Positions 1 to 40,503 of a stretch of 40,503 bases of DNA are shown here, piece by piece. The stretch's first letter is position 1; each line of letters begins with the position of its first letter. Position numbers and translations under genes: made by a program. The DNA comes from Ruminococcus sp. (lineage in GTDB: Bacteria; Bacillota; Clostridia; Oscillospirales; Ruminococcaceae): contig SVNM01000015.1 of NCBI GenBank assembly GCA_015066875.1, positions 1 to 40,503 of the forward strand, written 5' to 3'. Under the pieces are notes generated by a model. It made no database searches. It saw only the letters and a list, made by a program, of their open reading frames with translations, and was not told the DNA's origin.

Positions 1-630
1 CTGAAAGCTTCCTCCGCTGAATCCGCACTCAAGCTCAAGCTCGGGACTCTTTACATAGGCATTTGATACAACGTGGGCAAGCTGTGATGTATAGGCTATC
101 ATCTTATCATGATTTTCAGGGGTGGTTATTACAATTTTTCCTCCGCCTATATCCTCGCAGAGCTTTCTCAGCTTCTCTGTTCCTTCCTTATCGGTGCCCT
201 CAAAGGGAGTTATTATAAAGTTGGCTCGCACAAACAGGTCTGCTGTGCTGTTGACATAGCCTCCCACCTCTTTGCCTGCCATAGGGTGCATTCCGATGTA
301 GTGAAGTCCGTATTGATCTGCAAGAGATGTCATTCTTCGTGAAAACTCACCCTTGATACCGCACACATCGGTAAGTATTGTTCCATTTTTCATCTTCGGA
401 GCATTTTCTGTGTAGTACTCCTCCGCTGCTTCGGGATACAGGCAGTTGATTACCATATCCACATCATCAAAGCTTCCGTCAAATGCCTTGTCTATGCTTT
501 TGTCAATTACAGCACGGCGGATTGTTTCCTGATTTCTGTTGCTTCCGATTACTGTGTGCTCTGTGTATTTCTTCAGAGCCTTGCAAAGCGAACCGCCGAT
601 AAGTCCTAAGCCTACTACGAGTATGTTCAT
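1..630 (-). CDS. tyrA: Prephenate dehydrogenase, C-terminal part outside the window
   Basis: Oxidises prephenate to 4-hydroxyphenylpyruvate with NAD(P), the committed step of tyrosine synthesis in the cytoplasm. I translated the minus strand from the ATG at 628-630. The protein opens MNILVVGLGLIGGS, a Rossmann nucleotide-binding start. It then shows the family signature HPMAGKE, which carries the conserved His, and TSQLAHVVSNAY, matching the second conserved His region. About 210 residues are visible; the C-terminal end lies before base 1, so it is partial only because of the window edge. The start is 14 nt after the aroF stop, so the two genes should share a transcript. I see no sign of an ACT regulatory domain, but that would lie beyond the edge. 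The family call is secure; the cofactor preference is not. Confidence 0.93.
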   Translation of the reverse strand, partial: MNILVVGLGLIGGSLCKALKKYTEHTVIGSNRNQETIRRAVIDKSIDKAFDGSFDDVDMVINCLYPEAAEEYYTENAPKMKNGTILTDVCGIKGEFSRRMTSLADQYGLHYIGMHPMAGKEVGGYVNSTADLFVRANFIITPFEGTDKEGTEKLRKLCEDIGGGKIVITTPENHDKMIAYTSQLAHVVSNAYVKSPELELECGFSGGSFQ

Positions 631-644
631 TGCCTGTTCTCCTG

Positions 645-1655
645 TCAGATAATCTTGTGCTCGATATGGCAGAGCATCTTTACATCGCTCATTACATCTG
701 CAAATGCTGCAGGTGTTATTGACTGTGCTCCGTCACATAATGCCTTTTCAGGTGTTGGGTGAACTTCAATCATAAGTCCGTCTGCACCTGCTGCTACCGC
801 TGACTTCGCAAGAGGCTTGATAAGCGATGACTTTCCTGTTGCGTGGCTGGGATCCATTACTACGGGAAGATGTGTGAGCTCGTGAAGAAGTGGTGCAGCT
901 GATACGTCAAATGTGTTTCTTGTTGCTGTTTCAAATGTTCTTATGCCTCTTTCGCAGAGAATTACATTCTCATTTCCGCCTGACATAATGTATTCGGCAC
1001 TCATAAGCCACTCTTCTATTGTATTTGCAAGACCTCTCTTAAGAAGAATAGGCTTGTTGCACTTTCCTATCTCTGCAAGCATCTCGAAATTCTGCATATT
1101 TCTTGCGCCGATCTGTATTACGTCTACATCATTGAACAGGTCAAGATGATCAAGGCTCATAAGCTCGGTAACAATGGGAAGTCCTGTTTCCTTCTTTGCA
1201 AGCAGAAGAAGCTCTAATCCCTTTTCCTTAAGGCCTCTGAATGCATAGGGCGATGTACGTGGCTTGAACGCTCCGCCTCTGAGGAAGTTTGCGCCAGCTG
1301 CCTTTACTGCCTTTGCACAGCTTACTATCTGATCCTCTGATTCTATTGAACAGGGACCGGCAATTACTCCGAAGTAGCCTCCGCCGATTTTTGCTCCGCC
1401 TGCTTCTACTACTGTATCGTCTGAATGAAACTTTCTGTTTACAAGCTTATATGGCTCGGATACTCGCTGTACCTTTTCTGCAATATCAAGAGCCTCAAGT
1501 GCTTCAAGGTCTACTCGTGAAGTATCGCCTACAAGTCCGATAATTGTTGAAAGTGCACCTGTACTGCAATGTGTTTCAAGTCCCTGTGCCTTAAGGTCCT
1601 CAATAAGTGCGTCTATTTTCTTCTGTGATGCTGTATTTTTACATACTATAATCAT
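645..1655 (-). CDS. aroF: 3-deoxy-7-phosphoheptulonate (DAHP) synthase with N-terminal regulatory domain
   Basis: Condenses phosphoenolpyruvate and erythrose 4-phosphate to DAHP, the entry reaction of the shikimate pathway. It has 336 residues. The first 65 or so form the ferredoxin-like regulatory domain typical of the I-beta (Thermotoga-type) enzymes, followed by the TIM barrel. Visible motifs are [34 protein letters not shown] and [10 protein letters not shown]; these carry the PEP, phosphate and metal ligands of the family. Enzymes with this domain are often feedback-inhibited by tyrosine or phenylalanine, which fits the tyrA gene directly downstream. A near-consensus promoter lies 43 bases upstream of the start, leaving a leader too short for a T-box or an attenuator. 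The symbol aroF follows common usage for this class. Confidence 0.95.
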
Positions 1656-1697
1656 AACTTTTCACCTTTCATTCTTCAGAATAATTTATCTGTTTAA

Positions 1698-1726
1698 AGT
1701 ATAACACTTTAAATCCGCAAAGTCAA
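1698..1726 (-). promoter_or_regulatory. Sigma-A-type promoter of aroF-tyrA
   Basis: On the minus strand TTGACT (1721-1726) and TATACT (1698-1703) are separated by exactly 17 bp. Initiation near base 1690 would give a leader of about 35 nt. Confidence 0.8.
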
Positions 1727-1781
1727 TAGGCTGAATTTATTTTTTTGTTTTTATCAATTACGTAAAATCTTTTCACTGATA

Positions 1782-1810
1782 TTGACATTGTCCCGTCGCT
1801 GAGTTATAAT
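1782..1810 (+). promoter_or_regulatory. Consensus sigma-A promoter of the serine hydrolase gene
   Basis: TTGACA (1782-1787) and TATAAT (1805-1810) have 17 bp between them: a perfect consensus pair. It is divergent from the aroF promoter and precedes the gene starting at 1842. Confidence 0.88.
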
Positions 1811-1841
1811 ATATAAAAATAATTTCGAGGTCGATGTACTT

Positions 1842-2996
1842 ATGTTTAACTCTCTTGATGCTGTTCTGGATAATGCCCTCTCAACCGGTCAGATTATCGG
1901 TGCTGTAAGCGCTGTATTCAGAAACGGCGAAAAAATTTACTCCGGCAAAGCGGGATTTGCCCATAAAGCTAAGAATATCCCTATTTCCGATGACTCTGTT
2001 TTCAGACTTTTCTCCCTCACAAAGCCTGTTACAGCTGTTGCTTCTATGATCGCTATGGATATGGGACTTATATGCCCTGATGATCCGGTTTCAAAATTTT
2101 TCCCCGAATTTTCACAGCTTTCATATGTAAATGAAAACAACGAGATTGTGCCCTGTGATGTTCAGATCAAGCTCTCTCACCTTCTCAATATGACTTCCGG
2201 TATCCCCTATCCCGATAACTGGGGAGTTTCTGTCTGCGCTATGGGCAGACTCTTTGACGAAATTATTGAGGGACAGGATTGTGGTAAAGAGCTCACTACT
2301 GAGGAAATCTGCCGTAAAACAGCTTCTGTGCCTCTTCTGTATAAGCCCGGTGAGCAGTGGAGCTATGGCTTTTCTGCCGATATTATGGGCGGTATTATCG
2401 AAAAGGCTTCAGGTATGAAATACTCCGATTTCCTTAAAAAGTATATTTTTGTTCCCCTTGGAATGAATGACACCGATTTTTATGTTCCCGCAGATAAGCT
2501 CCACAGATTTACAGCTCTCTACGGCTGGAACAGTAACGGTCTTGAGGAAAATCACGACAGACATCTCGGTCTTACCGACTATCTTAAGCCTCCCGCTTTT
2601 GAATCGGGCGGTGCGGGACTTGTCTCTACTATTAACGATTACTCTAAATTCGCCTGTATGCTTGCTAACAAGGGAGTTTTCAACGGTATCAGAATTATCA
2701 GCGAAAACGCCTTTGCCTACCTTAGCACTCCTAAGCTTGATGATACTCAGCGCTCTTATCTCTGGGAGCGTCTCGTGGGGTATAATTACGGTTGCTTTAT
2801 GAGAATTATGGAATCTCCTGAAATAAGCCTCAACCGCACCTTCAAGGGCGAAATGGGCTGGGACGGCTGGACAGGTACCTTCTTTGCCGTTGATCCCGTA
2901 AATAACATCGCTTTTCTGTACTTCACTCAGATTTGCGGTGGAGGTACTACTCCTCAGGCTGAGGAAATGTGCAGAATTGTCTACAAAAACATTTAA
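1842..2996 (+). CDS. Serine hydrolase of the beta-lactamase / class C penicillin-binding protein family
   Basis: The 384-residue protein has the active-site SxxK motif in FRLFSLTKPVTAVASM (about residue 58), the surrounding family blocks HLLNMTSGIPYP and YGFSADIMGGIIEKASGM, and a C-terminal GWDGWTGTFFAVDP that corresponds to the third (HxG or KTG) motif. These identify the EstB/AmpC-like esterase and peptidase family; the substrate cannot be told from sequence. No signal peptide is visible at the N-terminus (MFNSLDAVLDNALST), so the enzyme is probably cytoplasmic and more likely an esterase or peptidase than a resistance beta-lactamase. The gene has its own strong promoter and is followed after 67 nt by an amidase gene in the same direction. 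A GAGG Shine-Dalgarno sits slightly far from the ATG. Confidence 0.88.
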   Translation: MFNSLDAVLDNALSTGQIIGAVSAVFRNGEKIYSGKAGFAHKAKNIPISDDSVFRLFSLTKPVTAVASMIAMDMGLICPDDPVSKFFPEFSQLSYVNENNEIVPCDVQIKLSHLLNMTSGIPYPDNWGVSVCAMGRLFDEIIEGQDCGKELTTEEICRKTASVPLLYKPGEQWSYGFSADIMGGIIEKASGMKYSDFLKKYIFVPLGMNDTDFYVPADKLHRFTALYGWNSNGLEENHDRHLGLTDYLKPPAFESGGAGLVSTINDYSKFACMLANKGVFNGIRIISENAFAYLSTPKLDDTQRSYLWERLVGYNYGCFMRIMESPEISLNRTFKGEMGWDGWTGTFFAVDPVNNIAFLYFTQICGGGTTPQAEEMCRIVYKNI

Positions 2997-2999
2997 TTC

Positions 3000-3080
3000 A
3001 TCTTTGGCATAAAATGTTATGAGAGCTTCTTTTCTCTCTACTTTCAATGAAAGGATATGTTTTATGCCAAAGATTTTTTT
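3000..3080 (+). promoter_or_regulatory. Long-stem hairpin with U-run that swallows the next start codon
   Basis: Bases 3000-3014 and 3060-3074 are perfect 15-base inverted repeats (core TTTGGCATAAAA / TTTTATGCCAAA); the stem can extend inward by two G-U pairs and one A-U pair. The right arm contains the ATG at 3064-3066 and is followed by seven T (3074-3080). The loop of about 40 nt holds the Shine-Dalgarno AAGGA at 3051-3055. The element therefore looks both like an intrinsic terminator for the upstream gene and like a translation lock on the downstream one. Confidence 0.7.
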
Positions 3081-3801
3081 AAGTCCCTCTACTCAGGAGT
3101 GGAATCAGTATGTTACCGACGGCAATGAACAGCAGTATATGAATCTGCTTGCCGACAGAATGGAGCCCTATCTGCGCTCTTCTGGAATACAGTACGTAAG
3201 AAATGATCCCGACAGAAATGTTGCGGGAGCTATCAGCGACTCCAATATGGCTTACTATGATGTGCACCTTGCTCTTCATTCAAATGCTTCTCCCGAACGT
3301 CTTTCAGGCAGACTGAGAGGTATTGATATTTATTTCTATCCCGCAAGTCAGAGCAGTGAGCGTCTTGCAAATATAATCGCCAATAACCTTAAAAGCATTT
3401 ATCCTCTGCCTGAAAAGTCAAATGCTGTTCCCACAACTACTCTGGGCGAGGTTACTCAGACAAGAGCTACCGCTGTTCTGTGCGAGCTGGGCTATCACGA
3501 TAATTATGCCGATGTTGCCTGGCTGAAAAATAACCTCTACCTGATTGCAAGAAATCTTGTACAGTCACTGTGCGATTACTTCGGTATTCCCTTTATCTAT
3601 CCATCTGCTGTAAGATGGGGAACAGTAACTACCGATGGTTCTAACCTTAATATAAGAAGCTATCCTTCTATGACAGGCACCATTATAGGCTCTATTCCCG
3701 ATGACGCCTCAGTTACAATCTATGGTGAAACAAACGGCTGGTATGTCGTCAGCTACAACGGCATTACAGGCTATTCAAGCAGTAATTTCATTACTTTATA
3801 A
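3064..3801 (+). CDS. N-acetylmuramoyl-L-alanine amidase (Amidase_3) with C-terminal SH3 domain, no signal peptide
   Basis: Would cleave the bond between N-acetylmuramic acid and L-alanine in peptidoglycan. The 245-residue protein has an Amidase_3 zinc hydrolase domain over residues 1-180: the metal-ligand block HLALHSNAS and the catalytic-Glu block CELGYHDN are clear. A bacterial SH3 repeat follows over about 185-245 (DGSNLNIRSYPS ... GWYVVSYNGITGYSSSNFI). I chose ATG 3064 because AAGGA sits 8 nt upstream; the in-frame ATG at 3019 lacks a ribosome site and would only add a tail. There is no signal peptide, which is odd for a wall hydrolase. It may act in the mother cell or spore, or be an endolysin-like enzyme needing another exit route. 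The start codon lies inside a strong hairpin. Confidence 0.85.
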   Translation: MPKIFLSPSTQEWNQYVTDGNEQQYMNLLADRMEPYLRSSGIQYVRNDPDRNVAGAISDSNMAYYDVHLALHSNASPERLSGRLRGIDIYFYPASQSSERLANIIANNLKSIYPLPEKSNAVPTTTLGEVTQTRATAVLCELGYHDNYADVAWLKNNLYLIARNLVQSLCDYFGIPFIYPSAVRWGTVTTDGSNLNIRSYPSMTGTIIGSIPDDASVTIYGETNGWYVVSYNGITGYSSSNFITL

Positions 3802-3811
3802 CTATATTGAC

Positions 3812-3837
3812 AAAGGGACGGTAATCCGTCCCTTTTT
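3812..3837 (+). terminator. Intrinsic terminator after the amidase gene
   Basis: A 10-bp perfect stem (3812-3821 with 3826-3835, core GGGACGG/CCGTCCC), loop TAAT, and a run of five T. Confidence 0.9.
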
Positions 3838-4161
3838 CCGTATAAAAGAAAATATGCCGAAGCGTTTTGCACTCCGACACCTTTCCTTTGTTCTTTTTTC
3901 TATTTTTTCTTTTGTTCTACATTTAGCATTATACCACCTGTTCAGCCCAAAATCAAGCTGAATTTTATGACATTCTTCTCCTTTGCTCCCCAATTTCGCC
4001 CTCTCGTTCCATATTTCACCCGATTTATTCACTCTGCTCACCCTGTGCTTTATTATTTTTCACAATATTGCATTTCCATAACTCTCAAGATTTGTGAACT
4101 GATACAAATCTGACCTTTTTACGAATTTTTGCCTTTTATGGCACTTTTTGCGTTTTTGCTA
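3838..4161 (+). other. Pyrimidine-rich spacer upstream of glyA with one inverted repeat
   Basis: About 320 bases without a convincing gene. The plus strand is unusually rich in C and T. The only clear element is a perfect 8-base inverted repeat, AGATTTGT (4088-4095) and ACAAATCT (4104-4111), with an 8-base spacer. It ends 50 bases upstream of the glyA -35 and is followed by GACC and five T. It could be an operator or a weak terminator. No glycine or purine riboswitch was recognised. Confidence 0.5.
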
Positions 4162-4190
4162 TTGAAATTGTCTGAAATATAGTGTATAAT
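4162..4190 (+). promoter_or_regulatory. Promoter of glyA
   Basis: TTGAAA (4162-4167), a 17-bp spacer and TATAAT (4185-4190). A second TATAAT overlaps at 4195-4200, but without a matching -35. Confidence 0.8.
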
Positions 4191-4244
4191 TATTGTATAA
4201 TGCTTTTTTGCTGTTATGATTATTTTTTTAAAGGAGTGCTTTAA

Positions 4245-5501
4245 ATGTACAACGACCTTATGGATTCAATCGGTTTTGTCTCTAATTATGACGCTGAGGT
4301 TGGAGCTGCTATGGATAAGGAGCTCGCTCGTCAGAGAAGAAACCTGGAGCTTATCGCAAGCGAAAATATCGTTACACCCGCAGTTATGGCTGCTATGGGT
4401 TCAGTTCTCACTAATAAATACGCTGAGGGTTATCCCGGCAAGCGCTACTACGGCGGTTGCGAGTGCGTTGACGAGGTTGAGGCTATCGCTATCGAAAGAG
4501 CTTGCAAGCTCTTCGGCGCTAAGTTCGCTAACGTTCAGCCCCACTCAGGTGCTCAGGCTAATACTGCTGCGTATTTCGCAGTTCTTCAGCCCGGCGATAC
4601 TGTTCTCGGTATGAGCCTTGCTGACGGCGGTCACCTTACTCACGGTTCACCTGTTAACCTTTCAGGTAAGTACTTCAACTTCGTTTCTTATGGTCTTGAT
4701 GACGAGACTGAAACTATCAACTACGAAACTGTTTACAAGCTCGCTGTAAAGAATAAGCCCCGCCTTATCGTTGCCGGTGCTTCCGCTTACCCCAGAGCTA
4801 TCGACTTCAAGAAGCTTTCTGAAATTGCAAGAGCTGTAGGCGCTTTACTTATGGTTGATATGGCTCACATTGCAGGTCTCGTAGCTGCTGGTCTCCACCA
4901 GTCACCTGTTCCTTACGCTGATATCGTTACTACTACTACTCATAAGACTCTCAGAGGTCCGAGAGGCGGTCTCATTCTTACTAATAATGAGTATCTCGCT
5001 AAGAAGATCAACTCTGCTATCTTCCCCGGTACTCAGGGCGGTCCTCTTATGCACACTATCGCTGCTAAGGCTGTTTGCTTCGGCGAGGCTCTCAAGCCTG
5101 AGTTCAAGGACTATCAGGCAAGAATCGTTGAGAACGCTAAGGTTCTTGCTGACGGACTCCTCAAGAGAGGCTTTAACCTCGTTTCAGGCGGTACTGATAA
5201 CCACCTTATGCTCGTTGACCTCCGTCCCTTCAATATCACAGGTAAGGAGCTTGAGCACAGACTTGATGAGGTTTACATCACTGTTAACAAGAACGCTATC
5301 CACAACGACCCCGAAAAGCCTTTCGTAACAAGCGGTATCCGTATCGGTACTCCTGCTGTTACTACTCGTGGTCTCGGCGTTGAAGAAATGGAGAAGATCG
5401 CTGAGTATATCTACCTCTGCGCTACTGATTTCGAGAACAAGGCTGACGAAATCCGTGCAGGTGTTACTGAAATCTGCGATAAGTATCCCCTCTATAAGTA
5501 A
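4245..5501 (+). CDS. glyA: Serine hydroxymethyltransferase
   Basis: Interconverts serine and glycine with transfer of the one-carbon unit to tetrahydrofolate, using pyridoxal phosphate; it is the main supplier of one-carbon units in the cytoplasm. The 418 residues match the usual bacterial length. Clear motifs: [16 protein letters not shown], the substrate region [15 protein letters not shown], and [14 protein letters not shown], in which Lys234 forms the Schiff base with PLP. An AAGGAGTG Shine-Dalgarno lies 7-8 nt before the ATG. The codon choice is strongly biased (CTC, GTT, GCT), as in highly expressed genes. The gene is monocistronic, with its own promoter and terminator. The window also carries folT behind a THF riboswitch, so folate metabolism appears twice here. 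Confidence 0.98.
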
Positions 5502-5514
5502 TCGTAACCATTAT

Positions 5515-5547
5515 GGGACGGACAAGCTGTCCGTCCCTGTGTTTTTT
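5515..5547 (+). terminator. Intrinsic terminator of glyA
   Basis: A 10-bp perfect stem (5515-5524 with 5528-5537), triloop AGC, then TGTG and six T. The stem shares the core GGGACGG/CCGTCCC with the terminator at 3812. Confidence 0.9.
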
Positions 5548-5565
5548 AGTGATATGGGAGGTTTT

Positions 5566-5937
5566 ATGTTTTCTTCATTTTCAGCTTTTATGATTTTTAT
5601 CAGCGATATACTGTTTTTTGTTGCTCCGCTGGCTATTCAGCTTGTTTTGTTTCCAATTGCAAAACTGATTTTCAGAAAAACACCTTCTCACGAGCTTTAC
5701 ACTGTCTGCCTCATAATCAACACCTTTTTGCTGTTTTTAATTAAACAGGATTATCTCAACTCATTAACCTATGAGGAGCCTTTCGACGCTTTTAATAGTC
5801 TTATTATCTCTATAATGTGGGCGCCTTATTACATAGGTATTGTTATTTCGTGCATTGTAAGAACTGCTAAAGCTTCTAAAAAGGAAAATACTGATGAAGA
5901 AAAAGAAACCGTTGACTGTGAAATTAATTCCGATTAA
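5566..5937 (+). CDS. Small membrane protein of unknown function
   Basis: I do not recognise the family. The 123-residue protein has about three hydrophobic segments (roughly residues 6-35, 47-60 and 80-101) and ends in a charged cytoplasmic-type tail (KASKKENTDEEKETVD). The ATG at 5566 was chosen because GGGAGG lies 4-5 nt upstream; the open frame runs far further back into glyA but that part is a shadow. An in-frame ATG at 5554 is possible but would bury the Shine-Dalgarno in the coding sequence. The next gene begins 11 nt after the stop with a strong AAGGAGG site, so the two are co-translated and may encode partner membrane proteins. Confidence 0.7.
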   Translation: MFSSFSAFMIFISDILFFVAPLAIQLVLFPIAKLIFRKTPSHELYTVCLIINTFLLFLIKQDYLNSLTYEEPFDAFNSLIISIMWAPYYIGIVISCIVRTAKASKKENTDEEKETVDCEINSD

Positions 5938-5948
5938 GGAGGATCTAT

Positions 5949-6497
5949 ATGGATAAAATTTTGCCCGTTGCAGGTACTGCTTTTCTGATTTTTACCGTTT
6001 TTATCACATTTAAGCTTGTATACAAGATTATGCGCTCGGCTAACATCATCAGCAATGCAAGAAAAAATGACTCTGTTATTATCAGATGCCTGAACCCTGT
6101 TTATAATATAAAAAACTATGTTTTCAATTTAATTACAGAGCCTCTGCTCATATACTGCTATTACCGCATTTTATCAGTCATTCCGTCACGTTGGCTCTAT
6201 TCATATATTTCCTTCATTGTTCTGATGATTATTTACTGCTTCTCCTTCATTATTCACGTTATCGCTGTTTTCAGGGAGAAATACGTTTACCTTACCCCTC
6301 ACGGCCTTATCCTCTTTGCGGGAGAGTTAAGCTTCGAAAAATTCAGATTCGTCTGGGAAACTCCCCAAAATCCCGATGAGCTTTCGGATACTCTGCTTGT
6401 TTATGCCAAAAAAGAGAAAATTCCCTTTCCTGTTACCTTTACCGAAAATCTTGAAGAGGCTCATCTTCTTACGGAAATTAACGGTGTAAATTCATAA
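5949..6497 (+). CDS. Membrane protein of unknown function with C-terminal soluble domain
   Basis: Not recognised. The protein has 182 residues, with an N-terminal hydrophobic segment (about 5-27), two more over about 60-108, then a soluble region of some 70 residues (REKYVYLTPHGLILFAGELSFEKFRFVWE ...). The tail reads like the small PH-like or DUF5673-type fold often attached to two membrane helices in Firmicutes (a beta-rich stretch with YLTPHGLIL), but this is a weak resemblance. AAGGAGGATC lies 5-6 nt before the ATG, so the start is secure. It is coupled to the gene before it. Confidence 0.72.
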   Translation: MDKILPVAGTAFLIFTVFITFKLVYKIMRSANIISNARKNDSVIIRCLNPVYNIKNYVFNLITEPLLIYCYYRILSVIPSRWLYSYISFIVLMIIYCFSFIIHVIAVFREKYVYLTPHGLILFAGELSFEKFRFVWETPQNPDELSDTLLVYAKKEKIPFPVTFTENLEEAHLLTEINGVNS

Positions 6498-6519
6498 GTA
6501 TAGGACGCATTATGTAAAT

Positions 6520-6548
6520 TGACAGACTTTCTGTCACCATATTTTTTT
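6520..6548 (+). terminator. Short hairpin plus T-run between the membrane pair and the lipoprotein
   Basis: A 7-bp perfect stem TGACAGA (6520-6526) / TCTGTCA (6530-6536) with triloop CTT, then CCATA and seven T. The T-run overlaps the region just before the Shine-Dalgarno of the next gene, so it may be a partial terminator or attenuator. Confidence 0.55.
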
Positions 6549-6557
6549 GAGGTTATT

Positions 6558-7262
6558 ATGAAAAAATTATCTTACCTTTTATTATTATCTTTATTATTAA
6601 CCGGATGCAAATCCGATAACTCTTCTGTTAACGATGAAACCACCACTGATACCACAGAATTTGTTTATAACAGCTCTATCGTTTTTTCAGCTGATGTGAA
6701 CGCTGAGGACAGTGTAATCGATGAGATTTCTGATATATTAAGTAATCGTATAACACATTCTTATCCACATCTTGAGTATGCCACTTCCGTAGACTATGAT
6801 AATAACACTATCACACTTGAATTTAATATGGATGAATTATGGCATGAGGATACAGCTGAAATTCTCACAAAGCCAAATTATCTGGAAATATTTAAAGGAG
6901 CCTCACAGGAAGATGAACTCGTTCTTACAAACGAGGATATACATTACTCCTATAATGCTTTAGTAGCTACAGATAATGATTACGCTATTTATATGTATTT
7001 TAACGATGAAGGTATAAAAAAGTTTTCAGATGCAACTGCTGAGCTTGCAGGCACAGATACGCCAATGTCGATATGGATTGATGATGAGCTTATTATATCA
7101 CCTCTTATTACTGTACCAATTTATGATGGTCAAGTTACAATTACAGGTGGATTTGATTATGAATCTGCACAAGAACTTGCACTTAATATTACTCCATATC
7201 CTCTGCCGTATGATATATCAATTTCCGAAGAGAAATACGGTGAAATTATTCCGATAACATAA
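6558..7262 (+). CDS. Lipoprotein with a SecD P1-head-like domain
   Basis: The 234-residue protein starts at ATG 6558 (GAGG 5 nt upstream) with the lipoprotein signal MKKLSYLLLLSLLLTGCKS; Cys17 would be lipidated. Residues about 40-225 follow the layout of the SecD P1 region: a strand-helix start, then YLEIFKGASQEDELVLTNEDI, MYFNDEGIKKFSDATAEL, MSIWIDDELIISPLI, VTITGGFDYESAQELALNI and finally LPYDISISEEKYG. The last five blocks correspond closely to the P1-head pattern of SecD (GIxxF, LDxxVISxP, GxxxIxGxF, ExAxxLAxxL, LPxxLxxxEE). No membrane helices of SecD follow, so this is a free-standing surface version of a preprotein-translocase periplasmic domain. Its role is unknown. Base composition is visibly more AT-rich than glyA or rarA. 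Confidence 0.8.
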   Translation: MKKLSYLLLLSLLLTGCKSDNSSVNDETTTDTTEFVYNSSIVFSADVNAEDSVIDEISDILSNRITHSYPHLEYATSVDYDNNTITLEFNMDELWHEDTAEILTKPNYLEIFKGASQEDELVLTNEDIHYSYNALVATDNDYAIYMYFNDEGIKKFSDATAELAGTDTPMSIWIDDELIISPLITVPIYDGQVTITGGFDYESAQELALNITPYPLPYDISISEEKYGEIIPIT

Positions 7263-7281
7263 AAAATTATGTTATATCCAC

Positions 7282-7310
7282 TTGCATGGAAATATACGTC
7301 CCTGTATTAT
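7282..7310 (+). promoter_or_regulatory. Possible promoter for the 7330 gene
   Basis: TTGCAT (7282-7287), a 17-bp spacer and TATTAT (7305-7310), just upstream of AAAAGGAA and the ATG at 7330. Confidence 0.5.
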
Positions 7311-7329
7311 ATAAAAGGAATTTTTTATT

Positions 7330-7797
7330 ATGAGTAAAAAATCTAAAAAGGAAAAAAACAAAATAATTTACAAAAGCAAAGGCATTGTAAAATACGGTTC
7401 GGATAAATACGTTTTTGTTGCAATATTCCTATATACTCTTTTGCCCTTTTTTATGATACCCAAATTTGACCATAATGAAATTCCTGAAATTTGTATTCTG
7501 TTTTCAATAATATCTTTACCTGCATTGGTCGCTAATCTTTTTATGTTCGGATTCTGCGTGAAATATGATATCAGCGAAAGAAAATTAGAATATCGTTTTA
7601 TGTTTGAAAAATTCAAAACTATTCACTTTACTGATATCAGGAAGATTTATAAAAAATCAGACCCTTACACAACATTCCTTGTTATTCAGACAGATAAACG
7701 TAAATTAAAAATCAATCTTAGTTCCTGCAATGGTTCAGCAGAATTAAAGCTGTTTCTTAAACGGCATCTTCCAAAACTTTTTATTGATAATTATTAA
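7330..7797 (+). CDS. Two-helix membrane protein with PH-like tail, unknown function
   Basis: 155 residues. A basic N-terminus (MSKKSKKEKNK) is followed by two membrane helices (about 33-50 and 56-80), then a soluble part with the pattern CVKYDISERKLEYRFMFEKFKTIHFTDIRKIYK and FLVIQTDKRKLKINLSS. That order, two helices then a small beta-rich domain with alternating hydrophobics, is typical of bacterial PH-domain membrane proteins, but I cannot name a family. AAAAGGAA precedes the ATG by 9-10 nt. The next gene begins 12 nt after the stop. It belongs to the AT-rich stretch 6500-8590. Confidence 0.65.
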   Translation: MSKKSKKEKNKIIYKSKGIVKYGSDKYVFVAIFLYTLLPFFMIPKFDHNEIPEICILFSIISLPALVANLFMFGFCVKYDISERKLEYRFMFEKFKTIHFTDIRKIYKKSDPYTTFLVIQTDKRKLKINLSSCNGSAELKLFLKRHLPKLFIDNY

Positions 7798-7809
7798 AGG
7801 AGGAACAAT

Positions 7810-8532
7810 ATGTCCGAAGATTCTTTTAACTTGATACCAGATTTAGATAATATAATTTGTGATGTTCTTAAAGAAGAATTTGATGTTAAAATCTGTGAAA
7901 AAGGACATTATTGGTTCACGCCCTGGGAAAATCATTGTCGTAAGGTTTTTAATCTTTATCTTCTCAAAGGGAATTCCTACCCTTTATACTGGGGATATAA
8001 TTTTGATTTTATTCCTTGGGAAAATTGTATGTTAAGTATTAATCCAAAGCCTTGGAATGTTACCGGAAAACTTGTTTATCACCGAACAGAAAAATCAATT
8101 AAGATGGATTTTTATGGTACTCCTTTCCCATATATCGGTTACAACTTTTATAGTCCGAGTCTGCACAGCTATGAAGAACATAACTCTTTCAGAAGAAATT
8201 ATTTTGTAAATGCATACGGAGATAATTCCAAAGAAAATATCGAGCTAATTAGAACAGTTGTAAAAAGGAATATTCCTTTTATGCTCGATTGGTTTGAAAA
8301 AAACAAAACTTTGGACAATTTAATTGACTCTCTTACAAGAAAAATCATTGAATGTGAAAATAATAACGGCTTTCCGTTTGGTGCGTATTGGGTAAGAGGT
8401 TTTCTTAACGCCAAACACCACAACATTGAAAGTGCAATTTCTGATATAGCTCGTGTATATAAAAGATTTGACCCACCTGCAGAGATTCCTGAAAAAGTCC
8501 TAAAAAAGATATATGATGTTGATAAGATGTGA
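7810..8532 (+). CDS. Hypothetical soluble protein, possibly DUF4304-like
   Basis: 240 residues, no signal peptide or membrane helix. The sequence is aromatic-rich in its first half (HYWFTPWENHCRKVFNLYLLKGNSYPLYWGYNFDFIPWEN), with a helical second half (RNIPFMLDWFEKNKTLDNLIDSL). A domain that begins with a conserved helix, then a WFTPW strand region and a late FMLDWF.. stretch recalls the DUF4304 group, small cytoplasmic proteins sometimes found as immunity-type genes, but the match is only by eye. The Shine-Dalgarno AAAGGAGG is strong, 6-7 nt before the ATG. It is the last gene of the AT-rich cluster; rarA follows after 59 nt with its own ribosome site. Confidence 0.6.
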   Translation: MSEDSFNLIPDLDNIICDVLKEEFDVKICEKGHYWFTPWENHCRKVFNLYLLKGNSYPLYWGYNFDFIPWENCMLSINPKPWNVTGKLVYHRTEKSIKMDFYGTPFPYIGYNFYSPSLHSYEEHNSFRRNYFVNAYGDNSKENIELIRTVVKRNIPFMLDWFEKNKTLDNLIDSLTRKIIECENNNGFPFGAYWVRGFLNAKHHNIESAISDIARVYKRFDPPAEIPEKVLKKIYDVDKM

Positions 8533-8591
8533 TTTTAGTTTTATTGATTTTATTCCGAATTGCATAATAATACCACAAAAGGAGGCACAAT

Positions 8592-9863
8592 ATGTCCGCA
8601 CCGTTAGCTGATAAAATACGTCCTAAGACTCTCGATGATGTTGTGGGACAGGAGCATATTCTCGCTGAGAGCAAACCGCTCCGCCGTATAATCGACAGCG
8701 GAAAAATCCCAAATATGATTTTCTACGGTCCGTCTGGAGTCGGCAAAACCACCGTTGCACGCATTATAGCCGAAAACTGCGATATGGCTCTGCATAAGCT
8801 CAATGGCACCAACGCTTCTACTTCGGATATCCGCGATGTTGTTGCCGAAATCGGTACTTTCGGCTCGGAAAACGGAATTCTGCTCTACCTTGATGAAATT
8901 CAGTATCTCAATAAAAAACAACAGCAGAGTCTGCTGGAATATATCGAAAACGGCGATATTACGCTGATTGCGTCAACTACGGAAAACCCCTATTTCTCAG
9001 TTTACAACGCTGTTATCAGCCGTAGTACCGTTTTTGAGTTCAAGCCTGTCTCCGCTGAACAGCTTATCCCCGCTATAAAACGTGCTTTCAGGATTATTTC
9101 TGAGGATACAGGCAGTGAGATTATTGCTTCAGATGAGGTTTGCCGGATTATTGCTTTCGGCTGTGGCGGAGACGTACGCAAGGCTATGAATACTGCTGAG
9201 CTTTGCGCTGTCTGCGGTGAAATATCTGAGGGTAAGGTTACTGTTACTGAAGAGTCGCTGAAAATTCTCGCTCAGAGGAGTAATATGCGCTATGACCGTG
9301 ACGGCGATCAGCATTACGATCTGCTTTCGGCTCTGCAAAAGTCTATCCGTGGCTCTGACGAAAATGCTGCTCTGCATTATGCGGCACGTCTTATGGAGGC
9401 TGGAGATATCATCTCACTGTCGCGTCGACTCCTTGTAATTGCTTCCGAGGATATCGGTCTTGCTTATCCGCAGGCAATTTCTATTGTTAAAAGCTGTGTT
9501 GACTCAGCTCTTCAGCTTGGTCTTCCGGAAGCGAGAATTCCTCTTGCTGAAGCTATTATTCTCCTTGCGACAGCTCCGAAATCAAACAGCGCAGAGTCGG
9601 CTATTGACTCTGCTATTGCTGATGTACGCTCCTGTGACGCTCTTGACTTTCCTCGTCATCTTCAGAATAAGCATTTTGATGGCAAGGGAGCTTCTGTTGT
9701 GGGACAGCATTACCTCTATCCTCACGATTATCCTAATCACTACGTAAAACAGCAGTATCTGCCCGATGCTCTGAAAGACCGTGTTTACTACAATTTCGGC
9801 GATAACAAGCAAGAGCAGTCTGCATATCTCTATCGTCAGAAAATCTTGAACGAATCAAAATAA
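8592..9863 (+). CDS. rarA: Replication-associated recombination protein A (AAA+ ATPase)
   Basis: RarA/MgsA acts at stalled replication forks as a clamp-loader-related ATPase. The 423 residues match the family length. Domains in order: AAA+ core (Walker A GPSGVGKTT at 46-54, Walker B LLYLDE at 97-102, sensor block LIASTTENPYFSVYNAVISR), lid and arginine-finger region, then the C-terminal oligomerisation domain with SRRLLVIASEDIGLAYPQA and the family hallmark VGQHYLYPHDYPNHYVKQQYLP. AAAAGGAGG lies 7 nt upstream of the ATG. On the minus strand directly downstream is an unusual non-coding transcript that shares its terminator. Confidence 0.96.
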   Translation: MSAPLADKIRPKTLDDVVGQEHILAESKPLRRIIDSGKIPNMIFYGPSGVGKTTVARIIAENCDMALHKLNGTNASTSDIRDVVAEIGTFGSENGILLYLDEIQYLNKKQQQSLLEYIENGDITLIASTTENPYFSVYNAVISRSTVFEFKPVSAEQLIPAIKRAFRIISEDTGSEIIASDEVCRIIAFGCGGDVRKAMNTAELCAVCGEISEGKVTVTEESLKILAQRSNMRYDRDGDQHYDLLSALQKSIRGSDENAALHYAARLMEAGDIISLSRRLLVIASEDIGLAYPQAISIVKSCVDSALQLGLPEARIPLAEAIILLATAPKSNSAESAIDSAIADVRSCDALDFPRHLQNKHFDGKGASVVGQHYLYPHDYPNHYVKQQYLPDALKDRVYYNFGDNKQEQSAYLYRQKILNESK

Positions 9864-9870
9864 CGCAAAA

Positions 9871-9895
9871 AACCTCAGGCTGACAACCTGAGGTT
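9871..9895. terminator. Bidirectional terminator between rarA and the convergent RNA
   Basis: A perfect 9-bp stem, AACCTCAGG (9871-9879) and CCTGAGGTT (9887-9895). Read on the minus strand, six T's follow at once. Read on the plus strand it is followed by a weaker T-rich stretch. Confidence 0.88.
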
Positions 9896-10541
9896 ATATT
9901 GTTTTATTCAATTTTACTTTTTAAGCGACTTTCATCACTTAGCTGAATTACCCTGTGGACTCACCCTTTCAGTTTATTCCTTGTTATAAATTCTGAAACC
10001 TTTCATAGTATCACATTCCTTCTGTTACAAGTATGCGATTTTTTATTCCATTGGGCTCACCTTTTATTAGTTTTTATGAAGTATATCTACATATGGAACT
10101 AATTCTCCATTGGTACCACCTTTTCATTTTATTCTTTTTATTGAAAAAGTAATTATCTCATTGGTCTGTACCTCACATAAGATTTTGACTATTTATCTAA
10201 AGACTCATGTCGGAATTTCAGATAATCCTGTATCTAAAAAGAGCTTAGATTTATTTTCGTAAAGCCGTTTCTTATGCAGTTTCTTACGGTTGCTTTATAA
10301 TCAATTCTTATTTAATAATCATTTCTGTTCGGATAAGCTTTTAAGCATTTAATCCCGTTACTGAAATCAATTACTCAGCAAGCCCGCCGGCTTTGTACTG
10401 CTGTATTGAACTTTCTTCCATTGGACTCACTCACCTTTCCGCTTAATTTCATTTACATCGGGTCTTGTACCCGAAACCAAGTAAATACAGCTTATTTAAG
10501 ATTAAGTTCCCTTTCCTTTAAGGGTTCCTCTCTCTTTCCTT
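9871..10541 (-). ncRNA. Candidate non-coding transcript with a periodic series of SD-AUG minicistrons
   Basis: About 670 nt between a good minus-strand promoter and a minus-strand terminator, with no normal-length reading frame. The transcript carries repeated copies of AAAGGTGAGYCCAATGG-like sequence, each a Shine-Dalgarno plus start codon. The AUGs are at 10421 (16 codons, MEESSIQQYKAGGLAE), 10161 (MR), 10110 (MEN), 10051 (ME) and 10006 (10 codons, MKGFRIYNKE). A degenerate sixth copy near 9955 lacks the ATG. The last five are spaced 51, 59, 45 and 51 nt. Local hairpins are visible (TCGGGT/ACCCGA; AAGCC/GGCTT with GGCG loop; ATCTAA/TTAGAT). No known RNA family was recognised. It could be a structured RNA, a leader-peptide array or a relic; transcription is inferred only. 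Confidence 0.55.
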
Positions 10542-10547
10542 GATTAT

Positions 10548-10576
10548 ATATTACCACAGTTTTTATAAAATGTCAA
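10548..10576 (-). promoter_or_regulatory. Promoter of the minus-strand RNA
   Basis: On the minus strand TTGACA (10571-10576), a 17-bp spacer and TAATAT (10548-10553). Upstream, at 10619-10666, the octamer TGCACAAT occurs twice, once within CATTG-CA-CAATG, and may be a regulator site. Nothing else is seen between here and the terminator at 10677. Confidence 0.7.
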
Positions 10577-10676
10577 TAGTTATTTTCATCTTTTTAGGTT
10601 ATTTTTATACATTCTATACATTGCACAATGTTGAAAACCTCCCATTGAGCACTATGCACAATTGCATTATTATAAG

Positions 10677-10707
10677 AAAACAGGACCGCTTTCTGCGATC
10701 CTGTTTT
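10677..10707 (-). terminator. Terminator of the dockerin protein gene
   Basis: Stem AAAACAGGA (10677-10685) / TCCTGTTTT (10699-10707), with a further CGC/GCG inside, located 15 bases beyond the stop codon. Confidence 0.82.
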
Positions 10708-10721
10708 CTCTTATATTGTTA

Positions 10722-13700
10722 TCAGCCCCAGGGATTTGTATTGCCTGATCCTGATCCGCTTACTGCTGTTCCGCCTGAAAGTGTTCCGCCGTATGCTGAA
10801 AGCTGTGACTGGTCAAGCTCCTGGAAATATGTTGAGCCATTGAGTGTTCCGCCTGTGTAGAATGTTGCTCCTGAGTATGCTGTGCAACCTGCTACAAGGC
10901 TTGAAGCTGACTTGTCGTTGATGAAGGATACGATTACATTGCCGTTTCCGTCACAAAGTGTTACTCTTTCTCCGCCTGATAATGAGCATGATACATTTAC
11001 GGATTCTGTCATGGACGAGCTTCCGCCCATGCCTCCCATACCGCCCATCTGTGAGCCGATATTCTTGACATATACTCCGCCTGTGTATGACATTCCGCCG
11101 TCACAGTCAAATGCGTCCTGTCCGTTTGTGATTGCTATACCGCCTGTGATGCTGAGTGAGCCGTTTGAGTCATAACCGTCGTGGTCGCCTGTTCCTACGC
11201 TGATGATTGAGAAGCCACCGCTTATCTGAAGCACTCCCGCACTTGAGGAGCCTCCCATACCGCCCTGTCCGGGCCAGCCACCTGATGAACCTGAATTATC
11301 AGCTCCGCCTGCTACATTGAATGCGTCATCGGTTGATGTTACTACTGTTGAACCGCTCTTCTGATAGATATTGTAAGCCTCGATACCCTCGTAAGCCTGG
11401 TAGATTACAAGGCGCATATCGTCATATACGTTTGCATTGCCGTCGCTTCCGAGATTTACTGTTGTATCTGCGTGAAGTCCCTGATAGCCTGATGTTGTGC
11501 CCTTTACTGTGATCTGTGTTTCACCGCCGAGCATATTGATATCGCCGTTTGAGTTGATACCGTCATCGTTTGTGTGAAGCTCAATGAAACCGCCGTTTAC
11601 GTTAACTACGCCTGTAGTTGTTGTGCCTGTTTCATCATCTGTAAGACCGCCCTTGAGTCCCTTTGCGCTTCCGCTGTCCTTGCTTCCTGTTGTTTCGATA
11701 TCAAGAGTACCGCCGTTTACGTTGAGAAGCTGTGAAGCCTGTACGCCGTCGCCGTAAACATTCATATTGATTGTTCCGCCGTTGATATCAACAACACCAT
11801 ATGTCTTGTCAGCTGTTGATGCGTCCTGTGCGTTGGACTTGATTCCGTCGCCTGCTGTGGATTTAAGGTTGAGGATAAGTGTGCTGAAATCTGTATCGTC
11901 AACGTCACCTACTGTTACGCTGTCCTTACCTCTGATACAGTCATCAACAGCGTTTACTGTGATATTACCATTGTAAACCTTGAGGTCGTTCTTGCAGACA
12001 ATACCGTCACCGGCGTTGCCGTTTACTGTAAGATTACCGCTACCCTTGATCTTAAGGTCGTCACAGGAGTAGATTGCTCCCATACCGCTATCAGCGTTTG
12101 TATAGCTTGTGCCGTCTGAGATTATGTTGTCATAACCGCTCTTTGCTACGATCTGAACCTCGTCGCCGATCTGAGCTACGTAGATAGGTGAGCTCTTTGT
12201 GCTTGTAAGGTTTGCACCCATAAGGTCAAGCTCTACAACACCGTCAGCATAAGCTGTCTTGTCAACATCAACAACGATCTGTCCCTCGCTTGCTGTACCT
12301 GAAACTGAGAATACTGCTGGCTGGATAATTGTTACAACGTTGTTTGCTACTGTTGCTACTGTCTCGGGAGCGTTTGTTGATACTGTGCTTCCAAGTGTGA
12401 TTGTGTAGCCGTCTGTGGGAGTTACAATAACATCTCCTGAGCCTGAAGATGATGAAGGATTCATATCAACTGTCTCAAATGCTGTTACTGTGCCTGTTGT
12501 TGTAAATGATGTTGCTGTGTTGTTTGTATGCGAAACTGTTGCACCTGTGCTTCCGTTTGTGAGAGTGTATGTCTGTCCGTTTGCAATTGAAGCATCACTG
12601 ATAAGAACGTACATATACTTCTTGTTGGGAGCGTATGTTGTGCCGTTTACTACGATTGTGTTTGCCTTCTTCCAGCAACCGTCCTCTGTGTTTGTTGCGT
12701 CTGCAATGCAGTTGAGAAGCATTGTGCCCTGTGTTGCTGTAAGAAGTGTTGCATCAGTCTGGTTGTCTGTAGCTGTTGCAATTACAGTACCGCCTGTGAT
12801 GTTTACGCCTGTTACACCTGTGAGGCCTCTGTCACCGCCTGCTGTTACAGTACCGCCTGAAATGTCGATTGTTGTTTCAGCCTGAACAGCGTCGTTGCCT
12901 GCCTTGACTGTTACTGAACCGCCTTCGATTGCTACGTTACCCTGTGTTGACTTGATGCCGTCGCCTTCAGCATCAATGTTGAGAACAGCTGTCTCCTTGA
13001 CTGTAACCGAGGTCTTGCCTCTTACACCGTCTTCAAGAAGTGTCTCGATATTTACTGTACCCTCTGTGAATTTGACATCGTTGTTGCACTGGATTGCATA
13101 CTGTGTGTTTGCTGTGATGTTAAGAGTACCTGTGCCCTTGATCGTAAGATCGTCCTTAGCTTCGATAACGCCTGTCTCAAGGTAATCTCCGCTGTATGCA
13201 ACTGTTCCGTCGCTGAGCGTATTTACTGAGCCTTCCATAAGGTTGATTGATGTATTCTCTGCATTCTCAACCCAGATTGCAGGAGCTGTTGTGCCTGTGA
13301 TGCTTACTCCGTTAAGGAAAATCTTAACTGTCTCAGCGTCAACTGTCTCGTCGGGAACATTTACGATAATCTGTCCGTCATCAAGAGTTCCGTCTACATA
13401 ATACTCGCCTGATGCTGTGATCGTTACTGTTGTTCCGTCAACCACAAGATTGTCGCCCTCGGTTTCAATGTATGTATTCTTAAGGTGGATATATGCAATT
13501 GTTGTCTGAGGATCCTCGCCTTCAAGAACTGACTCCGGAAGTGTTGTAATTACCTGTGCTACCTTCTTCTGAATTGAAAGAGCGTCGGATACATCTACGC
13601 CGTCGCCCCTCTGATAAACATCGGCATTGTCCTTTGCCTGATCTTCAAGAGGATAAAGTCCGGGGTTTGATGCGTGGCTCATAACCTTGACTACGTCGTC

Positions 13701-13853
13701 CATTTTTACGAGTCCGTCAAGTGTTGCGTCGCCGTAAACCGTTGTTGTTTCTGTTGATGCAGATACGCTGAGTGATACTGCCGGCATTGCTGATGTGAGT
13801 ACACACAGCGCTGAGAGACCGGCAACCACTCTCTTAAGTCTGTAATTTTTCAT
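10722..13853 (-). CDS. Secreted DUF4353 (Cthe_2159-like) carbohydrate-binding protein with N-terminal dockerin
   Basis: A 1043-residue exported protein. The start at 13853 is preferred because AAGGAG lies 9-10 nt upstream; the longer frame to 13892 has no ribosome site. Residues 1-32 form a signal peptide. Residues 40-100 form a dockerin: two EF-hand-like loops, DATLDGLVKMDD and DVYQRGDGVDVSD, joined by helices, so the protein should dock to a cohesin scaffold. Two DUF4353 regions follow (about 105-480 and 490-960), each made of repeated GG(T/S)(V/I)-type beta-helix rungs (VNGGTLDIET, ISGGTVTAGG). DUF4353 is related to the cellulose- and pectin-binding Cthe_2159 beta-helix. Gly-rich loops (GGMGGMGGSSS) lie near the end. 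A dockerin at the N-terminus rather than the C-terminus is unusual. It is divergent from a VTC/DUF4956/DUF4353 operon with a matching promoter box. Confidence 0.9.
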   Translation of the reverse strand: MKNYRLKRVVAGLSALCVLTSAMPAVSLSVSASTETTTVYGDATLDGLVKMDDVVKVMSHASNPGLYPLEDQAKDNADVYQRGDGVDVSDALSIQKKVAQVITTLPESVLEGEDPQTTIAYIHLKNTYIETEGDNLVVDGTTVTITASGEYYVDGTLDDGQIIVNVPDETVDAETVKIFLNGVSITGTTAPAIWVENAENTSINLMEGSVNTLSDGTVAYSGDYLETGVIEAKDDLTIKGTGTLNITANTQYAIQCNNDVKFTEGTVNIETLLEDGVRGKTSVTVKETAVLNIDAEGDGIKSTQGNVAIEGGSVTVKAGNDAVQAETTIDISGGTVTAGGDRGLTGVTGVNITGGTVIATATDNQTDATLLTATQGTMLLNCIADATNTEDGCWKKANTIVVNGTTYAPNKKYMYVLISDASIANGQTYTLTNGSTGATVSHTNNTATSFTTTGTVTAFETVDMNPSSSSGSGDVIVTPTDGYTITLGSTVSTNAPETVATVANNVVTIIQPAVFSVSGTASEGQIVVDVDKTAYADGVVELDLMGANLTSTKSSPIYVAQIGDEVQIVAKSGYDNIISDGTSYTNADSGMGAIYSCDDLKIKGSGNLTVNGNAGDGIVCKNDLKVYNGNITVNAVDDCIRGKDSVTVGDVDDTDFSTLILNLKSTAGDGIKSNAQDASTADKTYGVVDINGGTINMNVYGDGVQASQLLNVNGGTLDIETTGSKDSGSAKGLKGGLTDDETGTTTTGVVNVNGGFIELHTNDDGINSNGDINMLGGETQITVKGTTSGYQGLHADTTVNLGSDGNANVYDDMRLVIYQAYEGIEAYNIYQKSGSTVVTSTDDAFNVAGGADNSGSSGGWPGQGGMGGSSSAGVLQISGGFSIISVGTGDHDGYDSNGSLSITGGIAITNGQDAFDCDGGMSYTGGVYVKNIGSQMGGMGGMGGSSSMTESVNVSCSLSGGERVTLCDGNGNVIVSFINDKSASSLVAGCTAYSGATFYTGGTLNGSTYFQELDQSQLSAYGGTLSGGTAVSGSGSGNTNPWG

Positions 13854-13910
13854 TGTAATCATTCTCCTTAAATGCGTTTTTTTCGCGTGCATTTACTTTA
13901 GTGTAATTTG

Positions 13911-13942
13911 ATTATAATTTTTCATTCTTAAAATAATCTTAA
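13911..13942 (-). promoter_or_regulatory. Promoter of the dockerin gene with duplicated TTAAGA box
   Basis: On the minus strand the 17-mer TTAAGATTATTTTAAGA (13942-13926) is two TTAAGA half-sites 11 bp apart. Nine bases later comes TATAAT (13916-13911). There is no good -35 hexamer, as expected for a promoter that needs an activator. The same 17-mer at the same distance from a TATAAT drives the divergent operon. Confidence 0.7.
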
Positions 13943-14015
13943 AAGAATCATATTTTTTCCGAAAAAATTTCTTTTCTTTATTTTGAGTCAGCTGTCCTGC
14001 CTTAACTCCCTCTTT

Positions 14016-14093
14016 TTATTGTGTACAATTTATAAATGTTTCTCTGCACTGTTGTTATTGTGTACAATTTATAAATGTTTCTCTGCACTGTTG
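14016..14093. repeat. Perfect tandem repeat, 2 x 39 bp
   Basis: Bases 14016-14054 and 14055-14093 are identical (each starts TTATTGTGTACAATTTATAA and ends CTGCACTGTTG). They lie in the middle of the 283-bp gap between the two TTAAGA-box promoters. The rest of the 13854-14330 intergenic region holds only these promoters and leaders. The inner TTGTGTACAA is a near-palindrome and could be a protein site. Confidence 0.95.
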
Positions 14094-14225
14094 CTTTTAT
14101 TTGATTATTATGCTATAATATCAGTAAGATATCAAGCTTTTTAATATTCGCCTATTTAATAGTATATTACCTCTCGGAATCAGGCTTTTTATCTCGGTCT
14201 TTTACACAATATTTTCACAAAAACC

Positions 14226-14257
14226 TTAAGATTATTTTAAGATTTATGTAATATAAT
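14226..14257 (+). promoter_or_regulatory. Promoter of the VTC-DUF4956-DUF4353 operon with duplicated TTAAGA box
   Basis: TTAAGATTATTTTAAGA (14226-14242), nine bases, then TATAAT (14252-14257): the same 17-mer and spacing as in the divergent promoter at 13911-13942. The -10 overlaps the first in-frame ATG of the open frame (14256), so translation must start further down. Confidence 0.72.
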
Positions 14258-14330
14258 GACTGTAAACTTGAAGGAAAGGAGCGTGGTCCTGAAAGGTCTG
14301 TTTCCTCAGCAGTGCGTTTCAGGAAAATTT

Positions 14331-15080
14331 ATGGCTATTAATACTTTTGCACGTAAGGAAATTAAATTCTTACTCAGTATGGAACAGTACGAAAGTCTTA
14401 TGGAAGAAATACCTAAGCATATGAACCCCGATAAGTATTGCGTAGGCGGTAAGGAATACGGTGTTTATAATATCTACTACGATACAAGTGATGATTTCCT
14501 TATCAGAGAATCTATAAGCAAGCCATATTATAAAGAGAAAATCCGTCTCAGAAGCTATTACTCTCCCGCTTCTCCCGATGATACGGTATTTCTCGAAATC
14601 AAAAAGAAAATCGGAGGCATTGTCGCTAAAAGACGTGTTACTCTCACCCTTGCCGAGGCTGACGAGTACCTCCTTAACCGCAGTAAGCCCGACAGCTCTA
14701 AATACATAACCAAACAGGTTTTTACCGAGCTTGACGCGTTCCTTAATATGTATGATATTGCTCCCAAGCAGTATATCAGCTATCAGCGTACTGCTTTCTT
14801 CGGTAAGGATAACAAGGACTTCCGCCTTACCTTTGACAGAAAAATTACCGAGCGACGAACTGATCTCTCTCTCAGTCAGCCAAGCTTCGGAAATTTCATT
14901 ATCGGTGCTGATCAGAGACTTATGGAAGTTAAAGTATCGGATTCCGTTCCTGAATGGCTTATCAATAAGCTTTCGGAACTGCAGATATATAAGACAAGCT
15001 TTTCAAAGTACGGAAAGGCTTACCAGAATTATATTTATGATAAAATTATGACGAATCGGAGTGTTTTGGCAAATGTTTAA
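14331..15080 (+). CDS. VTC-domain (polyphosphate polymerase-like) protein
   Basis: 249 residues forming one VTC domain, a tunnel-shaped triphosphate-binding fold. Motifs: FARKEIKFLLSMEQY at the start, the basic strand YKEKIRLRSYY, FLEIKKKIGGIVAKRRV, LRLTFDRKITERR and LMEVKVSDSVPEWL, with the alternating Arg/Lys and Glu expected to line the tunnel. In eukaryotes the domain makes polyphosphate from ATP; in bacteria such genes usually sit with DUF4956 and CotH-type genes and their product is not settled. The start at 14331 is taken because AGGA lies 6 nt upstream; the ATG at 14256 lies inside the -10 box. In the leader, 14287-14294 and 14317-14324 are 8-base inverted repeats that would mask this Shine-Dalgarno. 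It overlaps the next gene by 8 nt. Confidence 0.85.
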   Translation: MAINTFARKEIKFLLSMEQYESLMEEIPKHMNPDKYCVGGKEYGVYNIYYDTSDDFLIRESISKPYYKEKIRLRSYYSPASPDDTVFLEIKKKIGGIVAKRRVTLTLAEADEYLLNRSKPDSSKYITKQVFTELDAFLNMYDIAPKQYISYQRTAFFGKDNKDFRLTFDRKITERRTDLSLSQPSFGNFIIGADQRLMEVKVSDSVPEWLINKLSELQIYKTSFSKYGKAYQNYIYDKIMTNRSVLANV

Positions 15081-15828
15081 AAATGGTTTCTTTGGCAACG
15101 TTCTTACTGAAAGCGGTACTGATGCTACTGCGGATTTCCTCACAGGTGCTTCCACCACCCCCGCTATCGGCGATATCAGCGCAGGCGATTTCTTCCTCTG
15201 CGTTTTCGCTTCACTTATTATCGGTTTCCTTATCAGCTCTATCTATATGTTTACCCACAGAAAAGAGGGTTACGCTCAGAGCTATGTTATGACTATCATT
15301 ATGCTTCCCTCAATAGTTACTCTTATACTTCTGCTTATCAATACTACAGCAGGAGCACTCAGCCTTGCAGGTGCGTTTACTCTTGTAAGATTCAGAAGTA
15401 CCCCCGGCGACCCTAAGGACATTACATACGTTTTCTATGCTATGGCTGTCGGTGTTGCCTGCGGTATGGGCTATGTGGGATTCTCAATCGTGTTCTTCAT
15501 TATTATGGGTATCGTGGTTGTTGCTCTTAACTACTTCGATTTCGGCGGTTGCAAGCTCCGTCATATGACCCTTAAGATCACTATTCCCGAAAACCTCGAC
15601 TACAAGGGCGTTTTCGATCCCGTTCTCAAGAAGTATACAAGCTTCTACAAGCTCAGAAGAATTAAAACTACCAACTTCGGTACTCTTTTTGAGCTTATCT
15701 ACAGCGTTGACGTTTATGAGGATATGGACAGCAAAAAGTTTATTGACGAGATCCGTGCGCTCAACGGCAACCTTAATATCAACCTCGTTTACTTCAAGTA
15801 TGACGATAAAATCTACGAACAGCAATAA
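15073..15828 (+). CDS. DUF4956 membrane protein
   Basis: 251 residues from ATG 15073, which overlaps the stop of the VTC gene; this suggests translational coupling and a shared complex. Four membrane helices are visible (about 38-58, 72-92, 97-116 and 128-160). The family signature GAFTLVRFRSTPGDPKDITYVFYAMAVG lies between helices 2 and 4. After it comes a soluble cytoplasmic domain of some 80 residues (LKITIPENLDYKGVFDPVLKKYT ...). DUF4956 proteins accompany VTC-domain proteins in many Firmicutes; the pair may form a membrane machine making or exporting a phosphate-containing polymer, but this is inference. GTG 15061 is an alternative start without a ribosome site. Confidence 0.87.
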   Translation: MFKNGFFGNVLTESGTDATADFLTGASTTPAIGDISAGDFFLCVFASLIIGFLISSIYMFTHRKEGYAQSYVMTIIMLPSIVTLILLLINTTAGALSLAGAFTLVRFRSTPGDPKDITYVFYAMAVGVACGMGYVGFSIVFFIIMGIVVVALNYFDFGGCKLRHMTLKITIPENLDYKGVFDPVLKKYTSFYKLRRIKTTNFGTLFELIYSVDVYEDMDSKKFIDEIRALNGNLNINLVYFKYDDKIYEQQ

Positions 15829-15833
15829 TATCT

Positions 15834-15864
15834 TGTCAGGCTGGGTTTTGCACTCAGCCTGACA
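15834..15864 (+). terminator. Strong hairpin between DUF4956 and the lipoprotein gene
   Basis: A perfect 10-bp stem TGTCAGGCTG (15834-15843) / CAGCCTGACA (15855-15864). The T-rich stretch comes only 15-20 bases later, so termination is probably partial and the hairpin may set the ratio of upstream to downstream message. Confidence 0.6.
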
Positions 15865-15909
15865 GTGCTATTTATACACTTTTTTATTTTGTAAAGGACA
15901 GTGATTAAA

Positions 15910-17319
15910 ATGAAAAATTACAGAAGAATTCTCGCTCTGCTCGCTTCATTCTCTTTGATGTTCTCCGCGTTTTCCTGCGGTCAGGAGACTGCTGTGGAAT
16001 CAAGTCTTTCTGAGGACAGCATTGTTGAAATCCTCGATGAAACCAAGGAAAACATTGAGTCTGACGAAAACAATAATAACAATGATGAGGATACTACAGA
16101 CTCTACCGGTGCAGATGAAAATGAAAATGCCGACAACAGCGAGACTACTACTGCTCCTGCAGATGACAACAACGAAAATACAGTCACTACTGCCCCGGCT
16201 GATAATTCAAACGAACAGACTGTAACTACTGTTGCTGACAACAACACCAACAACAATACTCCCACAGCTACTACTGCTGTCAATAATACTCCTTCAGGCA
16301 ATGCTCAGGTTACTACTGCTGTACAGGGAGGCTCTTCTTCAGGCGGAAATAAGGTTACTACAACAACAAAGGCTAAAACTCCTGTTGTTACTACCACAAC
16401 AACTACTACCGCTGAAGTTAAGGTCTACTCTGCTGAGGTCGTTCTCGGCGGAAGTCCTGTAATCTCAGGAAGCAATGTTACGGCAAACGGCTCAGGTATT
16501 ACTATCACAGGCGGTGGCGACTACCTTATCTCAGGCTCTGTTGCAGACGGTATGATTGAGGTAAATACCACCGAAAAAGTCAAAATCTATATGAACGGCG
16601 TTACTATCACAAACTCTTCGGGGCCCGCTATTCAGGTTACTGACGCTAAAAGATTTATTATGGTTCTTATGGAAGGCACTACTACAAAGCTCACCGACGG
16701 CGGAAGCTCTACCGTTTACGACGGTGCACTCTTCTCCAACGATACTGTAGAAATCAAGGGCAAGGGTTCACTGGAGATCACCTCAAACAACGCTCACGGT
16801 ATCTCAAGCGATGACGATATTGTTATCGAAAACGGAAACATTACCATTAACTCCAAGAAAACAGGCCTTATGGCCAACGACGATATCACTATCAACGGCG
16901 GTAAACTCAACATCAAGAGCGGTACAAACGGTATGAAGTCAAAGGGTACTATGAATATCAACGGAGGATATTCTGTTATCACAGGCGGAACCAAAGAGGA
17001 AAAAAGTGCTGTTTATGCTGCAGGAGCTCTTAATTACACAGGCGGATACCTCTACGCTGCAGGAAATGCTATGACAGCTCCTACAAGCAGTGCTTCACCC
17101 TATGCCGTTGTAGGCTACACAAGCGGTTGTACTGCAGGAAGCAATGTGGCTTTCAGAATAAATGGCTCTCAGGTTGTTTCGTTTACTCCCAACAATGCCT
17201 TCAGATGCGTTATGATTCTGTCGCCTGATTTAACTTCAGGAAGTACTCTCGGAGTTTCTGTCGGCACAGCTTCAAATGATTTCACAATTTCAGACATAGC
17301 AAATATATTCACAGTTTAA
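15910..17319 (+). CDS. DUF4353 carbohydrate-binding-type lipoprotein
   Basis: 469 residues from ATG 15910 (AAAGGA upstream; GTG 15901 is too close to it). The N-terminus MKNYRRILALLASFSLMFSAFSC is a signal with probable lipid attachment at Cys23; the lipobox AFSC is not ideal. Residues about 30-170 are a low-complexity Asp/Asn/Glu then Thr/Ala-rich linker with imperfect repeats of TTAPADxNNExTVTT, typical of a wall-spanning spacer. Residues 175-469 form a DUF4353 beta-helix with rungs such as DDIVIENGNITINSK and DDITINGGKLNIKSG. It shares the domain, and even the opening MKNYR, with the divergent dockerin protein, so the pair are paralogues in different surface anchoring modes. It is probably the third gene of the VTC operon. 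Confidence 0.86.
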   Translation: MKNYRRILALLASFSLMFSAFSCGQETAVESSLSEDSIVEILDETKENIESDENNNNNDEDTTDSTGADENENADNSETTTAPADDNNENTVTTAPADNSNEQTVTTVADNNTNNNTPTATTAVNNTPSGNAQVTTAVQGGSSSGGNKVTTTTKAKTPVVTTTTTTTAEVKVYSAEVVLGGSPVISGSNVTANGSGITITGGGDYLISGSVADGMIEVNTTEKVKIYMNGVTITNSSGPAIQVTDAKRFIMVLMEGTTTKLTDGGSSTVYDGALFSNDTVEIKGKGSLEITSNNAHGISSDDDIVIENGNITINSKKTGLMANDDITINGGKLNIKSGTNGMKSKGTMNINGGYSVITGGTKEEKSAVYAAGALNYTGGYLYAAGNAMTAPTSSASPYAVVGYTSGCTAGSNVAFRINGSQVVSFTPNNAFRCVMILSPDLTSGSTLGVSVGTASNDFTISDIANIFTV

Positions 17320-17410
17320 CATTTTATTAATTAAACATTACTTTGTAGATATATATAACTTATTAAATAAAAATTAACTTTAAATCTCGCATAAAAATAT
17401 CAAATAGTAC

Positions 17411-17470
17411 ACTTTTGTGTATTTTTGTGCACTTTTGTATATTGCAAATTCTACTTAATTGCAATATAAT
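17411..17470 (+). promoter_or_regulatory. Promoter of a small RNA with three 10-bp tandem repeats upstream
   Basis: TTGCAA (17442-17447), 17 bp, TATAAT (17465-17470). Just upstream, 17411-17440 is three consecutive 10-mers of the pattern AYTTTTGTRY (ACTTTTGTGT, ATTTTTGTGC, ACTTTTGTAT), one per helical turn, ending next to the -35. They look like an activator site or a phased upstream element. The 90 bases before them, after the lipoprotein stop, are AT-rich with no clear terminator. Confidence 0.68.
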
Positions 17471-17476
17471 AATATC

Positions 17477-17729
17477 AGCAAACGAGATAACTCGAATATA
17501 CTGCGACAGGCACCCTCCCCTCTCATGTGCCTTCACTTGTATAACTCGGTTGCAGGCCATAGAAAAGATTGTGTAAATCATCTAATTTTCATTAAAACCT
17601 AATTTCCTTTTCATGATATTCTATGAAACGTTTTATTTTTAACCATCATCTATGGCTCAGTCTGCAGTGCTAAACGGTTTAACCGAATCAGACTGACTAT
17701 TCGCACCCCGATTGGGGTGCTCTTTTTTT
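17477..17729 (+). ncRNA. Candidate small RNA, about 250 nt, with a C-rich hairpin loop
   Basis: A promoter and a strong intrinsic terminator flank 250 nt with no protein-coding frame. Visible pairing: CGAG/CTCG hairpin at the 5' end; AGGCAC (17508-17513) / GTGCCT (17527-17532) enclosing the loop CCTCCCCTCTCAT; long-range GCCATAGA (17556-17563) / TCTATGGC (17649-17656); TCAGTCTG (17657-17664) / CAGACTGA (17690-17697). The loop could pair with GGAGG-type Shine-Dalgarno sequences, as C-rich loops do in several Firmicutes regulatory RNAs. The direct repeat ATAACTCG allows two alternative 5' folds. It is not recognisable as SRP RNA, RNase P RNA or tmRNA. A divergent 6S RNA cannot be excluded. The next gene has its own promoter, so this is not simply its leader. 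Confidence 0.6.
17703..17729 (+). terminator. Terminator of the small RNA
   Basis: GCACCCC (17703-17709), loop GATT, GGGGTGC (17714-17720), then TC and seven T. Confidence 0.92.
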
Positions 17730-17765
17730 GTAAAAATTTCTCGTAATCAATTTTATATAATCCTA

Positions 17766-17793
17766 TTGACAAATTCTATAATTGTGTTATAAT
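17766..17793 (+). promoter_or_regulatory. Promoter of the RHH-clpB operon
   Basis: TTGACA (17766-17771), 16 bp, TATAAT (17788-17793). No CIRCE element and no CtsR heptad repeat is seen near it. Confidence 0.8.
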
Positions 17794-17825
17794 ATTATTA
17801 GTAAATGATCGGAGGTTGCTCCCCT

Positions 17826-18473
17826 ATGAAAAAAAGTGTGTATAGTATCGTTCTTATGGACGACGTCATCAGAGCTGTAGACGCTCAGGCTTATCGCCTC
17901 GGCACAAGCCGTTCTAACCTTATTAACCAGATTTTAGCCGAACACCTCTCCTGCGTTACACCCGAAATGCGTATGAGGGATATCTTCGCTACTCTTGAAA
18001 GCCTTGTCTCTGCCGATTTTAAAATCCAGCAACAGCGCTCAGAGTCCTTCCTTACGCTGAAAACTGCTCTTGAGTATAAATACCGCCCTACGATTAATTA
18101 TAAGGTTGAGCTCGCACGCGCTCCCGATTGTTATCTTGGTAATCTTACCGTCAGCATACGAACTCAGAGCGCTCAGCTTATCGCTCTCTTTGACAATTTC
18201 TTCGCTTACTGGATTGAAATGGAAATGAGCTTTCTTTCTAAATTCGGTCTCAGCGACGTTTATGCCTATGAGCTGTCACAAGGCTGTTTCCGCAGAAAGC
18301 TCATCAACACCGAAAGTCTCTCTAAAATTAATACAGGCGAGGCTCTCAACTCTTATATTCTGCTCCTTGATAAGTTTATCAAAGCCTTCTTTTCCGCTCC
18401 GCAGAGCTTTAATGCTGTCGCTCAGGAGCTGGAAAATCTCTATTCAGGACAGCTTGACTATTTTATAATCTGA
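17826..18473 (+). CDS. Ribbon-helix-helix domain protein upstream of clpB
   Basis: 215 residues from ATG 17826, with GGAGG 10 nt upstream (the longer frame starts at 17805, before the Shine-Dalgarno). Residues 1-45 read as a CopG/Arc-type ribbon-helix-helix: a short strand KKSVYSIVLMDDV, then helices AVDAQAYRLG and TSRSNLINQILAEHL. The remaining 170 residues are helical with no recognised domain. RHH proteins bind DNA as dimers, so this is probably a regulator, perhaps of its own operon. The clpB start lies 18 nt after its stop, hence a link to protein quality control is likely. The target is unknown. Confidence 0.78.
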   Translation: MKKSVYSIVLMDDVIRAVDAQAYRLGTSRSNLINQILAEHLSCVTPEMRMRDIFATLESLVSADFKIQQQRSESFLTLKTALEYKYRPTINYKVELARAPDCYLGNLTVSIRTQSAQLIALFDNFFAYWIEMEMSFLSKFGLSDVYAYELSQGCFRRKLINTESLSKINTGEALNSYILLLDKFIKAFFSAPQSFNAVAQELENLYSGQLDYFII

Positions 18474-18491
18474 TTTTCAGGAGGTATTACT

Positions 18492-21089
18492 ATGAATGTT
18501 GAAAAATTAACTCAGAAATCCGCTGACGCTGTCAGAAAAGCCCAGAGTATCGCTGTTATGAACTCCAACAGCCTTATAGAGCCCGTTCATATTCTCGGCG
18601 GTCTTCTCAGCCAGGAAAATGGTCTTATCCCCTCGCTTCTTACTAAAATGAATGTGGATCCGCAGATTCTTGCTCAGCAGAACGATACGCTTATCGACGC
18701 TCTGCCCAAAATTACAGGAAGCGGAAGAAGCAGTAATATCGGAATTTCATCCGACTGTGACAGAATGCTCTCCTCTGCGGAAAAAATCGCTTCTGATATG
18801 AAGGACGAGTTCGTTTCCGTTGAGCACATTATGCTCGCTCTTATCGATTGCAAGGAGCGTTCTCTCGCTCAGCTTATCTCATCTTTCGGCATCACTAAGG
18901 ATAAGTTCCTCAGCGCTCTTATGTCTGTCAGAGGCAACACTCGTGTAACTTCCGAAAACCCTGAAGATACCTACGATGTCCTCGCTAAATACGGTCAGGA
19001 GCTTGTGGGACTCGCTCAACGCAATAAGCTGGACCCCGTTATCGGTCGTGACAGTGAAATCAGAAACGTTATTCGTATCCTTTCACGTAAAACCAAGAAT
19101 AATCCCGTTCTCATCGGCGAGCCCGGTGTTGGTAAAACTGCTATTGCTGAGGGACTCGCCCTTCGTATCGTTGCAGGTGATGTTCCGGACAGTCTCAAGG
19201 ACAGAAAGGTTTTCTCTCTCGATATGGGAGCTCTCGTCGCAGGCGCAAAGTATCGCGGTGAGTTTGAAGAGCGTCTCAAGGCTGTGCTCAATGAAATCAA
19301 AAACAGCAATGGTCAGATTCTCCTCTTTATAGATGAGCTTCACACTATTGTTGGTGCAGGTAAATCTGACGGTGCTATGGACGCAGGAAACCTCCTCAAG
19401 CCTATGCTTGCACGTGGTGAGCTCCACTGCATAGGTGCTACTACTCTCAATGAGTACCGCAAGTATATCGAAAAGGACCCCGCCCTTGAGCGTCGTTTTC
19501 AGCCTGTTATGGTTGATGAGCCTACCGTTGAGGATACTATCTCTATACTTCGTGGTCTGAAAGAACGCTATGAGGTATTTCACGGTGTTAAAATCCACGA
19601 TAATGCGCTTATCTCCTCTGCTGTACTCTCTAACCGATATATCACAGACCGTTTTCTTCCCGATAAGGCTATTGACCTTATTGACGAGGCCTGCGCTACT
19701 ATCCGCACAGAAATGGACTCTATGCCAACCGAGCTTGACGTTATCTCACGTAAAATCGTTCAGCTTGAAATCGAAGAGGCTGCTCTGAAAAAGGAAAGTG
19801 ACAGCATCTCTATTGAGCACCTTGAAGAAATACGCCGTGAGCTCGCTCAGCTCCGTGAAACCTTCAGCGAAATGAAGGCTAAATGGGAAAATGAAAAGAA
19901 TGATATCAATGCTGTTCAGAAGCTCAGAGAAGAGCTTGAAGCTCTGGGGGGAGAAATAGAAAAGGCTGAGCGTGAATATGATCTGAATAAGGCTGCAGAG
20001 CTTAAATACGGTAAGCTTCCCTCACTTCAGAAGCGTCTTACTGAGCTTGAGCAAAAGGCTGAACACGATTCGGATAACGCCAGACTTCTTCGTGATAAGG
20101 TTACTGAGGACGAGATCGCTCAGATCGTCTGCCGTTGGACCGGTATTCCTGTTTCCAAGCTTATGGAAGGCGAAAAAGAGAAAATTCTCGGCCTTGAAGA
20201 GTTGCTCCACAAGCGTGTTATCGGTCAAAACGAAGCTGTTACCAAGGTAAGCGAGGCTATTATTCGCTCTCGTGCCGGTATTCAGGACGCAGACAGACCT
20301 ATCGGTTCGTTCCTGTTCCTTGGCCCCACAGGCGTCGGCAAAACCGAGCTTGCCAAGGCTCTTTCAGAAATCCTCTTTGATGATGAAAAAAATATCGTCC
20401 GCATTGATATGAGCGAATATATGGAGAAATTCAGCGTAAGCAGACTTATCGGTGCGCCTCCCGGATATGTTGGCTACGACGAGGGCGGTCAGCTTACCGA
20501 AGCAGTACGCCGTAAGCCCTACTCTGTAGTTCTCTTTGATGAAATCGAAAAGGCTCACCCCGATGTGTTCAATATTCTCCTTCAGGTGCTTGATGACGGA
20601 CGTATAACCGACTCACAGGGACGCACTGTTGACTTTAAAAATACTATCATTATCCTCACTTCAAATCTTGGCTCGCCTTATATTCTTGAGGGTATCGACG
20701 AAAACGGAAATATCACCGATGACGCAAAAAACAAGGTAGACGCTCTTCTCAAACAGCAGTTCCGCCCTGAATTCCTCAATCGTCTCGATGAAATCGTGTT
20801 CTATAAGCCTCTCGCAAAAACCGAAATCGTCAGCATCGTTGACCTTATGCTTGGCGATCTCCAGAAGCGTCTTGACGACAAGCACCTGAAGCTCAAGGTC
20901 TCTGACAGGGCTAAGGATTATATCGTTGAGTGCGGTTATGACCCCAATTTCGGCGCAAGACCCCTCAGAAGATTTATCCAGACCAAGGTTGAAACTCTCG
21001 TTGCAAAGCTGATTATTTCTGATTCTCTTTCTGCAGGAAGCATTATTTCAATAGATGCCGAAAATGGCGAATTATTGGCTTCTGCGTGA
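18492..21089 (+). CDS. clpB: ATP-dependent disaggregase ClpB
   Basis: Hexameric Hsp100 that threads aggregated proteins through its pore together with DnaK. The 865 residues match the family. Order: N-terminal double Clp-N domain (1-145); first AAA+ module with GEPGVGKT at 209-216 and [13 protein letters not shown]; the middle coiled-coil domain over about 410-530 (rich in EEL/LEKAE heptads), which separates ClpB from ClpA and ClpC; second AAA+ module with GPTGVGKT at 611-618, pore loop GYVGYDEGG and [13 protein letters not shown]; and the C-terminal small domain with [16 protein letters not shown] precedes the ATG. It is co-transcribed with the RHH gene; no classical heat-shock operator is visible, so control may differ from the usual CtsR/HrcA scheme. 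Confidence 0.98.
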
Positions 21090-21168
21090 TTTATATTAGA
21101 TGATTTGAATAAAAAAAATCGCCCATTTTGGCTATATTCCGTTGAATTGTCATTTTTTTGACAGTTTC

Positions 21169-21197
21169 TTGACAAATTGGTCTGAAAGGTATATAAT
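21169..21197 (+). promoter_or_regulatory. Promoter of the HU operon
   Basis: TTGACA (21169-21174), 17 bp, TATAAT (21192-21197). A second TTGACA at 21158-21163 lies 11 bp upstream. Confidence 0.85.
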
Positions 21198-21232
21198 TCA
21201 AATATAAATTAAATATTTGGAGGATATCAGAA

Positions 21233-21508
21233 ATGACAAAAACTGAATTAATCGGCGCTGTTGCTGCTAAGACAGGTTGCACTAAAAAAGACGCAGAAAT
21301 CGCTGTTAGCGCTATTCTTTCATCTATCACTGACGCTCTTGTTAGTGGTGAAAAGGTTTCTCTTGTCGGCTTCGGTACCTTTGAGGTTCGTGACCGTAAG
21401 GAAAAACAGGTTATTAATCCCCAGACTAAGAAAATGATGACTGCTCCTGCTTCTAAGGCTCCTGCTTTCAAACCCGGTCAGGCGCTTAAGAATGTAGTAA
21501 ACAAGTAA
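21233..21508 (+). CDS. hup: HU family DNA-binding protein
   Basis: A 91-residue nucleoid protein that bends DNA as a dimer. It starts MTKTELIGAVAAKTGCTKKDAE, has the family signature GFGTFEVRDRKEKQVINPQTKK on the beta arm and ends FKPGQALKNVVNK. The length is exactly typical. TTGGAGGA precedes the ATG. It has a consensus promoter and strongly biased codons, as expected for an abundant protein. It is followed after 18 nt by a Lys/Ala-rich protein that shares its terminator. Confidence 0.97.
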   Translation: MTKTELIGAVAAKTGCTKKDAEIAVSAILSSITDALVSGEKVSLVGFGTFEVRDRKEKQVINPQTKKMMTAPASKAPAFKPGQALKNVVNK

Positions 21509-21526
21509 TTTACGGAGGTATTTATA

Positions 21527-21973
21527 ATGGCTAAGACTACTGCTAAGAAGACTGCTGAGGCTGTTGCTGAGACAGTTAAGGCTACTGAAATCGTTAAAGA
21601 GGCTCCCGTTGCTACTGAGGTAAAGGCTGAGGCTCCCGCTAAGAAGGCTACAACTGCTAAGAAGGCTACAACTGCTAAGAAGACTGCTACTAAGAAGGCA
21701 GAGGCTCCTAAGGCTGAGGAAAAGAAGACTGCTCCTGCTAAGAAGGCTACTGCTCCCAAGAAGGCTACAACTGCTAAGAAGACCGCTACAGTTGAGAATA
21801 TCTACATTCAGCAGGGCGGTAACGAGGTTACTACTGCTGTTCTCGTTGAGAAGGCTAAGGCTGATTCAGGCGTTAAGGCTCCCAAGACTGTTGATATCTA
21901 CGTAAGACCTGAAATCAATATGGTTTATTACGTTATCGATGGCGAGACTTTCGGAAACTTCGAGCTTTGCTAA
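21527..21973 (+). CDS. Lys/Ala-rich protein with C-terminal DUF6465-type domain
   Basis: 148 residues. The first 85 or so are almost entirely Ala, Lys, Thr and Glu, with repeated KKATTAKK and KKTATKK units that resemble the tails of histone H1-like bacterial proteins. The last 60 form a compact domain (VENIYIQQGGNEVTT ... TVDIYVRPEINMVYYVIDGETFGNFELC), which I associate with DUF6465. The basic tail and co-expression with HU suggest a nucleoid or RNA-associated role; this is inference. GGAGG precedes the ATG by 8 nt. The repeats at DNA level (AAGAAGGCTACAACTGCT) are near-identical, so the length may vary between strains. Confidence 0.85.
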   Translation: MAKTTAKKTAEAVAETVKATEIVKEAPVATEVKAEAPAKKATTAKKATTAKKTATKKAEAPKAEEKKTAPAKKATAPKKATTAKKTATVENIYIQQGGNEVTTAVLVEKAKADSGVKAPKTVDIYVRPEINMVYYVIDGETFGNFELC

Positions 21974-21990
21974 TTAATAACAGATAAAAT

Positions 21991-22023
21991 AAAGAGGAGA
22001 CTTTTAAGGTCTCCTCTTTTTTT
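21991..22023. terminator. Bidirectional terminator of the HU operon and the DUF624 gene
   Basis: An 11-bp perfect stem (21991-22001 with 22009-22019, core GAGGAGAC/GTCTCCTC) followed by a run of T on the plus strand, with a matching A-run on the other side. The convergent gene ends 3 bases beyond it. Confidence 0.92.
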
Positions 22024-22025
22024 AT

Positions 22026-22943
22026 TTATGAAATTCTCTTGCCTTTTCCTTTTTTACGTTTCTCTATGGGCTTTTCCTTTCCGCCCATATCCTCAAAGAT
22101 AGGCTCTTCGTCATCGTCGTTTCCAAATGGACGAAGCTCAGGGTTAATCTCTCCCTTAGCTGTGTAATAGGGGTTGATAACGTATTTCTGTATTACAGGA
22201 TAGCTGTTGAAGCAGATTATAAAGCTCAGTATTGCCCCAGGGAAAAACGGAAGTATAAATACCACTGAAAAGCTTACAAACAATATAAGCACTGCTATTA
22301 TCGCTATTATTGCTGTGATTATTATGAATGTGAGAAAGCTTTTCTTTATCTCTACAAATGCAAGTGCAAATGAATTCTTTATGAGATTTTTAAGTGATAA
22401 GTCTGTCGCAATCAGCATAAGGAATATGTAGAAATTCATCATAAGCACTACAAGCGCTACGCTCAGGCTGAGTACAAATGCGACATACAGTATTTTGCCG
22501 TATTGCTCGGCAAGTACAGGATATACCATAAATCCCGCATAAACCGACAGGCAGATAAGCACGTCGATTACTCCTATAATTGATGCCTTTACAAAATTAT
22601 CCTTGAATGCTTTGAAAAAGTCTCGCATTATGAACGAGTGCTTTTCAAGCACGTAATTTCTCATTACCTTGGTCATTCCTGCTGTTGCCGGACCTATTGT
22701 TATCATAAAGACAAGTCCAAGAATTGCGCACACAAACAGCGCAATCTTCATATTTTCAATCTGGAAAAACGCTGTTACTGCCAGCACAAGAGGCAGATAA
22801 AATAACGAGTATAAAATGTTTATTTCAAACATCTTCCAGAATTTTCTTCCCAGTATATCAAAAAACAGTCGTATTCCTGTCTTTTTGGGAGCATTCTTCG
22901 ATATACCTACTCCCGCGCTTTCATAATCGCCGAAAAAGCCCAA
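22026..22943 (-). CDS. DUF624 (YesL-like) membrane protein
   Basis: 305 residues with about six hydrophobic segments (roughly 44-62, 68-90, 120-140, 148-178, 205-228 and 230-250). The N-terminal block LFFDILGRKFWKMFEINILYSLFYLP and the stretch TIGPATAGMTKVMRNYVLEKHSFIMRDFFKAFKDNFVKA are characteristic of DUF624/YesL. The C-terminus is charged and ends in a Lys/Arg-rich tail (KEKPIEKRKKGKGKRIS). The start codon is TTG at 22943, with AAGGAGG 10 nt upstream; no suitable ATG is closer. The gene follows spoIIM by 15 nt, so they form one operon. Function unknown. Confidence 0.82.
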   Translation of the reverse strand: MGFFGDYESAGVGISKNAPKKTGIRLFFDILGRKFWKMFEINILYSLFYLPLVLAVTAFFQIENMKIALFVCAILGLVFMITIGPATAGMTKVMRNYVLEKHSFIMRDFFKAFKDNFVKASIIGVIDVLICLSVYAGFMVYPVLAEQYGKILYVAFVLSLSVALVVLMMNFYIFLMLIATDLSLKNLIKNSFALAFVEIKKSFLTFIIITAIIAIIAVLILFVSFSVVFILPFFPGAILSFIICFNSYPVIQKYVINPYYTAKGEINPELRPFGNDDDEEPIFEDMGGKEKPIEKRKKGKGKRIS

Positions 22944-22958
22944 TTTTAAAATTCCTCC

Positions 22959-23570
22959 TTAATAAAGGTCGATAAATATGTAGTTCATCAAAGAGTCTGC
23001 TACAGCTTCTGCCACAGCAAATAACATAAGAACTATGAATTTGATGCAATATAATTTTAAGGTGTTGCTCATTTTTTCTTCGGGAATTTTTTGCCTGAAT
23101 AAAAATCCAAGCTGTGCCCCCGAAAGACGCATAGACTCTCTTGCAGAAAGTACTGCTATAAATGTCACTGCCAAAGCCTTTGGTACAACCAGAGCTATTA
23201 CAGGGATAATCGCCTGTGCGCCCGAAGCTACGTACATTGCTCCCGCAGAAAGACCTATGCCCATTCCTTTATATATCAGCAAAGCTACCGCCACAGGCTG
23301 TCCAACAGAGCAAAATCCCAGCACAAACACCGCTGTTAAGTAAAGCGTCATCGGATACAGTGTGTTTTTGAATACCTCAAGCACCGTATTTCCACTGTAC
23401 ACAGGATTGAAATACTGATGAAGCCACGGATTTTGCGAAAATTCAGCAATATTCATTTTCACTGCCATCAGCGAGCCCGCTGTAATCCCCGCAATAACAA
23501 CTGCGTTAAGCAGTAATATCGCTATTCTTCTGCTTTCTGTTTTTGTAAGCTCTTTTCTTCTGTACTTCAT
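22959..23570 (-). CDS. spoIIM: Stage II sporulation protein M-like membrane protein
   Basis: SpoIIM anchors the SpoIID-SpoIIP peptidoglycan-degrading machine that drives engulfment of the forespore. The 203 residues carry about five membrane helices. Family pattern: AGITAGSLMAVKM near the N-terminus, then FVLGFCSVGQPVAVALLIYKGMGIGLSAGAMY, and a long C-terminal hydrophobic part. The length fits. I did not see SpoIIP or SpoIID nearby, so the symbol is given on sequence grounds alone; a SpoIIM-superfamily protein with another role is possible. The neighbour DUF624 gene follows directly. Confidence 0.77.
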   Translation of the reverse strand: MKYRRKELTKTESRRIAILLLNAVVIAGITAGSLMAVKMNIAEFSQNPWLHQYFNPVYSGNTVLEVFKNTLYPMTLYLTAVFVLGFCSVGQPVAVALLIYKGMGIGLSAGAMYVASGAQAIIPVIALVVPKALAVTFIAVLSARESMRLSGAQLGFLFRQKIPEEKMSNTLKLYCIKFIVLMLFAVAEAVADSLMNYIFIDLY

Positions 23571-23623
23571 TTCTGCACCATTCCTTTCTTTTTAAGGATA
23601 TGCAGAAGATTGTCCGTAAAGAA

Positions 23624-24456
23624 CTATTTTGAAAGCTCGTATGCTCTCTTTGTACAGCTTTCACAGCAATTGCCTACTACCTCTGTAAGCTTGCCCTCGT
23701 AAAGTCTGTCAAGTCCGGCAAGAGTTGTTCCGCCGGGAGATGATACCATTCTGATAAGCTCGTCAATGGTATTGCCTGAATCGGTTATCATTTTTGCTGA
23801 GCCTATAAGACTCTGTGCAAAAAGCTCCTTAGCGGACTCAGCGTCAATACCAACGCTCTGAGCATAGTCGATAAAGCCCTTTGCAAAAAGGTAGATAAAT
23901 GCGGGACTGCTTCCGTTTACCGCTATAATCTCCTTCATCTTATCCTTCGGAATTACCGATGCCTTTCCGCAGATTCTGAAAATATTAAGCACGATTTCAA
24001 ACTCTTCATCTGTTACTGCTTCGTTATGCGAAAGAGCTGATGCGCCCTCGCCAAGAAGAAGAGGAGTATTCGGCATTACAAGAATTACCTTTGCTCGCTG
24101 TACAGTTTTTCTTGCGATGAACTCGTCTGTAATACCCGCTGCGATTGAAACGAAAACAGTCTCCTCTGTTGTATAGGGAGCTACTGTTTCAAGTACGCCC
24201 TCAATAATCTGAGGCTTTACTGCGAGAAACACGTACTTGCATTTCTCCATAATTTCCTGTTCACTCGCGCACGGAGTCACTCCATATTTTTCAAGTCGCT
24301 TAATCTGCTCATTATTTGGATCGTAAGCATAAGCTTGATTGAACGTGATGTTGCGTACATTTTTGTATCATTGCACAAATCACTCTCAGCGATGCCTCTC
24401 ATAATGGCAAAGCCCATATTGCCTGCGCCAATGAAGCCTATATTGATTTTTTCCAT
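23624..24456 (-). pseudogene. proC: Pyrroline-5-carboxylate reductase interrupted by a -1 frameshift
   Basis: ProC reduces pyrroline-5-carboxylate to proline. The minus-strand frame from ATG 24456 (AAGGAAG upstream) gives MEKINIGFIGAGNMGFAIMRGIAESDL, the Rossmann start, then leaves frame. The second frame resumes with YAYDPNNEQIKRLEKYGV and continues to the stop at 23624 with VMPNTPLLLGEGASAL, SSPAFIYLFAKGFIDYAQ and SPGGTTLAGL, all ProC signatures. Restoring one A in the run of five A (plus-strand T 24360-24364) joins both frames into 277 residues, the normal ProC length. So the only lesion is one base in a homopolymer. A sequencing or assembly error is a real possibility; a true mutation would make a proline auxotroph unless another proC exists. 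No classical slippery heptamer is present. Confidence 0.88.
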
Positions 24457-24492
24457 TTTTACTACTTCCTTCAAAAAATAATCACTTACATT

Positions 24493-24521
24493 ATTATACT
24501 ACAATGTGTACAAAAATGCAA
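24493..24521 (-). promoter_or_regulatory. Promoter of proC
   Basis: On the minus strand TTGCAT (24516-24521), 17 bp, TATAAT (24493-24498). Confidence 0.72.
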
Positions 24522-24549
24522 GTGATATTTTTGTGATATTCAATATATG

Positions 24550-25197
24550 TCAATTAGCTTTGGAGCGTCGCAGTGAGTATTTCGTCACCATTGAATACGC
24601 CTTGTTTGCTGTCGGAAGCATAAATGTCAATAAAGCTACATCTATCGGTAGCTGAATGATATTTTTGGTAAATCTGGTGCTCCACCACCATACAAGAAAA
24701 GCATTTGCAGTATCGCTGTCATTGAAAAACGACATTATGCTGAAATCCTTGTTATAATACAGCGAATAAAGCAGATAAGACCTGATTACAAGGTTGCAGA
24801 TTATTATTACCGAACCTCTTGCAAGAAATGAATTAAGTACTGTCTTGAAATTTACTCCCTCAAACTGACGCTTGTACAGGAATATACCGTAAAGAATACC
24901 AATAAGTATCTCTACCACAGCAAGCTCCATACTGTATGCTCTGGCTGATTTATTATCAATTATATAGCCGATAATATCAAGTGCAAAGGTTGACATTCCG
25001 CATACTACGGGACCAAATAACATTCCTACAACACACATAGGAAGATACGTAAATATTATTCTCGTATCAACCGTTATCTCTACAGATAACGTGCGTATTG
25101 CGATTGCCAGTGCCAGTAACATTCCTGTGGTTGTTATTGTTCTCAGATCCTTCAGCGATTTTGCCGAATCTGAAAACAAAGAAAAAAAGCTCTTCAT
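24550..25197 (-). CDS. folT: Folate-family ECF transporter S component
   Basis: The membrane subunit that binds folate and works with the shared EcfA/EcfA'/EcfT energising module. 215 residues with about six helices. The N-terminal LKDLRTITTTGMLLALAIAIRTLSVEI and the following TRIIFTYLPMCVVGMLFGPVVCGMSTFALDIIGYII match the S-component pattern of the folate family. The start is ATG 25197, with AAGGAGG 6-7 nt upstream; the open frame runs on to 25362 but that part is the riboswitch. A tetrahydrofolate riboswitch directly upstream makes the substrate assignment strong. No ECF ATPase gene is in the window, as is common for this transporter class. Confidence 0.9.
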   Translation of the reverse strand: MKSFFSLFSDSAKSLKDLRTITTTGMLLALAIAIRTLSVEITVDTRIIFTYLPMCVVGMLFGPVVCGMSTFALDIIGYIIDNKSARAYSMELAVVEILIGILYGIFLYKRQFEGVNFKTVLNSFLARGSVIIICNLVIRSYLLYSLYYNKDFSIMSFFNDSDTANAFLVWWWSTRFTKNIIQLPIDVALLTFMLPTANKAYSMVTKYSLRRSKAN

Positions 25198-25203
25198 AAA
25201 ATA

Positions 25204-25380
25204 CCTCCTTATTATGCGAGCGCTTGCTTTATGCATAATCGGAGCGTATTTACAAGGAGCTTCAATTACACACTCAGCGGGATGCGAAAACCGTACCGCA
25301 AGCCCGATTTCTCTGACTTTTCGTCCGACCGGCAACTCCCCGTCCGGTGGCACTTTACGCACGGTTTTCTACTCTGACTG
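25204..25380 (-). ncRNA. Tetrahydrofolate (THF) riboswitch with SD-masking expression platform
   Basis: On the minus strand the aptamer (about 25380-25271) opens GAGTAG, then CGTGCGTAAAGTG, and closes with CGCATCCCGCTGAG, which follow the conserved core of the THF class (GAGUAG ... CGCGUUAAGUG ... GCAUCCGCU). Downstream, CTCCTT (plus 25254-25259) is complementary to the Shine-Dalgarno AAGGAG (plus 25205-25210). ATTATGC (25233-25239) and GCATAAT (25211-25217) form the inner stem of the same hairpin. Folding this hairpin hides the ribosome site of folT, so control is translational. Bound folate is expected to favour the hidden state. The family call is by eye. Confidence 0.88.
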
Positions 25381-25409
25381 TTGATTTTTGATTTATAGGT
25401 CACGGATAA

Positions 25410-26372
25410 TTAAAATCCGATTTCCTCTGCAATTTTGTGGAGCTTCTCTTCGTAAGGCTTCTTCATTGCAAGTGCTTCCTGAATGTCAAAGTCTACGATT
25501 TCATTATTCTGCATACCAACTACACGGTTGCCGATTCCCTGTTCGAGAAGTCCTACTGCGTAATATGCAAACTCTGTTGCAGCAACTCTGTCTCTTACTG
25601 TAGGTGATCCACCACGCTGTACGTGGCCGAGAATTGTTGCTCTTGACTCGATACCTGTCTTTTCCTGAAGTACGTTTGCGATTTCTGTTGAGTTGCCGAT
25701 ACCCTCAGCTACTACTACAACGAAATTCTGCTTGCCATTCTTCTTTGCTTCAAGCATCTTCTTTGCAAGTGAATCAAGATCATAAGGCATTTCCTTTGTG
25801 ATAACCTCGATAGCTCCGCAGGCAATACCTGTATTTACTGCGATGTATCCTGCATTTCTGCCCATTACCTCAACTACTGTACATCTGTCGTGTGACTGTG
25901 ATGTATCACGAAGCTTATCTGCAAGCTCCATAGCTGTGTTCATTGCTGTATCATAACCGATTGTGTACTCTGTACAAGCGATATCGTTGTCGATTGTTCC
26001 GGGAATTCCTACGCAGAGAATTCCTCTTGCTGAAAGGTCTGCAGCTCCTCTGAATGAGCCGTCACCGCCGATTACTACAAGACCTTCAAGACCGAGCTCT
26101 TCACACTTTGCCTTAGCTCTGTCGAGTCCCTCTTCTGTTCTGAATTCAGGACATCTTGCTGTATACAGCATAGTTCCGCCTCTGTGAATGATATCTGATA
26201 CGCTTCTTGCGTCCATCTGGAATATATCTCCGTTGATAAGGCCTACATATCCTCTGCGGATACCATAAACCTCCATTCCCTTGCTAAGAGCTGTTCTTAC
26301 TACTGCTCTTATTGCGGCGTTCATTCCGGGCGCGTCGCCTCCGCTGGTTAATACACCGATTTTTTTAATCAT
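25410..26372 (-). CDS. pfkA: ATP-dependent 6-phosphofructokinase
   Basis: Phosphorylates fructose 6-phosphate to fructose 1,6-bisphosphate, the committed step of glycolysis. 320 residues, the standard bacterial length. Motifs: LTSGGDAPGMNAAIR at the N-terminus; GGDGS at 102-106, where Gly at position 104-105 indicates ATP rather than pyrophosphate use; the catalytic PGTIDNDI at 124-131; and VEVMGRNAGYIA. CGGAGAA lies 8-9 nt before the ATG. It follows dnaE in the same direction, as in many Firmicutes, but has its own promoter in the 172-base gap. Confidence 0.97.
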   Translation of the reverse strand: MIKKIGVLTSGGDAPGMNAAIRAVVRTALSKGMEVYGIRRGYVGLINGDIFQMDARSVSDIIHRGGTMLYTARCPEFRTEEGLDRAKAKCEELGLEGLVVIGGDGSFRGAADLSARGILCVGIPGTIDNDIACTEYTIGYDTAMNTAMELADKLRDTSQSHDRCTVVEVMGRNAGYIAVNTGIACGAIEVITKEMPYDLDSLAKKMLEAKKNGKQNFVVVVAEGIGNSTEIANVLQEKTGIESRATILGHVQRGGSPTVRDRVAATEFAYYAVGLLEQGIGNRVVGMQNNEIVDFDIQEALAMKKPYEEKLHKIAEEIGF

Positions 26373-26417
26373 AAAATATTCTCCGTTCTGCCTCTGGCGT
26401 ATATTTATAAGTTAATT

Positions 26418-26499
26418 ACGAAGCTTTTTCAATGCTTCGCAAGGATTAGACACATTAATCCATACATATATATTTTACCACATTTATAGATTTTGTCAA
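26418..26499 (-). promoter_or_regulatory. pfkA promoter and leader hairpin
   Basis: On the minus strand TTGACA (26494-26499), 16 bp, TAAAAT (26472-26477). Between it and pfkA lies a hairpin GCGAAGC (26434-26440) / GCTTCG (26419-26424) without a T-run; it may protect the mRNA 5' end. Confidence 0.68.
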
Positions 26500-26544
26500 T
26501 GGTATTTGCAGAATTTTACATCTTTTTACTTATGAAGATTTTTT

Positions 26545-29500
26545 TCATTTTATCAGTCCTGTATTTTCTGCTCCGAAAAGAGCTATGGCACGCTCACATA
26601 ATTCTGCATTTATTTTTACACAGGCTCTGCTTTTAGGAGCTACCATCTTCCTTGCATCAGTAAGGTAATAGCAAATCTCTGTTGCTCCAGGAAATTCACC
26701 GCTCAACTCTGATGCAGAAGCTGTAGCCTCTGAAAGACGGTCTGATACGGTCTTTATGCAAAGCTTCATTTTTTCTGCCATAGAAGCAAAATCCTGTTCG
26801 GGAACTATGCTCTCGCAGATTACAGCAACACTTTCGTCCTTTACAGAAATTTTACCTCTGATTATTACTATTGTGTCGCTGTTGAGGCGTGCACCCATTG
26901 AGGCAAAAAGCTCAGGAAAAACCACCGCTTCCATAACTCCGCCTGAATATCCAAGAGTAAGAAAGCACATCTTGTCGCCTTTTTTCGTAGTGTGAAGCTT
27001 TTTATCCTCTATTATGCCCATAAAGCTTGCTGTATCGCCGTCTTTGAGCTTTTTCTGCTCTGCTGATGACTGTATATCTCCTATATTTCCGAGTCTCATA
27101 AGCTTTGTTAAATGAGCGTACTCGCTGAGAGGATTTCCACTGAGATACATTCCGGTCGCTTCCTTTTCCATTGCAAGCAAACGCTTGAAGGGATACTCTT
27201 CCCTGTAAGGAATCCGTATACCCATATCGGCATCAACTGCTTCATCAAGGAAGTTAAGCTGTCCCTCAAGAACACCTCTTGAGCCTGAAACAGCATTGTC
27301 AAGTATGCTTTCATAGTTCTCAAGAAGCTGTCTGCGGTTAAGGTCAAGGCTGTCAAAGGCTCCGGCTTTTATCATATTTTCAAGAGCTTTCCTGTTAAGC
27401 TCTCGTCCCCCGATACGCTCGCAGAAGTTGGAAAAGCTTTTATACGGACCATTTACAGCTCTGTCGGAAATAATCCTTTCGGCAAGATTGCTTCCTGCAT
27501 TTTTTATGGCGAGAAGTCCGAAATACATCTTTCCGTCTTTGTAGAAAAAGCCCTTCATACTTGTGTTTACATCAGGCTTCAGTATTTCTGTTCCACAGGC
27601 TCGGCAGTATGAGATGTACTCTGTAAGCTTGCCTGTGCTTCCCATAATACTCGACATAAGCGACGCCATATACAGTCCCCTGTAATGACATTTCAGATAT
27701 GCTGTCTGATACGAAATGTATGAGTAGGCTACTGCGTGGGATTTGTTGAAAGCGTATGACGCAAAGCTCACCATTTCATCAAATATTTCATTTGCTGAAG
27801 CCTCATCAAAACCGTTGCTTACCGCTCCTTCTACAAAGCACTCACGCTCTTTCAGCATTTCAGCGTGCTTCTTCTTTGCCATTGCTCTGCGGACTAAATC
27901 TGCGTGTCCGTGAGAATACCCAGCCAAACGCCTGCATATCTCCATTACCTGTTCCTGATAGACCATACAGCCGTAGGTTTCGCCAAGTATCTCCTTAAGA
28001 ATGGGGTGTCTGTACTTTATTTTATCCGGATTTTTCTTGTTCTCGATATACACAGGTATAGACTTCATAGGTCCCGGTCGATAAAGTGACAGCATTGCTA
28101 TAAGGTCCTCAAGACGCTCCGGACGAAGCTCGGTAAGTCTCTGCGTCATACCCTCGCTTTCAAACTGGAAGACTCCCTCAGTGTCTCCCTTTGACAGCAT
28201 TTTATATACCTCAGCATCGTCATACGGTATTGCTTCAATATCAAAATCAGGCTGGGTTTTGCGTATCTCCTCTACTGTGTCACGTATTATGGTGAGGTTT
28301 CTCAGACCAAGAAAGTCCATTTTCAGAAGTCCAAGCGCTTCAAGCTCGTTCTTTGAATATTGGGTGACCACAGTTCCGTCGTTGCGCTGAAGCGGTACTA
28401 TATTGCTCAATGGCTCTGCGGAAATTACAACTCCCGCTGCGTGAGTTGTTGCGTGACGTGGCATTCCCTCAATGGCAGAGGCTGTATCTATAAGATTTCT
28501 TACGCTTGAATCCTCGTTATAAAGCTTTTTCAGCTCCTGTGACTCAGCAAGACTTTCCGCAAGAGTGTTTTTCGGGTCAATAAGCTTCGCTGTCTTGTCG
28601 CACAGCTGATACGGCAGATTTAAAACTCTTCCCACATCACGTATCGCTGCCCTTGCCTTCATTGTATCAAATGCGATTATCTCGGATACCCTGTCCTCGC
28701 CGTAGCGTCTTATAACATATTCCTTTACCTGCTGTCTGCCCTCGATACAAAAGTCGATATCAAAATCAGGCATACTCACACGCTCAGGGTTGAGAAAACG
28801 CTCGAACAGAAGCTCATGCTTTATTGGATCAACTCCCGTTATTCCTATACAATAGGCACAAAGGCTTCCTGCGCCTGAGCCTCTTCCGGGACCCACGGGA
28901 ATATCGTTGTCCTTTGCGTATTTTATAAAGTCCCACACGATAAGGAAATAATCGATAAAGCCCATTCTGCCTATTATTTCAATCTCGTGCTCCATTCTTG
29001 CGATAACCTCGTCAGAAGGCTCGGCTCCGTATCTTTCGTACATTCCTTCATAGCAAAGCCTGCGGAAATATTCCTTATTATCGGTTACTCCCTCAACTCT
29101 GAACTCGGGAAGCCTTATCTTTCCGAATTCAAACTCCACATTGCATTGCTCTGCTATAATAACTGTATTTGTTACTGCCTGTTCGTAGCCTCTGAAAAGA
29201 GAGCTCATCTCATCGGCAGACTTTACATAGAACTCATCTGTCTCAAAGCTCATACCACCGGGCTCGTCCACTGGCTTGTTTATCTGTATGCAAAGCAGAA
29301 CATTCTGCATATAGCTGTCTGACTTTTCAATGTAGTGACAGTCGTTTGTTGCAACAAGAGGTATTCCTGTCTCGGCTGAAAGCTTGTACAACAGGGGAAG
29401 AATCTTTATTTCGTCCTGTATTCCGTGATTCTGAACCTCGATGTAATAGTTTCCCTCACCGAAAATCTCCCTGTATTCAAGAGCCTTTGCTTTGGCGCTG

Positions 29501-29964
29501 TCATATTGATTATTCAGCAGAAGACGCGGTATTTCTCCCGCAAGACAAGCCGACAGGCATATAAGTCCCTCGCTGTATTTTCTCAGAAGCTCTGTATCAA
29601 CCCTCGGCTTATTGTAAAATCCGTCAAGACAGGCGAGCGACACAAGCTTTACAAGATTTCTGTAGCCCTCGTTGTTTCTGCACAGCAGTATCAGATGATA
29701 AGGAGAGGCGTCAAGCCGAGGCTCCTTATCCTTGTGTCCTCGTGGAGCTACATAAACCTCACAGCCTATTATCGGCTTTATCCCCGCCTCTTTTGCGGTA
29801 TTGTAAAACTCTATGGCTCCGTGCATATTTCCGTGGTCGGTTATGGCAACTGCCTTTTGTCCCAGAGCCTTTACCTTTTCCACAAGACGTTTTATACGGC
29901 AGGCTCCGTCAAGCAGACTGTATTCGGTATGAACGTGAAGATTTACAAAGCTGTCTGCTCTCAT
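26545..29964 (-). CDS. dnaE: DNA polymerase III subunit alpha, DnaE type
   Basis: Replicative or primer-extending DNA polymerase. 1139 residues without a proofreading exonuclease insertion, so it is DnaE rather than PolC. The PHP domain opens FVNLHVHTEYSLLDGACRI with AITDHGNMHGAIEFY and continues to about residue 200. The palm carries PVGPGRGSGAGSLCAYCIGI and the catalytic acidic block MPDFDIDFCIEGRQ near residue 400. The fingers carry SLYRPGPMKSIPVYIENK and AFNKSHAVAYSYISYQTAYLKCHY. Then come a helix-hairpin-helix part (about 820-880) and an OB fold (around 980-1060). The ATG overlaps the whiA stop by 4 nt (ATGA), so translation is coupled. Confidence 0.97.
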   Translation of the reverse strand: MRADSFVNLHVHTEYSLLDGACRIKRLVEKVKALGQKAVAITDHGNMHGAIEFYNTAKEAGIKPIIGCEVYVAPRGHKDKEPRLDASPYHLILLCRNNEGYRNLVKLVSLACLDGFYNKPRVDTELLRKYSEGLICLSACLAGEIPRLLLNNQYDSAKAKALEYREIFGEGNYYIEVQNHGIQDEIKILPLLYKLSAETGIPLVATNDCHYIEKSDSYMQNVLLCIQINKPVDEPGGMSFETDEFYVKSADEMSSLFRGYEQAVTNTVIIAEQCNVEFEFGKIRLPEFRVEGVTDNKEYFRRLCYEGMYERYGAEPSDEVIARMEHEIEIIGRMGFIDYFLIVWDFIKYAKDNDIPVGPGRGSGAGSLCAYCIGITGVDPIKHELLFERFLNPERVSMPDFDIDFCIEGRQQVKEYVIRRYGEDRVSEIIAFDTMKARAAIRDVGRVLNLPYQLCDKTAKLIDPKNTLAESLAESQELKKLYNEDSSVRNLIDTASAIEGMPRHATTHAAGVVISAEPLSNIVPLQRNDGTVVTQYSKNELEALGLLKMDFLGLRNLTIIRDTVEEIRKTQPDFDIEAIPYDDAEVYKMLSKGDTEGVFQFESEGMTQRLTELRPERLEDLIAMLSLYRPGPMKSIPVYIENKKNPDKIKYRHPILKEILGETYGCMVYQEQVMEICRRLAGYSHGHADLVRRAMAKKKHAEMLKERECFVEGAVSNGFDEASANEIFDEMVSFASYAFNKSHAVAYSYISYQTAYLKCHYRGLYMASLMSSIMGSTGKLTEYISYCRACGTEILKPDVNTSMKGFFYKDGKMYFGLLAIKNAGSNLAERIISDRAVNGPYKSFSNFCERIGGRELNRKALENMIKAGAFDSLDLNRRQLLENYESILDNAVSGSRGVLEGQLNFLDEAVDADMGIRIPYREEYPFKRLLAMEKEATGMYLSGNPLSEYAHLTKLMRLGNIGDIQSSAEQKKLKDGDTASFMGIIEDKKLHTTKKGDKMCFLTLGYSGGVMEAVVFPELFASMGARLNSDTIVIIRGKISVKDESVAVICESIVPEQDFASMAEKMKLCIKTVSDRLSEATASASELSGEFPGATEICYYLTDARKMVAPKSRACVKINAELCERAIALFGAENTGLIK

Positions 29965-30890
29965 TCCTTCTTCACTCCTCCGTTTCGTATCTCATCTGCC
30001 ATTGCTGACAGCTTTTTAAAACGATGATTTACTCCCGAACGGCTTATGGGAGTTTCAAGTGCCGACGCTATATCCTTAAGACTCATATCGGTGTTGCTCA
30101 GTCGCATATATGCTACCTCACGAAGCTCCTCCGACAGATTTTCAAGTCCAATTGTCTTGTCTATCAGAACGATATCCTCTATCTGTCTTAAAGCTGTATT
30201 TACTACCTTATCTATATTCGCCGAATCGCAGTTTGCTATTCTGTTTGCCTTGTTGCGAACGTCCTTGAATATCTTTACATTCATCAGCTCGATTGTACAG
30301 CTCTGTGCTCCGATAAAGGTAAGCGTATCCTCTATAGACTCGCTTCCCTTGATGTACACTACATACTGTCCCCTGCGTGTTACAACACGTGAGTTTACTC
30401 CGATATTGCCAAGAACCGTTACAAGCTCATCTGCAAGCTTTTCCTCAGATACGGCAAACTCAAGGTGATATTCCTTTGAAGGATCGTTCACACTTCCGCA
30501 GGCAAGAAATACTCCCGCAACGAATACTCCGAGACTGTTATTTGCGATTATCTCTGAATTTATACTGCGTTTGCGCGGATCTATCCTGTATGTATGCAAT
30601 ATGCACTCGATGCTTTCCTTATCGGTTATCTCAAAAACATAGAGCTTGCTTCCGTTTTTCTTCACTCTGTCACGGCGTACGTACTCTGCTTTTTTACCGA
30701 ACACCTGCTTCATCAGACTCTCAAAATGATTTGAAGCCGTACTGCTTTCGCTCTGGAAGCATATCAGCTCAGGCGTAACGGTACGGCTGTATAAAATCAT
30801 TCCGTAAAGACAAGCAAACCGCTTGTCTTTATCATTTACCGAAGAGCAGATTTCCTTCCTTACTTCATTTGAAAAGGATATGATAATCAC
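29961..30890 (-). CDS. whiA: DNA-binding protein WhiA, with an unusual start codon
   Basis: WhiA is a LAGLIDADG-derived DNA-binding protein linked to cell division and chromosome segregation in Firmicutes and to sporulation in actinobacteria. Visible: the N-terminal SFSNEVRKEICSS block, the degenerate LAGLIDADG region around GVFVAGVFLACGSVND, and a C-terminal helix-turn-helix (LKDIASALETPISRSGVNHRFKKL). Usual WhiA proteins begin MSF; here the codons before SFSNEV are GTG ATT ATC ATA with no ATG. GTG 30890 overlaps the GGGAG ribosome site directly, while ATA 30881, 8 nt after it, would give the family-typical start. The end given is the GTG; the true start may be a non-canonical AUA, AUC or AUU. 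It lies between rapZ and dnaE, the usual order. Confidence 0.93.
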   Translation of the reverse strand: MIIISFSNEVRKEICSSVNDKDKRFACLYGMILYSRTVTPELICFQSESSTASNHFESLMKQVFGKKAEYVRRDRVKKNGSKLYVFEITDKESIECILHTYRIDPRKRSINSEIIANNSLGVFVAGVFLACGSVNDPSKEYHLEFAVSEEKLADELVTVLGNIGVNSRVVTRRGQYVVYIKGSESIEDTLTFIGAQSCTIELMNVKIFKDVRNKANRIANCDSANIDKVVNTALRQIEDIVLIDKTIGLENLSEELREVAYMRLSNTDMSLKDIASALETPISRSGVNHRFKKLSAMADEIRNGGVKKE

Positions 30891-30895
30891 TCCCG

Positions 30896-31768
30896 TCAGA
30901 ATTTTTTTTCTTTGGTTATGTCTCTGTGATATTTCTGCACCCTGTACTCCTTATCGCTGAGATACTTCGCTATAAGCTCGGTAAAGGTTACCGATCGGTG
31001 CTTTCCGCCTGTACAGCCGAATGCTATTACAAGCTGGCTTTTGCCCTCGGATATATACAAAGGTATCAGAAAATCAAGCAGATCCTTTATTTTCTCCATA
31101 AGCTTCTTCGACTGGTCAAAGCTCATTACATATTCTCTTACGCTTTCCTCACAGCCTGTGCGATGACGAAGCTCGTCTATATAATACGGATTTGGCAGGC
31201 ATCTTACGTCAAATACAAGGTCTGATTCGGTTGATGCTCCGTACTTGAAGCCGAATGACATTACCTTTATGGCAAGGGAATCCGAACGCTTGTCAAGGAA
31301 AAGGTCCTTGACCTGCTCCTTAAGCTGATTTGCTGTGAGATTCGATGTTTCGATATAGTAATCGGCTATCTCTCTCAGCTGTGAAAGACGCTCCCACTCA
31401 AATCTGATTGCCTGGTGAAGATTTCCGTTGAAGCGCTCGTCAAGAGGATGCTTACGTCTTGTTTCCTTATAACGCTTTATCAGCACCTCGTCGCTTGCCT
31501 CTATAAACAGAACCTTTACCTCTATATCAGGATTATCCTTCAGCTTCTGCCAGGTATAGAATATCTCGGCAAACATATCGCCTGTTCGTATATCTACTGC
31601 TACGGCAAGCTTATCCATTCCCGATTCGGATTGTCTGCACAGGTCAACAAATCTCGGTATCAGCTTTGGCGGAATGTTATCGATACAGTAGTATCCGATA
31701 TCCTCCATTACGTCCATTACACACGATTTACCTGAGCCGGACATTCCTGTTACTATCAATAAATCCAT
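30896..31768 (-). CDS. rapZ: RNase adapter protein RapZ / YvcJ nucleotide-binding protein
   Basis: A P-loop protein that in E. coli directs RNase E to the GlmZ RNA; in Firmicutes (YvcJ) it has GTPase activity and affects competence and wall metabolism. 290 residues. The Walker A GMSGSGKS is at 8-15; the family blocks IEDIGYYCIDNIPPKLIPR, RRKHPL, VMSFGFKYG, FDVRCLPNPYY and AFGCTGGKHRSV are all present. It sits in the conserved hprK-murB-rapZ-whiA order. The stop lies 6 nt before the whiA GTG. Confidence 0.96.
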   Translation of the reverse strand: MDLLIVTGMSGSGKSCVMDVMEDIGYYCIDNIPPKLIPRFVDLCRQSESGMDKLAVAVDIRTGDMFAEIFYTWQKLKDNPDIEVKVLFIEASDEVLIKRYKETRRKHPLDERFNGNLHQAIRFEWERLSQLREIADYYIETSNLTANQLKEQVKDLFLDKRSDSLAIKVMSFGFKYGASTESDLVFDVRCLPNPYYIDELRHRTGCEESVREYVMSFDQSKKLMEKIKDLLDFLIPLYISEGKSQLVIAFGCTGGKHRSVTFTELIAKYLSDKEYRVQKYHRDITKEKKF

Positions 31769-31799
31769 ATTTTCCTCCTTCTTGCCGTTGTCGTGACTT

Positions 31800-32705
31800 C
31801 TATTTCAGTATTACAGGCTCAAGCTCAAGCACATAGCCTGTTTTCTCCTGTACGATTTCCTTTACCTTTTCGCAGAGCTCAAGAACATCGCTACAGGTTG
31901 CATATCCCTTGTTTACTATAAATCCGCTGTGCTTTTCACTTACGATTGCTCCGCCACAGCTCATTCCCTTAAGACCGCACTGCTCTACAAGAAGCGAAGC
32001 ATAGCTTCCCTGCGGACGCTTGAATATACTTCCCGCACTGGGGTGGTCAAGAGGCTGTTTATCGCTTCTCTTCTTCATACATTCGTTCATTGCCGAACGA
32101 ATTTCAGCACTGTCGCCCTTTGAAAGCTCCATTGTGACTGATGTTATAACCTTTTCGCTTCCGGAAAAAATGCTGTGTCTGTAGGAAAGCTCCATATCCT
32201 TTGCGGAAATTTCCTGTATATCGCCGTTTTCGTCGATATACTCGGCAGATACTACGATATCAGCCATTTCGCTTCCGTATGCGCCGGCGTTCATATAGAG
32301 TGCTCCGCCAACTGTGCCGGGAATTCCGAAAAGATTTTCCATTCCTGTAAGTGAATTCTGCTGTGCATTTACACAGGCTGAGGCAAGAAGTGCTCCTGCC
32401 TGACATTTTATGGTGTTTCCGTTTATTTCGATTGAAGCGAAATCTCCGCCGAAAAGAAGAATTACTCCGTCAAAGCCCTCGTCGGGAACAATTACGTTGC
32501 TTCCTCTTCCAAGTATTCCGTACTTAATGTTGTTGCTTCTGAGATATTTAAGAAGCTCAGACGCGGATTCAGCGCTGTTTATGCTGACAAGCGCACGGCA
32601 TGGTCCGCCGAAACGAAAGGTTATATACTCTCTAAGTGAACATTCGGGTATTATACGACATCCGAGTCTTTCACAAAGGCTCGTAAGCTCGTTCATATAT
32701 GACAT
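31800..32705 (-). CDS. murB: UDP-N-acetylenolpyruvoylglucosamine reductase
   Basis: A flavoprotein that completes UDP-MurNAc synthesis for peptidoglycan. 301 residues, type II. FAD-binding signature GILGRGSNVIVPDEGFDGVI and FGIPGTVGGALYMNAGAYG; the active-site Ser lies in HPSAGSIFKRP and the catalytic Glu in the C-terminal LELEPVI. GGGGGAG precedes the ATG. The 181-base gap to hprK upstream contains a small perfect palindrome (CATAC-GGCA-GTATG) and A/T runs but no gene; readthrough from hprK is likely. Confidence 0.97.
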   Translation of the reverse strand: MSYMNELTSLCERLGCRIIPECSLREYITFRFGGPCRALVSINSAESASELLKYLRSNNIKYGILGRGSNVIVPDEGFDGVILLFGGDFASIEINGNTIKCQAGALLASACVNAQQNSLTGMENLFGIPGTVGGALYMNAGAYGSEMADIVVSAEYIDENGDIQEISAKDMELSYRHSIFSGSEKVITSVTMELSKGDSAEIRSAMNECMKKRSDKQPLDHPSAGSIFKRPQGSYASLLVEQCGLKGMSCGGAIVSEKHSGFIVNKGYATCSDVLELCEKVKEIVQEKTGYVLELEPVILK

Positions 32706-32886
32706 TATTTCTCCCCCTTGGGTTATTTATTGCTACCCCAACTAAATCTTGCCATCAATACTTGCCGAAAAAAGCAAAATCTCTGCGTTATAAATCTTGA
32801 CATACGGCAGTATGCCTGCGATTTATGCCTTGATATTTTGTTTTTTCGCCTTCGTCTTTTGGCTCGTTTTAATTGGTGCAGCAATA

Positions 32887-33846
32887 TCAGAATGCGTCGT
32901 AATCCTTTACAACTTCCTTTGCGTCTGCTTCCATTCCAAGTCTGTCAAGAAGCTCCTGAGCTGCGTTATAGCCCATTTTCTTCTGTCTGTTGTTCATAGC
33001 TGCAACCTCAAGGATTACTGCTAAGTTTCTGCCGGGCTTTACAGGAATTGTAAGCGACGGCACCTTTACGCCAAGAAGTGATACATACTGGGTATCTACG
33101 CCCATTCTGTCGTAAATCTTCTCAGAATTCCAGAGCTCCATTTCTACTACAAGGTCAATCTTTTCTGTAAGCTTTACAGCTCCCATACCGAAAAGTCTTC
33201 TTGCATTGATAATACCGATACCTCTCAGCTCAAGGAAGTGGCGGATATTATCGGGCGAGCTTCCTACAAGGCTGATGTTTGATACCTTTCTGATTTCTAC
33301 AGCGTCGTCGGCAATAAGACGGTGTCCACGCTTTACAAGCTCAATAGCTGTTTCACTCTTACCTACACCGCTTTCGCCTGTGATGAACACACCTTCACCG
33401 TATATTTCAATGAGTACGCCGTGACGTGTAATTCTTGGTGCAAGATTAAGGTTAAGGAACGCGATAAGGCCTGACATAAAGTTTGATGTGCTCTCCTTAC
33501 TTCTGAGAAGCGGAACCTCATACTCCTTTGCAAGCTCAAGCATCTCCGCAAAGTAAGGAAGCTCTCTTGTAATTATAAGCGCAGGAAGTCTCTGGGCAAA
33601 TAAAAGCTGGAGACGCTCTCTTCTTGTCTTTTCGTCGATTGTTGAAAGGTATGCGAACTCCATCTTGCCTATAATCTGAATTCGCTCGGGATTGAAGTAC
33701 TCGTAAAATCCCATAAGCTGGAGTCCCGGACGGTTTACGTCGTTTTCCTCGATCATTATTTCAGTTGCGTCCTTGTGGATAAAAATCGTTTCAAGCTTGA
33801 ACTCGTCAATTACTTTCTGAAGCGATACCTTGAATTTTTCAGCCAT
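32887..33846 (-). CDS. hprK: HPr kinase/phosphorylase
   Basis: A bifunctional enzyme that phosphorylates Ser46 of HPr with ATP or pyrophosphate and reverses the reaction with phosphate; it is the sensor for catabolite repression in Firmicutes. 319 residues. N-terminal domain 1-130; catalytic domain with P-loop GESGVGKS at 157-164, GHRLIADDAVEI after it, and the HprK signature ELRGIGIINARRLFGMGAV. AGGAGAA precedes the ATG. The gene heads the hprK-murB-rapZ-whiA-dnaE run. The 72-base gap from the DUF4015 gene holds two small hairpins. Confidence 0.97.
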   Translation of the reverse strand: MAEKFKVSLQKVIDEFKLETIFIHKDATEIMIEENDVNRPGLQLMGFYEYFNPERIQIIGKMEFAYLSTIDEKTRRERLQLLFAQRLPALIITRELPYFAEMLELAKEYEVPLLRSKESTSNFMSGLIAFLNLNLAPRITRHGVLIEIYGEGVFITGESGVGKSETAIELVKRGHRLIADDAVEIRKVSNISLVGSSPDNIRHFLELRGIGIINARRLFGMGAVKLTEKIDLVVEMELWNSEKIYDRMGVDTQYVSLLGVKVPSLTIPVKPGRNLAVILEVAAMNNRQKKMGYNAAQELLDRLGMEADAKEVVKDYDAF

Positions 33847-33918
33847 ATTTTTCTCCTGTCTCCGTCGGGCAGAGGTTACCTGACGGCTTTTTATTTTTTC
33901 GGCATTCGTGCCTGTTTT

Positions 33919-35106
33919 TTATCCTATTATATATGATGTGTAGCCGTATTCGGACAATACCTCCATAGCGTCAAGAAGCGACGCGGTATCCTTGTTTGCT
34001 CCCGAAAAGCGTACTGCTATGTTATAATCGCCCAGTCTGTGCTGGATAAGTCCGATTATCTTTGATGCATTTTCAGCGTCTGTTCCTGTGAATTCATACA
34101 CTGTGCCTACCGACTCAACCGCATTTCCCATTTCAGTAAAGTCAATATTCAGTATAAGAGTGTTTACATCAAGAAGCATGGGCTGTATTACTTCATAATT
34201 GCCAAGAAGAAGGTCTACCGCAGATACCTCAAGCATTGTTGCGGTATTTCCCTCTATCATTGTGTTATACATCATATTCACCAGCGAGGTGAGTCCCAGA
34301 TAGCGCTCTCCGCTGTTGACCTCGTCCCCAAGAAGAGCTAAGTCGCTTTCACGGAAGGGCGGGAATATAACATCTGTACATACTGCCTTGTCAAAATCGG
34401 CAGAAGCTATCTCATAGGCTATTTCGCCCAGATACTCCTTTGTAGAGTCCGCAAAGGGAGATACCCAGGGTTTTCCGCCGTTTTCCACGCTGTTGTCTAT
34501 CCAGCGTGAGCCGTCATCTGTTGTTCTGTAGCCTGCTTCGGGATATGTCTGCGGAAGTATATTGTCGTCAAGCAGACTGATAGACGCTGTGGGTCTGTAG
34601 CCTGCGCTTCTGATTTCATATGTTATCTCAGACAAAGTAAGCTGAGACTGAACTGCCCCACACATCTGAGCTTCATAAACTCCGCTTGCATAGTAGATTT
34701 CTCCACCGCTGACCTTAAGGGGTACGGTGATATATTCTATTCCCACTGCTTCGGGAACATTCTCAAGGGATGCTCTGAGCGATGATACTCCCGCAAGATC
34801 AGACGGCTTAAGAGTATATGAGGTATAAAGCTCTGCGTTTTTATTCTCTAAAACAGGCATTGTGGAAGCTGTCTGACCTGTACTTCCCTCTTCGGGGATA
34901 TTCTCTGTCACAGAGCTTACATCGCTGTCGCCCTGCTTCTTTGAATAGTTAAGCAGAGGCTCTGCCACGCTGTAGCCCAGAAAGCACAGACCGCCCACCA
35001 GCAATACTGTAAGCGCTCCTGAAAAGAATTTACCAACGGGAGTCTTACCGTAAAAATTCTTTTCCTTTGTTTTGTAGATTTTCCTTCCTTTATTCTTGAA
35101 TTTCAT
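33919..35106 (-). CDS. Membrane-anchored DUF4015 glycoside-hydrolase-like protein
   Basis: 395 residues. A basic cytoplasmic N-terminus (MKFKNKGRKIYKTKEK), one membrane helix at about 30-48, an Ser/Glu-rich linker to about 85, then an extracellular TIM-barrel-like domain. The barrel shows ITVPLKVSGGEIYYAS, PTASISLLDDN and PWVSPFADSTKEYLGEIAYEIASADFDKAVCTDVIFPPF, which correspond to the DUF4015 putative glycosyl hydrolase pattern (PWLNPY...Y...IAxExxxLGFDEIxFDYxRFP). Here the usual FDYIRFP is CTDVIFPPF, keeping one Asp. It lies 38 nt after the rnfA-like gene and in the same operon direction. The substrate is unknown; a cell-wall glycan would fit the location. Confidence 0.8.
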   Translation of the reverse strand: MKFKNKGRKIYKTKEKNFYGKTPVGKFFSGALTVLLVGGLCFLGYSVAEPLLNYSKKQGDSDVSSVTENIPEEGSTGQTASTMPVLENKNAELYTSYTLKPSDLAGVSSLRASLENVPEAVGIEYITVPLKVSGGEIYYASGVYEAQMCGAVQSQLTLSEITYEIRSAGYRPTASISLLDDNILPQTYPEAGYRTTDDGSRWIDNSVENGGKPWVSPFADSTKEYLGEIAYEIASADFDKAVCTDVIFPPFRESDLALLGDEVNSGERYLGLTSLVNMMYNTMIEGNTATMLEVSAVDLLLGNYEVIQPMLLDVNTLILNIDFTEMGNAVESVGTVYEFTGTDAENASKIIGLIQHRLGDYNIAVRFSGANKDTASLLDAMEVLSEYGYTSYIIG

Positions 35107-35144
35107 TTTCTTCTCCCTGTTTTATGGCGCTGTTCTTTTTATCT

Positions 35145-35717
35145 CTATTTAAGCGAATAGACTGCCATTGATATTATTCCCAGATATATCAGCATTGCGG
35201 GAAAGCCTCTGAACGAGCCCGGTACTGATGAGGAGTTAAGCCTCTTGTATGCGACTGTAAGAATCATTGCCGCAATAATAAATCCTATTCCGGCTTCAAA
35301 GCCGAAAATCAGATATTCAGATAATGTAAATTCTTTTCCCTGTATAGCCTCGTTCTGTGTTATGGTAAAAAGTGTTCCCATTACCGCACAGTTATAGGCT
35401 GAAAGGTGAATGTATTTTTTTGATGTGTCAAAATGCTTTCTTCCCACAAGATAAAGAACTGCAAGAGAAAGTATGTAGATTATTCCCACCGCAAGAGTGT
35501 AGAAAAGCAGTGTGAATTTTTCAAATCTGCCGTCTGTTACGGAATTCACCAGATATGCACACACCGAGCCTGCTGTCGTAAACAGCGTTATTACCGTTGC
35601 TGTGCCGATAAGATTCTTTCTGCTTCCCGATGCTATGAACAGCGTACTTGTTCCAAGTGCGTTTACAAGTATAAGATTAATTGCAAGTATCCCTATTATT
35701 TCACTGACAAGAAACAT
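35145..35717 (-). CDS. rnfA: RnfA/NqrE-like membrane subunit lacking one cluster Cys
   Basis: 190 residues from ATG 35717 (GAGGGG 9 nt upstream; GTG 35726 is an alternative), with six membrane helices. It has the Rnf/Nqr fold: INLILVNALGTSTLFIASGSRKN near the N-terminus, HLSAYNCAVMGTLF in the middle and VPGSFRGFPAMLIYLGIISMA at the end. In true RnfA/NqrE the first block reads LG(I/M)C(P/T)FL, where Cys binds the iron-sulphur centre in the membrane. Here it is LGTSTLF, so Cys is replaced by Ser24. The second Cys (Cys110, in NCAVMG) is kept. The start overlaps the rnfE-like gene by 17 nt. Called RnfA by family; a redox role is doubtful. Confidence 0.85.
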   Translation of the reverse strand: MFLVSEIIGILAINLILVNALGTSTLFIASGSRKNLIGTATVITLFTTAGSVCAYLVNSVTDGRFEKFTLLFYTLAVGIIYILSLAVLYLVGRKHFDTSKKYIHLSAYNCAVMGTLFTITQNEAIQGKEFTLSEYLIFGFEAGIGFIIAAMILTVAYKRLNSSSVPGSFRGFPAMLIYLGIISMAVYSLK

Positions 35718-36339
35718 CTGCTTCACCCCTCGGTTCGTTTTTTGCTTTTTCTGTTACAGAGCGTATCTTCCTGTATATTCCGCAGAGTATTCCAAGGAAG
35801 ATAAATCCGCCGAACGGACTTGATATTCCCGATATGAGAAGCTCCATATCCACCATACGGTTGTTGATTGTTCCGTAGGCAAGAAGCTCTCTCACAAAGC
35901 CTGTTACAAGCATTACAGCGTCAAATCCGAGTATATAGAACACAAGCGACGCTGTCATCTTCATTTTCTTCATACGGAAGAATTTGACCTCGGTCTGATG
36001 AACTATCAGCGAGTTTACTGCTATAAGGGGGAAATATATTCCCACACGCTCGATTACCGAAGGGAAAAGCCCTTCAGCTAGCATTCTTACAGGTATGTAC
36101 ACAAGTGATGAAATTACTGCGTATGTTATAACTCTTACTGTGTAGGGAATTTTTTTCGGTACAAATGAGCTTATCAGCACCGAGAAAAATGTTATCAGCG
36201 AAAATGCGTATATAAGCGCTATGGAATTTTTCACTGTATCTCCGCAGATTATTACGGGAGATATTACCATACAGGCGGATAATACCGTATTATCCCCAAG
36301 AAGTCCCGAAAGCACCGATGTCGGACGATTATTCTTCAT
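35701..36339 (-). CDS. rnfE: RnfE/NqrD-like membrane subunit lacking both cluster Cys
   Basis: 212 residues, six membrane helices. Rnf/Nqr features: DNTVLSACMVISPVIICGD at the first helix, YFPLIAVNSLIVHQTEVKF in the middle, and the conserved VRELLAYGTI followed by PFGGFIFLGILCGIYRKI. In RnfE/NqrD the first block is N-P-x(6)-GxCxxLAVT and the second NCxxxGRAEAFA. Here the first Cys aligns with Ser27 and the second with Ser110, and GRAEAFA has become HQTEVKF. Both iron-sulphur ligands of this subunit are thus missing. GGAGGTGAA precedes the ATG, which overlaps the rnfD-like gene by 11 nt. Confidence 0.83.
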   Translation of the reverse strand: MKNNRPTSVLSGLLGDNTVLSACMVISPVIICGDTVKNSIALIYAFSLITFFSVLISSFVPKKIPYTVRVITYAVISSLVYIPVRMLAEGLFPSVIERVGIYFPLIAVNSLIVHQTEVKFFRMKKMKMTASLVFYILGFDAVMLVTGFVRELLAYGTINNRMVDMELLISGISSPFGGFIFLGILCGIYRKIRSVTEKAKNEPRGEADVSCQ

Positions 36340-37612
36340 TTCCGTTCACCTCCGGCTCTTCTTCAAAGACTTCTGCGGTATCCTCTGCAGAATATTCTGA
36401 ATTCTCCTCTTCATACTCATCAAAAGAGGTCTCAGTCTCTTCTACGTCCATAAGCTCTTCAGAGGTCACGCAGGGATCTTCTGTCTTTAATTCGACGTTC
36501 TCGCAGGTCTCATCTGCATTTTCCTCCTCGGAAAGCTCTTCTTCCTCAGTCAGACCGCCCTCTGCTATTGCTGATATTTCAGCAATTGCAGTTTCGGTTA
36601 TCTCATCGGCTGTCTGCTCTTCAGGCTGAGCTTCCTGTACAGGAGCGATCTCCTCCCCGTCTGACGGCTGTGAAGCCTCTTCCTGTACGTGAGCGTCTGC
36701 ATCTGCTATTCTCTTTTCAAGATTTTTCATTCCAAGAGCTACAGGTGTGAACAATACGGACATTATGATCATTACGTTTTCCTGTCCTGTTGTAATCAGC
36801 ACCACGTATGACGCAAATGCTATGAACAGGCCATAGAAAAATGCAAGATAATTTCTCTCAGGAGCTATTCTTGTGTCGGATATTATGTAAACCGATGCAA
36901 AAAGCACCATATTTGTAGATAATACGTACTTCAGCGACTGCATTGCATCTCCGCTGAGGGGACATATTATGCACATTATCACTGTACCCGCAATTACTCC
37001 CGTAAATGCTCCGAAAGATATGTCACGTCTGAAAAGAAGCACCACTGCGCTTACCGCAAGAAGAAGTATGCACATTCCTCCCATAGGTCCCGCAAGGTTT
37101 CCCATAAGTATTTCAAAGTCAGACGCTGACAATATTCCTGTTGTATTCAGAGTGTATGAAGCAGAATGTACAAGCTCTGCCGACTCACTCATCAGGTCAA
37201 TTCTGCTATAGGGCTGTGAATATGAAAGAAGCTCCTTGCCCCACGATGTAAGCACAAAAATGTATGCCACCGCTACGGGCGAGAATATCATATTATGCCT
37301 TCCGCCAAAAATATTCTTCGCTATTATCACTGCCACAAGACAGGCAATCGCGGGAATTCTGAAATCAATTACCGCAGGCATCATCAGTGCAATGAGAAGT
37401 CCGTCTGATATACAGCTCAGGTCATCTGCCGTAAATCTGCGCTTCATCATTCTCAGTGACACAAGCTCTGCAACAAGAGATACTGCCATACACACTACAG
37501 CAAGAAGCAGTGCTCTTGCTCCGTAGCCAAAAACCGCCATAAGCTCAAGAGCTGTCAGCGTTATCATCACATCAAGCCATATCAGGCGCTGTGTTTTCGC
37601 TTTTTTCTGCAT
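36329..37612 (-). CDS. rnfD: RnfD/NqrB-like membrane subunit with long acidic tail
   Basis: 427 residues. Residues 1-295 carry about nine helices with the RnfD pattern: LSCISDGLLIALMMPAVIDF, AKNIFGGRHNMIFSPVAVAY, MGNLAGPMGGMCILLLAVSAVVLLF and YIISDTRIAPERNYLAFFYG. In RnfD, a Thr in an (S/T)xAT motif before LGNxGG carries covalent FMN. The matching place (about 153-165) reads TLNTTGILSASD, so the canonical motif is not evident. Residues 300-427 are a very acidic Glu/Asp-rich tail with no hydrophobic segment, absent from ordinary RnfD. The start codon shares one base with the rpe stop (TGATG). No rnfB, rnfC or rnfG gene is adjacent on either side. Confidence 0.85.
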   Translation of the reverse strand: MQKKAKTQRLIWLDVMITLTALELMAVFGYGARALLLAVVCMAVSLVAELVSLRMMKRRFTADDLSCISDGLLIALMMPAVIDFRIPAIACLVAVIIAKNIFGGRHNMIFSPVAVAYIFVLTSWGKELLSYSQPYSRIDLMSESAELVHSASYTLNTTGILSASDFEILMGNLAGPMGGMCILLLAVSAVVLLFRRDISFGAFTGVIAGTVIMCIICPLSGDAMQSLKYVLSTNMVLFASVYIISDTRIAPERNYLAFFYGLFIAFASYVVLITTGQENVMIIMSVLFTPVALGMKNLEKRIADADAHVQEEASQPSDGEEIAPVQEAQPEEQTADEITETAIAEISAIAEGGLTEEEELSEEENADETCENVELKTEDPCVTSEELMDVEETETSFDEYEEENSEYSAEDTAEVFEEEPEVNGNEE

Positions 37613-38265
37613 CAGTTATTTTCCTTTAATTTTTCCGCAGATTTTTTCATATCTGCTGATTTGAACAGGTAGCTTCCCGAAACAAGGATATTTGCTCCCG
37701 CTGATTTTACAAAGGGGGCAGTTTCAGAGTCTATTCCGCCGTCTACCTGTATATCTGTGCTGAGTCCGAGCTCAGTTGCCTTATTGCGGATAAGTCTTAC
37801 TTTTTCCACCATATCATGCATAAAGCTCTGTCCGCCGAAGCCGGGCTCTACCGTCATAACAAGCACCATATCCACCAGCGGAAGATACTCATAAACTGCC
37901 TCTGCAGGAGTCGCGGGCTTTACTGATATAGCTGTCTTTACGCCTGTTTCACGTATAGCACGGATTGTATCAGCCGTATCGCTTTCGCTTTCCAGGTGAA
38001 AGGTAATAATGTCTGCTCCGCTTTCAGCAAAGCGCTTTACGTATTTCAGAGGATCTGTTATCATCAGATGCACGTCAAGAGTCATATCAGTTATACCGTC
38101 AATAGCTGAAAGTATGGGAAGTCCATAGCTTATATTCGGCACAAAAACTCCGTCCATTACATCAAAATGAAGCATATCTATTCCACTTGCTTCAAGACGT
38201 CTTACCTCTTTCTCAAGATTAAGCATATCCGCACTGAGTATTGACGCCGAAACCAGATTTTTCAT
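37612..38265 (-). CDS. rpe: Ribulose-phosphate 3-epimerase
   Basis: Interconverts ribulose 5-phosphate and xylulose 5-phosphate in the pentose phosphate pathway. 217 residues, a TIM barrel. Motifs: SASILSADMLNLEKEV, the metal-site block DMLHFDVMDGVFVPNISYG, DVHLMITDP, LVMTVEPGFGGQSFMHDM and QVDGGIDSETAP. The ATG at 38265 was chosen over the upstream frame to 38310 because it gives the family-typical MKNLVSASIL. It is the first gene of the run containing the Rnf-like trio and overlaps it by one base. Confidence 0.97.
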   Translation of the reverse strand: MKNLVSASILSADMLNLEKEVRRLEASGIDMLHFDVMDGVFVPNISYGLPILSAIDGITDMTLDVHLMITDPLKYVKRFAESGADIITFHLESESDTADTIRAIRETGVKTAISVKPATPAEAVYEYLPLVDMVLVMTVEPGFGGQSFMHDMVEKVRLIRNKATELGLSTDIQVDGGIDSETAPFVKSAGANILVSGSYLFKSADMKKSAEKLKENN

Positions 38266-38328
38266 ATTATCACTTCTTCCGTTTTTTTGGATTCTGTACA
38301 TTGCCTGCACAAAACCTCACACACTTTT

Positions 38329-38357
38329 ATTATATAATATTTCTTTCAAACCGTCAA
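38329..38357 (-). promoter_or_regulatory. Promoter of the rpe-rnf-like operon
   Basis: On the minus strand TTGACG (38352-38357), 17 bp, TATAAT (38329-38334). Confidence 0.82.
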
Positions 38358-38391
38358 TATACTTACCGCATTTTTCTTCTCTTTTTTTCAT

Positions 38392-38420
38392 TTGACATCA
38401 TTTGTTTATTTTGTTATAAT
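38392..38420 (+). promoter_or_regulatory. Consensus promoter of the NUDIX gene
   Basis: TTGACA (38392-38397), 17 bp, TATAAT (38415-38420): perfect consensus, divergent from the rpe promoter. Confidence 0.88.
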
Positions 38421-38450
38421 TATTGTAGATTTTCTAAGGAGGCTCTTGCT

Positions 38451-38909
38451 ATGAGTAACAGATTTTTTGCCGTCTGCGGTGCCGTTTTTATTGATAATAA
38501 GGTTATGCTTGTGCGTCACACTTACGGTAAAGCCAAGGACAGAATTCTTCTTCCGGGCGGTTATGTGAAGGAAGGTGAGCTTCCTACAGACGCCATTGCA
38601 CGTGAGATTTTTGAGGAAACCTCTGTCAGAGCCTGTGCGGATTCTGTTATCTGTATCCAGTTCAAGGGCGACCAGTGGTGCGTGGTGTTCCGTATGAATT
38701 ACATAGAGGGTACTCCCGTTTCCGATAACCACGAAAACAGCGAGGTGCTTCTGCTTCCCGTTGAAGAGGCTGTAAAGCGTCCCGACCTGACAAATATGAG
38801 CCGTGCTATACTTAATTCCATTATTTCCGATAAGGGAAATAAGCTGGAAAAAGGCAGTTACAACTCTATTACTCTCGCCCCCGGAAGCTTTGAAATCTTC
38901 GGAATTTAA
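38451..38909 (+). CDS. NUDIX hydrolase
   Basis: 152 residues; hydrolyses some nucleoside diphosphate derivative in the cytoplasm. The NUDIX box is PGGYVKEGELPTDAIAREIFEETSV (about 44-68), with Gly, the first Glu and REIFEE all in place; the last position G of EExGU is Ser. The N-terminal FAVCGAVFIDNKVMLVRH is the typical first strand pair. The substrate cannot be told. AAGGAGG lies 8 nt before the ATG; the longer frame starting at 38241 covers the promoter and is not real. Confidence 0.9.
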   Translation: MSNRFFAVCGAVFIDNKVMLVRHTYGKAKDRILLPGGYVKEGELPTDAIAREIFEETSVRACADSVICIQFKGDQWCVVFRMNYIEGTPVSDNHENSEVLLLPVEEAVKRPDLTNMSRAILNSIISDKGNKLEKGSYNSITLAPGSFEIFGI

Positions 38910-38936
38910 TTTTTTTGAAAAAATTTACGAAAACCC

Positions 38937-38965
38937 TTTACAAAGCTCGTTTTATGTGTTATAAT
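38937..38965 (+). promoter_or_regulatory. Promoter of rpsO
   Basis: TTTACA (38937-38942), 17 bp, TATAAT (38960-38965). Confidence 0.82.
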
Positions 38966-39061
38966 GTATTCACTGTGCACTTGGATAGGGGCTTGTCCTC
39001 GACGCATTTGTCACTCACCCCTTTCTATGTCAGCAGAATATTTTTTTAAGAGGTGCTTTCA
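38966..39061 (+). promoter_or_regulatory. Structured rpsO leader, possible S15 autoregulatory site
   Basis: About 90 nt of leader. ATAG-GGG near 38986-38993 can pair with CCC...CTAT near 39018-39028 with a small bulge, enclosing the stretch with TTGTCCTCGACGC. Ribosomal S15 often represses its own mRNA through such leader structures; no specific known class was matched. AGAGGTG is the Shine-Dalgarno. Confidence 0.45.
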
Positions 39062-39328
39062 ATGTTACTGAAAGAAGAAAAAACAGCCGTTATTGAGGCT
39101 AACAAGACTCACGAGAATGACACAGGTTCACCTGAGGTTCAGGTAGCTATTCTTACAAGAAGAATCAACGACCTTACTGCTCATCTCAAGATCCACAAGA
39201 ACGATCACCACTCAAGAAGAGGTCTTCTTAAGATGGTTGGTCACAGACGTAACCTTCTTAACTATCTCAAGAAGAAGGATATCAACAGATATCGTGCAGT
39301 TATCGAAAAGCTCGGTATCCGTAAGTAA
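39062..39328 (+). CDS. rpsO: 30S ribosomal protein S15
   Basis: 88 residues. S15 binds the central domain of 16S rRNA early in assembly and bridges to the 50S subunit. The sequence runs [29 protein letters not shown], then [41 protein letters not shown], the family signature. ATG 39062 was chosen over GTG 39053, which lies in the Shine-Dalgarno. pnp follows, as in most bacteria. Confidence 0.98.
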
Positions 39329-39344
39329 TCGCTATTTTTACTCG

Positions 39345-39374
39345 AAGGCAGACGGGTTTTTTCCCTTCTGCCTT
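39345..39374 (+). terminator. Hairpin after rpsO
   Basis: AAGGCAGA (39345-39352) / TCTGCCTT (39367-39374) with an inner GGG/CCC, but only a weak T-run afterwards. Likely a partial terminator that lets some transcription reach pnp. Confidence 0.65.
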
Positions 39375-39396
39375 TAAGTCTAAATAAGAAACATCA

Positions 39397-39482
39397 GCAG
39401 TGTGGGCTTTTAGCATTAAACTGTGATTCATACGCTCTTTTTTTCTTGCGTCTGCGTCAGAGTTTATTGCTAAAGCCACTGC
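39397..39482 (+). promoter_or_regulatory. Long imperfect rod hairpin in the pnp leader
   Basis: GCAGTG (39397-39402) pairs with CACTGC (39477-39482). After a small bulge GCTTTTAGCA (39406-39415) pairs with TGCTAAAGC (39468-39476), one base bulged. Past a T/T mismatch TAAACT (39417-39422) pairs with AGTTTA (39461-39466). An apical ACGC/GCGT follows. In all about 25 base pairs, ending 27 nt before the pnp ATG. This resembles the RNase III-cleaved stem through which E. coli PNPase controls its own message. Confidence 0.7.
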
Positions 39483-39509
39483 AAAAAAAATTTACAGGAG
39501 GCATTTTTT

Positions 39510-40503
39510 ATGTTTGAAAATTACAGAACTTTTGAAACTACTTATGCCGGCAGAAAGCTCGTTGTTGAAACAGGTAAGACCTGTGGTCTTTCAAACGGCT
39601 CTTGCTGGGTAAGATACGGCGAAACTGTCGTTATGGCTAACGTTACTGCAAGCGCTAAGCCCCGTGAAGGCGTTGACTTCTTCCCTCTCTCTGTTGATTA
39701 TGAGGAGAGACTCTACTCTGTAGGAAGAATTCCCGGCTCATTCACTAAGCGTGAGGGTAAGCCCTCTGAAAAGGCTATCCTTACTTCAAGATGCGTTGAC
39801 AGACCTATCCGTCCGCTCTTCCCTAAGGATATGAGAAACGACGTTTCCGTTGTTATGACTGTTCTTTCTGTTGAGCCCGACAACGCTCCCGAAATTGCAG
39901 GTATGATCGCTACTTCTATCGCAATCTCTATTTCAGATATCCCCTGGAACGGTCCTATCGCAGGTATCAACGTTGGTCTCGTTGACGGCGAAATCGTCCT
40001 CAACCCCACTCTTGAGCAGAGAGCTAAGACTGACCTCGTTCTTACTGTTGCAGGTACTGCTGAAAAGATCGTTATGATCGAGGCAGGCGCTAATGAGGTT
40101 CCCGAGGATACTATGCTCGACGCTATCCTTAAGGGACACGAGGAAATCAAGAAGATGGTTGCCTTCATCAACGAAATCAGAGCTGAGATCGGCAAGCCTA
40201 AGTTTGAATTTGAGTCTCAGGAAGTTGATCACGATATGTTCGACGCTATCGAGGCTTTCGCTTCAGACCGCGTTAAGATTGCTCTTGATACTGACGACAA
40301 GACTGTACGTGATGCAAGACTTGCTCCCATTATTGACGATATCCACGCTAAATTCGATGAGGTTTATCCTGAGCAGATCGCTATGATCGACGAGTGCATC
40401 TACAAGCTTCAGAAGAAGATCGTTCGTGCCTGGCTTTACGAGGGCAAGCGTGTTGACGGCAGAGGCATCGACGAAATTCGTCCCCTTGCTGCTGAAGATC
40501 GGA
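39510..40503 (+). CDS. pnp: Polynucleotide phosphorylase, N-terminal part
   Basis: Phosphorolytic 3'-5' exoribonuclease and degradosome partner. About 331 residues are visible; the rest lies past base 40503. The first RNase PH-like domain opens FETTYAGRKLVVETGKTCGLSNGSCWVRYGETVVMANVTAS, with DFFPLSVDYEERLYSVGRIPGSFTKREGKPSEKAIL and SRCVDRPIRPLFPKDMRNDV. This is followed by the all-helical linker (EIKKMVAFINEIRAEIG...) and the start of the second domain (VDGRGIDEIRPL). CAGGAGG lies 9 nt before the ATG. The leader carries a long hairpin. Confidence 0.97.
   Translation, partial: MFENYRTFETTYAGRKLVVETGKTCGLSNGSCWVRYGETVVMANVTASAKPREGVDFFPLSVDYEERLYSVGRIPGSFTKREGKPSEKAILTSRCVDRPIRPLFPKDMRNDVSVVMTVLSVEPDNAPEIAGMIATSIAISISDIPWNGPIAGINVGLVDGEIVLNPTLEQRAKTDLVLTVAGTAEKIVMIEAGANEVPEDTMLDAILKGHEEIKKMVAFINEIRAEIGKPKFEFESQEVDHDMFDAIEAFASDRVKIALDTDDKTVRDARLAPIIDDIHAKFDEVYPEQIAMIDECIYKLQKKIVRAWLYEGKRVDGRGIDEIRPLAAEDR

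Follow-up and report, generated by a model that had tools for sequence, protein, structure and literature searches.

An RnfD-E-A-like membrane trio of Ruminococcus without most of its iron-sulphur site suggests a repurposed electron-driven pump, perhaps a transporter or motor-like device

Results

The window, by which we mean the whole 40,503-nucleotide stretch of Ruminococcus sp. DNA that was analysed, carries three overlapping reading frames on the minus strand. Pfam matches and alignment to solved Rnf chains identify their products as homologues of RnfD, RnfE and RnfA. D' (36329..37612) is an RnfD/NqrB-like membrane subunit of 427 aa (Pfam PF03116, 4.2e-38), of which about the last 125 form an acidic tail. 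It is followed by the RnfE/NqrD-like membrane subunit E' (35701..36339, 212 aa; PF02508, 2.1e-23) and the RnfA/NqrE-like membrane subunit A' (35145..35726, 193 aa; PF02508, 3.4e-16), which starts with GTG and has an ATG at codon 4. On the same strand, rpe, encoding ribulose-phosphate 3-epimerase (37612..38310), lies upstream of D'. Downstream of the trio, also on the minus strand, are a gene for a 395-aa DUF4015 protein (33919..35106; PF13200, 5.2e-9, 36.1 bits against a gathering score of 27) and a gene that we take to be hprK-like (32887..33846). No rnfB, rnfC or rnfG was found in the D'-E'-A' cluster. The gene map and Pfam matches thus agree with the preliminary description of this DNA, which had reported an overlapping trio flanked by rpe and a DUF4015 gene and without these three genes.

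Of 40 genus loci retrieved, 39 show the order rpe-D-E-A-DUF4015-hprK; the exception is a second, more diverged set of genome G020. All genes from rpe through rapZ are present in 68 of the 80 named Ruminococcus loci, rapZ being split in two in one of these; the other 12 stop at the end of their sequence stretch. Upstream, the cluster is always bordered by rpe, which probably does not belong to the complex, and in the genus loci that were read the hprK-like gene always follows downstream. Some species of the genus with near-complete genomes lack the module (G009, 99%; G026, 98%).

The three proteins fall far below the NCBIfam cut-offs (D', 82.9 bits against 207.05 for rnfD; E', 60.8 against 213.4 for rnfE; A', 46.2 against 229.3 for rnfA), whereas the genome's canonical counterparts lie above all three. 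The preliminary description had proposed a search of the rest of the genome for rnfB, rnfC, rnfG and a second rnf cluster, and this search found a complete canonical rnfCDGEAB operon on contig C97. Its rnfC, rnfD, rnfE, rnfA and rnfB exceed the NCBIfam cut-offs; its rnfG scores 64.4, below the cut-off of 102, with an FMN_bind match above its own cut-off. An ApbE-like gene with this operon gave 82.5 bits against a cut-off of 498. Because the operon has its own D, E and A, a canonical Rnf complex split over the genome is ruled out, and the window trio is a paralogue. A 100/100 branch separates 71 paralogue from 17 canonical rows in the E tree and 76 from 20 in the D tree, a few of these rows being identical.

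The module usually accompanies canonical Rnf, and there is one strong case without it. A canonical RnfE match in 39 of the 46 genus genomes with E' would fit accessory or alternative subunits that join canonical RnfB, RnfC and RnfG under some condition. This role is very improbable in our view, as a core without Fe-S ligands could hardly pass an electron and as D'E'A' also occur in genome G002 (99% complete, 5% contaminated). There E'/A' are the only pair of their kind, no canonical RnfA/E match and no RnfC_N match was found, and the single FMN_bind match lies within a 468-codon frame. Genome G040 (90% complete, 7% contaminated) likewise has the module without a canonical RnfA/E or RnfC_N match, but it has three FMN_bind matches, and the frame of one, at 200 codons, is the size of an RnfG. 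Not counted as module-only cases were G059, which is 86% complete, and G016, in which another contig carries rnfC and an FMN_bind gene of RnfG size.

The intramembrane [2Fe-2S] ligands are Cys25 and Cys113 of RnfA and Cys26 and Cys109 of RnfE, and the cited part of PMC9588780 describes this site of Rnf and Nqr as strictly conserved. In alignments with solved Rnf chains, A' Ser27 and Cys113 stand at the first and second RnfA Cys, and E' Ser27 and Ser110 at both RnfE Cys. The window therefore retains one of four Fe-S Cys, the other three being Ser, just as the preliminary description had called them; its Ser24 and Cys110 of A', counted from the ATG, are Ser27 and Cys113 here. That description had also asked whether the loss is shared by relatives with the same gene order, and in named Ruminococcus loci it is fixed: A' Ser27 and Cys113 are found in 80/80, and E' Ser27 and Ser110 in 79/79.

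Across families f1, f21 and f22, the first A Cys is kept in 0/68 rows and the second in 37/68, the first E Cys in 5/69 and the second in 0/69 (the alignment counts for these families omit L116, L118 and L128, each either a duplicate or the disrupted f21 reading, as well as D' rows of at least 430 residues). Retention of the second A Cys exceeds the median of canonical-invariant positions. Since this Cys113 is also invariant in Ruminococcus, a residual metal role is possible. Other Cys residues appear unsupported as ligands. E' Cys32, invariant in the genus-level alignment, lies five residues past the ligand position and is gone in most other genera (it is present in L077 and L078), and in L084 a Cys is shifted by one residue from the second E ligand position.

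The canonical FMN motif was not found in the window D', the alignment register in the linker being uncertain; the FMN position is Ala145 in one alignment and Ser in the MAFFT alignment. The linker matches neither the strict (S/T)GA(S/T) nor the loose (S/T)xA(S/T) form. The loose form occurs in 16/20 canonical, 10/64 paralogue and 35/78 named Ruminococcus linkers, and the strict form in 4/20, 0/64 and 4/78, respectively (the 64 paralogues are the rows with a located linker out of 67, three D' rows having none). All four strict cases of named Ruminococcus sit downstream of the FMN position. Thr stands at the aligned FMN position in 20/20 canonical versus 7/67 paralogue rows, subject to the same uncertainty of register. 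A Ser-Ala-Ser near this position is conserved (69/78), and in 31 of 79 rows, the window not among these, a preceding Ser or Thr gives the loose flavinylation motif. A Ser-linked flavin may thus be present in D' of some Ruminococcus. In keeping with the earlier remark that an (S/T)xAT FMN motif is not evident, neither the canonical motif nor the loose form was found in the window D'.

At the proposed Na+ site, D' Asp246 is present in 78/78 named Ruminococcus loci, and Asp or Glu in 62/67 rows across f1, f21 and f22. The retention of this Asp speaks more for a cation path than for a pure scaffold. To judge from this one retained carboxylate and the role of the family, D' would transport ions. 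The riboflavin Asn position is taken by Ser111 in 76/78 named Ruminococcus loci.

The module is under purifying selection and is an old, well-kept copy. Median dN/dS values are 0.169 for A, 0.159 for E, 0.090 for D and 0.111 for DUF4015. A pseudo-operon decaying after duplication might show the ligand loss and the divergence greater than that of canonical Rnf, and the E' reading of f21 (G273) has an in-frame TGA. Such decay is hardly credible for the module, since the window and those Ruminococcus loci that were read have open frames; in Ruminococcus it is ruled out by the dN/dS values and by residues fixed across 80 loci.

The cluster includes an RnfC-like protein, C', in the operon order C-D-E-A, in other genera of the window's family as well as in another family, f22. 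C' is without the NAD/FMN loop and retains both [4Fe-4S] motifs (8/8 Cys in 12 aligned sequences; the same Cys were seen in L086, omitted from alignment A2 for its long tail). At least 20 of 100 f22 genomes have C'. Nineteen of these were read, 18 with D' and 16 with the entire C'-D'-E'-A' set; G274 is a further C' genome. When a class sample of 243 genomes was searched with the C' profile, nothing outside f22 exceeded the canonical range, and the best 30 loci, which were read, comprised 27 that their context marks as canonical and three paralogues, each from f22. The phylum sample (199 genomes, scores only) gave a best score of 205.9 bits versus 204.9 for the best canonical-context locus. Both searches would miss C'-less modules. 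Because relatives have C' in the same cluster, the absence of RnfC in the window's lineage looks derived; the loss of C was probably secondary, the redox parts having eroded stepwise. The term redox-inactive, applied earlier to the module, may suit the lineage of the window, but it would not suit the whole group, some members of which have a C' with two intact [4Fe-4S] motifs.

Retention of both motifs also raises the possibility that in C'-bearing lineages electrons from a cytoplasmic donor pass through the C' clusters to D' riboflavin and govern the conformational state of a transporter or channel, the window being a later form that has lost this sensor. The riboflavin Asn is found in 29/34 D' with C' versus 14/33 without, counts that ignore descent, and in canonical Rnf the electron goes from RnfD riboflavin to the proximal RnfC cluster, according to the cited part of PMC12174285. 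We nevertheless regard such redox gating as unlikely, because C' has neither a flavin/NAD loop nor a known electron partner, sequence alone provides the link, and the C'-less Ruminococcus form is left unexplained.

The DUF4015 protein has a short, conserved tail at its N terminus (GRKIYKTKEKN), followed by a hydrophobic stretch that, judged by eye, looks like a single membrane anchor, and then a glycoside hydrolase-like domain. PF13200 matches 30/30 members of alignment A3, and its profile matches the solved chain 4s1a, deposited as an uncharacterised protein, at 4.9e-30. The window protein shares PF13200 with 4s1a but differs from it in having Thr244 in place of the Asp of the FDYIRFP stretch. 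Without this conserved acid an active glycoside hydrolase is doubtful here; what stands of the glycoside hydrolase-like neighbour described earlier is the PF13200 match over the gathering score. An acid is found at this position in 14/16 C'-bearing versus 2/26 C'-less rows (its catalytic role is assumed). We rejected the correlation as a functional link: Fisher p is 2e-7, yet the D tree, with 88 of 96 rows labelled for C' state, holds only one (starred branches) to three independent contrasts.

DUF4015 lies beside the trio in 30/34 f1 trio loci. This linkage and the strongly conserved N-terminal tail would also suit a non-transporting scaffold, in which the Rnf fold merely anchors and positions DUF4015 in the membrane. 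An anchor made of three polytopic proteins that retain glycines, prolines and the cation-site Asp would be costly, and ten f22 loci have no DUF4015 within more than 2 kb of downstream sequence, so the core need not have it alongside. We consider a mere scaffold quite improbable.

Discussion

The Ruminococcus trio, without most of its Fe-S site, suggests that an electron-driven pump has been repurposed, perhaps as a transporter or motor-like device. We favour, with a probability slightly below one half and from sequence comparison, a membrane complex that derives from Rnf, is uncoupled from redox chemistry and has a cation path, with a bitopic DUF4015 protein in the place of RnfG. Its function would be that of a transporter or ion-driven transducer. 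Alignments, fixed residues and dN/dS bear out the earlier view of a preserved fold with lost redox parts, in that a paralogous core keeps the fold family and has lost most Fe-S ligands and apparently the canonical FMN motif.

The module shares with RnfABCDGE the homologous D', E' and A' (and C' in relatives), the order C-D-E-A and an extracytoplasmic, probably bitopic, partner encoded alongside. It differs in having no B or G, an incomplete A'E' Fe-S site, a D' in which the canonical FMN motif was not found, a C' without the NAD/FMN loop, and DUF4015 linked instead. Na+-NQR is likewise proposed, in the cited part of PMC4014512, to stem from an rnf duplication in which rnfB was lost, and NqrA, its homologue of RnfC, is without redox cofactors according to the cited part of PMC12174285. 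However, NQR retains the [2Fe-2S] site, FMNs and NqrF, of which the module has shed most or all. As far as the cited parts of PMC8238504 and PMC10979944 describe them, Nqr/Rnf-like two-subunit systems are also partial Rnf, with an RnfD-like subunit in which the flavinylation Thr is not conserved, an RnfG-like FMN domain with an NAD-binding domain, and no A/E. The module, in contrast, keeps A/E and is without the FMN-domain and NAD parts; by the definition in the cited part of PMC8238504, neither an FMN-binding RnfG-like subunit nor an NAD-binding domain fused to the RnfD-like one is present in the window cluster. In the open-licence PMC literature searched, we found no description of this module and no paper with both DUF4015 and Rnf.

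The copy of the Rnf operon would predate the split of f1, f21 and f22 in the order. It may have shed rnfB and rnfG, at first still keeping an RnfC-like Fe-S protein, and become linked to a bitopic DUF4015 protein whose one anchor and extracytoplasmic domain would take the topological place of RnfG. The window's lineage would then have shed C' as well, leaving D'E'A' and DUF4015, presumably with an Rnf fold in which an electron path across the membrane is not evident. We infer that D', E', A' and DUF4015 form one complex. D' may still conduct a cation, Na+ or H+, and A'E' may still rock between inward- and outward-open states, driven by an ion gradient or a substrate and not by the Fe-S redox state; the movement, or a transported solute, would serve DUF4015 at the cell wall. 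Taken as a whole, a redox-free transducer in which cation flow through D' rocks A'E' and drives extracytoplasmic DUF4015 on cell-wall glycan is tentative and, on balance, doubtful.

How the Fe-S redox state is coupled to ion movement in Rnf and Nqr is still argued from few structures. Natural, selected Rnf cores without the Fe-S site, some with partial Cys sets and an Fe-S RnfC-like subunit, form a graded series that lets coupling, ion path and conformational change be tested apart. Matches to rnfA, rnfD and rnfE in Ruminococcus and its relatives are alone no evidence of an Rnf complex. If the transducer reading is true, a respiratory pump would have been recruited as a cell-envelope motor or transporter, and the C'-bearing forms and half-lost Cys sets would be its living intermediates.

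Window cluster and the canonical Rnf of the same genome

The row on the minus strand of the window starts with rpe (37612-38310), followed by the genes for the RnfD-, RnfE- and RnfA-like paralogues D' (36329-37612; Pfam NQR2_RnfD_RnfE), E' (35701-36339; Pfam Rnf-Nqr) and A' (35145-35726; Pfam Rnf-Nqr) and by the DUF4015 gene (33919-35106; Pfam DUF4015); a gene which we take to be hprK-like comes after it. Gene order and Pfam assignments agree with the preliminary description of an Rnf-like D-E-A trio between rpe and a DUF4015 gene. The NCBIfam scores of A', E' and D' are about one-fifth to two-fifths of the rnfA, rnfE and rnfD cut-offs. The acidic C-terminal tail of D' (36329-36700) varies strongly among relatives and reaches its greatest length in the window, where D' has 427 aa (310-400 aa in the other 40 rows). 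Elsewhere in the window, at 14256-17319 and 10722-13892, genes that are presumably VTC-like (14256-15080) and DUF4956-like, the latter encoding a membrane protein (15061-15828), lie near those of two presumably secreted proteins, in which beta-type segments resembling carbohydrate-binding domains are repeated.

Rnf-Nqr matched four genes of the window's genome (107 contigs, 88% complete): the two of the window scored 83.6 and 59.8 bits, and two canonical ones, on contig C97, scored 222.3 and 190.9 bits. The search for rnfB, rnfC, rnfG and a second cluster, proposed earlier, thus found a canonical operon there. On C97, rnfC (425 bits), rnfD (301), rnfE (250), rnfA (266) and rnfB (115) pass the NCBIfam cut-offs; rnfG (64.4 vs. 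102) and apbE (82.5 vs. 498) fall below them, and FMN_bind passes in the rnfG frame. RnfC_N and FMN_bind matches in this genome are confined to C97. That the window trio is part of a split canonical complex was rejected, because C97 has a complete second set of D, E and A with rnfB, rnfC and rnfG.

PF02508 was also searched in ten genomes of the genus. The E'/A' pair was found alone in G002 (99% complete, 5% contaminated), G040, G016 and G059; G009 has the canonical pair only, G006 one piece at 123 bits, and G026, G027, G038 and G051 gave no PF02508 match. G016 carries rnfC together with an FMN_bind gene on one further contig, and G059 is 86% complete; for these reasons both were set aside as module-only cases. 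No RnfC_N match was found in G002 or G040. The former has a single FMN_bind match, in a 468-codon frame; the latter (7% contaminated) has three, one of them in a frame of RnfG size. With G002 as the one strong case, the module is probably able to persist where canonical Rnf is absent.

Cofactor and ion sites

According to PMC9588780, the metal ligands of Clostridium tetanomorphum Rnf are RnfA Cys25 and Cys113 and RnfE Cys26 and Cys109; in RnfD, FMN is attached at Thr153, and Asn124 and Asp248, the latter a possible Na+ site, line a riboflavin pocket. Pairwise alignment with the solved chains places A' Ser27 and Cys113 at the RnfA ligand positions, E' Ser27 and Ser110 at those of RnfE, and D' Ser111 and Asp246 at Asn124 and Asp248, confirming the earlier proposal that Ser replaces three of four iron-sulphur Cys and one RnfA Cys is kept. 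Canonical A, E and D have 57, 35 and 49 positions with conservation of 95% or more, and the mean retention of these in the paralogues was 0.36, 0.44 and 0.50, respectively. Retention is among the lowest at the first Cys of A (0.00), both Cys of E (0.07 and 0.00) and, in an unsure register, the FMN position (0.10); Asp248 (0.82) ranks with the better-kept residues. The second A Cys, at 0.54, is above the median, which counts against a clean picture of ligand loss.

The FMN position of window D' is Ala145 by pairwise alignment and a Ser by MAFFT, and the linker has no safe alignment. As a weak test, the loose motif (S/T)xA(S/T) was counted in the D linker: 16/20 canonical, 10/64 paralogues and 35/78 named Ruminococcus D'. 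Counts of (S/T)GA(S/T), the strict form and an equally weak test, were 4/20, 0/64 and 4/78. The window linker has neither. Most loose matches in Ruminococcus arise at a conserved Ser-Ala-Ser, which follows a Ser or Thr in 31 of 79 rows; the four strict ones lie farther downstream in the linker. On these counts the canonical FMN acceptor is probably not kept, in line with the suggested loss of the FMN motif, but D' of some Ruminococcus species may carry a Ser-linked flavin.

Conservation and spread

E' was found in 46 of 60 sampled genus genomes, including that of the window (45 at 48-100% identity, one a 66-residue piece), and 39 of the 46 have a canonical RnfE match too. The order rpe-D-E-A-DUF4015-hprK is present in 39 of 40 genus loci fetched. 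The 40th (L075, contig C147 of G020) is a second D-E-A-DUF4015 set, far more diverged, with 30-34% identity to that of the window; G020 carries the normal set as well, and the second may be contamination (2% reported for this genome). The best 80 loci of a named-genome scan (76 labelled Ruminococcus) include many of R. flavefaciens, among them FD-1, 007c and ATCC 19208. In these, A' Ser27 and Cys113 are kept in 80/80, E' Ser27 and Ser110 in 79/79 and D' Asp246 in 78/78, so that the check proposed earlier finds Cys loss conserved in relatives with the same gene order. The stretch from rpe to rapZ is complete in 68; the remaining 12 are truncated at the end of the available sequence. One locus, L290, is labelled Alistipes sp. 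and has the Ruminococcus gene order; it is probably mislabelled or from a mixed metagenome assembly. Median dN/dS (Nei-Gojobori; pairs with dS 0.1-1.2) was 0.169 for A' (111 pairs), 0.159 for E' (70), 0.090 for D' (30) and 0.111 for DUF4015 (33).

RnfD-like matches occur in 186 of 198 genomes of the family, most with at least two (paralogue and canonical counted together). Forty family loci were fetched: 34 D'-E'-A' trios, four canonical operons or parts, one D alone and one C-D-E. The trios have rpe upstream in 34/34, a detected DUF4015 gene downstream in 30/34, and an RnfC-like gene, encoding C', between rpe and D' in 12/34. None of these paralogues retains the first Cys of A or either Cys of E, and the second A Cys is kept only in part. 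Among 147 genomes sampled from the order, the paralogue is also present in two further families, f21, where C' is missing, and f22, where it is found; the best 30 loci were 14 paralogue and 16 canonical. The f22 loci read have C' in 19/19, D' in 18/19 and full C'-D'-E'-A' in 16/19. Five f22 E' retain the first E Cys (LGLCP), and none of the f22 loci examined has all four iron-sulphur ligands. In several genera, rpe and the cluster are separated by an opposite-strand gene that by eye resembles MecA (L080, 3978-4553; L096, 7209-7763; L103, 6549-7229). In family f4, canonical RnfE-like frames (L131, L137 and L143, from G277, G256 and G291) are about 460-525 codons long, with some 250-300 extra residues.

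In maximum-likelihood trees of E (71 paralogues, 17 canonical) and D (76 and 20), a 100/100 branch divides paralogues from canonical subunits; given midpoint roots and some long branches, a single origin is supported, undated. C' presence changes three times on the D tree when canonical RnfC is scored as presence. The simplest reading is that C' is ancestral and was lost up to three times.

The C' and DUF4015 proteins

The C' profile aligns with solved RnfC (7zc6_C, 7.3e-56), and the eight Cys of two [4Fe-4S] motifs are invariant in 12 aligned C' of the genus's own family. An (E/D)xDGxPLYxKL-like stretch takes the place of the canonical GxGGAGFPT loop. Of five C' scanned, four scored 15-28 bits with Complex1_51K and one had no listed match (canonical RnfC 153); RnfC_N (cut-off 25.6) scored 18 and 27 bits in two and was unlisted in three (canonical 96). 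The replaced loop and the low scores suggest that C' has lost NAD and FMN binding. The C'-bearing forms might nevertheless be redox-gated, through C' and riboflavin. One unusual C' (L086, 2613-5657) carries a C-terminal extension of about 640 residues that is coiled-coil-like by eye, with a high content of Ala, Gln and charged residues.

The DUF4015 family profile matched one solved structure well, 4s1a (4.9e-30), deposited as an uncharacterised protein. The DUF4015 protein consists of a basic N-terminal tail, conserved with several residues invariant in 61 sequences, a hydrophobic stretch (by eye) and an outer domain. RnfG has the same layout (PMC9588780), and the DUF4015 protein may occupy its place. 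The position of the FDYIRFP Asp holds an acid in 14/16 C'-bearing versus 2/26 C'-less rows; as the independent contrasts number one to three, the association shows nothing beyond descent. No DUF4015 gene follows A' in ten f22 loci, despite more than 2 kb of downstream sequence, so DUF4015 is a frequent and not a universal neighbour. Four f22 loci with C'-D'-E'-A' and no DUF4015 (L210, L212, L213 and L218) have downstream a gene that we take to be SpoVT/AbrB-like.

Relation to known systems and proposed mechanism

The module plainly derives from Rnf and differs from it in most of the defining features tested. No description of a D'E'A'-DUF4015 module was found in the open-licence literature searched. 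The nearest published system found there, a two-subunit Nqr/Rnf-like one, differs in content (PMC8238504 and PMC10979944). NQR is a precedent both for rnf duplication with rnfB loss, as proposed in PMC4014512, and for a cofactor-free RnfC homologue, as described in PMC12174285.

The module has kept a homologous core and the cation-site acid, has lost iron-sulphur ligands, and its genes are linked and under selection. We tentatively propose, at a probability slightly under one half, that it is a redox-decoupled, Rnf-derived membrane complex with a cation path and with DUF4015 in the place of RnfG; the loose-motif matches in Ruminococcus D' slightly lower our confidence in this reading. D', E', A' and DUF4015 would form one complex through which a cation passes. 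Ser at three of the four ligand places would give a polar waist, rocked by cation or substrate binding, and access would alternate without a redox switch. The complex would thereby serve the wall-facing domain.
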